Part shown: one piece after another, positions 1-64,000 of the stretch | Layout: every line of letters starts with the position of its first letter | How positions within the stretch are numbered: position 1 is the stretch's first letter | Source of the DNA: Henckelia pumila | Lineage: Eukaryota > Streptophyta > Magnoliopsida > Lamiales > Gesneriaceae | Length of the DNA stretch: 64,000 bases | NCBI RefSeq assembly: GCF_033568475.1 | Contig: NW_027331831.1 | Location: 7,192,001 to 7,256,000 of the forward strand | Direction of reading: 5' to 3' | Translations under genes and position numbers: made by a program | The notes under the pieces: model-generated | What the model saw: only the letters and a program-made list of their open reading frames with translations | What the model was told of the DNA's origin: nothing | The model's database searches: none

Positions 1-551
1 ATCAAATATAAATAAGCCTTAACCATCCACTCTTAGGCAAGAATTTTAAATTTAAGTATGAGTGTGAGTAATAACAAAAATAAAATAAAACTCATTGTGC
101 ATTCAGGTAAAGAGGGGGAAAAAATAGGGAAGCGAAACTGAATGGGGAAAACTTATATGATAAGTTGAAGCCTCCACTGCAAAAATTTGGCTTATCACCA
201 CCAAAATCATCAATATTAGCCTCTGCACTCTTTTTTTAACTTCAAACAATTGTTATTTCAAAACATCATACAAACTTTTCAAAGCAATGAACGCAAATCT
301 ATCACTGCGTAAACCATTCAGAAAATTGCAAGTCACTGCACCGTGTAATTTTGATGGTAAGAGTAAGCATAGGCTAACAACTTCAGTCCCCACAAATGGC
401 GAACTCCGAGGCTGATGGAACAATGGTGATTCTTCTTTCCTCCGGTGAACAAAAATCCAGCATCATCGGCTTGCTTTTGACTCGAAAATGAAGAGTGGAG
501 AGCACGATAGACCCGCGAACTTCAACAGATCTGCCAAAAATTTCATGTGTC

Positions 552-3500
552 TCAAGACACAGTTCTTGCATAGCAAATGGATGCGATGTAAAGATTTTTT
601 GCCCATTTCTCCTGAAAGTAAAGGTGTTTTCAGGTTTCAAGAACCGATCATAAGGGATAAATGCAAAAAATAACGAGAAAACAAAGATACATAAATTAGA
701 AAAATTGTCAACCTTGACATGTGCACTCGGAAAAGCAGAAGTTCGAAGGGTCTCCTGTGTTTCATCTGTGGGTTTTCTTCTGGGCATGCTAAGAACAAGA
801 GCCGACTGATCTGACGTCCCTGCCATCGAAGTGATACGATACCCAGCTTCCCACCTTCTATGAACACCTTCACTTGGATAAAGAAAGTCCAACTCCACAA
901 CCTAGAGATAAACAAATAGTTACAATGAAACTGAGCTCTTTCGGGTTCAATAAACCCGTAAACATAACAATACGAACCTGATCGGAAAACCCTGCCCCAC
1001 GAGACATAACAATTGCCCATCTGGACCCTGCAGTAGCCATGGCGGTGACATAGAATCCCTCCCGCCATTTTTTATTAATCCACTTGAATGGAAATGATTC
1101 GCTAACTTTGTATGATTGTTGCAAATACTGGGTACCTGTATTTCAAAAGTAAAACTCGAGCACCACGGCATGTAATAGTAGCAAGTATAATTTATTGGAT
1201 CGTGATTTGTGAAACTAACCTTTAGACATAATTACTAATGAGCTTCCGTTGTCCCCCCCTGCTATGGCACTGATGTAGAAATTCTTCTCCCACTTATCCA
1301 TTATCCATTCCTAATGACAATATAATCAACGGTACGAGATCAGGCCAATGCGTAGCAGTGTCTAAATTCAGTTATTTCAACTATGGCTCAAATTATATTT
1401 CCAATCATGAATTTAGATCCTCGGCCAAAACCAATAAAATTTTCAAACTTCCCTTTTTAAATCAATTTCGAGCTGGTGTCACATGTGAAGATTTGAAATT
1501 ACAGACTGGAAGTACAAAGAAAAGAAGAAACCTTGTGAAGAAAATGGGGTGAATGTTCATAAACTTGATCACTAAATCCAGTTCCAGCATCCATTATCAG
1601 CGCCCATAGATTTAAACAAGATCCCACAGAGCTAATAAATAGTCCATCCTCGTTTCCTTTCTCAATATGCTGAGGAAGCCTCGTGTCCGCGACATTGTAG
1701 TGATATCTAAAGTAGAAAATGTAAAATATAACTACTGTTCCAATGCAAAATAGAGGATGAAACTTTTGAGCCATTAATGCTACCTTTGCTTCATAGGGCG
1801 TCGAGCATTATACACGCTAATCCATTGTGTGGCGGGCATTCCCATACGGACCTTTTTCTTTGGTTGTTCATCATCACCACCACCCTCATCCTCGTCCAAC
1901 ATAAGCCGTCCTCTCTTTTGTCCCACTTGATATATGAGCTACAATAAGATAAAAGAATATGCGGTGAGAACAAAATAAAAAATGAACAATTTTTTATGAA
2001 TAACATCCACAAAATAATCTAAGATACTTCAAAAAATTCAAAATACCTTCTGAGCACCTTCAGTGTTGATTGGCCTGATGTCTGGATTTGGACCAACTAT
2101 TCCATCAAAGAGGGATATGTACTTCGCGTAATTAGGCTTTTCATCAAATTTTAAGTTCACAACATATTCAACAAACTGTCGGAAAGGTGCAGGACAGAAG
2201 CAACAAAGAGCTTCGGGAGAGGTTGACATCTTTTTTTTGCAGACGAGGAAGCCTTTATTATCACCCTAAATAAAAAAATGTATAAGAATCACTAATAAAT
2301 AGTCGACATACATACTTTTGGAGCCACAACTGCCAACCTGGAACCCCTGCCAAGGAAGACGACCGCGTAGAAGAAAAATGAGAGTATAAGCAAGGGACTC
2401 CAAATCGTCTCTACGGCTACCAGTTCTTCCGAGATGGGCATGCGCACTTGCATATCGTACGGTTCCCCTGAAAACCCAAAATTTTCAAGCATAAACATGA
2501 CAATTGATTTGAAAGTAGTATAAAATATCATCAGAAATCGGAAACCGACAACAAGCTTCACCTGAACACGTCTGGCCGTTGATCATAGTCAACATGCAGG
2601 CTAGTCGAAGTATCACGCCAACGGGTGGCTGAAATTTCATAAGGGTGGCACAAGTAAATATGTCTTGCATATATCTACAATTTGCGTGATCATAAATATG
2701 ATACTGTTTGACAGATAAATTACCCAATCCAAGGTCAACCAAAAAGAGCCTTTTCTCCTCGGGTGTACCAGGTGGACCAAGCAAAAAGTTTTCTGGCTTT
2801 ACATCCCCATGCACATATCTGCAGAAAAAAAAGGATAATATTAATGAGATTTTTTGAACCAACACAAGATTATTAAACTTTATGGCACATGATCACAGCT
2901 CTCTAACAGGGACAATAATTGATTTTCTTCAAAATCAACTATTAGCTTAATAAACATCCAACTACAGATTTCTTGTCTCAAAACATTAAACTTTCTATGA
3001 TCAAACCTAGTTGTGAGTTCTTCAAGTTTTGTGCTAATTGTATCCAAGTCTCAACCTCTCCCATAAACAACGCTAGCACTTAACAATACCTACATGACTC
3101 TCTAAAAATGCAAGTATAAATCTTTCAGGATTAAATAAATCAATCTCCCCTATCTTTGAAAAAATGCAATAAGAAACATCGGCAACTTTTTTTTATTTCC
3201 AGAAACAATTTCATGTCCCCAAATAGAAACAGAAACTACCATTGATTTTTTATTTTATTTTCCCAGAACAATATTTCCATCCTATTCACATCTCCCAACA
3301 TATCCACTTGTTTAACCAAACTTTTCATAATTTTCAAAAATTACTATATTAGCATATTATAATTTTATTTACCATTTCTGTCCTGAATTGGCATCTTCAG
3401 AAACGTTTCATTTTCACAAATCAACACAAAATAAAGATTTAATGTTCTGAAGCATTCCCCAAAACTCTTACCCTAAAACTCCCAAGTTAAAACCAAATAT

Positions 3501-5418
3501 TGTCATCATTTTTTAAGAAAAGGTAATGTGAATAGATTACCCCCTAGAGTGTAGCTTCTCTAAAATGGAGATGGCTTCAATGGCAATGCATGCCACCATT
3601 TCAATAGACATCCTGCAAAACGGACATGGTGGTGTTACATGCAAGTCATATAAAAGACAAAAGATAAATCATCGATTACATAGGAGACATACATGTGGGA
3701 ATTGTTGTTCCAGACATCCCACAAACTAGGACCGAGCATATCCATGATCTGGCAATAGAAAAATTACTTTTCTTTTACCTTTAGAGGGAAGAAATGAAAA
3801 GAAAAGATATAGGAAAAACTACTAGAGATTAGATAATCCACCATTATATAGTAGTCACTTTGCCGTCCCTTGAAATGCACATGTGGAATGCCATGACTGC
3901 CACTGAGGGCACTGTTCAAAATATTGATTTAGTTCAAGTCTTTGTCATTTCATGGAAGAGAAATATAGAAAATTAGAAACAGAAAAATAAAGTAAAATGA
4001 AATCACTCACTTATAGACTTGCCACTCGTATGGTGGTCCATAATTACAGCCTTTGCTGCTCCGGTGCTCAAACTTCATAGCAACCTAAGAAACAAAAGAA
4101 TGTCCCGTCACGCGAACAAAAATCACAGCTGCAGAAAATAGGGCCAGGATGCTAAGTATATACCTCTACAGCTCCTGAACCAGTTCTTTCATTAGGATTC
4201 GGAGGATTGATTCGGCGACCTACATAAACTTGCCCAAACCCTCCTTTCCCCAGTTTCCTCTCAACTTTATAAGCTGGAGAACCGCCAACCTGAACCTGTA
4301 GAAAATAAAGCAGATTTCATTAACTCTGACACTCCAAGCCGGAAAGAATCAATAGCTCTTATGCTGATTTTTTTATGAAATTGAACTAAAACCATCACTA
4401 AAAATAAACTGAATTAGAAAGATAAACGAAACTTGTTTATTGCAAGTCATAGCTTCCTAATAAAAAACATCAACCTGTGTACGCTTGACTAACCCGTTTA
4501 TTTCATTAGAGCCAAAAAGGTGTAACCATTGCACCAAGTTAATAACAGCATCAATATGATGCATACTACTAAAATAAGTGTAACGACCATATAATCCATC
4601 CAAACAAGAATCACTTTGATGGCTCAAAAAGTATGCCAAGCAGCAAATAACAACCAGCATCCTATCAATTTTTACACCAAGTGGCACATAGCAACAATTG
4701 TTACACCAAGAAGCAAATAGCAAGCAATGAAGTCAGGTTGCCAACAAGAACGGCTCTTCACTCATGCATCAATTCCAACATGAACACAAAACAAATATAT
4801 ATTTTTAGCACCTTATAATTAAATAATAATAATTTGGGTTTCAATTTCCCAGAGTAAGACCAATTCCTGGCGTAGTCACCACACATGGCAGCAAGCACCA
4901 TATCAACTACATTGCCCGGACCTAGTCCAGGAGAATTATCTCCCAAAATCAAGAAAATCTCCTCGATGAAAAAGCAAGGATGGAACCAAACAGAGAACCC
5001 AAAAAAAAAAAAAAAAATCCAAGCACATCAAATCACAAAGAAATAATTGAAACAACATTTCACCAACCCTTTCAGGGAGAGGAGCGGTAGTTCCCTCATC
5101 CTCGAGTCCCACACCCTTATCACTGCCACGCGCACCACTATTATTCTCAGCCATCTTCTTTTCCCCTATCTCTTCTTTCACTTCCTCTACTCTGTTACTA
5201 TTTAAAGCCTTATCCGACGTTGTTCCCGTCAAAACACCGGTAGCATTTACCTCACCCTTGACCACAACTTCCTTATCCTTATCCTTATCCTTATCTCTCC
5301 TCCTTGCAGTCCGCCTGGTTCTCGGTACAAACACAGGCGCTTGCGTTTTCAGGCACGGGTCGAGTCGAGCAGCAGCGGGTTGGCGTCCTCGGCGCGCTCC
5401 GCTACGGAGTTGAGGCAT
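552..5418 (-). CDS. MLK: MUT9-like / casein kinase 1-like Ser/Thr protein kinase (MLK/PPK family), 16 coding exons
   Basis: Exons in transcript order: 5418-5068, 4295-4164, 4084-4011, 3911-3842, 3748-3693, 3612-3541, 2818-2724, 2628-2562, 2467-2338, 2265-2047, 1938-1784, 1706-1532, 1310-1220, 1135-978, 901-713, 611-552. They sum to 2094 nt (697 aa) in one open frame with GT-AG introns, the usual size for the family. Visible: a basic N-terminus with a KDKDKDK run; the glycine loop [11 protein letters not shown] (from G133); VAMK with the ATP lysine near K165; HGDVKPEN with catalytic D257; DLGLA with D280 in place of DFG; a basic PKKKVR stretch; and the long conserved C-terminal half that marks plant MLKs rather than ordinary CK1. 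Family knowledge: nuclear kinases acting on histone H3 Thr3, cryptochromes and the evening complex. The start is the first ATG, in the conserved MPxLRSGARR context. The gene is divergent to TIM17. I cannot assign which MLK paralogue it is. Confidence 0.95.
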
Positions 5419-6000
5419 ATCTACGAAAACCCATCAACTTTTTCATGAATCCCACGATTAATTCTTCATCAAAACCAAGATTCTTCCCTCAGATCCCAAA
5501 TACAATGTTAATGTTTCACAAAAACAGAAAAGAAACTAAAAGAACTAGGCAATCAATAATCAATCGATAGTTGACGACTGGTTACATGAAACCCGATGAA
5601 CATGCATACGTGTGAACAGATAGATTTCGCAAATGTTACAAAAATGAGAAAAAAAATTTGGGATTTAGGGCAGGGAGTGGCTCGAAAAAAGTTGAACAAA
5701 AACAGTGGTGTATATCAAGAGAGATGACAAAGTACAAAGCATGCTTCTCTCCTGAAATGATATATTATAATATTAAATATAATAATTAAATGGGGTAACC
5801 TTCGGGCGAGGTTGTTCCACTGGGCCCACTGCCCATGTTTATTTTTCGGGCCTAACCAATCCAATAGTTAACCCAATTTAAAAATATGTTTAAAGCTAGG
5901 TTATTTTGGCCCAAATAACTATTATGGGCTTGGTATGGCCCTCCAGAATTGTACGCAAATCTTCGAATAGGCCCAATGCTTTAAATAGATATAGCTCAGC
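5419..6000. promoter_or_regulatory. Divergent intergenic promoter between MLK and TIM17, with clustered site II elements
   Basis: About 580 bp separate the MLK start codon from the likely TIM17 transcription start. The TIM17-proximal part (5821-5975) holds TGGGCC/T (site II) hexamers in both orientations: 5821-5826, 5823-5828 (reverse), 5908-5913 (reverse), 5925-5930 (TGGGCT) and 5970-5975 (reverse). A TATA-like TTTAAATAGAT lies at about 5980-5990. Site II motifs bind TCP factors and are enriched in promoters of nuclear genes for mitochondrial and ribosomal proteins, which fits TIM17. The MLK-proximal part is AT-rich with no motif I would call. Transcription starts are inferred. Confidence 0.6.
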
Positions 6001-6069
6001 TATTCGCTCGTAGCAAGCCCTTTCCTTCTGCACACGAAACAGCAGCCACCTTCACCGCGAGAATTCAAG

Positions 6070-7004
6070 GTAAGACCTGATTTTTGTTTCGAAAGTTTGT
6101 GTTCTGGTTGGGTAGCTTGATTTTGATTAATTGTGTGTTTTATATTTTTGAGTCAATTTTATATTTTAGCGCTTTTTTAATGTTAATAATTGCTGCGTTT
6201 GTTGCTGATAAATTTTTGATGATTTAGGTGAAATTCCAGATTCTGTATAGTTAAAGCTAGGTCAGTGTCGGCTCTTGCTTCCCCCTTTTGTAAGATTGCA
6301 AATATCCATATTGGAGTGGACCAGCTGCTGTTATCCCCCTCAAATGGATAAATTAGTAGATTTTGCTAAAAGAAAAACCCCAAAAGCTTAAATTTCTGGG
6401 TTCTATTGGATGCGTAGAATTTTTTTTCAGGTTGACCTAGGTGGGGAACGATCTAGAATGGAATGTGTCAAATGTGGAAAACCGGAAACCCTAGCGATAC
6501 TTCTGCTGATGTATATTTGGTGAATACATTCTAAATAAATATCTATTTTTTTCTTAATTGGTGCTAAAAAACTATCTTAATCCTAGGATTTGTTGTCATA
6601 AATCTGACACAAGCAAATGTGTTGAAATAATATAAAGAATTCGGAGACTTTAGAGTTTAGTGATGTGTTGGAGAAAATTGCTTCTGTATTGATTTACTTA
6701 GTCTAGTGTTATTTTGTGTGTGGTATAGATTTATGTGACTTAATGGTCTCCATGTTATAAGCAAGTTTTTGGGTGGTAACAGTGGGTTGATCAGTTATTA
6801 GGGGAGTTTGAGTCACGAATAATCTTGGAAGACATGTTTTTTTCCTGATTTTAGTTTTTCTCACACATGTTGTATCATCCTACTAGTTAAAATTTTATAG
6901 ATATTCGCTAAAGATTTGGATTGGCTGCTAAAGAGTTTGTGTTGGTAGCCAGGTAAAGATAGATATCAAATAAACACTTTATAGCAAGTTTGCTTTCTCT
7001 GCAG
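6070..7004 (+). other. Intron in the TIM17 5' untranslated region
   Basis: A donor (AAG/GTAAGACC) follows the presumed first non-coding exon, and a pyrimidine-rich acceptor ending CTCTGCAG lies 34 nt before the TIM17 ATG. The 935-bp interval is T-rich with no conserved reading frame. A leader intron between a site II promoter and an intronless coding region is a common plant arrangement and often raises expression. It is inferred from splice signals only. Confidence 0.6.
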
Positions 7005-7038
7005 GTAGCCTGAGCTGTCTCCGCCTTGTGATTGATCC

Positions 7039-7713
7039 ATGGGGACTCCAGAAACATCACGAGAGCCTTGTCCTGATCGTATCCTTGATGATGTTGGGGG
7101 AGCATTTGGCATGGGTGCTGTTGGTGGTTCAGCTTTCCATTTCTTGAAGGGCATCTACAACTCCCCTAAAGGTGAGCGTTTTATTGGTGGAACTCAAGCT
7201 GTTCGAATGAATGCACCTCGCATTGGTGGTAGTTTTGCTGTTTGGGGTGGACTCTTTTCTACATTTGATTGCACAATGGTCTACCTCCGTCAGAAAGAGG
7301 ATCCTTGGAACTCGATCATTGCCGGTGCCGCAACAGGAGGCTTTCTACAGATGCGTCAGGGATTAGGTGCTGCTTCACGGTCAGCTATGTTTGGGGGTAT
7401 CTTACTTGCTCTGATCGAGGGAGCTGGAATCATGTTAAATAAAGTCATGAGTGCACCTCAGAATTTTCCACCAATGGAGGAGCCACTACCAAATGTTCCT
7501 GGTGTGCCTGGATATCCAATGGGGCAAATTCCTGGTCAAGCTCCTGCAAATGTTGAGAGCTTGGGAGCTGGATCACCGTCATCTTCATCTTCTTCATGGT
7601 TTGGAGGCCTTTTTGGTGGTGGGAAGGAAGAGAAAAGTACTGGTGATGAAAGCAAGACAAAGGTCTTGGAGAGTTTTGATGCCCCAACTCCACCATCATT
7701 TGATTACAAATAA
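7039..7713 (+). CDS. TIM17: Mitochondrial import inner membrane translocase subunit TIM17
   Basis: An uninterrupted 224-aa frame. Residues 1-140 carry the Tim17/Tim22/Tim23 fold: an N-terminal [20 protein letters not shown] segment, glycine-rich GxxxG-type membrane helices ([43 protein letters not shown]) and the conserved basic loop before the third helix. A hydrophilic Pro/Gly/Ser-rich tail of about 80 residues follows ([15 protein letters not shown]), as in the longer plant TIM17 isoforms. Family role: channel-lining core of the TIM23 complex in the inner mitochondrial membrane, driving presequence-dependent import. The start is the first ATG after the leader intron. The frame is intact and the promoter has site II elements expected for a mitochondrial protein gene. 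Confidence 0.95.
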
Positions 7714-8760
7714 TTCTAAGAGGCATTTTCTGGTAAGTGAAACTGTTCATTGATCCTGTTTTACATCTGTAACAAGGTGCTCCGGGGTTTGATACTTATG
7801 GTTTTGCCTGCTTGAGTCGTCTTATTTGATTGTGTGTCAAGTGATGGAGTTGGAAGATAGGATGATCGATGATCCAATTATTGAAATATGCAATCATCTT
7901 TTTGTGTTGTCCGGGTAGTTTCTACTTGTCTTTAAGATTTTCACCTCCGGTAGGCCGTGAGTCGACATTTTGTTCCGGGGATTGGTTCAAGGAAAGGAGA
8001 AACTGTATTGTAAGTTATAGAAGCTTCATCTCTTATCTCGCCGGTTTTGATCTGTCTTGGGAGAGCTGAAACTGAACCAATTTACTTGAGATTTTCTTGG
8101 ATGTTGGAACAAGGCTTGAACACATCTTATCCCGATCTATTAGAAATATCGTATTAATCGACAAAATTAATAATTTTAAGCTCCGTGAGAATTTTTGGAA
8201 GGCCTACTTTTCGAGATTGGTTATTTATTCGACTTCATGGCACACCATGGTAGCGACTAGCGACTGGGATTGCTTTAAAAAATGTGTCGCTTTTTTTTAA
8301 ATAAAAATTTCAAAAAAAAAAAAATTTCAACAATTTTCAAATTAAATCCCATCACCCAATTTGATACAACCTCCACGTGCAAGCATTTTTTTTATGTCCA
8401 ACACAAGCAAGTTTGTTTTGTTAAATTGAATAACGTTTGGTTCAACGCTTTTGGATCTGCTCTTCGGAAAAAAAATATGGGGTTTAGCTAACTGTGAACC
8501 CTTTTCATTTTCACATTAACTTGTTAATATTTAAAATGTTATGTTAAAAAAACTCTACTTTGGATTTAAATAAAACGAAAAGTTTTGAGTTTCATTTCCC
8601 TCAATATCACTCAACTATTTTGCTAATTAAAACTTTTTAAAGTCTCTATCGTTTGTAATTTATGTACGAAGTTTCATAGTTATTGGAAGCACAAGATACA
8701 CTAATATCATCGTGGGGTCTTGACAATTTATGCATTCTATCAAAGTGGAGCGTCATAAAA

Positions 8761-8932
8761 ATTGTACCTAATGATCTAAATTTATGAAAATTCATCACAT
8801 ATAATCTTAAGACATGAAGCTTGTTTTTGTAGAAGGTCCACGCCAAATTGTACCTTATGATATAAATTTATGAAAATATCATCGCATATAATCTTAAGAC
8901 GTGAAGCTTGTTTTATAGAAGGTTTAAGCTAA
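8761..8932. repeat. Imperfect tandem duplication, 86-bp period, two copies
   Basis: Both copies begin ATTGTACC (8761 and 8847) and share long blocks such as AAATTTATGAAAAT, ATATAATCTTAAGAC and GTGAAGCTTG/ATGAAGCTTG. They differ by scattered substitutions and small indels. No coding or transposon signature was seen. Confidence 0.75.
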
Positions 8933-9336
8933 ATAGTCCGAGCTAAGATGTGCATTGATGTAGAGAGGCTTATGCAACTAAAAACTCGTGAAATCAAACA
9001 TCATGATCGTAAGTAGGAACTTGTAATAGTTTTTTTACTTTGAAACTATGGATATGTCGTTATATGAGACGTCGCACGAGGTATATTTATGGATCACAAC
9101 TCACAAGCGTGTTAAATAATTTTTCATTTAAAAGAAATTGGGCCCATGCTACACATAAGATGCTAGGAAGAGCTTATAAGTTGTTTTAAGAGTTTATAAG
9201 TTGTTAGATTTTATTTTAAAAATAAGTTGTTAAATTGTTTGGATGAACTTAAACATATTGATGTGTTTTGTATTATAATATTTTTTTATTGTCAAAATTA
9301 TCAAAATGATATAATACTATGAAAATAATGTAAATA

Positions 9337-9337
<1 letters not shown>

Positions 9338-9375
<38 letters not shown>
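9338..9375. repeat. (TA)19 microsatellite
   Basis: A pure TA dinucleotide run of 38 bp in an AT-rich spacer upstream of YBEY. Confidence 0.95.
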
Positions 9376-9380
<5 letters not shown>

Positions 9381-9657
9381 AAATTTATCATAAATGTTAA
9401 ATATATATTAAAAAATAAAACTATTTTTTAAATATATTAAATATTTATATTTTAATTTTAATTTTCTAAATTTGAGGGGCAATGTTGTCATTTCGATGCG
9501 TTCGTCTTGTGGCTTTTCATCCGATGTCCTGGATCATGTCATGTATGCTATAACTTTGTATTCATTCAACAGAAGGGGCCGGACCGGCGACTGCTGAATG
9601 TGCACTTGTCTCCCGCCGCTCCTCCGCACTCGCCTCTTCCCCGCCGCTGTCTCCTCA

Positions 9658-12600
9658 ATGGAGGCGCGTCTTCTCTCACGATTCCTGCCCGCCGCCGTTG
9701 CTCTCCATTCGAAACTTCCATTTTCGTCTCCTCATATTCGTTTTCACGCTATTGCGGCACACTTGGAGACTGCATCGGTCTTCGGTAGGAACGGAATTGG
9801 CCGTGATGATCTCTTGAGCATCTCACGAGGATTCAGGTGGAGAAATGGAAAAACGTCTGTAGCTGCGGCGGCGTCGCGTCGGGAATATCGGAAGGTTCGC
9901 AGCAGAAGAGTGAATGCCCCGAAGAAGAAAAAGGACAAGGAGCTTGAGCTCAGTGTTAAAATTTGCCTCGAAGAACAGCTACCCGAGGATCCTGAAACTC
10001 TGGTATTTCACATATACTCATTTATGTGCATACGCCATACATATTCATTGTGTCACTATCATTTCTTCATTTTATATCTGTTATAGTACACAATTGAAAT
10101 TTTTCCCCCAGTGGTATGTGTTTATTGAAGTTTTGTTCTCCATGTGTTTGTTTCCAATTTAGGGGTGTGTGCGTATTTTGAATGCTCGTCTTTGGTCATG
10201 GATTTATGTAATCATATTTGCGGTTACGGGGAATTCATACTTCTGAAATGACTGGTTTTTGTACACAATGGCAATTGCAGATGCTCATGGTAATATGTTA
10301 TTGGTTAATTGATTCATTCTGTTGTCACTCATCTAGATACATATTGCAGGACATAGCTGAAATGTTGCGTCTTAATGTTCCAATGGCCATGAAGTTAGCA
10401 TTTGAGAGTCTAAGCAATTCAGAATACAACACAAGAGACACTGCGATATCAGATGTTGGAGGTTTTGAGAGCGTTGAGTTATCAGTACTTCTTTGTAATG
10501 ATGAGTTTATTAAAAAACTTAACAAAGAATGGAGAGATGAAGATCACGCTACCGATGTCCTCTCGATGTCCCAACATATCCCTGAACTTGATCTTCCAAT
10601 TGTTAGTGGCCTATTCTCTTATGAGATGATAAACCTGTTAGACAAACCTGACAAGCATCAGTTTTTTTGCAGCTAATGTTGGGTGATATTGTAATTTCTG
10701 TAGAGACAGCTGCACGGCAAGCAAAGGAGAGAGAGCACGCTCTAATTGATGAAATTCGCATCCTCGTGGTTGGTTAAGTTCACACATTTTTAGTATAGTA
10801 ACTTATTGGCAACTTGTGAACGAGTAGAAGTCCAAAAGTGTCAATTTGTTTCCCATGTATTAGGATTCGTTATGGTCTGGACTGGCTTGCCTTTATCAGA
10901 GTGATATATATATATACACTTCTCCCCGTAACTTTTGTATCCCTTTAGGTTCACGGATTGCTTCATCTTTTGGGATTCGATCATGAATTAAGTGACGAGG
11001 CAGAAGAAGAAATGGTGAGAGAGGAGGAACATCTTTTGAAAGGTCTTGGGTGGAAGGGGAAAGGATTAATTCAGAGTGCGGGTGATGCTGGAGCTAATGA
11101 GAGTCCTCATTTTGATCATTTAGATGGTAATTTACCTAAGTCCAGTTATACGTTTTGTCCCTTTTCAAATAAACTTTCTTCGCCGAGCACCTTAGTTTGT
11201 CATTTAGAGCTACATTTATCTCTCTGATATTCCAGATAAAAATTTGTTTCTGAATTGTCAAAAGACAGGAAGAGAGACGGCAGTCTCCGATTTTATAAAC
11301 CGAAATTTAGCTATATCTTCTGTGACATGGATGGTAAGATGTTATAGTGATGGCATTGTAATTTATTTTTATTTATATACATCATTTACAAAGGCATATA
11401 TGTGCTTGAGTCTCAGATGCACTGATGCTAATGTTTGCTGATGCATTTTCAATTGGTAACATAAGGTACACTGCTCAACAGCAAAAGTCAAATTTCCTCA
11501 GCAAATGCAGAAGCCTTGAAAGAAGCAACGTCAAGGGGGTTGAAAGTGGTGATAGCTACTGGAAAAGTAAGAGCAAAAAAGTGTAGCTTCTTTCTGGAAT
11601 ATATATGCCATTGAACTTTGGGATAGGATTTCTTTGGCTAATACATATGGTCCTTTTTTTAATCTCTGATGCTGGGAACAGACTCGTCCAGCTGTAATAA
11701 ATATTCTGAAGATGGTAAATTTAGCTGGAAAATCTGGCATCATCTCAGAGTTTTCTCCTGGGGTTTTTGTACAGGTCTGAATCTTAACATTTTATTTTTT
11801 TAAGCGCAGAATGTCTATAACCTCTGATCATCATGCACTGTTAGAGTGCAGCATTGTCCTAATATTTTTATTTATTTTCTCGTGCTGCAGGGGTTGCTAG
11901 TTTATGGGAGACAAGGCCGGGAAATATTTAGACGGAATTTGGATCTAGATGTTTGCAGGAAGGTAAATACAAAAATCACCAATTATGCCTAAACCTTGAG
12001 ACATTGCAAATATCTTCACGTGTCATGTATTGCAGGCACTTCTATACTCCGCGGAACAAGAAATACCTCTTATTTGCTTCAGTGAGGACCGATGCTTGAC
12101 ATTGTTTGAACACCCTTTGGTGGAAACACTTCATACCATATATCACGAGCCAAAGGTATCTGATTTGTTTATTATGCCATCCATGCTACCCTTGTTTATA
12201 AGTTTATTAAGGAATGTGCACGGTTTCTTGGAAGTGTGTCTCAAGTAAAAATTTTGGACAGGCAGAGATTATAAATTCAGTTGAACAGCTACTGGAAGGT
12301 GTGGAAATACAGGTGTGTTGTACAAAACTTCAGCATATCGGTCGATCAATTCTGGTGTCCCTGATTGTGTACCAATTTATCATAAGCTTACACCTTTTTG
12401 TATGGGGTGCAACTTCTTGCTATCTGTCTGTCACATCGGCTTGATTCCTTTTTTTGAATATTTTGGTTGACTAATATATCTCATATTGGCATGATTCTGC
12501 GATCACAGAAACTTCTTTTTTTGGACACTGCCGAGGGAGTGTCAACTACTTTGCGGCCATTCTGGGCTGAAGCAACTGGAGATCATGCGTCTGTTGTCCA

Positions 12601-13055
12601 AGCTGTACCAGACATGCTTGAAATTGTTCCCTCGGGAACATCAAAAGGACGTGGAGTCAGAATGCTGCTCGATCATTTAAATGTGACACCAAACGAGGTA
12701 TGTCCTCTAGGCATAATGACCATCCATTGCCATGCTATACCACATCGCTGTCAATATAACAAAGCGATAAAGTGGAATATGAGCTGATGTACAGTTGGAG
12801 AAAATATAAGCTCTGCTGCCATAAACAACTATGAAAATTCGGCCCTACACGATATTTTAGACCCATTATTATTGTTACCTGTATTAGGTCATGGCTATCG
12901 GTGATGGTGAAAATGATATTGAAATGCTCGAGTTGGCTTCTCTTGGCGTTGCTTTGAGTAATGGATCCAAGAAGGCTAAAGACGCTGCAAATGTGATTGG
13001 AATCAGCAACGATGAAGATGGAGTGGCTGATGCTATATATCGATATGCATTCTAA
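9658..13055 (+). CDS. YBEY: Organellar YbeY endoribonuclease fused to a Cof-type HAD hydrolase, 12 exons
   Basis: Exons: 9658-10002, 10350-10601, 10673-10768, 10949-11126, 11265-11333, 11466-11566, 11682-11774, 11891-11962, 12036-12155, 12262-12312, 12509-12697, 12888-13055; 1734 nt, 577 aa. The N-terminus (about 45 aa) is Ala/Ser/Arg-rich like a plastid transit peptide. The YbeY domain (about 100-280) has the zinc triad HGLLHLLGFDH (H233, H237, H243). The HAD domain begins at DMDGTL (nucleophile D311, acid D313) and ends with GDGENDIEM (D528, D532) and a C-terminal YRYAF. Plant YBEY processes chloroplast rRNA; the HAD substrate is unknown. An in-frame upstream ATG at 9598 would add 20 residues; I prefer 9658 because transit-like sequence begins there. 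The 11265 acceptor (AAAAG/AC) is weak, chosen because the better-looking CCAG at 11234 gives the wrong frame. Confidence 0.92.
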
Positions 13056-13276
13056 GTATTTGTTAATTCAAGTATCAAGGTGCAATGTGAAATATTCACC
13101 TTCTCAGGATCCATATTCTTTTACGATTCATAAAGTTTATTCATGGCATTAAAGTTTTGTACGACACAGATTAATCTTTAATGAATACAATTTTGTGATT
13201 TTTATTGTCATGGAAATTGCTATTTCTTCTTGGTAAGCAAACAAGGTATTTGGGACCGGATTATATTTTTTAATCT

Positions 13277-13312
<36 letters not shown>

Positions 13313-13616
13313 TGAGAAAAAACAACTGCGCAAAGATAAATTTAGGGACGATATATATTTCTTACGAGGAACATTTTGATGTATTTTTTTCAAATTTGAG
13401 ATGCAAATGAGTTGAAATTAACAGGATCAAAATATATATAGCCTTATTGCATGGAGTAGTCGCACGCCCACTCGTTTAACATTTACTTGTGAAGAAGTAA
13501 CTTGAAAATTAGAAAAGAATAAACCAAGATACGCATCACTTTATAGAAAATGATACGATTATAAGAAACAAGAATCACAGATATAAAACTGATTAATCCC
13601 AAGTCGAAAAGGGAGT
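13056..13616. other. Convergent intergenic region between YBEY and ENOD93
   Basis: The 3' ends of the two convergent genes face each other here. The sequence is AT-rich UTR or spacer with a TAA microsatellite (listed separately) and nothing else that I recognise. Confidence 0.6.
13278..13310. repeat. (TAA)11 microsatellite
   Basis: An uninterrupted TAA trinucleotide run of 33 bp in the YBEY-ENOD93 spacer. Confidence 0.95.
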
Positions 13617-15992
13617 TCAAGGGGATGATTTGTAATGAGCATTTCTTCTTGCACATTCCAGGATGGTTTTATCAGCAGTGATGAAATACGCCGCAATGGA
13701 TGCTGTAATTCGAAACAAACACAAGAAAGGATAAGAATAGGAATCCATGTTTTTTAAATTTGACATCAAACCAAATTTAGTGCACAATATTCAGTGCGAT
13801 TTCTGAAACATTATTACATCTTATTTTTCAAGAAAACATATCGGCAAACACTTCAAATTTTGTATTTGTAAAGCTCCTTTGCCAAAGCTCCCTTGTGACA
13901 GCTTTTAGATTTATATAAATACATCTTCATATTCAAGAAGTTTTTACTGTTAACCGTAGCCAAGTGATTTATAAAACCTATGAGCATCCCGACGTATAAG
14001 ATGAAAGACAATCAAAGCATTTAACCACAAAACATGGAAATATTTCTGCCATAGCCGCACAAAGTGAAAAACTCAATAACATAATTCAAATTCAGCATAC
14101 CTGCGGATACAATAAGTGCCTGACCAGTATAATTGAGATTCGCCTTTGCCCAAGGAATTGTCCGAGCAGCTATCAACTGAAACATTTGTCAGGGGAATTT
14201 GATATGAATGCACTTGAGAATGAAATTTAACATTATATTCTCACAAATGTCAGTTGCAGAAATCACTCAAGCCTTTTCCTCTACCCAATACAAGTCATCA
14301 CAAGCATGGATGATCAAAATTCTATCAAATGGAGACGAAACTGAAAAGTTCGATACGTGGTGAAACTTTGAAATTTTACGAACTAATTTTTATGACCTAA
14401 ATTGACATTTGAAATAATAGAATATCACGTTATCAAACGTTGCAAAAGAAACTCCAGCAAACTAATTTATACAATAAGAACATAGTAGCAGATTTATCGA
14501 CAAATTGACGATGGGAGATCAGGTTTGTGTACGAGGTTGCAGTTTTCATTGGCACTTCAGATCGTGAGTGTGTTTTCATTCATGCTCTAAATAATCTTAT
14601 GTATCGATCACACAATATAATCAACATCATAGTTAACATCCACAAGCAAAATCTATGTCGATGGGGGCCTTGCTACATTTTGATGATCCAACTTTCATTT
14701 TAACAAAAACAAAAACTACAAGAAACCAAGAAGGTAAACTTCCAAGTGAAAAGAGAAATTTGCATACAGTAGGTACAGCACTGGCAACACATGCAATTGC
14801 AGCAGCTTTGGCTCCTGCTCGCACTCCTTCTGCAGATTTAAAAATATATTTAACACATGCGATAGGAAACAGAAGTTAGCATCAACCACGTCCATAACTA
14901 AATTCAAATATGGAATATTCTCTATTCAGTGATTAATTTTTAATAGTTTTTAGCCATGGAGAATTCACAAATGCATAACATTCAAACAGGTATGTGGATG
15001 GACTCAAGAAATTCAAGAAAATTCACCCCAAAAAACTAGTAAAACCCAAAACTCAACAAAGGATGAAGTGCAACAGCAGGGAGAGCTGGACTTAGCTGAA
15101 TTATTTTTGCATCTAAGATTCATGTTTATTTCTGTTCTCGAATGTTTGTAGATTTGTTGTTGTTGAAAAGGTACTTTCTTTGGGTATGTCTGCTCTTAAC
15201 ATATTTCATACTATTTGGTAAAGCACAGGGTATTTGGTTGTATACAGAAAATTATGGAAGGCAAAATTTCATTTTTAGTTAGTTCACCAAGAGAGCGAAG
15301 AGATATACAGAGAACATTTATCTAACGATCCCTTTTATTTTGTAATCCTATACATGGAAAAGTCAGAGAGTTACATACAAGAGATGGGATAACATTCTAC
15401 CCTCCCTCTTTCGCTCCCAAAGTAGGACAGTGCTCTAATAGTTTTTCCCATGTCCTGTTTCAATGAGAACAGCAGTGTTTCTCAACAACAAAGTCACCCT
15501 GTTTCGATGAGAACATCAATGTTGGTCAATTTTAGTCTACAGTCCCAAGCAAAGAAGCTGAATACAAAAGGTTAGCTTTCTAGACACTAGAGAAGATAAT
15601 CTATCGACCTCCATTAACCCCACATCGATCACAACCTGCAAAATCCTAAAGCCTCTTCTCGCCCCCATCTTCCAACCACAATCAAGAGGAGCGCAAGTAG
15701 CAGAAAATAAAGACACAAAAATGAATCCCTTTTGCACTTTGATCAACCAAAGAAAAATGGACGCAGAATAAGTCACTAAAAAACATGTTCTCCTGTATAC
15801 TAAAAAAACCCATAACTTCCCACAAAAACTTGCAAATAAAAGGGGAAATCCGAAAATCAAGAAATAGTTTTTGGAACCTTGCGTGCACTGCCTTGTACGT
15901 AATGCTTTGTCATCTTCGACGGGCGATGCGATGATTAACGACTTCCTCCTGCTATCCGCAAAGAAATCCCTCATTTCAGATGGTATCCCCAT
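13617..15992 (-). CDS. ENOD93: Early nodulin-93 (ENOD93) family protein, 4 exons
   Basis: Exons in transcript order: 15992-15878, 14829-14768, 14176-14101, 13702-13617; 339 nt, 112 aa, all phases consistent. The protein has a variable N-terminus, a small helical segment EGVRAGAKAAAIACVASAVPT, then the family signature PWAKANLNYTGQALIVSA and AAYFITADKTILECARRNAHY near the C-terminus. The two hydrophobic helices suggest a small membrane protein. ENOD93 was first described from nodules but occurs in all plants; recent work (as I recall it) places the protein at mitochondrial cytochrome c oxidase, affecting respiratory ATP output. The ATG chosen is the first in frame; only a TTG precedes it. The first intron is over 1 kb. 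Length is normal for the family and no damage is seen. Confidence 0.9.
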
Positions 15993-16256
15993 GCTTTGTT
16001 TCAATCAACAGATGCAATCGTGAAGTCTTTGGTGGAAGCAAAATTAAATGGAGAAGCGGAATTGGACTTGGGAATTGAGTTGAAAGCCAAAGAAAATTGA
16101 AATACGGTGCAGTGGCAGCAGACAGGAGAACATTTGAGCAGCACGTGCCCCATGGAACGAACTTAATTATTTGCCTAATTTCTTCTTCTTTCTTTTCTCT
16201 CTTTTTTTTAAAGCATTATTTACCTTTTTTTTAAGCCATAAAAACAAAAATTAGCC
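15993..16256. other. ENOD93 5' leader and upstream region
   Basis: Upstream of ENOD93 on the minus strand. Pyrimidine-rich tracts (on the plus strand, TTTCTTCTTCTTTC near 16180-16200) and poly-T runs are visible. No TATA box convinces me. Confidence 0.35.
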
Positions 16257-16665
16257 AAATAATGCTTAGATTTTTTTAAACATAAATAAATTCTCACTTA
16301 TGTAGAAAAGTCACAAGTGCAACCTCGAATAAACAGAGCCATGAAGTCAGTAAATACAAAATTTATACATCTATTCAAACTTTTTTTAACCAAAAAATGA
16401 GCCACTTTATTGCCGGATCTAGTACAAAGCTGAACCGTACTTTTAGATTGGCTGATAAAGCCCACAAGCACTCCCCGGAGCTCGTTTATCAGGATTGTAA
16501 AAACCATCCACAACATTTGAAGCATCAGTTTTCAAAAGCCAATGTTGATCCACAAAGTGATTGGCAGCCAAAAAACCATGAAACAGTGTCACCGCTTCTG
16601 CTACTTGAGGAGAGAATTTTTAACCACCAGGCATCGACTAATCGCAAAAATAATGCTTAGATTTT
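16257..16665 (-). mobile_element. 5'-truncated LINE fragment (RNase H-type 3' end) with 18-bp target-site duplication
   Basis: The 18-bp direct repeat AAATAATGCTTAGATTTT occurs at 16257-16274 and 16648-16665. Between the copies, the minus strand carries broken frames resembling the RNase H (RVT_3-like) domain of plant LINE polyproteins: a block with VAEAVTLFHGFLAANHF, then in another frame RSGNKVAHFLVKKSL. The minus-strand 3' end runs into an A-rich tail (TTTAAAAAAA) that directly abuts the lower-coordinate repeat. Poly-A tail plus duplicated target is the hallmark of target-primed reverse transcription. In-frame stops and a frameshift make it a dead fragment of about 375 bp. Confidence 0.8.
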
Positions 16666-17594
16666 AGTTGGAAAGGCAGTGTGCATGTTTAGGTTTCCGT
16701 TCAATACCAAAATCTATGGCCTAAGGTTTTTTGGAGTATTCAAATCGTATACAGCCTATTCAGTACGTTTATTCAGTCTAGTTGAGCCAGTTTGGATTCT
16801 ATAATGATTTTTTTAAATAAATATTTTTTTAAGCCCTTTTTTTTTTACTTAAAAAAATGTTTTTTTAAGCACTTATTTGATAATTCAAACACCTTATTAG
16901 CTGAAAAATCACTTTTTAAAAAAAATGTTTTTTTGGCCTAGCTTTTGATGCCAAACGAGACGAAAATCTTGAAACTTCTGTCAAAATCTTGGAAGCACGT
17001 GAAAATGATTGACGTTAAATATTATCTACTAAACCCCATATAAATCATACCATCTCATTCATAAAGATGTTCACCAGAATGCTATTTTAGTCAACTTGAT
17101 AATGATCACTTGAACTACGTCAAGTTTCTCAGAATCTCATCTGCTCACACGGCTGCGTAAGCTTAATCCCACGAGTACGACCACACAAATCAAACATATC
17201 GTCGTGATAATGGCAATATCCCATTTGTTGATTGATATATAAAATTAAAAAAGAAATAATGAAAAAGAAAATCCGATACATAGATAAGAAAAAGGAACAA
17301 ATTCGGAGTGAATCAAGTAGTAGATACTAGCTAGTAGGTGACAATGGGAATATCCCATTGGTTGATTGATATAATTAATAATATACATTTTAGAGGGAAA
17401 ACTTTGATTATATCTGCACAACACGACTACAAAATTAAGGACTTTCACCTATCTAAACATCCATTTCCCTTTCTTTTTCAATACAACTTTTCTACTCCTG
17501 CGTCAAAAGACTACCACGAATGTTCCATATCAAACAAAACCCACTAAAAAATTGATGGGAATTAGAGTGGAAAATATTTAGGTTGGAGTAAATA
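16666..17594. other. Intergenic spacer 3' of the glycine-rich membrane protein gene
   Basis: AT-rich sequence including poly-T/poly-A tracts near 16810-16940 that could fold back (AAGCACTTATTT-like motifs). No gene or well-bounded element was identified. The last few hundred bases are the probable 3'UTR of the gene starting at 31633. Confidence 0.4.
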
Positions 17595-20500
17595 TCATGA
17601 CTGCCAAAACAAGTCGAAGTCGTTACTGTACAGCGAACGGTCCTGAATTTCCAGATTTGCAACATGCCAATTAACGAGCAGCGATTGGATGCATTTGCAT
17701 ATGACGAGTGCAAATGGAAAAATCCACCATTCATTTTCGTCCCTGTCGGTACATAAAATTCATATGAAGAGTAAGAGACACTAAAGCTATGAAATGGCTA
17801 GCATAAAAAGCTTTGGTTCTGGCTTACTTGTTCCATGACTGGAAATTTGGAAATCTCTTACTCGATTGAGTACAGTAGTGAAGATAGCCACAAATGAACG
17901 CAACGCCCTGCAAGGGTGTACCGATAAAAAGTCAAAAACATAATAAGCAAGCCACGCTAACAGAACTGTAACCTAAATTTCAATAGTGTACAGGAAAATT
18001 TCCACAAAGAGGTTCGACGCTTTACATGATACAATTTTTACAAAGAAAAAAACACTAATTTTTGTATTCTTCATTCAAAAGGTCAGGTACAGGCACATCT
18101 GTTGCCCACATCGCATGCTTCTATTTATGCACATAGTGGTGCCAGCACACCTTAATCGGTGCCCTTATGCAATTTTCTAATTTTTATAGAAGGTTCTTTT
18201 TGTGACTCAAAATTGATACCCAGTCTAAAAATATAAATCCTAAGTCAGAAAATTTTGGTGCATTCGATCGATAAGTTTCCAAGGGCTATTTAAAATGAAT
18301 TCAAGAATGGATCAAGAAGCTTACAACATTTATCAAGGATAAAATGTTCCACAAAGCATATACACGCGCAAGACCTGCTGATCGCCGTGGTCCATGACTG
18401 AATAACGCATTGATACCGGCAGGGAATGGAAGTAAAATCCCCAGGGGTAAAATAAGCAATACAAAAAACACATCCGCTAAAGAAAACGAGTACAACTGAA
18501 GCAAAGTGAGCAACACCAGACTAAAATCTCCTAGAAGCAGGATAGAGATGACCAAACCGACAAGGTCCTGCAGCACAAGACAAACTTTTTTCAGGAAAAG
18601 GACAACACAAACACAAATGTCTAGAAAAGTAAAGTGGATCATTTGTTTCTCATTTGATTTTGAAGGGCCTAAATTGGGTACACAAGTTTCAAGTAGTGCA
18701 TAAACTATATTAACAGACACAGCTAGCATAGGTATGGGAGAGGGGGTACTGTCAGATTTTTAGGGTCAAATTTCTGCTCAAAAAAAATCAAAAGACTGTT
18801 TTGGGCCGCATTAAAGACTGGCAATTCATTGTAGGAAAGTTTTGCTCCAGAATGTGAGAGCAGAAATCAAGCTCAAGGAATTCAAATACAAATACAACAC
18901 GAGCAGCAAAAAAGGTAATATGTTAAAAGATGGGACATTATCCAGTGACTAAAATGTTTTGTAGAAATTCTCGGCGTGTGATGTCGTTCTATGAGTGTGT
19001 TCTTTTTATTTTGTTTTTCATATGCAATGCTTTCAAGAATTCCGAATCTGAGTTCTGATACGATAACCCCAAATAATAGGGGAAAAATACAAAAGCAGAA
19101 GATAATTTTATAATATTGTACATGAATGTTTGGAAGAACCAAACAAAAAACAAATTAATCAAAACCATTTGGTTTAATATCCCGTTTGTATTTATTAACC
19201 GTAAAACTAGATCAGAATCAACACTGTTCGCCAAGGGGAGTCATTTCCGAGAAAGCATTTAAATGGAGAAGGATAGTTATTAAAAGAGGAAATTGTAAAT
19301 TCAAATAGTCGATGCTTGGTTGAACTTTCAAATAACGTTTGGATCGAGTCCTTTGAAATGTCGCAAATGATCAGGCATATTCAAAACAGAGCCTATTGTT
19401 GGCTGTTTTATTCCGTTACAAGAAACTAACCAAAACCCCAATCACCCGACAGTTTGTCTACCTGAAGCTGACTGAGCTGGGTAAATCCCAAACTTAAAGT
19501 AACACCTAACCCTACCTATAGCATTCGATTTTTCCAGAAGTCCACCCCTAAAGATGAATTTGAGTATAGGCGTGGGTGGGTAGGCTTCCAGGATGCGTAG
19601 ACACAAGTATGTGACAGGGTCAGAAAGGTACCTGGTGGCCAACCGGTTTAGTATTGTGAATTAGAAAAGAGAGTGCAAAAAATATCTCTCTTTTCTCCTC
19701 AAGCACCTTTAAGTTGCTAATATCCAAAATCCCACCATAAATCTTCGGCCTTGGGTTGCCTTCGGTGGTCCCATGAGTTCGATCTGAGTTTGTTCCATCT
19801 TTTGGAGAGATATTGATGGCACTGCACCACCAAAGCAAACCAGGAAAATTAGATAAAATAAACACGGAAAAAGATATGATTCAAAAACTGCTTAAACCAA
19901 CTTCAATCTTATTGCAACAATGATTGTTTATAGCAACTCATGGGGATGGCACAGAACAAGAGTAACACACAAGTAGCAAGCAACATCCACACTAGTCACC
20001 CAAGACAGCAATGATTATATCAAGTATCAACAATCAATAATCCATAATCAATAACAATAAATATAAAAAGGAGAAGAAAATATATTGCAACGTGGTGTGA
20101 CATAAAATGTAATTGAACAGAAGATTCAAGGCAAAGTCAGAAATACGTCATTATAAGGAAAAGAACATGCAAGGACCTGGTAAATTTAGGGTCCAAATAA
20201 TACCAGTAAAGTCACTGTCTGCTAAGTGCTAGCTCAGAGGGCCAAGGTTTAAAGACAAAAGTGGTAGTGCTAGGATGCTGATTCTTTGGACAAAAAGTTA
20301 CAGTTATACAACTGGGTATTGAATGATTGAACAACAAAAAAACTCAAAATATATGAAATTATATTAAAAATATATATATATGATTATACGAATGAGTTTT
20401 CCCAGAGATAGATTATTCGTACGAGCAATAAAATTGCTTCCCTAGCCACTGCTAGTATTCCTCACAAAACAAGATGAAGAAATGACCAAATGAATCCCTA

Positions 20501-23500
20501 GTCTCCCTCCTCCTGCCCATTTCATTTACCACTCCCCCATTTCTAGATTCTTCAAAGACTCAAATAAGGCCCAACGCCTTAGAGCCCATAATAACATTCA
20601 AGTCCGTAACAGGTAGCACCATTGATACCACAATGTAGGAAAGAAAAAGTTTATGGTAAGCCTAGAGTTGAAGCAAAATCTTGGAATAACAGGAACTTGA
20701 ATTTAGGAAGAATTTTCAAAAATTTCAACAGTGGGCACAAATTCATGCAAACTTAAACCCTTAACAAATGAAAAACTAGTGACACAAATGTTAATAACCC
20801 ATTTTACAAATATATATATGTATATATGCACACAGCCTGACAGAAACACCATCCACACAGTGAAAGGAACAAAAAACTCTGTTTCACACTTCATCAATGG
20901 TTTGTGTCACTTTGGAGGGGATCTGGGAAATCAGCCTTCTTCCCCCTTTGATCAAGTACATTAAAAAAAATTCGGCCACTTCATTTATATCATATTTGCA
21001 ACATATTAATTAATAATAAGAAAAACAAGAACAAATAAAAATGTCATCATGGGACTGAATTCCACATAAGTTAAACTGCAGCCAAAAAATTTACTTATTT
21101 ATAAGTGTCAGAACATCACATTTATTAACGAACTTTTTAAAAGACACATCTCATGTTCTTTATTTAGGAAATCCATGATAATAAACGCAAGTGCAATCAT
21201 AATTCCATACCGTGAATGTTCCTGGTCACCACGTGATCCATCGGGCCATCTTAATAATACAAGATCCGTTTCTTCTTCAACAGCATAAATCAAGAGTCCA
21301 TAATGACAATAGCTCCCATTGGTTGCCCCAAACCAGGCAAGATTCACACACACACCATAGGTTCTTAATCTGGGATTTGCATAAACTTCAAGCCAGCGGA
21401 TGACAGGACGAAATTTTGATCGAAGGCAACCCCGACGTACCAGGCGCAACTGTGCATTTAGACCTGCCACAAAGCGATACCACGTGGTCGGTGGCACAGA
21501 CTGACAGAAAAGTGATAGTCAGTAAATTCTCTATTTTAATTACAAGAAGAGAGAAAATTGGCTTTTCCAAGAAATTCACGTTCATGCACACATGAGATTC
21601 AAAGCCCCAGCAGTAACAACATACCTGACTCATAAGACTGGTAATGATACCGTCATTATGAAGTAAGAAAGGAGTCATGTAGCTTCCATTTCCTCCAAAT
21701 AATATAGACATTGGTAATCTTTGGCGTAGACTAGGAGGAAGATCACTTCTCTTTTCATCTCCTCCAAGGAAAAAGTCAACATAAGCTAGCATTAAATCCG
21801 GAGTAGCAGCCACCTAAAGTCACATATATGATAAACAAGGATAAGCTTGAAACTTTCAAATCAAGTACTACTTCAAGCATGTGGCTTTCAGTGAGATGGG
21901 AAACGGAGATCAGTTTGTACGAGAAACATAAGCTTAAACATGTTAAATATTTTGTTGTTGAAAAAATCTTGAATCAATATAGTCGTTAATAAGGTAAATA
22001 AATAGAAAGTTTTACTCATTCAACAGGATTAAGAAACACAGTTTACAAGAATATAACATCTACCCATGAAAAGCACAATAAGATTTAAATCCTGAAAGAT
22101 CAATCACAAAAAACAAATCCTTTCAAAACCAACCTTCAAACCCTCATATAGAGCACGTGAACGGCAAGATCGTAAGCAAGCATGGTCATATTCAGACCGC
22201 ACAAATTCTCGTATTCTTTGTAACTTGATTCTCCGTCTCCATTGTTGCCAAGACCATGCAAGGGGATATGCAAGAAAACAAAGAATACTATGTAGTGATC
22301 CTTCCCACCATTGGTATGCAGCAAGAGAATTCATCTCATCCACAAAAGTATTAAATGCACCCTCATACCTGCCCATTCAATGATTTAAAATAGCATGTTC
22401 ATCATGTCATACGGTATATGAGGCATAAGCTATCTTTCCTAGATTACACATAATATCACAGACAAAGAAGAAATCAGCCAGGAGCAAATAAAGAACTTAC
22501 ACTATCTCCTTAACTTGTTCAGGAGGTGTATGAGGAAGATGCCAAGGTTCACTAAATGTATTAGGACCCATAAAATACATTCTATGCACATGGCTCTGTG
22601 ACTCCTCAACTCTGTTAGTTTCCAAAACCTGATTTAGATTCAAAAAATGCCTGATCACCACTAGTTGCTGGATTTTGAAAATTAAATAATAATATATTTA
22701 ACCACACACATATAAAGACTATTATATATAGAATTAGATGTGCAAGGTTAATCAGAATACTTCATTAAGGGACTCCAGAAAAGGGAATGAGTGATCTATT
22801 TGAGAACCCTGCTGCATAGGAGCTGGGCCTGATAAGTCCTCAACCCCAATGAACTTCATCCGTGCAACACTTAGCACCAAAGCAAGTAAAATCAGTAGGC
22901 CCAAAAGAAGCAGACAAAACAGCCAGGGTCCTCCGAATGTATATATCAACTCTTCAAGAGCTGTATAGCAGTGGGGCATGTGATATCTCTCAGAAATGCA
23001 TTTATAAGGACAAGGCGTTTCTGTAATACCACCTACACGGAGCAAACAATAATCTCAAATTAAAACTAGCACACGCAAAACATATATGATAAAATAATCC
23101 GACGCTATTGTAATCTACGACTCTATCATAATAAGAATCCAGCACAGAGTTCACCCAAAATACATTTGTGCAGAGGATGATAATGACAGCAATATCCCTT
23201 AATAATAAACACCCTCCACGAAGGCACAAAATCCCACAATGAATACCTCGGACATGAATATAACCACCACGATTGGGAAGCTGATCACTTGGGCATGAAA
23301 AACAGAGGGATCTATCAGATCCAGTTGAATTTTTATACGTGCCAACAGGACATTCCTGCAGAAATGTGAAAGAAAAACATCAACATCCAATAGAAGATGG
23401 CTCTATCACCTACTAGTAGGTTCTAAAAGCAAGCTTCAGTTTTTTTTATCTGATAACGAAAAAACACCAAAAAAATCATCAGATGACATCTTGCCAAGAA

Positions 23501-26500
23501 AGTTGGCAGGTTTCACCAGCTCAAAATCTTGCAAAAGAGTCTTAACAACAATGTGGCGAGTGAATTCCAGCTACAAGCATTTTCCACATAAAAAATTAAA
23601 CAATCTCCATAGTATATTGAATTCTTCCTGTCTCAGCTTTTAAAATTAAGCTCATCAACAACAAAATACTAATGCTTCTAATGAACACTGTTAAAATTAA
23701 GACAAATCCCTAAAAACTGCTGCCGAATGATGAAAAATAGACTACCTCACAGAATATTCCATAAAGTCCTTTGGGGCAAGCTTTTCCACTAATGGTTCCA
23801 TTTTCACCAGTCTGACCTTGGTTGCCACCTAATCCACCCCTATGGTAAAGCAGACAACCTAGAATTACTGGAAAAAAAATGCAATGCAAATAACAAAGCT
23901 GCAGACAGAAATAAAAGGCAGCTATTCGAAGACTTTTGAGTATCCATTCATGTCGATTAAGTACCATTCATCCTAAACATACATACTACATCATGATTCA
24001 GCTGACCATCGACAGACACATTAACTGTTACACTTTCCAAAAGCAACTATAACCTTCCAATTTTAGTACTTGACATTAATTTACCTCTCCTGTACAGGGC
24101 CTGCACGTCAATTAGTACACATTAAAGCAAACAACAATCTATTGACACAGGGAAAGTATACAGTATTCACAGCTTCTTCAACAGTCAAGATTGCACACAC
24201 ATACAGTGGATGAAGTATGCACTACAGTACAGTATAGCTTCAGCTTCAATAATTCAGTAAAAAGGTAGATTTAAAGCTCATTCATAAGACTGTAAGATGC
24301 CTCCCAAGCCTTGATAGAAAGTTAACAGAATGTAACATTTTTCTGTTGTAAATCGTTGTCGTGATGTTATACACTAATGTTGGTTTTAAATGATTACTTT
24401 TGCGACCCTATCACAATTCAGTATGTGTAAAACAGGAACTGCCAAATTTATGCTCAATTCTAAGAAACCAACTGGAAAATAAACTGTTGCTTAATACCTG
24501 TCAAACATTATCAAAATATTGATGTCAAAATTGATCAGACCATGGACAGATATAAAAAGGCAGTAAGTCGAAAAAGATACGAGATGTGGATGTAAAAAAA
24601 TTGCTTGTACAGAAAAATCGAAGAAAAGAGGCAAGGGAGAAACGAAGAACATGATAAAAGCAAATATAACATGGTTATCGACTCAAGTTTGATTTAACTG
24701 AGCTCGAGAGTATCTCAATTCTTCACTTGTGTTTCGAGCTACTCGAGTGACTATATGGTATATATTATCATTACTTTATAGGACATATAATTTAAAGGTA
24801 TTTTTGTCCATATAAACTAGCCATCGGGGCACACGCGTTGCATGTGTGTAAAGTTTATATTTTTTTAGTTAGAAATGCATACTATTTTAAAATATCAAGA
24901 ATGTTTATGTCTACACACATTTATGACCAAAAGCAGTTATTCTAAGGGGTGGAGGCATAGTAAGATAGAATATATAAATATAAATTTTAATGCCTAAATT
25001 TATGTTACTAATACTTTTTGAGTTTTTCGAGCTCGAGTAACTCGATATTTTCACAAGTCGAGCTTGAAATCGAGCTTAAATACTCAATCGAGTCGAGCTT
25101 GAGCCTACAAAATTAAAATCAAGTCAAGCTCGACTCAGTTCATGTGCACCCCTAATTAGTAAGCTGAAGAACTGCACAGTCAGTTAAAATGTGCACAGGT
25201 TCAAAGAATGAACTAAAGATCAAAGCCAGTAGAATATAATACAACAAAACACAAATGCAGGTTAGGGGTTAAAGTCGAGCAATACTATGTGACAAAGCAA
25301 CAAAAAACTTCGTATAGTTAAGAAAATGTAGGCTAAGTATTTTTGCTAACCTCGAATTAACGCTTCCATTCACTACAGCTAAAGGCCAATATTCATCTCC
25401 AGTGGCAATGTCCGACCAGTGAAAATGAATCCTACCACCTCCACCACCTCCACCACCACCAAGGCTACCGTGACCTCCAACACTTGATAAAGTGCCAAAA
25501 TCACCAAGAGCCAAAAAGTGCAAAAAAACCAATATGGTTCCCCCAGATCCACCCCCAGGTCCCACATTTACGTTATCAATACTGTACTTCCCTTGAAAAC
25601 TCTCCCCATCAGCCCTAATAGAACCTTCAACATCTAAATTCATCAAGGGATGCTCCAATGAACCCATCACTGAAAGGAAAGGGCAAATAAATTAAAAACA
25701 AGAGAAGAAGGCGCCTGACAATCAGAAATTTCAGAGACCAAAGGCACGCATTCAAATCATAAATGTGATAATAATTTAAATTCATAAAACAACTGATAAA
25801 TAAGATTGGAGGTAAATCAGCAATCGATATCCGTTTGCAAACCACCCATTTTTAGGTTTGAAAATTTATTTGGAGAAAACATGGAAAGTCAAAACTGAAA
25901 AAAGCAAGGCCTATCAATATCAAAATAAAAGATTCATTTCTTGTTTCCACTAGTCCAGAATGGTATGATACAAGTGCCTCACAGAAATATAACATACGAA
26001 AGCAAGGAAGAGCATAAAATAACCCCTATAATATGCTAAGAAGTAAGAACATCAACCTAACTATGATCCTGTTACAGCTTATTTGCTTTTTGAGTTTTGA
26101 AGATAGCAAATCAAGATTTCTTCCATTTTAGGTTTACATAAATCATAATTGGAAACCAGAGACTCCTATTTCTTTATTCTACTTCAATTATTTCATCAAA
26201 AAACTGCCGACGATAACAATCGTAAATCAACCAAACTGCATATCGAATTGACCAAAATTGTAGACACTTGGCACAACAAAGTGACAAACACAAAAGTTTC
26301 GAAGAGAACAACCGGCAACATCACCGAAATAAGACAAAAATCCAAAGATATCTCACCCAAGATGCCACCACCAGCAGTAAACACCGCTGAGCTCTCATTT
26401 CCACTTCCACTACCCAATTCACAGGGCAATTTTGCATTTCCATATGCAACGCCACCCTCAGTACAGTCATCTTTATAACAGCCCATTCCGCCTTTACCAC

Positions 26501-29500
26501 CATGACCACCACCACTGCCAATGCCAGTACTCAAGACCTTTCCTTGACCAACGCCACCAATGCAGCCTGCACAGAGAGCAAACTCAAAATAATCGAAATT
26601 GTGGCTGATGTGATTACCGGTGTTTTTGATCGATTATAGATTGTCTCATCGCACAGAAAGTTTTCCAATTCAAAAATAGATTTCCAACTATGCCCATTAA
26701 ATATCTACATGGAAAAGCAATAAAGATGTCACAAGTTCAAGAGTTAGAATCATACCCATTCCAGATGTGCTAATGATTCCAGAGGAGGGAACCTTGATGG
26801 TTCTTGCTCTGTGGAAATGGACAACAGAACCTTCAACAATTCCTTCAACCAGGATATCCTCCACACGACAAATCTGCACGCAACCAAAATACTAAAAAAA
26901 CCTATCCCAACGGACAATATGCAATAACAAAGAAAAATAATAGGATTTGAACAATTCTTAACTGCAAAATCACAAAATTCACTATTTCCAAACAAAATAT
27001 GTGCACCTGCAGGGTAAAAGGCAGAGAAGAATTCACATTACAATCTTCAGGTGGATGAAGTAGCTCTGTGGCACAAACTTGCGACTCACAGTCTAGTTTC
27101 AGCATTCTAAACAAGAGACAAAAAAAAAAGAATTGAGTAAGGTAGACTGGCACATTTCAGTTACTGATTAAATGAAATTGAAAGCATAACTTACAAAGCG
27201 TCTCCAGATGCATTTTTCAAAGGACCACGGAGAATAGACCCAGGTCCAATCTTCATTTTAACATGAGGAAAATACAGAACCCAATTAATTCAAATAATAT
27301 TTGTTGCATGCACACCCTAAAGCTATACTTCAGTTATCAAATAAGACAAGAATAATCATTCGAGATCATGTGCAATGTTCCAGGAGCCAAAACAAAATGG
27401 AAACAATGTCTGCACAGAAAAATGTTAACAAGACAATGCACTTAAAAGCAAAATGCGCTAAAATAAACCAACAAAACCAGTTACATGTTCGTAGGAAAAA
27501 TTTCTTGTCAATTGATTCGTCAAATTAATTGATTGCTATTTCTAACTTATTTCTATAGGAAATCATGTGGAATGTTCCAGGAGCCAAAACAAATTGGAAA
27601 CAATATCTGTGCGAAAAAAATGGTAACAAGACAATGCACTTGCAAAATGCGATAAAATAAACCCACAAAACCAGTTGCATGTTCTTAGGAAAATTTATTT
27701 GTCAAATTAATTGAATATTATTTCGTACTTTTTTCTATAGGCAATGGAAATTTTTTAGTACTTTTGAGTACTCTGAATTATGGTCGCGGATGAAAAAGTC
27801 CGAACTCTAGACAGTGGTGCGTACCAACATGAAACGAAATGTAGGACGTCATAACACAAACTGAGAAACCTTGAGATAGAAAATATAACAATGTCGTGAA
27901 AACAAGGACATTGAAGAACAATTAGTACAGTGGCATAGTGGGATTCGCACCAAGCATAGAAAAATATGTGACAAACCTAATTGTCAAACGTAATGATATA
28001 CCCAGCAGTGTGCCAACATAAGAATTTCACTACGTCTAATTCTACTTATGAATTTCAGAAACATAGAGAAGTCAAAAAATGCACATGAAATTAAAATAGT
28101 TGCGTATTGGGCTGGTAGACATGAAAGTGAACAAAGTTCACTGTTGACAAAAATCAGGAGAATAGTAAAATTTATATCCAGAAACCTGCAAAGTGACACA
28201 TTATAATATGGTAAGATAAAATTACAATCTAACCACGAAAATAATGATGTTGCGTTGGACCAGACCAAATGGATTGGAAGCACAAGACCAGAAAATTTTA
28301 GAAACAGAGCAAATGAAAAATAAGAAACATCTTGTCCTATTCAAATCCAGAAACAGAATCATGAGAGAGGTACTTCGGTTTACCATTGCAATTACAAGTA
28401 GTAAAAGTATAGGGAAGAGAAACCTAGTCCTGAATAAAACCTACTTTGAGATATATCTGAGCGTGGATGTTTTAACATCAAAACAAAAGGTGAAGAAAAT
28501 ATTTTTTTACTCACATTGACGCTATAGAACAACGATAACACAAGATGTTGTGCTTCAATGCAATCTCCTGGTCCTGACAAATTCAGTAAACCTTGCCCAT
28601 GAACTCCTAAGTTCGCATTAGAATGGATGAGGGATGATTCCTGCGAAAACATTACATAACCGATAAATTACTGATAGGCAAGAAATTTTCAAACTTAAGG
28701 TAATGTGCAGCTGGTAGTTCACCTTGAGAACAATGAGATTACTAGCCTCAAGTAAAGAGGTCTCAACATTTTCATCTCCACCACCATCTATCAGCAAACT
28801 TGAGTTCCACATTAGAAACATTTTAACAGACATGCGAAGGGCACCGAAAACCTGTAAATGATGTGAAAATGAAAATATAGCGTGTTTTCCAAACTTCCAG
28901 CCTAATAAACAAACCACAACAAAAGGGAAAGAACAGGCATAAACCGAACAGAGAAGACTAAGCAGAAAAACAAACAAAAGTTATACAAAAAAACCCGGAA
29001 AAGCAAACAAAAAAGCCTATTTATGCAAATTACACAAAAAACTTAATTAAATGAGACGACTGCTACTTACTCTAATTATGGAATCACTCATCAACAGCTC
29101 TTCTGCCAACAGTTCAAACTCCGACATAGAATAATGTGCAAGCCCAAAGCTCAACCCTGCTCCAGCCAAGAGGCTGATTTGTCCTTGAACCTTATGATGA
29201 ATACACAAAGCTGATTTAGATAAGTATAACAGTAAATATATCTAGGCAAAGGTTTTAAGAACAAGTTCGGAGCATATTTTGTAAAAATAAAACCATGTGG
29301 AAAAAAAACATAATGCTGCAGAACATAAAATAAGAAAAGATATGAGACAACAATTGAAATTAGATTTGATGTGACTTAAGACAATTTATGTCTTGGATTG
29401 CCCTATTTTCCAGCTCAATGAGGGGAAGGGTATCACTGTTTGCTAGGCAACTGGCAAGTGGACCAGGTGATGCTTCCATAAATCTTTGACCTTTTACCAT

Positions 29501-31633
29501 CAGGAAACAGAAACATTACAAAAAAAAACCCCAGGATTGAAATCCCGTTGCTGTCATTTCATATGTATATATGGTTACAAATATATGTGTTCTGAATGTG
29601 CCGGAGTAGTAAGATTGCACATCCATTAGGCATCCTAGTATCTGACATAATGAGAATTAAATTTGTTTCACTAACCTGAACACGACTCCACAACAAGGGA
29701 ACAGCAGCCTTAGCATGGTTCTGGATGTAGACATTGGTCAAAAATGGTTGAGGAAAATCCATGAGCAAGGTGTCTGTATATGTTGCTTTGTAATGATTGC
29801 TGACAGTGAGGCTGCGAGGAACAGTATCATAAAATGTACCCGCAGCACCAGCATTGTCAGGACAGCCAAGACTACTTCCTCCTGCATTAATTAGGCTTGT
29901 AACTCAGTTTTCCAGTTAACTAGAAAGGCACTTTATAGACCTAATGACTAGATTGTACAAGCTAGATGCAGCTACAACCAGCAAGAACCAACCAGATGTA
30001 AGATTAAGACAGGAAACACATTTTATCAGAAACTGGGTCCTAATCTTCCTATGCATTACACAAATATTAAATTTAATCAAATGCCAGAAATCAAAAAAGC
30101 ACCAACAGTTATCACCAAACGATCAATATTCAAATATCAGTGCCATCTATTCCTTTGAGCAACCTTATCTAATCCCTGACCTTACCCAGGGAATAAAGAG
30201 CTGAAATAGAAAACAAAGCCGCTATTTTACAAGCAGCTGGCCGGGATATAGACCCCATGGAAACAATTAACCTTTTTAACTAACCCGAATCATATTGAAG
30301 ACGATAGAACATCATGCAATACAAAAAATGAAACATTTGTCAGAGAAAAAAGGATGAATTTTTTTTTAAAATAAAAACTAAAAGGATAATTCAAGGGAAA
30401 AAATATCACAGGTAATCATACCATGCACAGATATGACAGGTTCATCATGCCTACTGAATATATCAACGGACACTCTACCGCCACCACCTCCAGCAAAACC
30501 GTTACCCCCACAAGCACTTATATTACCAATTCCAATCCTGCACTTTAAAAGAATAAAATGATTACAATCCAATCAAAACTCCAATATGCAGCAACCTTCA
30601 GCTGGCTTTAGATACCTTATACTTTATCTAATACAGCTAGGTGAATGAATAACACAGTAAAGGCTGAACAATAAACTGAAATAATGGATAAAAGGGGAAA
30701 AAACACAATCCCGCGACTCTTTAACTTTAGACTATAACATAAAACTGTAACAATAGATCGGACAAAAATTTACATCTTATAAGCCTTGATGTAGATGCTA
30801 CCTCCAGACCCGCCTCCACCTTTGTTACCTCCATCTCCTCCATCTGCCAATACACTGCCATTTACCTCCAGGAGGGATTTAACCACAATCATTACCCTCC
30901 CACCTCCACCACCTCCATAGTCAACCTCCCTGCTCGTTGTCCCACCTCTACTACCATAACTCCACGGCTTCTCCAAGCTTGACCATGAATACGCATCCCC
31001 ACCCCACACATCCTCCGCGAGCTTCCTCTTATCCTGCAAACACGCCGCTCCTCTTCCCCCATGCCCCCCTCCCGCTCCATCCAACCCCTGTGGAGTCCCA
31101 CTAGTCTGAGGCGGTGGCAAACCTGCCAACCCGGTGGTATTGACAGCGGAACTGTTACCGAAACTTGCATTTCCTGCAACTAACTGAAAAGTTCCAGTGA
31201 TTATGGAAGAATTTTTGCCTAACGTGAAGTTCCCCGTGACGTTTATGGTAAGCTCGCATCCAGAGAAGGACGAACAATTGAGCGTAACATTTGGCAAAAT
31301 AGCAAAATTACCGTCCCCTTCTATGTACACATTCTTGGACAAATTCAAATCGGACACAATCTGGCAAGTCGTATCCAAAGAACCAACCCCGCCTAAATCG
31401 TACTCACATGACAAGGACGGAGGATGCGGCGGAGGAGGAGGAGGCGCCGGTGGGGTATAGTCCTGGTGAAAAAGCAGCACCTCATCCGAATCCATCTCGT
31501 TAAAACCCGAGTCCGCATCAGCAGGCGACACCAGAATCAAACTAGGGTTTTCGAACACACTGAGTAGTAGTAGCCCGAACAACACCAGCAGCGCAGGACG
31601 CGAAATCACAAAACAAAAACCGGAAACAGCCAT
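17595..31633 (-). CDS. Large glycine-rich multi-pass membrane protein (plant 'ephrin type-B receptor-like' annotation), 22 exons, frameshifted near the 3' end
   Basis: Exons: 31633-30774, 30537-30422, 29881-29676, 29190-29071, 28851-28723, 28640-28515, 27250-27195, 27106-27007, 26873-26756, 26566-26357, 25669-25351, 23839-23746, 23355-23247, 23032-22761, 22628-22501, 22368-22134, 21813-21625, 21500-21211, 19821-19632, 18567-18325, 17908-17828, 17742-17595. Order of parts: signal peptide (1-30), Pro-rich stretch, long lumenal/extracellular region with glycine blocks (GGGGGG) and N-glycosylation sites, Cys-rich segment (CPKGLYGIFC), a TM helix (WLFCLLLLGLLILLALVLSV), a cytoplasmic-type region, then C-terminal TM helices ending near DLFWQS. 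It matches the family around Arabidopsis At5g11700, whose function is unknown. Exons total 4339 nt (3n+1): one extra base at about 17880-17882 shifts the frame and brings TAA at 17858-17860, giving 1386 aa rather than about 1445. Confidence 0.9.
24690..25155. repeat. GAGCTCGAGT-rich degenerate inverted-repeat element inside an intron
   Basis: Within the 1.5-kb intron between exons 11 and 12 of the glycine-rich gene, both ends carry GAGCTCGA/TCGAGCTC-type words (ACTGAGCTCGAGAG on the left; CGAGCTCGAGTAACTCGA and CAAGTCAAGCTCGACTCAG on the right). It ends in GTGCACCCCTAATTAG, the look of a non-autonomous hAT-type terminus. The opposite terminus is not recognisable, so I cannot fix the boundaries or a TSD. 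Confidence 0.4.
27362..27740. repeat. Tandem duplication in an intron, about 197-bp period, two copies
   Basis: Copies start at 27362 and 27559 and share blocks such as TGTTCCAGGAGCCAAAACAA, ACAAGACAATGCACTT and AAAACCAGTT. Divergence is modest with small deletions in copy 2. It lies in the 1.26-kb intron between exons 6 and 7 of the glycine-rich membrane protein gene and carries no exon-like sequence. Confidence 0.75.
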
Positions 31634-32276
31634 TGGAAAACGATATGCTGAGAATAGTCATCACATCAGGCGGTAGCTACTGGATGCAGCGAATATGGAT
31701 TGCATCTGCTAAAGCACGAAATCAAAAAAAAAACCCTCAAAAACCCACCTGATAAATCAAACTCCAGTGCTTGCGACTCCAGCCCCCACTACACGTGCTT
31801 GCGTATCGCGTACATCTATGTATAGATTCGGGCTACTGCGCACGCATAAATTGGATTGGGGGTTGAATTGGGAAAGAAAAGGGCAGAGGTAGATTAAAAA
31901 AAATGGGTTGAGAGAGAAAGGGAGACACGAGATTATAGAGAGAGAAAAGAGAGTACGTAAGCGAATATGGAAACGGAAAACGTGAAGGGGGTTAGGTGGT
32001 GGGTTTTGTTTAATTTGGCGAGAGAAGGTGGTAGAAGTAGAAATGCCGCACTTTTTCTTTTCTTTTTTCTTTTTTTTACAGCAACCGTATGTGGAAATAA
32101 ATAATAACCGGGAAATCTTACGTGCTTGCTTCTTTAGGTCTCTGCCGCTCGTGCACATTCCTCCATTTATCTTTCGTATGAGTTAATGGGCCTTTGACTC
32201 ATATGGAATGGGGTCTCTTTGGGGTCAACCTTTTATGGAATAATAACCGGAAAATCTTGATCCAACTTTTTTTTTT
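31634..32276 (-). promoter_or_regulatory. 5' leader and promoter region of the glycine-rich membrane protein gene
   Basis: Read on the minus strand, the region contains long CT-rich tracts (plus-strand GAGAGAGAAAG and GAGAGAGAAAAGAGAG, 31912-31953), a pyrimidine-patch composition common in plant core promoters and leaders, then AT-rich sequence. No unambiguous TATA box was found. Several short upstream frames are present but unremarkable. Confidence 0.4.
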
Positions 32277-32299
32277 AATAAAAAATATAATTTGTTTTT

Positions 32300-33306
32300 T
32301 GGGATAATAAAATTTATTTTGATACACAAATTATTTATATTTAAAATATCAAATTGGTACATAAAATAATGAAAATAATTTAATTGATACATGATTAAGT
32401 TATAAACTAAATTTTACCTTTAATTTAAATTATTTTAAAATCCAGTATTATCATTAAATTAAAATAAATACACATTATTTTTCAAGACTATTTTATTGAT
32501 TACGATTATACACATAAATTTATATTTATTTAAATTTTATATTGTAATAAATATATCATACATATAGTGTACAAATATTAATTAATACAAATATAAATAT
32601 ATATATATATATAATATATTCAAAACTAAGATGTGCTAACAAGTGTTTATAAACATATAATAAAATAATGTTTTTTCTCTTTATATTTGTTATAATATTA
32701 TCATTTGTATTAATAAAATTACAATTCATCAATAAATCCGAATATATTGAGCTAAATATAAATTATTATATTTATAAAAATATTGTAATATTTTTATATT
32801 TAAATATTTCATAAAAAATACAATTAAAATTTATATGATTAGTCAAAAATGTCTAAACAAATTAAAAAAAATTGACAATCATAATAGTGCAAGTCGGGAC
32901 AATAAGTAAGATCCACGTAATGTTGTATAAATGCTCCGACTTCTACAGGTTACCGATGTTTTCCAATTATATATATATATATATATATATATGTCTTTTC
33001 ATTCATGATATACAAATTTCATATTGAATATTTTTTCAGATGTATGATATTAGATATTCAACTTTATTTTTATTTATTATAGTATAGTACTTATATTTTT
33101 TTATAATTTTAATCAATGTAAAAATTTGAAAGGAAAATTGTGTATTTAGATTACTTTAATAAAAATATTGAACTTAGAAGCAATTTAAGTAAAGGGAAAA
33201 ATTAATTTTTGGGTTTGATCATATACTAATTAAATTATTTTCAATAGTATTAATTTGATGTGTTATCAATAGTTCGTGTACCAAAATAATTTTTACTCTT
33301 TTTTTA
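32300..33306. mobile_element. Degenerate long-TIR element, about 1 kb, DNA-transposon-like
   Basis: The sequence at about 32308-32400 matches the reverse complement of about 33218-33306 over roughly 90 bp. Paired blocks include TGAAAATAATTTAATT (left, inside) against AATTAAATTATTTTCA (right), and ATTTTGATACAC against GTGTACCAAAAT-like ends. The interior is extremely AT-rich with a TA microsatellite at 32969-32992 and no coding capacity. Long terminal inverted repeats without ORFs suggest a MULE- or MITE-type element. No TSD was resolved. Confidence 0.5.
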
Positions 33307-33478
33307 TAATGACATGTTCAATGATGCGAAAACATGTTGAAATGATTCATCTCATGTTGATGTCAATATCGCTAGCTTGAGCCCTTGACCATATGGTTCT
33401 AAGAGGATAAAATTTCACATAATTGAGAAAAAATACAATATTATTACACATAATTAAATTTTAAATCTTACACACAAC

Positions 33479-33967
33479 TAGAGCTGTCAAACGGGCCAAC
33501 CCACGGCGGGGCGGGTCGGCCCACCAAAAACTCACATTTTGTCAAGTCGATGGCGGGCTGAAAATACTCTACCCAACCCAACCCAATGTGGGTTGCGGGT
33601 TAGGTGGGACGGCCCGCGGGTTGGCTCACGACAAATAAAAATAAATAAAAAATATTATAATTAATTATAAATATTATTTCATAAATAAATATTAATAGAA
33701 ACATATTAATAAAAATTTTAATTATTGATTTCATGTATGTAAATTTTATATAAAGTAATTAATACAAAAAAATTCACAACTTTTATTAAAAAATACATAT
33801 ATCACAATAAAAATAAATTATTAATTCCCCAGGCCAGCGGGCCAACCCGCGCGGGTCGCGGACCTTGGCGGGTTGGCCCATCTAGGCCCACCTTTTGTTG
33901 GGTTGAAAAAATTTCAACCGAACCCATTTAAATTATATGGCGGGCCTAATCCAATTTGACGGCTCTA
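33479..33967. mobile_element. Non-autonomous hAT-type MITE with 8-bp TSD
   Basis: The termini are TAGAGCTGTCAAA (33479) and the reverse complement of TAGAGCCGTCAAA (ending 33967). Flanks CACACAAC (33471-33478) and CACACAAG (33968-33975) form an 8-bp duplication with one mismatch, the size expected for hAT. The subterminal regions are GC-rich arrays of GGGTTGGCCC/GGGCCAACCC-type words around an AT-rich core, standing out against the AT-rich surroundings. There is no transposase. Confidence 0.85.
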
Positions 33968-34322
33968 CACACAAGTATAAAAAAACATATTGATTGTTTC
34001 ATATTTTAAAAAAATTAAATAATAAAATATGAGTTTCACCGTGTGGAGCCCTCCACATCCTCGCAAGCGAATAACGTCTGCTTATGATATCTCGCCCCCT
34101 GATGAAATAGATCCAGGAAGCCATTGTACACACACGATCTAGTTGAAGAAATACTAGATAATGAGAAACTGATTATGTATTTGTTTTTTGGACTACATAA
34201 CGACAATTTTTTCATCTGTTTAGTTTTATTGATGTTTATTTGGACTGAATATTGTATATATGCATAATACATAAATAATGTTATATTATTAAAATATTTG
34301 AATAACACGTGAAATAATATTG

Positions 34323-35069
34323 AATATTGAAAATACACGTTTTTCCATACGAAAATTTTATAACCATATACGCATTTGACCGTTTACAAATTTGCACAAT
34401 TGCCCAAAAACAAACATATGGTCAAATCAGTTGTCATTAACTAAATCACCCTCATTATGTTTTTACGAGTATCTTTCTTTTTTGCCCCTAAATCCAATAT
34501 TGAGTTTTATATAAGATTGTCTTTTTGAAATTTAAAACAAAATAAAAATAAAAAAACGAGAGGATTACCATGAATTTGATAATTAATATTTTTTTGGACA
34601 TTTATATAAAGTATTTACTTCATCCACTTGACAATTAATCTTCTTTTAGATATTTTTTTCATTTTGAAATAAAAATGATATCAAAAATAAATTTATAATT
34701 ATTAGCAATCACAAATTAAATAAGAATAATAATATTGACAAAATATTAATAATATAAAAAATTAAAAATAATAATGTGAAAAATGTTTGATAAATATTTT
34801 ATAATTGAATTTTTGTGAAATAATGGTTATATTATGATATTGATGTTGTATCTTAACAAAGTCTAAAAGTTATTATAATAATATGGGGATATTTTTGTAT
34901 CACATGCTTTATATTGTCAATAAAATACATATATATTCAGGTACAGGAAACGAGCGTGTCCACCAAATCACAATTAAAATGGTAAAACATGCAAATTTTA
35001 TAAAAAAAAATTAAAGGTGAATATGTCTATTAAATTTTCACATGAGAAAAAACGTGTATTTTCAATATT
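34323..35069. mobile_element. Mutator-like non-autonomous TIR element, 747 bp
   Basis: The left end AATATTGAAAATACACGTTT is mirrored at the right end as AAACGTGTATTTTCAATATT. Weaker inverted similarity continues for roughly 60 bp (for example GAAAATTTTATA against AAATTTTCAC). The interior is AT-rich and non-coding. A long TIR with no ORF suggests a MULE-derived MITE, but no 9-bp duplication is evident, so the class is tentative. Confidence 0.6.
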
Positions 35070-35737
35070 ACACATCGATGTTTGATGTAAAGAACTCGAA
35101 AAAGTTATTTTAATGTCCATGTCATTCTTTGATAAAAGGAAAAAAAAAACATAATAGGTATTCCGAGATCATGTTACTATTATTATTTAACTGTTGTCGT
35201 TGAATTATTGCTAAAATCACAATTATCATGATTATTGTTGTTTAATATTTATATGTTAATATCAATATAATACTATTGTTTGATTTTATTTTCTTTATTA
35301 TCGTAGTCCTTGACTCGTTGTATTATTTTTTTATTTACTTATATATTAATTGACTAACCAATTAATTAATATTTTATTTTAACAAATATGGACAGGAATA
35401 ATTTTATGATCAGAAGAAACAAAGGGGAGAGTGTAGCACGTGTGCACGTGGAACTCAGCCCGGGAATCCAACTATTGAACATTTGATACAGAAATCGACA
35501 CGTACGGCGCTGCAAATCCGTGAATTAACAAATAACATGACATTCACATTGTACAATTCCCTACACCATTATAATCAAGCTCCATTTATCATGCTATGTG
35601 TTGCTGATTTCATGCATTCCGTTGATCAAATGAATATTGAAAGTCATGAGTTGTATTTACATTCTCGGAATCAATGCATAACTTTTAAGACAGATTGCTT
35701 CTATGAAATAATTTTGAGTTTTTTCTTTTAGGATAGT

Positions 35738-35973
35738 ATTTGAGAGAGCTTATAAGAAGAACTTATCAGTTTTCATTAACAAAATTTAACAAAATTACAA
35801 ATTTTTGTTAAGCAAAAAAACTAATAAGTGTTTTTTATAAACTCTCTCAAACATTATAGTGTTTGAAATTACTTATAGGGAGCAATACTTTGGAGTTTTT
35901 TCTTCACAAAAGTTTGAAATTTTGTGAAGGAAAAGATCAAAACTGATTCCTATAAGCAATTCCAAACACTGCC
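35738..35973. repeat. Two adjacent foldback (inverted-repeat) units
   Basis: Unit 1 (about 35741-35850) pairs TTTGAGAGAGCTTATAA with TTATAAACTCTCTCAAA. Unit 2 (about 35859-35971) pairs AGTGTTTGAAATTACTTATA with TATAAGCAATTCCAAACACT, and inside it TTCACAAAA with TTTTGTGAA. They sit back to back about 35 bp upstream of a solo LTR. Each resembles a small MITE or a hairpin-forming sequence. Confidence 0.6.
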
Positions 35974-36005
35974 TTGTTATTGGAGGTAAACGTGAAAAGT
36001 TGACT

Positions 36006-38238
36006 TGTAACGCCCAGAATTATTTAATTTTGATTTGAGAATATTTAATTTGGGAATATTTGGAGTTTTGATTTAAATTCTAATATTCTTAAATTATTTA
36101 GGATTGAAATTGAATGAAATAAGAAATTGAGGACTGAATTGCAATTATTGATAACTTAAGGGGCCAAAGTGCAAAATCCTTATTTTGAGCTGGACACTTG
36201 TTATTCCTAAGCTTATTCACGTGTGATTCATCAACTTCTATCAGAAAATCAGAGGAAGAAAACGAGAGTGCAAGAGCAAAGAAACCAAGTTCATTCTTCA
36301 TCTTCAAATTGAGATATCTTGAGCTCCGGATATCTGATTTCGATTCTGAAAGATGTTCTGGAATCCTTGCAACGAGACCTTTGACTTGATGTAAGTTTTC
36401 TCTTAGTTCATCAGGGTTTGGGAATTCGAAATTGACAGACATCAGATTTGTGTATGAAATTATTGTTGATGAGCTTCTATCTTTTGTAAAATTGAAGTTG
36501 GGTTGAGGATTGATTGTTGTATCATGTTCTTATGATTTCCCAGCTATGATTTGATCTATATACCTGCTGATATATTGGTTTCGAAGCTTCAACAGCTGAT
36601 ATGCATGTTAGAAATGTTATAGATGTGTTCGGAATCGCCGAGTTATACCGATATGCCGTCGTCCTCATGATTTGAAGTGATTTGCTATTGTTCTTGGACT
36701 AAGAAGTGGCTGAATTATTAGCTGATGATTTCTTGCTTGTTCTGCTGTGATTTCAGTGTGTAAACAGGACATTTCAACTCATTGATCTTGACTCCGAAAT
36801 CGATACAAGAACGCACAAGGTTGGCAGCGTTTTGCTTTGACGTTTGGGTTGAAACTTGAGCAGATTTTGAGATAGGTTTGGTGGTTAACTTGTACAGATT
36901 TGGACAAGCTAAAAGACATCCTAAACATCACATTTGAAAGGTAAAAGTGGACGACTATTTGATTGGGATTATAACTCGAGATGATTTGTATCGAGTTCCC
37001 CTAAATCACATACTTATTTGCTTAGTTGCTTTTATATGCTTTTCTATGCTATGTTGAATGAGTCTTTGATATAATGAATGCTTTGATTATGATATATGTT
37101 GCATTCATCTTGAAGACTTATTCCTTGATTTTGAAATGAACGGAAATGTTTGAATAGACGATTTGAGGGATTGTATATGTATGGCCTGGGTGGTTGTTTT
37201 AGCCTAGCGTCTGATTTACAAATATGATGGCTTCAAAGTCTAGAGAAGTGAGATAAGTAGCCCCACCTCGATCGGGAGAGTCGGTGGATTAGTTATGATA
37301 TCTACTTCTCGGGATCTCAACCGACGAGATAAGAGATGAACCTTGTTTTAAAAACATGCATTGAAGTTATGTTCTTTATATCATGATCTGGATATATATT
37401 TGTTATGCATGTTTAGTTGCTTTTACTGGGAAATCTATTTCTCACCGGAGTTATCCGGCTATTGTTTTGTTGTATGTGTCATGGCAATAGGCGGAAGTGG
37501 AACCAGGCAAAAGAGAATGTGAAGAACAAGGGATGAGAAGATAGCGTGATGATCCGAGTTTAGATGAGTTCTTGTGCTGTCAATGTTAGAGTTGAGTCCA
37601 AAACCATGAGCATGTTATAGCTACTTGTTCCAAGACTTGTAGTTGATCTAGTTGTTGTCTTGTTGATGTATATAGGATTTGAGATGTATGTAAATCCTTG
37701 AGACAATATAATGTAGCTTGATCTTGAATATATAACATTGCTTCTTGCATGCTTTGTGGGCTTTTTGATTATGTTTATAAGGCCTTGTGATGATTCAATT
37801 CTATCAACTTTATCATGTGAGAATGTATGTTGGCTTATGATAGTTGAATAGGCTTTGTATGAGTTGTTATTAGATGAAAATGCATGAAGGAACTTGTTTG
37901 GACAGCAGCAACGTTTCTGGTTTTATTCTCTGGAAACTGCTCTCGCTCGATCGGTGAAATATCACGGATCGAGCGAGGCTTTGAAATCAGGAACAGAACC
38001 ATGAATATGTTGGGCTCGCTCGATCGGTGATATTCTGCGGATCGAGCGAGGCCAACATAAGTTGCACCCGAGAGTTTGAGCAAAGTGCTTGCTCGATCGG
38101 TAACTTTTTACCGATCGAGCGAGGTGCTCACTCCTTTTTTTTTTTAAAAAAAAAATTATTCATTTTGTTTAGACATTGATTATTGTCTATTCTATTTGAT
38201 GATTTGATTATTGAGAGATTAGAACTCGGGTCGTCACA
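36006..38238. mobile_element. Solo LTR (2.2 kb, LTR family A), TSD TGACT
   Basis: The unit begins TGTAACGCCC and ends GGTCGTCACA, the TG...CA limits of an LTR, and is flanked by perfect 5-bp duplications TGACT (36001-36005 and 38239-38243). No internal retroelement domains lie inside. A 2.2-kb LTR starting TGTAACGCCC is typical of plant Ty3/gypsy chromoviruses. It probably arose by recombination between the two LTRs of a full element. Three hairpin modules near its 3' end are listed separately. Orientation is taken as plus from the TGTAACGCCC end. Confidence 0.85.
37942..38123 (+). repeat. Three hairpin modules at exact 73-nt spacing within solo LTR A
   Basis: Inverted repeats lie at 37942-37978, 38015-38050 and 38088-38123. 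Each has a left arm CTCGCTCGATCGGT (CTTGCTCGATCGGT in the third) and a right arm ending GATCGAGCGAG. Starts are 73 nt apart in both intervals. Loops differ, and the inner stem changes on both sides: GGTGA pairs with TCACG in unit 1, GGTAA with TTACC in unit 3. The array lies about 115 nt before the LTR end, in what would be the R/U5 part of the transcript. Confidence 0.85.
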
Positions 38239-38243
38239 TGACT

Positions 38244-38835
38244 GATGCGATTATCATAAAAAAAAATATTCCCGGATGGTGGGTAGGAACCCGGGCAATG
38301 AACCAGCAAGCTTCCTCGTCTCCTTGAAGATGATGTCTACGCACTAGAAAACAAGAAAACTGGTAAGTGGGGAGCCGAAAGGGTTTTCGGCGTCGCCACT
38401 CCGATGCTTAAGTCAGACTAAGATATATGTAGTGGGCATAGGAATCTTGAGAAAATGAGTGTGTGTAAATATGGAAGTGTTTTTCTAAGATAATAATGAA
38501 CATACCTCCCCTAAGCCCGGAGCCCGGTATATATATATATAGCCGGCCAACTGGGTCACTCAATGATTACACAACATGGGCTTGATTGATAATCATTAAA
38601 TGTGACGGGAAAACTTTAAATATGACTAGATATTTTCCATAGTTTATGGGGAAGTCAATGTTGTTACAACGTGGTTACTGACTTTCTTTTCCGTAAGAAA
38701 ATTCGACACACGTAAAGTAGATGTGGACTCTTCTCAGGCTCCGAAAATATAAAGCCCGGGTCCTGTTGCCAAGCCGATCTATCTTATCTTTCCCGTCCTC
38801 GGGCTTCTCCCACCGACCCGGGCTATCAGACAAAC
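38244..38835. mobile_element. Left part of an older repeat (probable LTR) interrupted by the Ty3 element
   Basis: GC-richer than the spacers, with CCCGGG words, a TA-rich TATA-like run at 38527-38542 (TATATATATATATA) and LTR-like composition. It stops at the CAAAC target site (38831-38835) and appears to continue at 49568 after the Ty3 insertion. No clean TG...CA ends or TSD could be found, so its identity as an old LTR is an inference. Confidence 0.35.
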
Positions 38836-41767
38836 TATAGCACCAAGAACTTCTAAAATTTGAAAATCATGCCTAAAATTATTTTCAGTATTTATATTTT
38901 AAATTTCTTGAAGTTAATTGTTTAAGTTTCAGTTAAAGTTAGCCTTGCTTGACTTATTTGAATTAAATGCCTTGAACTGTTTAGTTAGTAATTTTTATCC
39001 AGGCAGGCGACGACGGTGGGCTTCGGTGGTTTATTTTCAAGATTTTTAATTTTAAGATTTTAAGTTAGAGGTAAAAGGGGGGTTTTGGCCAAAAATGTAA
39101 ATTTTGAACTTTTAGGGGTCAAAAAGCAATTTTATCATTTTCTTGGGTTATTTCCTAAATTTTCCATAAAATAGGATTTTATTAAATCCGGGTTAGTGGA
39201 ATTTCAATCAAAATGTTGTGAGTTGAAATTTTAAATTTAGAAGTTTGAAAATAGCAAAAAGTTTGAGGTAAAAAGTTTTAATAGTACAAGTAGTACTTTT
39301 GCTAGTACAAGTAAAATTTTAAAACACTACACACAATACACTACACTTTTAATTTACACTATCATTAAAACATTTCAATTAAAAAATCAAGACACAAACC
39401 CTAACTCCCAAACCCTAGCCCTAGCCGCCCACTTCTCCCCTCTCCCTTGAAGAAGCCGTCCAACCACTCCAGCCGCCGCCCCGCCGCCGCCTGCCGCCGT
39501 CCCAGCCACCGGAGAAGCTCCCCTAGGTGCTTAGCTTGGTGTTTGGTTGAAGTTCCACTCTCATCTCCTCTTCTTGTTCGAAATTTGTTGGTAGATTGGT
39601 GAAGGCAAGTGTAACTATTTCTTTGGGCTAACATTCAAGCAATATCTACCCCCACCCTTAAGACTTCTTGCAATAATTTCGAAAATGCATGATGTTGTGA
39701 TGTTAGGGTTTCGAATTTGGGCATTTAAGGGGCTGATTTTGCTAAATGTGTTATGGGGTTGAGTTTATGTGATTTAATGTTGAGTATATGTGCAATGACA
39801 TGGATTTATATGGATGTTCTTGCCAAAATTCGAATTTTCAGAATGTATAAGGACCTAAATTTCGAAATTTTGCATGTGTAGGGGCTGAAATTTAATTGAT
39901 GTTGAAGTATTTAATGGTCTTGCATTGATCTTGATTGATTGTTCAACATTTTGGAGTTTTGATGGTTAATTCTTGATGTTCTTGATATGTGTTGTGAAAG
40001 TGTGGATTGAGTGTAGCCCAAGTGTTTGGGAAAAGTCCTAAGAGAGGTTATTTGAGGTGTTTGGGTGTTTGGTGTGGAGATAAGTTGAGGAAAGTGGGCT
40101 AAGTGTTTGAATTGTTGGAATTGGAGGTGTGTGAGTGTGCAGGGCAGCACTGTTCACGGGGCAGGGCAGGGTCGTGGCTGAGGTCTGGGCAGGGTTAGGC
40201 TATTCCATGGTAAAGTTCATGACGTTGTGGTCGCGTCGATATAAAATGGGCTCGATTCGGATAAGAATTGAGTGAGTTATGGATTTTTCAAAATTGGGTG
40301 CAAGTGCAGATTTTTCCTTTGAATAGGGGCTGTCCGATTTTTGTGTTTTGTAAATTTGCTTTTTTGATCTTTTGATGATACCACCTATTCCTTGGGATGA
40401 TTTGGAGAGTTTGTTGAGTGTCGGTTCAAGCGGGACGGGTTTTGGATAATGCATGACAAAGTTAAGGGCTTTTCGGTTTACTTGCTCGAGTTAAGTCAAG
40501 TTTGAGGATTTTGTTGGGTAAGTTGTCTTCTTTGGACTTAGGGGCAGCCACTCATCCACCTTAAACTCACATTTTCGAGTCGAGTCTCATGTCTTAAAGA
40601 TTGCTTATTCGTGTGCATTTGACGTGTTTTTGAGTTTAATAAAGAAAAAGGAAGTTTACTTGTTTGCATGCCATTTAATGTATGAGTTGAGTCTTTATAA
40701 ATGAAAAGGGAAAAGAAAGCAAATATTTTTGAATGAAGTGATCTGTTTGTGACAAGAGGGGTGTTGCTAGGCCGGGGGATGCCTCGGTCTACTCACCAAG
40801 AGGTTATAGAGGTTAGGCAAGGAGCAAGAGACATCTTGTTTACCCTTGCCACAGAGGGGCAATGTGGGATCGGGAGGCATCTCGGTCTCCTTGCCATAGA
40901 GGGGTTAAGTTCGTCGGGAGAAATCTCGTCGTCTTGCCGGCATAGTGCACTGCAGCCATGATCATGATCGAAACAGAGGGTCACAAATCAGGGATCGGAT
41001 TTCTAAGAGGAAAAAGTAAAGAAAAGTTTAAAAGTTAAAGTTTCACAATTTTAGTTGACTCGTTTTGCATTGATGTCAGTCTTTCAGTTATGCATGAGTC
41101 TAAGTTGAATGTTATGAAAGTTAAAGTTTATCATAGTGTGAGTTCATTAATGCATGATTTCTATATCTTTCTAGTTTCATGCATATTACAGTTTAAGTTG
41201 AGTTTTTGCATCACGTATTTTAAACCCTTGTTATTATCCTAGTTATGCTTGTTGAGTCTTTAGACTCACTATGCTTGAATGTTTGCAGGTGAGGATTTTG
41301 TGGAGGAGACGGAGGGGCGTGATCTACTGGGATGAGGCCATCGGTAGTGCAAGGCCCAGTGACCGTTGCTTCCTTTTAGTTTATGTTTTTCCGCACAGTT
41401 ATCGAATTTGTAATAATGAAGTATTATTTGAGATCTTGTAGTATTTATAGCCAGGATGTGCATTCCCTGTGCTACAGCTTATGTTTTGAAGTACGTTTTC
41501 CGCTTTTGCAAGTTTATGATTATCGTTGGAATTAATTTTAAATGCTTTAGTTTACTTTATGCTGTAACCGGGAGGTGGTTACTAGGATTGCATGTTTATG
41601 TTTAACGCACTTAAGTTTTGAAGTCAATTTTCTTTCCTTATTTAAATTGCTGTTTGAGTCTTGATGGCTTATTTGTTTTACAAATAGGTCATGGCAAAAT
41701 TTTTAAAAATCCGTAATTTTCCTTTATTTTAATTATAGTCTAGTAGCGAGTAGTTAGGGTCGTTTCA
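38836..41767 (+). repeat. 5' LTR of Ty3 element 1
   Basis: It begins TATAGCACC where the 3' LTR begins TGTAGCACC, so the canonical TG has mutated to TA. It ends GGTCGTTTCA. It contains a tandem set of CGGGAGGCATCTCGG-like modules at about 40771-40938 and a possible promoter-like TTTATAAAT near 40694. Short reading frames inside it are repeated in the 3' LTR and have no conserved product. Confidence 0.9.
40771..40938 (+). repeat. Tandem degenerate modules in LTR of Ty3 element 1
   Basis: Related words recur at 40771 (CCGGGGGATGCCTCGGTC), about 40827 (GAGACATCTTG), 40870 (TCGGGAGGCATCTCGGTCTC) and 40912 (GTCGGGAGAAATCTCGTC), each followed by an ACTCACCA/CTTGCCA-type tail and usually AGAGGGG. 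GGGAG...CTC arms can pair locally. The same block is present in the 3' LTR at 48571-48738. Confidence 0.6.
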
Positions 41768-41768
41768 G

Positions 41769-41783
41769 TTAGTATCAGAGCAC
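41769..41783 (+). promoter_or_regulatory. Primer-binding site (initiator Met tRNA type)
   Basis: TTAGTATCAGAGCAC directly follows the 5' LTR and matches the TGGTATCAGAGC core complementary to the 3' end of initiator methionine tRNA, with a substitution near the start. It marks the minus-strand priming site. Confidence 0.8.
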
Positions 41784-41985
41784 GGTCTTGGTTTGGGCTG
41801 AGCCTACTGCCGATTGCTGAAACTCAGGGGATCTCGCCTCAAAGTCTGTAAGATTTAAATTTAATGTCTCTATCTGTTTAAGTTTTGATGTATTAGTTTC
41901 TTGAGTTATTGAAAAGTTTAAATTTGAAGTAAAAATATTTTCTATGGCATGAAATTTGAATGTTGGATTTTCTCAATGCGTTTAG

Positions 41986-43035
41986 ATGGCTCGTCGTCAT
42001 GATCCGCGTGCAGTTACGCCTCCACCGCCTCCACCGGCGCCGCAGGTGGATATAGGAGGGCAGGTGCTAGCAGGATTGGCCCGTATCCTCGAGCGTCATG
42101 TGGATGCTCCTGTTGCTAGATCGGAGACTACTTATGAGCAGTTTCGGAAGATGAACCCGAAGGACTTCGCTGGCACCACTGATCCGTTGATAGCGGAGGG
42201 TTGGATCCGCTCCCTTGAGGTGATCTTTCGCTATATGCAGATGGGAGATCCAGATAGAGTGAGATGTGCTGTGTTTCTCCTCCAGGATGATGCCGCCCTC
42301 TGGTGGGAGGGTATGGAGAAGATTGTGAACCCAGCTACTCTACCTTGGGCTGAGTTCAAGAAGTTGTTCTTTGAGAAGTACTTTACTGCTGATGTGAGAG
42401 CCCGTTTGAAGACGGAGTTTATGAGCTTGAGGCAGGGTGATCTGTCGGTAGCCCAGTTCGTGGTGAAGTTTGAGAGAGGCTGCCATTTCGTGCCGTTGAT
42501 TGGAGATGATGAGAAAGAGAAGCTGGAGCACTTTCTTGTAGGGCTTCGACCTACCATCCGTAGGGATGTGCTGATGGCTGAGCCATCTGATTATGCTTCA
42601 GCACTGAGGCGTGCCTTGAGGTCCGAGCAGACGCTGAGAGATATTAGCGTGGAGGCGCATGGCAAGAGGCCCTTCCCTCATCAGGGCCACTCTCAGCAGC
42701 AGCAGCACGGCAAGAAGCCGTATCATGGGCCCCCGAGACAGCAGGGACAGCAGGCACCGCAGGGGCGTCAGGCCCAGAGACAGGTTCCTCCCAAGGCTGG
42801 GGAGAAGCCTATTTGTCAGTTTTGCCATCGTCCGCATTTTGGGAAGTGTTTGAAGGATGCTGGAGTTTGCTTCAAGTGCAAGAAGCCAGGACATATGTCT
42901 ACCCATTGTCCAGAGCTGAGGAGGCCCGTGCAGGGCAGAGTGTTCGTGATGGAGGCCGAGCAGGCCGACCCAGACACTACTCTTCTCACAGGTAATATCT
43001 TAACTTTTGGGTTAGAGCAGTTAAAGATTTGTTGA
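41986..43035 (+). CDS. gag: Gag of Ty3 element 1
   Basis: A 349-aa frame. A proline-rich N-terminus is followed by the capsid-like retrotransposon gag domain (FAGTTDPLIAEGWIRSLE, WWEGMEK), a Gln/His/Gly-rich basic linker, then a CX2CX4HX4C zinc knuckle (CFKCKKPGHMSTHC) preceded by a second Cys/His motif (CQFCHRPHFGKC). Conserved Gag ends near residue 335 (DTTLLTG). The last 14 codons to TGA lie inside the putative intron at 42992-43218. Role: assembly of virus-like particles and binding of the element RNA. The frame itself is intact. Confidence 0.9.
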   Translation: MARRHDPRAVTPPPPPPAPQVDIGGQVLAGLARILERHVDAPVARSETTYEQFRKMNPKDFAGTTDPLIAEGWIRSLEVIFRYMQMGDPDRVRCAVFLLQDDAALWWEGMEKIVNPATLPWAEFKKLFFEKYFTADVRARLKTEFMSLRQGDLSVAQFVVKFERGCHFVPLIGDDEKEKLEHFLVGLRPTIRRDVLMAEPSDYASALRRALRSEQTLRDISVEAHGKRPFPHQGHSQQQQHGKKPYHGPPRQQGQQAPQGRQAQRQVPPKAGEKPICQFCHRPHFGKCLKDAGVCFKCKKPGHMSTHCPELRRPVQGRVFVMEAEQADPDTTLLTGNILTFGLEQLKIC

Positions 43036-43218
43036 TGCATGCGACTCTAAATCTTTGCTTGTTTGAGGTTTTACTCTAGTAACTTGTTGCATGCCTTAGG
43101 ACCTTTGACTGTTTAGCATGAATAGTATCTTGTTTGGGAATTGTTGAATTAGAATGAGCCTAAGTAGAACTCGTGGTTTTAACTTCAACCTTTCGTCGTT
43201 GTAACTACTGCTATGCAG
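42992..43218 (+). other. Putative spliceosomal intron between gag and protease
   Basis: The segment starts GTAATA after ACAG and ends CTATGCAG before GTAGGATT. It is 227 bp long and T-rich, unlike the GC-richer coding flanks. Joining the flanks changes frame and aligns Gag directly with the start of protease at the point where the other Ty3 element in the window (near 60693) is continuous. Unspliced RNA meets the gag TGA at 43033-43035. Splicing itself is inferred from sequence. Confidence 0.65.
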
Positions 43219-46200
43219 GTAGGATTGTTGTGGCAGGCGTAGCCACGAGGGCCTTATTAGACTCAGGGGCTACCCATTCCTTTATATCGGAGTCTTTTGC
43301 CCTTGAGAGGGGCATTCAGAGCGAGGAATTGGAGGTTGGATTCTCAGTTACTATCCCCTCAGGGGAAGAGCTATCCACCAGGAGCTTGGTGAGAGACCTT
43401 GTATTGCTTTTGCAGGGTCAGTCAGTGGTAGCAGACCTCATAGTGCTACCTTTGCCAGAGTTTGACCTGATTCTTGGGATGGATTGGATGACGAAGAATG
43501 CGGTGATGATAGATTTTCAGCAGAGGTCAGTACTAGTCAGGCCTGAGGGCGAGGAACCGTTTTGGTTTGAGGCTGCTAAGAGCTTGAGGAAGACTCGAGT
43601 CATTTCTACTTTGCAAGCTCAGAGGCTTGTACTTAGTGGGTGCGAGTCATTTCTAGCCAGTTTATCTTTGACAGAGCTGCCAGAGCGACCAGTTATTTCT
43701 GATGTGGGTATCGTCAGGGAGTTTGAGGATGTGTTCCCTAGCGATGTTGTGGGAATTCCGCCCGATAGAGAAGTGGAGTTCTCTATAGATTTGATTCTCG
43801 GTACTGTGCCTATCTCCAAGGCACCGTACAGATTGGCTCCTACCGAAATGAAGGAGTTAAAAGAGCAGATTCAATAGTTGCTTGACAAGGGATTCATTCG
43901 CCCTAGTTTCTCCCCATGGGGCGCACCAGTTCTCTTCGTTAAGAAGAAGGACGGTAGTCTAAGATTGTGCATAGACTACCGAGGTTTGAACGGAGTGACT
44001 GTGAAGAACAAGTACCCATTACCTAGGATCGAGGACCTCTTCGATCAATTGCAAGGTGCATCCGTCTTTTCGAAGATTGATCTTCGTTCAGGTTATCACC
44101 AGTTGAAGGTGAAGGAGTCAGATGTGGCGAAGACAGCTTTTAGGACTCGTTACGGTCATTACGAGTTCCTTGTGATGCCGTTTGGGATGACGAATGCGCC
44201 CGCGGTTTTCATGGATCTTATGAACCGCGTGTTTCAGCCTTACTTGGACCGCTTTGTCATTGTTTTCATCGATGACATCCTCATTTATTCGAAGGATAGA
44301 GTGGAGCATGAACAGCATTTGAGGACCGTTCTTGAGGTCCTTCGAGAGCACAAGTTGTTGGCCAAGTTTGATAAGTGTGAATTCTGGTTGGAGAAAGTTG
44401 CTTTCTTGGGTCATATTATTTCTAAGAGCGGTGTGGAAGTAGACCCTTCAAAGATTCAAGCAGTGAAGGAGTGGTCTATACCGAGGAGCGCGTCTGAGAT
44501 TCGCAGTTTTCTTGGATTAGCCGGTTATTACCGAAAATTTATCAAGGGTTTTTCCTCCATTGCTGTGCCTATGACAGCGTTGACTAAGAAGAACGCCAAG
44601 TTTGTTTGGGGTGCCGAGTGTCAAAGGAGCTTTGATACTTTGAAGGAAGCTCTTACGACAGCGCCAGTGTTGACCATGCCATCCGGGCAAGGTGATTTTG
44701 TGGTGTATACTGATGCTTCCAAGTTGGGATTGGGAGCAGTTCTGATGCAGCGAGACAGAGTTATTGCCTATGCTTCTAGGCAATTGAAGGAGCACGAGAA
44801 GAACTACCCTACTCATGACTTAGAGTTGGCAGCGGTAGTGTTTGCTCTTAAGATTTGGAGACACTATCTTTACGGAGAGAAGAGTCAGATCTTCACAGAC
44901 CACAAAAGCCTCAAGTACTTCTTCACCCAGAAGGAATTGAATATGAGGCAGCGTAGGTGGTTAGAGTTGGTGAAGGACTATGACTGCAATATTAGCTACC
45001 ACCCTGGTAAAGCTAATGTGGTTGCAGATGCTTTGAGCAGGAAGACTGCAGTGATTACCTCCTTGTCAGTGTCTAGACCGTTGCAGGTTGAGATTCAGAG
45101 GTATGGTCTTGAGTTTTATGCGAGTGGTAGAGCTCCCCGTTTGTCTTCCCTTAGTGTGCAGACTACACTTTTTGATCGTATCCGTGCAGCGCAGTCAGTT
45201 GATGAGCAGATCAGGAAGTGGAGACAGAGAGATGAGGAGAAAGGCAGCGGTTTGTATGCTGTGGTAGATGGGATTGTGAGGTACAGAGGTAGATTTTGGG
45301 TTCCCGCAGGTGATTCTCTGCAAGTTACTATCATGGCAGAGGCACATACATCGCCGTACTCAATCCACCCTGGTAGTACGAAGATGTATCGGGATCTTTA
45401 GCAGCTTTATTGGTGGCCAGGCATGAAAAGTGACATTGCCCGATTCGTGTCAGAATGCCTGACATGCCAGCAGGTTAAGGCGGAGCATCAGAGACCCGCC
45501 GGTTTGCTTAAGCCTCTCCCTATTCCGGAGTGGAAGTGGGAGAATATCTCCATGGATTTTGTCGTGGGATTGCCGAAGACATTGAGAGGTTCGAATGCCA
45601 TTTGGGTGATTGTAGACCGTCTCACTAAGTCGGCTCACTTTTTACCGGTGAAGATGAATTTCACGATGACTCAGTTCGCGGAGTTGTATATCCGGGAGAT
45701 AGTCAGACTACATGGTATTCCAGTCTCCATAGTGTCTGATAGAGATCCACGGTTTACTTCGTCTTTTTGGAAGAGTCTTCATTCTGCTATGGGTACGAAG
45801 CTACTTTTTAGCACCGCCTTTCACCCGCAGACTGATGGCCAGTCAGAGAGGGTGATTCAGATTTTGGAGGATCTTTTGAGGGCATGTGCTATTGATTTTC
45901 AAGGTAGTTGGGAGTCGAGACTACCACTAGTGGAATTCGCGTATAATAACAGTTTTCAGTCCACTATTGGCATGGCTCCCTACGAGGCACTATATGGGAG
46001 GAAGTGTAGATCTCCAGTGTTGTGGGATGAGATAGGTGAGAGATCAGACTTTGGTCCGGAGATTGTTCAGTTGACCACCGAGGTAGTGGCTAAGATCCGT
46101 GATAGGATGAGGACTGCCCAGAGTAGGCAGAAGAGCTATGCTGATCACCGGAGGAGAGACTTGGAGTTCTCGGTGGGTGATCATGTTTTTATCCGTATTG

Positions 46201-46598
46201 CACCCATGAAGGGTGTGATGAGGTTTGGAAAGAAAGGGAAGTTGGCACCGAGGTTCATAGGGCCCTTCGAGATTTTGGATAGGGTAGGGGTACTGGCTTA
46301 TAGAGTGGCCTTGCCGCCTAACCTTGATAAGATCCATATTGTATTCCATGTGTCGATGTTGAGGAAGTACATCTCGAACCCATCCCATGTGCTTAGTTCG
46401 GAACCGCTTCAGCTATCTCCTCACTTGACCTATGAGGAGAAGCCCATCCGGATTTTGGATAGACAGGAGAGAAGACTCCGTAACAAGTCGATTCCAATGA
46501 TCAAGGTGAGATGGCAGAACCATTCGGATGAAGAGGCCACTTGGGAAGCAGAAACAGATATCAGAGTTCGATATCCGAAGCTTTTTGGTAAGTTTTAA
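43219..46598 (+). pseudogene. pol: Pol of Ty3 element 1 (PR-RT-RNase H-IN-chromo-like), with two nonsense codons
   Basis: One frame throughout, broken by TAG at 43875-43877 and 45399-45401. Order: aspartic protease with LLDSGATHSF; a linker; reverse transcriptase with FIDD (44265-44276) and PFGMTNAP; RNase H with YTDAS and TDHKSL; integrase with its zinc-binding cysteines (CLTCQQVK) and DDE core (SDRDPRF, then HPQTDGQSE); and a C-terminal chromodomain-like segment (IKVRWQNH...EEATWE) ending at TAA (46596-46598). The first stop lies between PR and RT, the second just before the integrase core. The remaining frame is undamaged, which suggests recent inactivation or mobilisation in trans. Confidence 0.9.
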
Positions 46599-46635
46599 TT
46601 TCGAGGACGAAATTTCTTATTAGGGAGGGAGGAAT
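46597..46635 (+). promoter_or_regulatory. Pre-PPT inverted repeat and polypurine tract
   Basis: AATTTCG-AGGA-CGAAATT (46597-46614) forms a 7-bp stem with a four-base loop and overlaps the pol stop codon. The purine tract AGGGAGGGAGGAA (about 46622-46634) then abuts the 3' LTR and should prime plus-strand synthesis. Element 2 has the same stem-loop at the matching place. Confidence 0.75.
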
Positions 46636-49567
46636 TGTAGCACCAAGAACTTCTAAAATTTGAAAATCATGCCTAAAATTATTTTCAGTATTTATATTTT
46701 AAATTTCTTGAAGTTAATTGTTTAAGTTTCAGTTAAAGTTAGCCTTGCTTGACTTATTTGAATTAAATGTCTTGAACTGTTTAGTTAGTAATTTTTATCC
46801 AGGCAGGCGACGACGGTGGGCTTCGGTGGTTTATTTTCAAGATTTTTAATTTTAAGATTTTAGATTAGAGGTAAAAGGGGGGTTTTGGCCAAAAATGCAA
46901 ATTTTGAACTTTTAGGGGTCAAAAAGCAATTTTATCATTTTCTTGGGTTATTTTCTAAATTTTCCATAAAATAGGATTTTATTAAATCCGGGTTAGTGGA
47001 ATTTCAATCAAAATGTTGTGAGTTGAAATTTTAAATTTAGAAGTTTGAAAATAGCAAAAAGTTTGAGGTAAAAAGTTTTAATAGTACAAGTAGTACTTTT
47101 GCTAGTACAAGTAAAATTTTAAAACACTACACACAATACACTACACTTTTAATTTACACTATCATTAAAACATTTCAATTAAAAAATCAAGACACAAACC
47201 CTAACTCCCAAACCCTAGCCCTAGCCGCCCACTTCTCCCCTCTCCCTTGAAGAAGCCGTCCAACCCCTCCAGCCGCCACCCCGCCGCCGCTTGCCGCCAT
47301 CCCAGCCACCGGAGAAGCTCCCCTAGGTGCTTAGCTTGGTGTTTGGTTGAAGTTCCACTCTCATCTCCTCTTCTTGTTCGAAATTTGTTGGTAGATTGGT
47401 GAAGGCAAGTGTAACTATTTCTTTGGGCTAACATTCAAGCAATATCTACCCCCACCCTTAAGACTTCTTGCAATAATTTCGAAAATGCATGATGTTGTGA
47501 TGTTAGGGTTTCGAATTTGGGCATTTAAGGGGCTGATTTTGCTAAATGTGTTATGGGGTTGAGTTTATGTGATTTAATGTTGAGTATATGTGCAATGACA
47601 TGGATTTATATGGATGTTCTTGCCAAAATTCGAATTTTCAGAATGTATAAGGACCTAAATTTCGAAATTTTGCATGTGTAGGGGCTGAAATTTAATTGAT
47701 GTTGAAGTATTTAATGGTCTTGCATTGATCTTGATTGATTGTTCAACATTTTGGAGTTTTGATGGTTAATTCTTGATGTTCTTGATATGTGTTGTGAAAG
47801 TGTGGATTGAGTGTAGCCCAAGTGTTTGGGAAAAGTCCTAAGAGAGGTTATTTGAGGTGTTTGGGTGTTTGGTGTGGAGATAAGTTGAGGAAAGTGGGCT
47901 AAGTGTTTGAATTGTTGGAATTGGAGGTGTGTGAGTGTGCAGGGCAGCACTGTTCACGGGGCAGGGCAGGGTCGTGGCTGAGGTCTGGGCAGGGTTAGGC
48001 TATTCCATGGTAAAGTTCATGACGTTGTGGTCGCGTCGATATAAAATGGGCTCGATTCGGATAAGAATTGAGTGAGTTATGGATTTTTCAAAATTGGGTG
48101 CAAGTGCAGATTTTTCCTTTGAATAGGGGCTGTCCGATTTTTGTGTTTTGTAAATTTGCTTTTTTGATCTTTTGATGATACCACCTATTCCTTGGGATGA
48201 TTTGGAGAGTTTGTTGAGTGTCGGTTCAAGCGGGACGGGTTTTGGATAAGGCATGACAAAGTTAAGGGCTTTTCGGTTTACTTGCTCGAGTTAAGTCAAG
48301 TTTGAGGATTTTGTTGGGTAAGTTGTCTTCTTTGGACTTAGGGGCAGCCACTCATCCACCTTAAACTCACATTTTCGAGTCGAGTCTCATGTCTTAAAGA
48401 TTGCTTATTCGTGTGCATTTGACGTGTTTTTGAGTTTAATAAAGAAAAAGGAAGTTTACTTGTTTGCATGCCATTTAATGTATGAGTTGAGTCTTTATAA
48501 ATGAAAAGGGAAAAGAAAGCAAATATTTTTGAATGAAGTGATCTGTTTGTGACAAGAGGGGTGTTGCTAGGCCGGGGGATGCCTCGGTCTACTCACCAAG
48601 AGGTTATAGAGGTTAGGCAAGGAGCAAGAGACATCTTGTTTACCCTTGCCACAGAGGGGCAATGTGGGATCGGGAGGCATCTCGGTCTCCTTGCCATAGA
48701 GGGGTTAAGTTCGTCGGGAGAAATCTCGTCGTCTTGCCGGCATAGTGCACTGCAGCCATGATCATGATCGAAACAGAGGGTCACAAATCAGGGATCGGAT
48801 TTCTAAGAGGAAAAAGTAAAGAAAAGTTTAAAAGTTAAAGTTTCACAATTTTAGTTGACTCGTTTTGCATTGATGTCAGTCTTTCAGTTATGCATGAGTC
48901 TAAGTTGAATGTTATGAAAGTTAAAGTTTATCATAGTGTGAGTTCATTAATGCATGATTTCTATATCTTTCTAGTTTCATGCATATTACAGTTTAAGTTG
49001 AGTTTTTGCATCACGTATTTTAAACTCTTGTTATTATCCTAGTTATGCTTGTTGAGTCTTTAGACTCACTATGCTTGAATGTTTGCAGGTGAGGATTTTG
49101 TGGAGAAGACGGAGGGGCGTGATCTACTGGGATGAGGCCATCGGTAGTGCAAGGCCCAGTGACCGTTGCTTCCTTTTAGTTTATGTTTTTCCGCACAGTT
49201 ATCGAATTTGTAATAATGAAGTATTATTTGAGATCTTGTAGTATTTATAGCCAGGATGTGCATTCCCTGTGCTACAGCTTATGTTTTGAAGTACGTTTTC
49301 CGCTTTTGCAAGTTTATGATTATCGTTGGAATTAATTTTAAATGCTTTAGTTTACTTTATGCTGTAACCGGGAGGTGGTTACTAGGATTGCATGTTTATG
49401 TTTAACGCACTTAAGTTTTGAAGTCAATTTTCTTTCCTTATTTAAATTGCTGTTTGAGTCTTGATGGCTTATTTGTTTTACAAATAGGTCATGACAAAAT
49501 TTTTAAAAATCCGTAATTTTCCTTTATTTTAATTATAGTCTAGTAGCGAGTAGTTAGGGTCGTTTCA
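46636..49567 (+). repeat. 3' LTR of Ty3 element 1
   Basis: It keeps the canonical TGTAGCACC start and ends GGTCGTTTCA, directly followed by the CAAAC duplication. It is the same length as the 5' LTR and collinear throughout. Confidence 0.92.
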
Positions 49568-49572
49568 CAAAC

Positions 49573-49805
49573 GACCGACTTTCTGACTTCCCATGAGCAC
49601 CCGACAATCATGTTTTTACCCAGGTTTAAATGATCACCTGAGTCTTAAGATAACCCAGGTTATCTTACCGGGGTATCACCGTTGACGATTGTTGTATGAA
49701 TCTGATCGATGCTCCAAGTGTGAAAGTTTATAAATGTAAACTTATCATGTTTGGTATTTTGATATTTCATTAATTGCTCGACTAATAATGTGGAAAGCTA
49801 AGAGT
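49573..49805. mobile_element. Right part of the older repeat split by Ty3 element 1
   Basis: The sequence resumes after the CAAAC duplication with an LTR-like composition (ACCCAGG, GATAACCCAGGTTATC, CCGGGGTATCA). GATAACCCAGGTTATC-type words form a short inverted repeat at about 49650. No boundary beyond about 49680 is clear. Confidence 0.3.
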
Positions 49806-49810
49806 GATTT

Positions 49811-51218
49811 TGTAGTAGTCCGGTTCCATTTTACAAGATTAAGTGATTTAAACATGTTAAAAAAATTACATATAATTTTAAAAGTGTCAAAACATGTTTA
49901 AGGAGTCCTTGCTTGATCAAAATAAGTGGAAAATCAGATCCGAAACGTCAAAAAATGGTATGGTAGGTTCCGGGGGTCCAAAAATGGTAAATAATTGGGT
50001 GTTCACTTGGAGACACCGTTGTGCATATCGGAGCTCCTGGTACGAATGGAAGTTCCAATGCAGCAACGGAGCTTTCGATGTGCTGTCTGAAGACGTGGCG
50101 ATGAGAATTGTACACGTAACTGCATGCAAGAGATCGGAGCTTCCGATGCAGCATCGGAGCTTCCGATCTCAACTAGTTGCAACGTGGAATCCATGCACAG
50201 AACGGAGCTTTCGTTGGCACTATCGGAACTTCCGATTGTGCTCTATAAATAGGAGTTGTGAGGGTCTCATTTTGCACCCCAAATCATTCTTTCCCTCTTG
50301 TTTTAGGAGTAGTCTAGGCATTTTAGGTGGTTTCCAGTCTTCCTAGGCTTGGTCCGGAGGTGGGCGAGGTGCTCCCGAAGTGCTGCGGGGAGGTGCCCAA
50401 GTTCTGGGATAGTCGTCATCAGCGGGCTGACAACGGACGCAGTGCGGATTATAGGCTTGGACATAGTGCTGGTCTAGCTTGCCTAGTTTATGAGGTACGA
50501 AAGTACTATTCGAGATATCCAGATTGAGTATGCATGTATTATGTGTTTGCATGGATTATGTGATTGCATGTTTTATATGTCTTTATATATACAACATGTC
50601 ATGACTGTATGTTGCATACATTAGCATATTGAGTCTTTACCTTAGAGGTATCCTGTAGTAGGCGCTCACCCTACGAGTTTGTGGATGGTTGGATACGTAA
50701 TTCTTGTGTCTGGTCATCTTTATGGTTGGACACATGTACTAGTATCAGGTCACCATTATCCACTGGATATATGAGTCACCTCCTGAGGCGATGGCGCAGC
50801 GTGCTATATATCCTGGGCCCAGTCTTTGAGCTAGTTTCTTGACCTCGGAGTCTTGGTACCCAGTTCATTTTCATACATGCACACATAACATCGTATACTC
50901 ATACTCTCGTACTGAGCTTATCATGCTCACGTCCCGTACTTTGTTGTATCTAGACACCCTATTCCACGGGGCAGGTCTGCGGCTGGATGAGGCGGGTGGT
51001 TCCAGGAGAGCTTAGGCGATGGAGGACCAGCAGGGTTATTGTCTAGGCTTTTGTTTCTGATATATTTGGATTAATACACTGTTTTATCGATATGGTTGTA
51101 AACTATATTTTAATTGTTGTTTATAATTTCTGCTGTTATTTCTGATGATTATTTTTGATTAATTTAAATGCATGCTTAAGCTTCTAATTAGTAGATGATC
51201 ACGGTGCGGGTCACTACA
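49811..51218 (+). mobile_element. Solo LTR of family C (related to Ty3 element 2 LTR), TSD GATTT
   Basis: It starts TGTAGTAGTCCGG and ends GCGGGTCACTACA, the same ends as the LTRs of the Ty3 element at 55878-63137. Perfect duplications GATTT flank it (49806-49810 and 51219-51223). It holds about six TCGGAGCTTCCGA-type inverted-repeat units (50025-50235), followed at once by TATAAATAG (50244-50252), the likely U3 promoter. The sequence has diverged well from element 2, so it is an older or sister-family insertion. Confidence 0.88.
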
Positions 51219-51223
51219 GATTT

Positions 51224-52597
51224 TATAAGCTCTTTTGAATACTATATATGCGTAGCTAATTAACTTGTAGGGGCATGATATATGCAAAACATTTGACCGT
51301 ATTATTGGGACATAACATGTGTGATATGAAAATAGAGCGACTAAATTGTAAAATTTATAGTTTTAAAAAATATGTTTCAACACAATCGCTTTGGTACTAG
51401 ATTAGTACTCATCTTTGCTCCAGTAATGCTTGGCTCGGATTATATGAACAATATATCTCATTACTATTATTTTATCAAAGGAAGATCCAAAATTTTGTAT
51501 CTAAAGGTCGCATACCAAGTGACAAAAATAATTATTATAAGTTATATATAACTACCAATAAAAAATTACAATAATTAAAAATAAACAAAAATCTCGAAGT
51601 TAATATTAATATGTTACCAAAAGAGACATGCATAAAGTTCCTTAAAAGATATGTCTAAATAAATATAAAATGAAATTTTATGATAAAAAGGAAATGGAAG
51701 ATATGCTCATTGTATCGAAAAAATAATGAATTTTCGGCATAATGAAGATTTTGAGACGGTACAGTGAAGATTTATGAGATTTGAAAATTTCGATATATAT
51801 CGGTATACCGATATACAAAAATATTATATAGAAATTTTAAAATATATAATATTTTTAAACAATAAATTTAAGAAATTTAAACAATATAAGTTTTTTTTTT
51901 TAGCATAAAAACGGTATATACCGATACCCTGCCGAAAATTTCGGTACATCTTGTTATATGTAACGAAATATTCGGCATAATATCGATATAAAAAATTTTA
52001 TACCGTAATTTTCGATACGGTAAACGGTATACCTATTTAGATACGGTACGGACTACGATATGCTACCCATACTCTTAGTATACATTATTAATGCGTTTGA
52101 GATAAAATTATCCTCCATTTTGTTACGAAACTTTAATTTCGCAAATTCATCACAAGAGATAGCTTTGGAAGGGCAAAAATCATATACACATGGGAAAAAT
52201 TTTGATATCTAGAAGACTCGGATCTTGAGACTTTTATAAATGTAAAATACATTAAATAAATTATTTAAATTTTTTTATATTTGATGTTTACAAATTATAT
52301 ATTAACCACGAACCCCGAATCATGGGATGTTGCGTTCTTTTATATGCTTTGTGGAGTTTGTGGATGCAATTTCAACAACCATCTGAAGCGGATAGATTAT
52401 TTGAGCAAAAGTGGGCAACTGGCTTGCAGGTTTTGCCTAAATTTTCTAACACCCATTATTTTAGTTATTTTGCAATTCTCCCATTTGTTTATTTTATTTT
52501 TGAAAAATGTGCATTTGCTATGTCAGCATCCATTTGTTTATTTTGATTTAACTTTCACGAGTTAGTTGAATTTGTATATGAAATTATGAAGTGTTAT
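51224..52597. other. AT-rich intergenic region with a palindromic repeat
   Basis: No gene. About 51745-52075 is rich in self-complementary words (TCGGTATACCGA, CGGTATATACCG, TTTCGGTA, CGATACGG) arranged as degenerate inverted repeats, as in some plant hAT-derived MITEs, but no terminal repeat plus TSD could be fixed. The rest shows nothing recognisable. Confidence 0.4.
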
Positions 52598-52600
52598 TTA

Positions 52601-53367
52601 GAGCATGCCCAATGAGCGATCAAGTTGGGGGAGATCAAGCCTAACTTGATCGCCCAATTAATTATCGCTCCCTCCAGGGGCAAGAATACTGCACAGGGAA
52701 GTTTCCGCGTGCGGTGAAGATGGTGGGCCTCGCGGGGAGCTTCTCCGCACGGTGAAGCCCACCAATTTTGTTTTTTTTTTTTTAAACATGAACTGTTAAG
52801 ATGATCTGATATGTTGAAATCAACGGTCAGATCATTTCAATCATTATTTTAATTTTAAAAAAATGATTTTAATTAAAAATAAATTAAATAAATTGTAAAA
52901 AAATAAAAAAAATTAGAATAATTAATAAAAAACCCAACGATTATATTTTTCAAAATCCATGAAATTTTCAATAATTACACTATTTTTTCATTTTCTTTTA
53001 TTTACTTGTGTCAAGTTTAATTCATCTATATTTTTTTCATGTGTTTTTTTATTTTGGTTTTGTAATGCTTTTAAAATTATGTTTTTTTGTTTTAAAAATA
53101 TTATTTTAAATTTGTTATATTCATGTTCATTTTTATGTAATTTTTAAATTTAATTATATTTATTTTTAATTTTTTATATTTATGTTTATTTTTATTATGT
53201 TTTAAAAATATTATTTAATGAATTAAAAAAATATTATTTCAACATCACCATTGCAACATCATCACACCACTGTAGGAACATACAATGAAGTTATCAACGT
53301 TGAAATCATCATGCGATCAAGTTATCAACTTCACCAAACCAATTTCCTCACATCCTTGTACATGCTC
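52601..53367. mobile_element. PIF/Harbinger-like (Tourist-type) non-autonomous element, TSD TTA
   Basis: The ends are GAGCATGCCCAATG (52601) and ATCCTTGTACATGCTC (ending 53367), an imperfect TIR, flanked by TTA on both sides (52598-52600 and 53368-53370), the 3-bp duplication typical of PIF/Harbinger. Subterminal GCGATCAAGTT and AACTTGATCGC words form further inverted repeats at the left, and GCGATCAAGTTATCAACTT recurs near the right. The core is AT-rich with no transposase. Confidence 0.75.
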
Positions 53368-53370
53368 TTA

Positions 53371-53810
53371 AGCGTGTTAATCTGTTTTTTAATTAAATTC
53401 TATTAACACAGATAAATAAGTGCGAGTACGGATTAAACTTAAGCAACACTCGCAACATTTTAAGCTAAGTTCTTTTGAAATATAGAAAATCAAGAGCAAA
53501 GTTTAAAATAGGATATCGACTATACCAGTTAACATGAATTTCCAATTTATTTGTACGAATAATTTATAATAAAATTGCTTTCATGCGCGATAAAAAAATC
53601 GTGAAAAAAAATCTCAGGTTTTTTAATTAAAAAAAACAATTGGGAATTATTTCCCAAGTGTATTTTAAACAAATGTTGATTTATTTATCTTTTTCAAAAT
53701 CTCATCCAACTAATTTTTGTATCGACATCCTTCATAGTAATTCTTATTTTCGTATATATATATATATTTATTGAAATAAATTTAAATAATTCAATTTTAA
53801 AAATTTTATA

Positions 53811-53900
<90 letters not shown>

Positions 53901-54137
53901 TCTTTCATTGTTGCATTTATGTTTGCGGTTCGTGCCTAGTATAATTGTCGTCTTAAATATGTCCACACGTGATTCATGCCCAACTTTGGGTACAAGGCTT
54001 GTTGATGGTACTACATATGTATCAATTCACACGAAAATCAAGTGTTGCACAACGTATCAACAAATTTTATCTCATCATGGTTGGATTTCCAATAAAAATT
54101 AACGAGTCCCCGTCGAGTTAATCCTCGTTGAAAACTG
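53371..54137. other. AT-rich spacer between the MITE and the copia element
   Basis: Nothing is seen here apart from the TCA microsatellite (listed separately) and a short TA run near 53753-53767. Confidence 0.5.
53812..53898. repeat. (TCA)29 microsatellite
   Basis: A pure 87-bp TCA trinucleotide run. Read on the minus strand it makes a poly-Asp frame that has no other gene features. Confidence 0.97.
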
Positions 54138-54785
54138 TGTTGAAAGGTGGTGAATGAGATAAATGTTCATTGTCCCACATTGGTAAAATGTGGGAATGAA
54201 TGACATAATATAATACCCAAGGTTAGACAATGGGTTGGGGCCCCAAGGGGTACCCATGTTTGTTAAGGGGAGCGGACCTAGTCTAGGCTAGGTTCAAACC
54301 ATTAGCCACGCACGCGCCGCCGCCGTTCGGCTCGGCATGGACCGGGGCGTGGGCTGGTCTTTGACATGATATAACTTTTTTGGACAAAAATCAATTAAAT
54401 ATTTTATTTTTGCTTCCGAATCAGTGCAATGCTTCAGAGTGTATCAATACGACTTTTGGGTCCTAACCAGTGCGTCTTTTCGGTCCGAATGGTGCGTCTC
54501 CTCGGCCATGTGTACAACGAAATGGTGCGACTGTCTGAGACAGCATTCCAACATCTATAAATAGGGACCCCCTACGTTCATTCTAACTTACCAATTCACT
54601 CATTCTTTCTTCTCTTGTGTCTTGCATATAGAGAGTTTTGATCTCTCTTATTTCTCTTCATAAAAGAGTTTCTTCAAAGCACTTTGTGTTCGAAGTTCTT
54701 TGAGTTTGCAGTGCTGCTACTCAAAGTTGTAAGCGTTCTATCTTGGAAGACACTTTGCATAATCCCGTTAGCACCTAGGCGGGGC

Positions 54786-54900
54786 AAATTTTGTCTTAAA
54801 GAAAAAGAGTTAAACTCTTGGCTCGTTGTTTTGATCGTGTGGATTATTGATTGGTTGCAAGTGGTGGAAATTGTCCTTACAAGTTTAAGACAAAATTTTG
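54786..54900 (+). repeat. Inverted repeat just before copia gag
   Basis: CAAATTTTGTCTTAAA (from about 54786) is the reverse complement of TTTAAGACAAAATTTTG (about 54884-54900) apart from one extra base, with a loop of roughly 80 nt. It ends five bases before the gag ATG. Confidence 0.7.
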
Positions 54901-54904
54901 TTTC

Positions 54905-55877
54905 ATGGCTACTGATCCATCTGCCAGTGTTACGCCCCCACCATCGCCCCCTGTTACGCCACCACCACATGTTATGTCGCCTGTTATACCGACAGTTGTC
55001 ACGGCCCCTGCTGCTTCTAATGCACATGCCGAGAGACCTGAGAAGTTCTCCGGTTCTGACTTCAAGACATGGCAGCATAAGATGTTGTTTTACCTCACAA
55101 CACTTCATCTTGCGAGGTTTTTGAAGGAAGTTGTTGCTGTTCCGGCACCGGATGCTGACACACAAGCAAGGTCTGCTTTCGATGCATGGTGTCACAGCGA
55201 CTTCTTGTGCCGAAACTACATACTGAATGGGTTGGACAATACGCTGTATAGTGTATATTCTGCAACCAAGACTGCTAAGGAATTGTGGGAATCCTTAGAG
55301 AAAAAGTACAAAACAGAGGATGCTGGCATGAAGAAGTTCGTAGTCGGTAAGTTTCTCGAGTTCAAAATGGTTGATGCCAAGACGGTGATTAGCCAAGTGC
55401 GAGAGTTCCAAATCATCCTCCATGATATAATGGCTGAACGGATGATGATCAGCGAGTCCTTCCAAGTGGCTGCATTAATCAAGAAACTGCCACCTTTATG
55501 GAAGGAGTTCAAGAATTACTTGAAGCACAAACGCAAGGAAATGGGGTTCGAGGACTTGATCGTTAGGCTGCGAATTGAGGAAGACAATCGCAAAGCGGAG
55601 ATCAAAGCTGGTAAGATGCCAATGGAAGCAAAGGCAAACTTGGTAGAGCCGAACGCCATGAAGAAAAGGAAGAAGTTTGGGAAAGATGTAATGCAAGGGA
55701 TAAGAAGTGGAAAGGAACCTGTTGGAACTGTGGGAAGTCGAACCATAAAGCCAAGGATTGTCGCTTACCTAAGAAGGACAATCAAAGTCAAGTAAATGTT
55801 GTCCAACACAAATCTGTGCCTATTGACTTGTCTGAGATAGATCTGTCAGCAGTAGTCTTCGAGGCTAACATGGTTGA
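54905..55877 (+). pseudogene. gag: Copia gag, frameshifted before the zinc knuckle
   Basis: From ATG at 54905 the frame encodes a Pro-rich start, then the copia-type gag (UBN2-like) domain: ERPEKFSGSDFKTWQHKM, then AKELWESLEKKYKTEDAG and a basic linker. At about 55660-55690 the reading frame must change for the zinc knuckle CWNCGKSNHKAKDC (CX2CX4HX4C, from 55720), which is in another frame; the original frame stops at 55793-55795. The frame after the knuckle stays open to the Ty3 insertion. Role in intact elements: particle assembly and RNA binding. Confidence 0.85.
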
Positions 55878-57181
55878 TGTAGTGACCCTTACCCGGATCA
55901 CCTACTAAACAGAACTTAGGCATGCAATTAACTTAATTAAACAGATATCAGAATAAAACTGCGAAAACCATAAACATTATACAATCCAAAGTAAAGGAAT
56001 CTGTAATTTATCCCAATAATATACAACCAAATCGAATAGCTGTATAAACCCAAACAACAGTAATAAAACCTAGACGAAGCTCCAGCTGGCCAACCACTGA
56101 CTAGCCCCTCCTGGATCCACCCTCCTCGTCCAATCGCAAACCTGCCCCATGGAATAGGGTGTCCAGAAACACAGAGTACGAGACGTGAGCATAAAATGCT
56201 CAGTACGAGAGTATGAGTATGCATGCATGCAAAGTGAACTCCCTATAAACTCGAGGTCAAGGATCAGATAACAGAGACAGACCGGGCCCTGGTATGTAGC
56301 ACGTTGTGCCGTTGCTTCAGGAGGTGGCTCCCATACCGAGATAACCGTGGATACGCCGGATCCAAATCGATGGAAGTCCATCCACTAACAGGATAGGGTA
56401 CAACCCTACTAACAGACATCTCGAAAGAGATACAACAAGATGCAAATGAATGCAGCATAATATCATGGCATATAAATCATGCAGTCACATAATACATGCA
56501 TACTCAGTCAGGATATCTCGAACAGTACTTTCGTACCTCAAAAACAGTTCAAGCTCTACCAACTCTAGGTCCACGCCTATAGTCTGCTCTACACTGTCAA
56601 ATGATACTACTATCATTAAAGCGCTCTAAAAGTCTTAACTAAGCGGTTGCATACTCCTAAATATTTATAGGAAGCAAAAGCTATACCTTCGTCCGTCGTT
56701 AGCCTTTTGATGTCGATGCCTCCAGAACTTGGGCACAACTCCGCTACGACTACCGAACGCCTCGCCGACCACCGGGTCAAGCCTAGGAAGGCTAGAACAA
56801 CTCGAATAGACTAGAAAGGAGAGGGAAACACTCGGAATTGGCAATTGGAAATGAAGCCTCGTGCCTCTATTTATAGACAATGATCGGAACTTCCGATCCC
56901 CGATCGAAACGTCCGAACCTCGATCGGAACGTCCGATCCTGCCATCGGAGCTTTCGAAGATCCTGATTTGCCACGTGTCAAAATATCACTTGTTGAATCT
57001 GGATAGGAGTGATCGGAGCTTCCGGTCCTGATCGAAGCTTCCGATCTAACCACACGTCATGGATGACGTAATATCATCGGTGCCTCCGATCGTGCCTTCG
57101 GAGCTTCCGATCCGTCCGATACCCAATTTATTTAATTAGCATTAATCCTTTAATTACTCAATTAGGGTACGGGCTACTACA
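55878..57181 (-). repeat. 3' LTR of Ty3 element 2
   Basis: On the plus strand it reads TGTAGTGACC...GGGCTACTACA. Read in element orientation, about eight TCGGAGCTTCCGA-type units (56881-57120) lie directly upstream of a TATA box (CTATAAATAG, plus strand CTATTTATAG at 56867-56876). It is 38 bp shorter than the 5' LTR because it has fewer of these units. Confidence 0.9.
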
Positions 57182-57215
57182 TTCTCCCCCACTTAAGATA
57201 TTTCGTCCTCGAAAT
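57182..57215 (-). promoter_or_regulatory. Polypurine tract and pre-PPT inverted repeat of Ty3 element 2
   Basis: On the minus strand the tract AAGTGGGGGAGAA immediately precedes the 3' LTR. Just upstream ATTTCG-AGGA-CGAAAT (57200-57215) repeats the stem and loop seen in element 1. Confidence 0.75.
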
Positions 57216-57314
57216 CAGATCTTAAGTACTGAATGTAATACAGAAATCGGAAATATTCTTTATTCAAATCAAATGTTTACAGAGTTTGCAACTGAATACA
57301 ACTTAAGAATGAAA

Positions 57315-60300
57315 TCAAAACAACTCAGGATGGTCTTCACGCATCCTGTCCTCAAGCTCCCAAGTAGCTTCCTCAGTGCCTCGGCGCTGCCACTGAACTA
57401 AAACCAAAGGAATGACTTTGTTCCGTAAAACCTTATCCTTATAATCCAGGATACGAATAGGTTTCTCAACATAGGTCAAATTCTTATTCACCTGAACCTC
57501 AGACCGCTGCAGAATATGAGATTCATCCGCCACATACCGTCACAACAGAGATACGTGGAACACGTCGTGAATACTGGATAGATGCGGTAGCAAAGCTAGT
57601 CGATAAGCCAAATCGCCAATGCTCTCCAAGATCTCAAACGGACCGATAAACCTGGGAGACAACTTGCCCTTAAGGCCAAATCTGAGAATCTTGCGGAAAG
57701 GTGACACTCTCAGAAACACTTTCTCCCCGACATCGAACTGCAAAGGCCTACGCTTGATATTAGCATAGCTGGCCTGACGATCCTGTGCAGTCTTAATCCG
57801 TTTCTTGATCTGATCAACAATGCCTATCGCCTGCTGGATAAACTCCGGTCCCTCAGCCTGTCTCTCCCCCACTTCTTCTCAGAAGAGTGGAGTACGACAA
57901 CGTCGCCCGTACAACGCCTCAAAAGGTGTCATCCCAATACTAGTATGATAGTTGTTGTTGTACGCGAACTCGATCAACGGCAAATGATCCTACCAGGCTG
58001 AACCAAAATCCATGACGCACGCTCTAAGCATATCCTCCAAAGTACGGATAGTGCGCTCTGACTGACCATCAGTCTTCGGATGATAGGCAGTACTCAAACT
58101 GAGAGTAGTACCCATCGCACGCTGAACACTCCCCCAGAATCTAGAAGTGAACCTGGGGTCCCGATCGCTGACAATGCTCACAGGCACTCCATGAAGTTGA
58201 ACGATCTCCTGAATGTACAACCGAGCCATACGATCCACATTGTACTCTTGGCTATAGGCAATGAAATGCGCTGACTTGGTGAGTCGGTCCACCACAACCC
58301 AGATAGCATCACAGTTCCTCGGGGATACCGGCAAATGGGTCACAAAGTCCATTGTGATAAACTCCCATTTCCATTCAGGAATAGGCAAACTGTGAAGCAA
58401 TCCTCCAGGTCGTCGGTGCTCTGCCTTGACCTGTTGACACACCAAACATCTCGAAACAAACTGATAAACACTGCGTTTCATTCCTTTCCACCAAAAACGA
58501 GTACGTAGATCCTTGTGCATCTTGTTGCTCCCAAGATGAATACTCAACTTAGTGCGATGTATCTGAGACAAAATCTCATCTCGCAACTCTTCATCCTGCG
58601 GAATCACAAGCCTACCAGACAAACACAGAAAGCCATCTGACTGATAATGAAATCCAGATGAGCTACCCTCGTTAGCTAGACGAGCTAAACACTGGGTCTT
58701 TGGATCAGACATCTGAGCATCTCGGATTGGCGAATACAAGGCTGGCTCAGATAATATCGCAAACATCTGGATACTCTGCATACCTTTCTTATGCTTGAAG
58801 GTATAACCTGAAGTACAACAGTCACCGATCGCACTAGACATCGAACAATTCTGAAGTGCGGATAGTCGCACCTTGCGACTCAAAGCATCAGCGGTGAGAT
58901 TAGCAGCTCCCGGATGGTACTTAATTTCGCAATCATAGTCCTTAAGCAAGTCCATCCAACGTCTCTGCCTCATGTTCAACTCCGCCTGAGTGAACAAATA
59001 TTTGAGACTCTTATGGTCGGTAAAGATCTCAAATTTCTCGCCATACAGATAATGACGCCAAATCTTCAAAGCGAACACAATGACTGCTAACTCCAAATCG
59101 TGGACTGGATAGTTGTCCTCGTGAAGCTTTAGCTGTCTAGAAGCGTATGCGATCACATGCCCATTCTGAGTCAGAACACAACCTAACCCTTGAAGAGAAG
59201 CATCAGTGTATACCACATACCCTCCAGATCCTGACGGTAATGCCAACACCGGCGCAGAAGTCAACCGCCGTCGAAGCTCACAGAAATTCTCCTCACACTC
59301 GGAGGACCACTCGAAAACCACACCCTTGCGGGTAAGCTGCGTTAACGGTCGAGCTAACTGAGAGAAGTTCAGAATGAAGCGACGATAATACCCTGCTAGA
59401 CCCAGAATACTACGGATCTCAGCAATTGTCGTCGGACGCGACCAATTAAGTACCGCTTCAATCTTGCTTGGATCAACAGAAATCCCCTCCCTGGATATGA
59501 TATGGCCAAGAAAGACCACTCTATCCATCCAGAACTCACACTTGCTCAGCTTGGCGTACAACTGCTCATCCCGAAGAGTCTGCAGTACCAACCACAAGTG
59601 AGAAACATGCTCTTCCGTATTACGCAAATACACCAAGATGTCGTCAATGAAGACCACGACAAACTTGTCCAAATACTCCCTGAAGACACGGTTCATCAGA
59701 TCCATGAATATAGCCGGCGCATTAGTCAAACCAAATGGCATCACTAGGAACTTGTAATGCCCATAGAGAGTACGGAATGCAGTCTTGGCTACGTCCTGAT
59801 CACGGACTCTCAACTGATGATACCCAGATCTCAAGTCAATCTTGGAGTAAACTGACATGCCCTGCAGCTGATCAAACAAGTCATCAATACGAGACAACGG
59901 ATACTTGTTCTTCACAGTGACTCGATTCAGCTGCCGATAGTCAATGCACAGCCGCATCGACCCATTCTTTTTCTTTACAAAAAGAACAGGAGCTCCCCAA
60001 GGAGATACACTAGGACGAATGTACCCCTTGTCCAAAAGATCCTGTAGTTGATTCTTCAACTCACGCATCTCTGACGGAGCCAGACGATACGATGCTCTAG
60101 AAATAGGCGAAGTACCCGGCATCAACTCTATGCCAAACTCGACTTCCCTAGCAGGAGGAAAACCCGGAATCTCATCAGGAAATACATCTGGAAATTCATC
60201 CACAATAGGAATGCTCTCTATCCCAATGCTCTCAGCGAACAAATCAACTGCATAGATAAGGTAACCTTCCCCGCCAGACTCTAGAGCTCGACAGACTCTC

Positions 60301-60749
60301 AAAGCTGATACTAAAGACATCGGCGGTCGCGCTCCCTCACCATAGAAAAACCAGCTCTCACTCCCCTCCGGATGAAAGCGTACTAATCTCTGATAGCAGT
60401 CTAATGAAGCTCGATAGGTAGTCAACATATCTATTCCCAGAATGCAATCAAAGTCCTCCATTGCCAGGACCATGAGATTCGTTAACAGAATGTTCCCTTC
60501 GAACTCTAAAGGGCAACCCATCACTAGACGCTTAGCCAAAGCAGATTGGCCCGTCGAAGTAGAAACAGACATCACTACGTCTAGTGCAATGCATGGTAAC
60601 TTATGCCTCTTAACAAAACGTGCAGAAATGAAAGAATGAGATGCACCAGTGTCAATAAGTACAAGAGCAGGTATACCATAAAGCAGAAATGTACCTGCGA
60701 TGACTTTCTCATTCTCCTCCACTGCCTGATCATGTCTCAGGGCAAACAC
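57315..60749 (-). pseudogene. pol: Pol of Ty3 element 2 (PR-RT-RNase H-IN-chromo-like), broken by nonsense codons
   Basis: A 919-codon stretch reads protease ([10 protein letters not shown]), reverse transcriptase ([12 protein letters not shown]), RNase H (YTDAS, TDHKSL) and integrase ([24 protein letters not shown]). TAG at 57990-57992 then interrupts it. The same frame continues with further stops TGA at 57879-57881 and 57540-57542, and ends in the chromodomain-like tail (LVQWQRRG...EEATWE). The stops look like CAG-to-TAG and TGG- or CGA-to-TGA changes, that is C/G-to-T/A transitions as left by 5-methylcytosine deamination. Protease is continuous with the preceding Gag-end sequence near 60693, with no intron-like segment. 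Confidence 0.9.
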
Positions 60750-61730
60750 CTGGCCAGAAGCTCATGGCCTCAAATGAGAACTCCCAGCAGACTGTCCCTG
60801 CGACCTCTGCTGTACGGTGGCCTGAGAACCAGATCCTGAACCAGATCCAGAACCGTCTCCCCAGATAGTAGACAATCTCTCCGGATATGACCAGTCTCTC
60901 CACAACGGAAACAAGCTCCAGAAGCTCTACGGCACTTGTCGGATGGATGGTTCTTCCCACAGTGATCACACTTGTCCTTCTTACCAAAACGGACAACACC
61001 TCCAGAACCAGAGGAAGAAGTAGATCCAGACTTCTTGAAAGATTGGGCACGGGGACCCAAAGAACTAGCAGGCCTCGACTGAGGGAAAGACCTGTTCCGC
61101 CGAAAGCTGTCCTCCACCTGGTGACAACGGCTCACCAAACCTTCATAGGACATGTCATCGTCAACCGCCACACGGTCATGGATCTCAGGGTTAAGGCCCT
61201 GAAGGAACAGATTATACTTCATCTCTGAGCTATCAGCAATCTCGGGGCAATAGGATAGCAGATCAAAGAACCTCTACTGATACTCATTGATAGACATGGC
61301 TCCCTATCGCAGACTCAGTAGCTCGCGCTGCCTTCGACTGACGGAGTGAAGGAGGAAAATACCGCTTTTGGAAAGCTGTGCGGAACTCGGCCCAGGTGGC
61401 CACTCCTCTCGCCGCAACAAAAGGTGCAGAAGTAAACCTCCACCATCTGCGCGCACGTCCATCCAGAAGATAGCCAAGGGTCTCCATCTTCTGCTCCTCG
61501 GTGTAGTGGAAAGTCTGAAAAGTCGTCTCCATGCGGTCTAACCAGTTCTCCGCATCCTCCGGAGACTCACCTCCAACTAAGGGCTTAGGACCCATAGCTA
61601 AGAATCGACGCACAGTGAAACGCTCGTCGTCATGATGACGATGACGCCGTTCTCGACGAGGCTCCCGGTCGGCATCACCCCAACGCCCACCAATACTACC
61701 ATGAGAACTCCGGTCGTCACGATTTGTCAT
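60750..61730 (-). pseudogene. gag: Gag of Ty3 element 2, frameshifted
   Basis: ATG at 61730 opens a charged N-terminus (His/Arg/Asp-rich), then the gag domain (ESPEDAENWLDRMETTF, ARRWW). Near 61290-61340 the conserved frame shifts, and two TAG codons follow in the new frame. The later part has a basic Ser/Arg linker and the zinc knuckle CFRCGETGHIRRDC, preceded by CDHCGKNHPSDKC. A second frame change close to 60770 returns to the pol frame. The protein would bind element RNA and form particles, but this copy cannot make it whole. Confidence 0.85.
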
Positions 61731-61774
61731 CTACAAAAATACCTCATGATGAGACTAAATTCCAAGAATTCTTT

Positions 61775-61793
61775 TGCATGCTCTGATACCATA
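61775..61793 (-). promoter_or_regulatory. Primer-binding site of Ty3 element 2 (initiator Met tRNA)
   Basis: On the minus strand TATGGTATCAGAGCATGC follows the 5' LTR after a few bases and contains the full TGGTATCAGAGC complement of the initiator Met tRNA 3' end. Confidence 0.85.
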
Positions 61794-61795
61794 AA

Positions 61796-63137
61796 TGTAG
61801 TGACCCTTACCCAGATCACCTACTAAACAGAACTTAGACATGCAATTAACATAATTAAATAGATATCAAAATAAAACTGCGGAAACCATAAACATTATAC
61901 AATCCCAAGTAAAGGAATCTGTAATTTATCCCACTAATATACAACCAAATCGAATAGCTGTATAAACCCAAACAACAGTAATAAAACCTAGACGAAGCTC
62001 CAGCTGGCCAACCACTGACTAGCCCCTCCTGGATCCACCCTCTCGTCCAATCGCAAACCTGCCCCATGGAATAGGGTGTCCAAAAACACAGAGTACGAGA
62101 CGTGAGCATAAAACGCTCAGTACGAGAGTATGAGTATACATGCATGCAAAGTGAACTCCCTATAAACTCGAGGTCAAGGATCAGATAACAGAGACAGACC
62201 GGGCCCTGGTATGTAGCACGTTGTGCCGTTGCTTCAGGAGGTGGCTCCCATACCGAGATAACCGTGGATACACCAGACCCAAATCGATGGAAGTCCATCC
62301 ACTAACAGGATAGGGTACAACCCTACTAACAGACATCTCGAAAGAGATACAGCAAGATGCAAATGAATGCAGCATAATATCATGGCATATAAATCATGCA
62401 GTCACATAATACATGCATACTCAGTCAGGATATCTCGAACAGTACTTTCGTACCTCAAAAACAGTGCAAGCTCTACCAACTCTAGGTCCACGCCTATAGT
62501 CTGCTCTACACTGCCAAATGATACTACTATCATTAAAGCGCTCTAAAAGCCTTAACTAAGCTGTTGCATACTCCTAAATATTTATAGGAAGCAAAAGCTA
62601 TACCTTCGTCCGTCGTTAGCCCTTTGATGTCGATGCCTCCAGAACTTGGGCACAACTCCGCTACGACTACCGAATGCCTCGCCGACCACCGGGTCAAGCC
62701 TAGGAAGGCTAGAACAACTCGAATAGACTAGAAAGGAGAGGAAAACACTCAGAATTGGCAATTGGAAATGAAGCCTCGGGCCTCTATTTATAGACAACGA
62801 TCGGAACTTCCGATCCCCGATCGGAACGTCCGAACCTCGATCGGAACGTTCGATCCTGCCATCGGAGCTTTCAAAGATCCTGATCTGCCACGTGTCAAAA
62901 TATCACTTGTTGAATCCGGATAGGGGTGATCGGAGCTTCCGGTCCTGATCGAAGCTTCCGATTTAACCACACGTCATGGATGACGTAATATCATCGGTGC
63001 CTCCGATCGCTCATCGGAGCTTCCGATCCTGTTCGGAGCTTCCGATCGTGCCTTCGGAGCTTTCGATCCGTCCGATACCCAATTTATTTAATTAGCATTA
63101 ATCCTTTAATTACTCAATTAGGGTACGGGCTACTACA
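61796..63137 (-). repeat. 5' LTR of Ty3 element 2
   Basis: 1342 bp with the same ends as the 3' LTR. About ten TCGGAGCTTCCGA-type units (62799-63072) precede the TATA box (62784-62793 on the plus strand). Two units near 63010-63050 are absent from the 3' LTR. Confidence 0.9.
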
Positions 63138-64000
63138 GTTGATCATCCTAGATAATGGTATATCGACACTGGAGCAACGCGACATGTGTGTGCTGATAAG
63201 GAGTTATTCTCAAAGTATACTCCTATAAGTGGAAGAGATCTCTATATGGGTAACAATGCGACTTCTAAGATTGTTGGCTTAGGAAAAGTGGTGATCAAGA
63301 TGCCTTCGGAAAAATAGCTTACTCTTATTGATGTGCTTCATGTTCCGGACATAAGGAAGAATCTTGTATCTGGTTCTAGGCTGGTTAAAGCCGGATTTAG
63401 AATAGTTTTTGAAGCTGAAAAAGTTATAATCATGAAAAATAGACAGTTCCTAGGAAAAGGATATATAGAAAAGGGACTGTTCAAGATAAATGTAATGACT
63501 GTATTTCGTGATCTTGAAAGTAATAAAGTTAATGCTTTGAATTACTTGGTTGAATGTTCTAATTTATGGCAAACTAGATTAGGACATGCTTACTTCAACA
63601 CTTTGAGAAAACTTGGAAAATTAAATCTTATTCCAAAGACTAAGATTGATTCAAACTACAAATGTGAAGTATGTGTTGAAGCTAAATTAGCTAAAGTACC
63701 TTTTCACACAGTGGAAAGAAGTACAATACCTCTAGAACTAATTCACACCGATGTTTGTGATTTAAAGTTTGTACAAACTAGAGGTGAGAAAAAGTACTTT
63801 ATTACATTCATAGATGATTGCACAAGATTCTGTTATGTGTTTCTTTTAAGAAGCAAAGATGAAGCTCTTGAAGCATTTAAGACCTATAAGAATGAATTTG
63901 AAAATCAATTAGGCAAAAGAATAAAGAAAATTTGTAGTGATAGAGGAGGTGAATATGTTGCTCCGTTTGAAGAATTTTGCAATGAATCTGGCATTATTCA
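63138..64000 (+). pseudogene. pol: Ty1/copia pol, right part: protease, GAG-pre-integrase and start of integrase; runs off the window
   Basis: The frame resumes in phase with copia gag across the GTTGA duplication. It shows the aspartic protease motif [23 protein letters not shown], a GAG-pre-integrase zinc region ([18 protein letters not shown]), then the integrase core ([32 protein letters not shown]). Two in-frame stops are visible: TAA just before the protease motif (about 63156-63158) and TAG near 63317. Protease-integrase order with RT still to come is diagnostic of Ty1/copia. The element is cut by the window end. Confidence 0.88.

Follow-up and report, generated by a model that had tools for sequence, protein, structure and literature searches.

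A 227-bp segment lying between gag and the protease region of a young Ty3 retrotransposon of Henckelia pumila (positions 42992-43218 of the window, the whole stretch of 64,000 nucleotides analysed) is very probably a spliceosomal intron, to judge from its sequence and from that of its relatives. Its borders, its conservation, its independence of reading frame and its recurrent exact loss can be read directly from the DNA. We consider it highly likely that an intron at this Gag/protease boundary acts through the share of RNA that is spliced, which would set the Gag to Gag-Pol ratio. Unspliced full-length RNA would yield Gag with a short tail, ending at a stop inside the intron, and would also be the genome; removal of the intron would give the mRNA for the Gag-Pol polyprotein. 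Spliced RNA containing the leader and the primer binding site would occasionally be reverse transcribed, giving rise to intron-less copies. We infer splicing in RNA, its partial character and its control of the protein ratio from the features that are laid out below.

The segment is part of a chromodomain-bearing Ty3 retrotransposon, element 1, which occupies 38836-49567 and has the duplication CAAAC on either side. Its features are the following:

38831-38835, plus strand: 5' target-site duplication CAAAC, with the matching five bases at 49568-49572
38836-41767, plus strand: 5' LTR, from self-alignment, its outer end set by eye
41770-41781, plus strand: primer binding site, TAGTATCAGAGC
41986-42991, plus strand: gag exon encoding capsid and CCHC knuckle; 335 codons and one further base
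42992-43218, plus strand: putative 227-bp GT-AG intron in phase 1, recognised from its borders, stops, sister copies and intron-less copies
42992-43035, plus strand: Gag read-through tail expected on intron retention, 14 residues and TGA, the first codon starting in exon 1
43149-43171, plus strand: conserved block inside the putative intron, TTAGAATGAGCCTAAGTAGAACT, with homologous places in L061-L078
43219-46598, plus strand: pro-pol exon with protease, RT, RNase H, integrase region and chromodomain, from Pfam, the integrase region being assigned by eye
46636-49567, plus strand: 3' LTR, from self-alignment

The two LTRs, the target-site duplication, the primer binding site, the Ty3-type capsid and the order protease-RT-RNase H are those of a Ty3/gypsy LTR retrotransposon, and the C-terminal chromodomain is that of a chromovirus. 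Pfam matches were obtained in 41986-43032 (Retrotrans_gag 3.7e-15, Ty3_capsid 6.5e-10, zf-CCHC 3.4e-4), in 43173-43874 (protease RVP_2 9.1e-29), in 43878-45398 (RVT_1 3.1e-37, RT_RNaseH 1.7e-35) and in 45423-46595 (Chromo 1.6e-6, 28.4 bits against a cut-off of 25.1). RNase H is matched by two overlapping models, with one stretch each in 43878-45398; in the piece 45423-46595, Pfam gave no integrase-core match at E 1e-3 and no second RNase H. The primer binding site is presumably of the tRNA-Met type, and our guess from this, the long LTR and the chromodomain is that element 1 belongs to the Tekay/Del clade. Its LTRs are 99.556% identical (self-alignment of 38838-41767 with 46638-49567; 2930 bp, 13 mismatches), which, at LTR substitution rates of 0.7-1.3e-8 per site per year, corresponds to an age of roughly 0.2-0.3 million years. 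The first-pass annotation had described a young Ty3 element; the LTR identity and the Ty3 domains bear this out, but element 1 is not intact, because its pol is interrupted by in-frame TAG codons at 43875-43877 and 45399-45401.

The borders proposed for the segment are exact. Exon 1 ends in CACAG at 42991, the segment runs from GTAATA at 42992 to CTATGCAG at 43218, and exon 2 begins with GTAGG at 43219. Counted from the ATG at 41986, exon 1 has 1006 nt and hence ends in phase 1, so that the first two bases of exon 2 finish a Gly codon; from there the protease frame is open up to 43874. Positions 1-22 of the RVP_2 profile are unmatched in the exon-2 piece, as would be expected if the protease domain starts in exon 1. 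It had also been predicted that retention of the segment would extend Gag by 14 residues before a stop and that the segment is rich in T, and both hold: the tail would read GNILTFGLEQLKIC, followed by TGA at 43033-43035, and the T content is 0.39, higher than that of gag (0.23) or of the protease exon (0.28). The segment contains stops in each of the three frames, seven of them in the gag frame. Between 43152 and 43171, identity among three family consensuses is 0.90-1.00, against 0.57-0.81 at the third codon positions of exon 2, and the block at 43149-43171 may be a splicing signal, a packaging signal or something else.

This arrangement is no local accident, because the segment is covered by all 40 scored matches to 42900-43300 in the 884.7-Mb assembly (each spanning at least 399 of the 401 bases at a listed 100%; these are the best 40 of 592 first-look candidates and thus a lower bound), and because an exact 23-mer spanning the donor occurs at no fewer than 195 places in the genome (100 on one strand and 95 on the other; none for the reversed control). 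Twenty further copies were fetched by means of this 23-mer from outside the 40 scored matches, the donor being fixed by that choice, and in all of them the segment is present and its acceptor ends in AG. In the 19 that could be aligned (the gag flank of L044 was unalignable, and this copy was left out of the alignment and of the tree described below), the segment is 227 bp (eight copies), 228 bp (eight), 225, 229 or 230 bp (one each) long; one single-base insertion is common to 8 of the 19, and in all 19 the protease reading past the acceptor opens with RIVV. The length of the segment is thus free with respect to frame, and a mechanism needing a fixed frame relation does not fit these sequences. 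An in-frame 'exitron' was considered and rejected: open-frame values of 1534/1544 hinted at open 228-bp copies, and six of these, read directly, have 7 stops each. As an observation apart, some copies are spaced by about 7.8 kb (C4:28320626/28328437/28336235; C3:8149240/8157057/8164874; C2:110979507/110987366), a spacing that equals one LTR and one internal region taken together and so points to tandem arrays with common LTRs.

The segment extends beyond the immediate family. GT and AG ends were found in all of 18 further stretches that carry it, 12 of them from diverged families. The diverged copies were found by a search with P0008, a gene model whose Gag is 63% identical to that of element 1, their gag and protease matches being set apart at the same residue, and were split into two families by eye on the alignment. 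The segment is present in 12/12 stretches chosen from these two groups (L067-L078), is 232-237 bp long, starts with GTAAYAT in every case, ends with ATGCAG in ten copies, ATTCAG in one and ATGTAG in one, and contains 5-13 gag-frame stops. Not all of these copies are undamaged, since the last exon base before GT is altered in L072, L073 and L076. On this alignment, the segment is homologous across families. The first-pass annotation had named sister copies with a frame open across the segment as evidence against an intron; every intron-bearing copy translated (15 copies; 19 rows, L001 being the window itself) has at least five gag-frame stops. Its expectation that every intact copy would have the segment with GT-AG ends is borne out by the 20 donor-fetched copies as to the acceptor and by the 18 further stretches as to both ends, but does not hold when taken strictly, as some intron-less copies are little decayed. 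Taken together, GT-AG ends, coding flanks that are in frame without the segment, internal stops and free length are what a spliceosomal intron displays.

Processed copies, which had been proposed as a check, do exist. A probe for the exon-exon junction located 12 places in the genome (9 by an exact match and 3 by a match with one mismatch, as against 1 place for the reversed control), and two more copies without the segment, L079 and L080, are nearest to the diverged families. It should be noted that the donor count, with no mismatch, and the junction count, with up to 2, give no fair ratio. The loss is exact at the GT-AG borders in all 12 copies, in which TLLT or TLIT is followed by a gag frame that runs into RIVVAG (RIFVAG once). 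Five of the 12 have at least 330 open gag codons and a pol that is free of stops over the 503 codons fetched, so loss of the intron joins the frames in nature. The leader and the primer binding site, which templates need, are kept in 11 of the 12, where the site reads TGGTATCAGAG, and are degraded in L056; this fits the proposed origin of these copies.

On a tree of 42 rows, built after removal of the segment columns (L079 and L080 were placed in another tree), the intron-less state needs 10 changes, of which strongly supported branches alone force 5. Shuffled labels need a mean of 10.7 changes, with 196 of the 500 shuffles needing no more than 10, so that the intron-less copies are scattered like independent events. 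The groups that they form are small at most (L049/L058 and L054/L060). Support for the tree is modest: 26 of 39 inner branches are open, and in 22 rows fewer than half of the columns are filled. The intron-less state could also be spread by template switching. The intermixing of intron-less with intron-bearing copies fits occasional reverse transcription of spliced RNA. The model predicts that fused intron-less copies would make no free Gag by themselves, and their repeated origin yet seeming rarity is consistent with this prediction. The argument from rarity is tempered by the fact that some of these copies are young and that proteins can act in trans, and a reading of them as dead ends may be weakened by the five that are little decayed.

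Gene models offer a further line of evidence. P0008 joins TG to RIVVAG, and its likely locus, L068 (a 99% match, with the unusual residues of the model on both sides), carries a 232-bp segment between the joined residues; at least one NCBI gene model therefore uses exactly this intron. The same TG/RI join is seen at the protein level in P0002 and P0004, of the element 1 family, in P0003, P0005, P0009, P0024 and P0026, and in P0037 from Primulina and P0092 from Zingiber, but a join at the protein level alone fits a spliced gene and an intron-less copy alike. P0002 and P0004 were dropped as evidence for splicing, as no fetched copy matches them exactly and they may come from intron-less copies. 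P0021 and P0035, which end in TG plus a few residues, look like retained introns to judge by the protein, as does P0022, whose end is changed. NCBI may have built its gene models from homology and not from reads. It can be added that the ginger Zingiber officinale, a monocot, has Gag relatives (P0012, P0015 and P0017) that are 54-59% identical over 93-97% of the query, which is close for so distant a host, and that the TG/RI join recurs in its models P0092 and P0143.

Gene model P0001, a cluster of 3 sequences, points to two additional features:

41491-41985, plus strand: possible leader intron, donor GAA/GTACGT, acceptor GCGTTTAG/ATG
49089-49135, plus strand: possible alternative 3' exon in the LTR, TTGCAG/GTGAGG, tail EDFVEKTEGRDLLG and stop

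P0001 opens with residues encoded at 41416-41490, which are followed directly by the gag ATG. It consists of this leader exon, gag and an LTR tail, the gag donor being joined in phase to an acceptor in the 3' LTR. The leader donor is present in 8 of 8 long copies, and the context of the leader acceptor in the same 8 and in all 12 intron-less copies. If real, the leader intron would remove the primer binding site. According to a passage of PMC1142308 (2005), which bears on this possible intron, introns upstream of gag were then unreported. The short open frame at 41416-41490 in the 5' LTR (MKYYLRSC...), which P0001 fuses to the start of Gag, is probably only part of the leader exon.

These features raise an addition to the preferred reading rather than a strict rival to it, namely that the same donor is also spliced to the acceptor in the 3' LTR, which would skip pol and give a short Gag-only mRNA, with the leader intron removing the primer binding site. 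We regard this as a serious though somewhat doubtful possibility. The tail of P0001 is the one encoded by the LTR (EDFVEETEGRDLLG in both the 5' LTR and P0001), acidic Gag tails of like type end 9 of the 86 tabulated models, from Henckelia and Primulina (P0001, P0028, P0029, P0033, P0038, P0039, P0042, P0060 and P0102; the 86 are those among 157 listed proteins that show the motif before the junction), and the combination of acceptor and acidic-tail motif is limited to the two LTRs of element 1 in the window and 200 kb of sampled genome. There are precedents in other elements, EVD (PMC8892269) and BARE (PMC3735527). However, the tail was placed in an LTR here for P0001 only, a gene predictor can invent such joins, and TG followed by E may equally be a retained GTGAG donor. 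A wider and more tentative scheme, which we think rather unlikely as a whole, is a three-way switch in a chromovirus lineage. One donor at the end of gag would have three outcomes: the genome and Gag when no splicing occurs, Gag-Pol by use of the near acceptor and, by use of the 3' LTR acceptor, a short Gag mRNA ending in LTR-encoded residues. The leader intron, by removing the primer binding site, would then keep most spliced RNA from reverse transcription, and intron-less copies would recur and rarely multiply; if this were true, these copies, making only the fusion, would be natural loss-of-ratio mutants.

The main rival to splicing followed by reverse transcription is loss of the segment by deletion, in DNA or during reverse transcription, between short repeats; Gag-Pol would then come from fused copies only, or arise by another route. 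The same six bases, CAGGTA, stand at both ends of the segment, and for any single copy a deletion between them therefore gives a product identical to that of splicing. A comparison of 19 copies along about 3 kb shows no deletion of at least 20 bp except that of the segment, in the 12 intron-less ones; these 12 were selected by the probe, so the absence of other deletions bears on specificity and not on rate. The same ~3 kb holds 141 direct-repeat pairs of 6-11 bases at a spacing of 150-300 bp, including that of the segment, and not one of the 46 that are longer than 6 bases has been lost in any of the 19 long copies. Control deletion probes for 8-base pairs spaced by 228 and 225 bp found 3 places and 0 places, respectively, as against 12 scattered losses of the segment. 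The 3 places, with 2 mismatches each, proved to be genuine deletions that had occurred at an 8-base repeat, in diverged copies of 72-78% identity, and perhaps represent one event. Repeat-mediated deletion thus exists but, on these comparisons, is no easy explanation for the loss of a single 6-base pair in 12 scattered copies; nor does it account for the conservation of the GT-AG ends, for a length that is free of frame or for a protease frame that is open. We consider it quite improbable; splicing and then reverse transcription appears to be the simpler account.

It is more improbable still that the segment is a decayed insertion without function, such as a small transposon with a 6-bp duplication, and that the intron-less copies represent the older empty site. 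CAGGTA at both ends would suit this explanation, as would the more distant elements in the genome that have no segment, one of which is in the window:

57990-61222, minus strand: element 2, a distant relative without a segment at its gag/protease boundary

Element 2 had been put forward as reading straight through the equivalent boundary, which it does, although its own frame is broken slightly upstream. This break (60560-61000, minus strand) lies between the zinc knuckle and the protease and is unrelated to the intron. Twenty 10-kb stretches taken at even steps from C1 and C2 contained, as to relatives, only distant elements with gag 23-29% identical, and four of these sampled elements (L009, L011, L012 and L021) align across the boundary in one piece, with no segment; no relatives were found in the viral contigs searched. 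Against a decayed insertion stand the presence of the segment in diverged families, the position of the intron-less copies among intron-bearing ones, and the finding that, in 2 of 8 intron-bearing copies, gag is open and so is pol as far as it was fetched. An ancestral insertion may nevertheless have later become the intron. Lastly, although recoding is usual in many LTR elements and the Gag and Pol frames differ in 227-bp copies, a programmed frameshift or stop read-through across the segment is hardly credible as the source of Gag-Pol, because the 227-bp and 228-bp forms are each present in multiple copies despite their difference in frame, and it would have to pass the seven gag-frame stops of element 1 or the 5-13 of the 12 diverged copies.

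The proposed intron of element 1 has partial counterparts in known systems. Foamy viruses make Pol from a spliced mRNA, separately from Gag, unlike the Gag-Pol fusion expected here. In general, according to a part of a December 2025 review (PMC12786077), plant LTR retrotransposons lack introns, Ogre and EVADE being among the notable exceptions, and the sections of Neumann et al. 2019 (PMC6317226) drawn on here describe most element groups as having a single ORF. The same sections describe the region between the Ogre ORFs GAG-PROT and RT, with a mean length of 274 bp, as an intron shown experimentally in pea and Medicago; the segment studied here measures 225-237 bp. As in Ogre (Ty3/gypsy, Tat lineage), and with the same polarity, retention or splicing would decide between a short and a full polyprotein. 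However, the Ogre intron lies between gag-pro and RT, whereas here the segment precedes the protease, in an element that has a chromodomain and no additional RNase H. Those sections make no mention of intron-less Ogre copies.

The likeness to the Ty1/copia elements EVD/Copia93 and BARE is that splicing sets Gag over Pol from one element, as reported in PMC8892269, PMC12786077 and PMC3735527, and Gag-only splicing in copia elements is described in PMC8892269 and PMC3735527. In EVD and BARE, however, the spliced RNA is the Gag mRNA, and the polarity would be reversed here for the near acceptor, which does not give a Gag-only RNA of the shGAG type; should the 3' LTR acceptor prove genuine, a possibility to which the gene models point, it would be similar to EVD. 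Bianca (Ty1/copia) has two ORFs about 172 bp apart on average, and a special expression strategy was suggested for it (PMC6317226, in part); it is like element 1 in its short spacer and unlike it in its copia domain order, and what was drawn on of section 13 of that paper states no splicing of Bianca. Spliced copia transcripts are reported from sunflower in part of PMC7730604, with no Tekay named there among the expressed elements. Searches of open-access literature turned up no report of an intron between Gag and protease, most subscription papers lying outside their scope. In the window itself, an ORF at 54851-55795 (plus strand) resembles a Ty1/copia Gag by eye.

The source of the excess of Gag over Pol in plant Ty3 elements is poorly known, and here a large young family has an apparent intron at precisely the Gag/protease boundary. 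Genome annotation may call such elements frameshifted when they are not. The exact losses of the segment, which have occurred several times over, constitute a natural experiment within one genome, by which the need for a Gag to Gag-Pol ratio becomes testable through counts of descendants.
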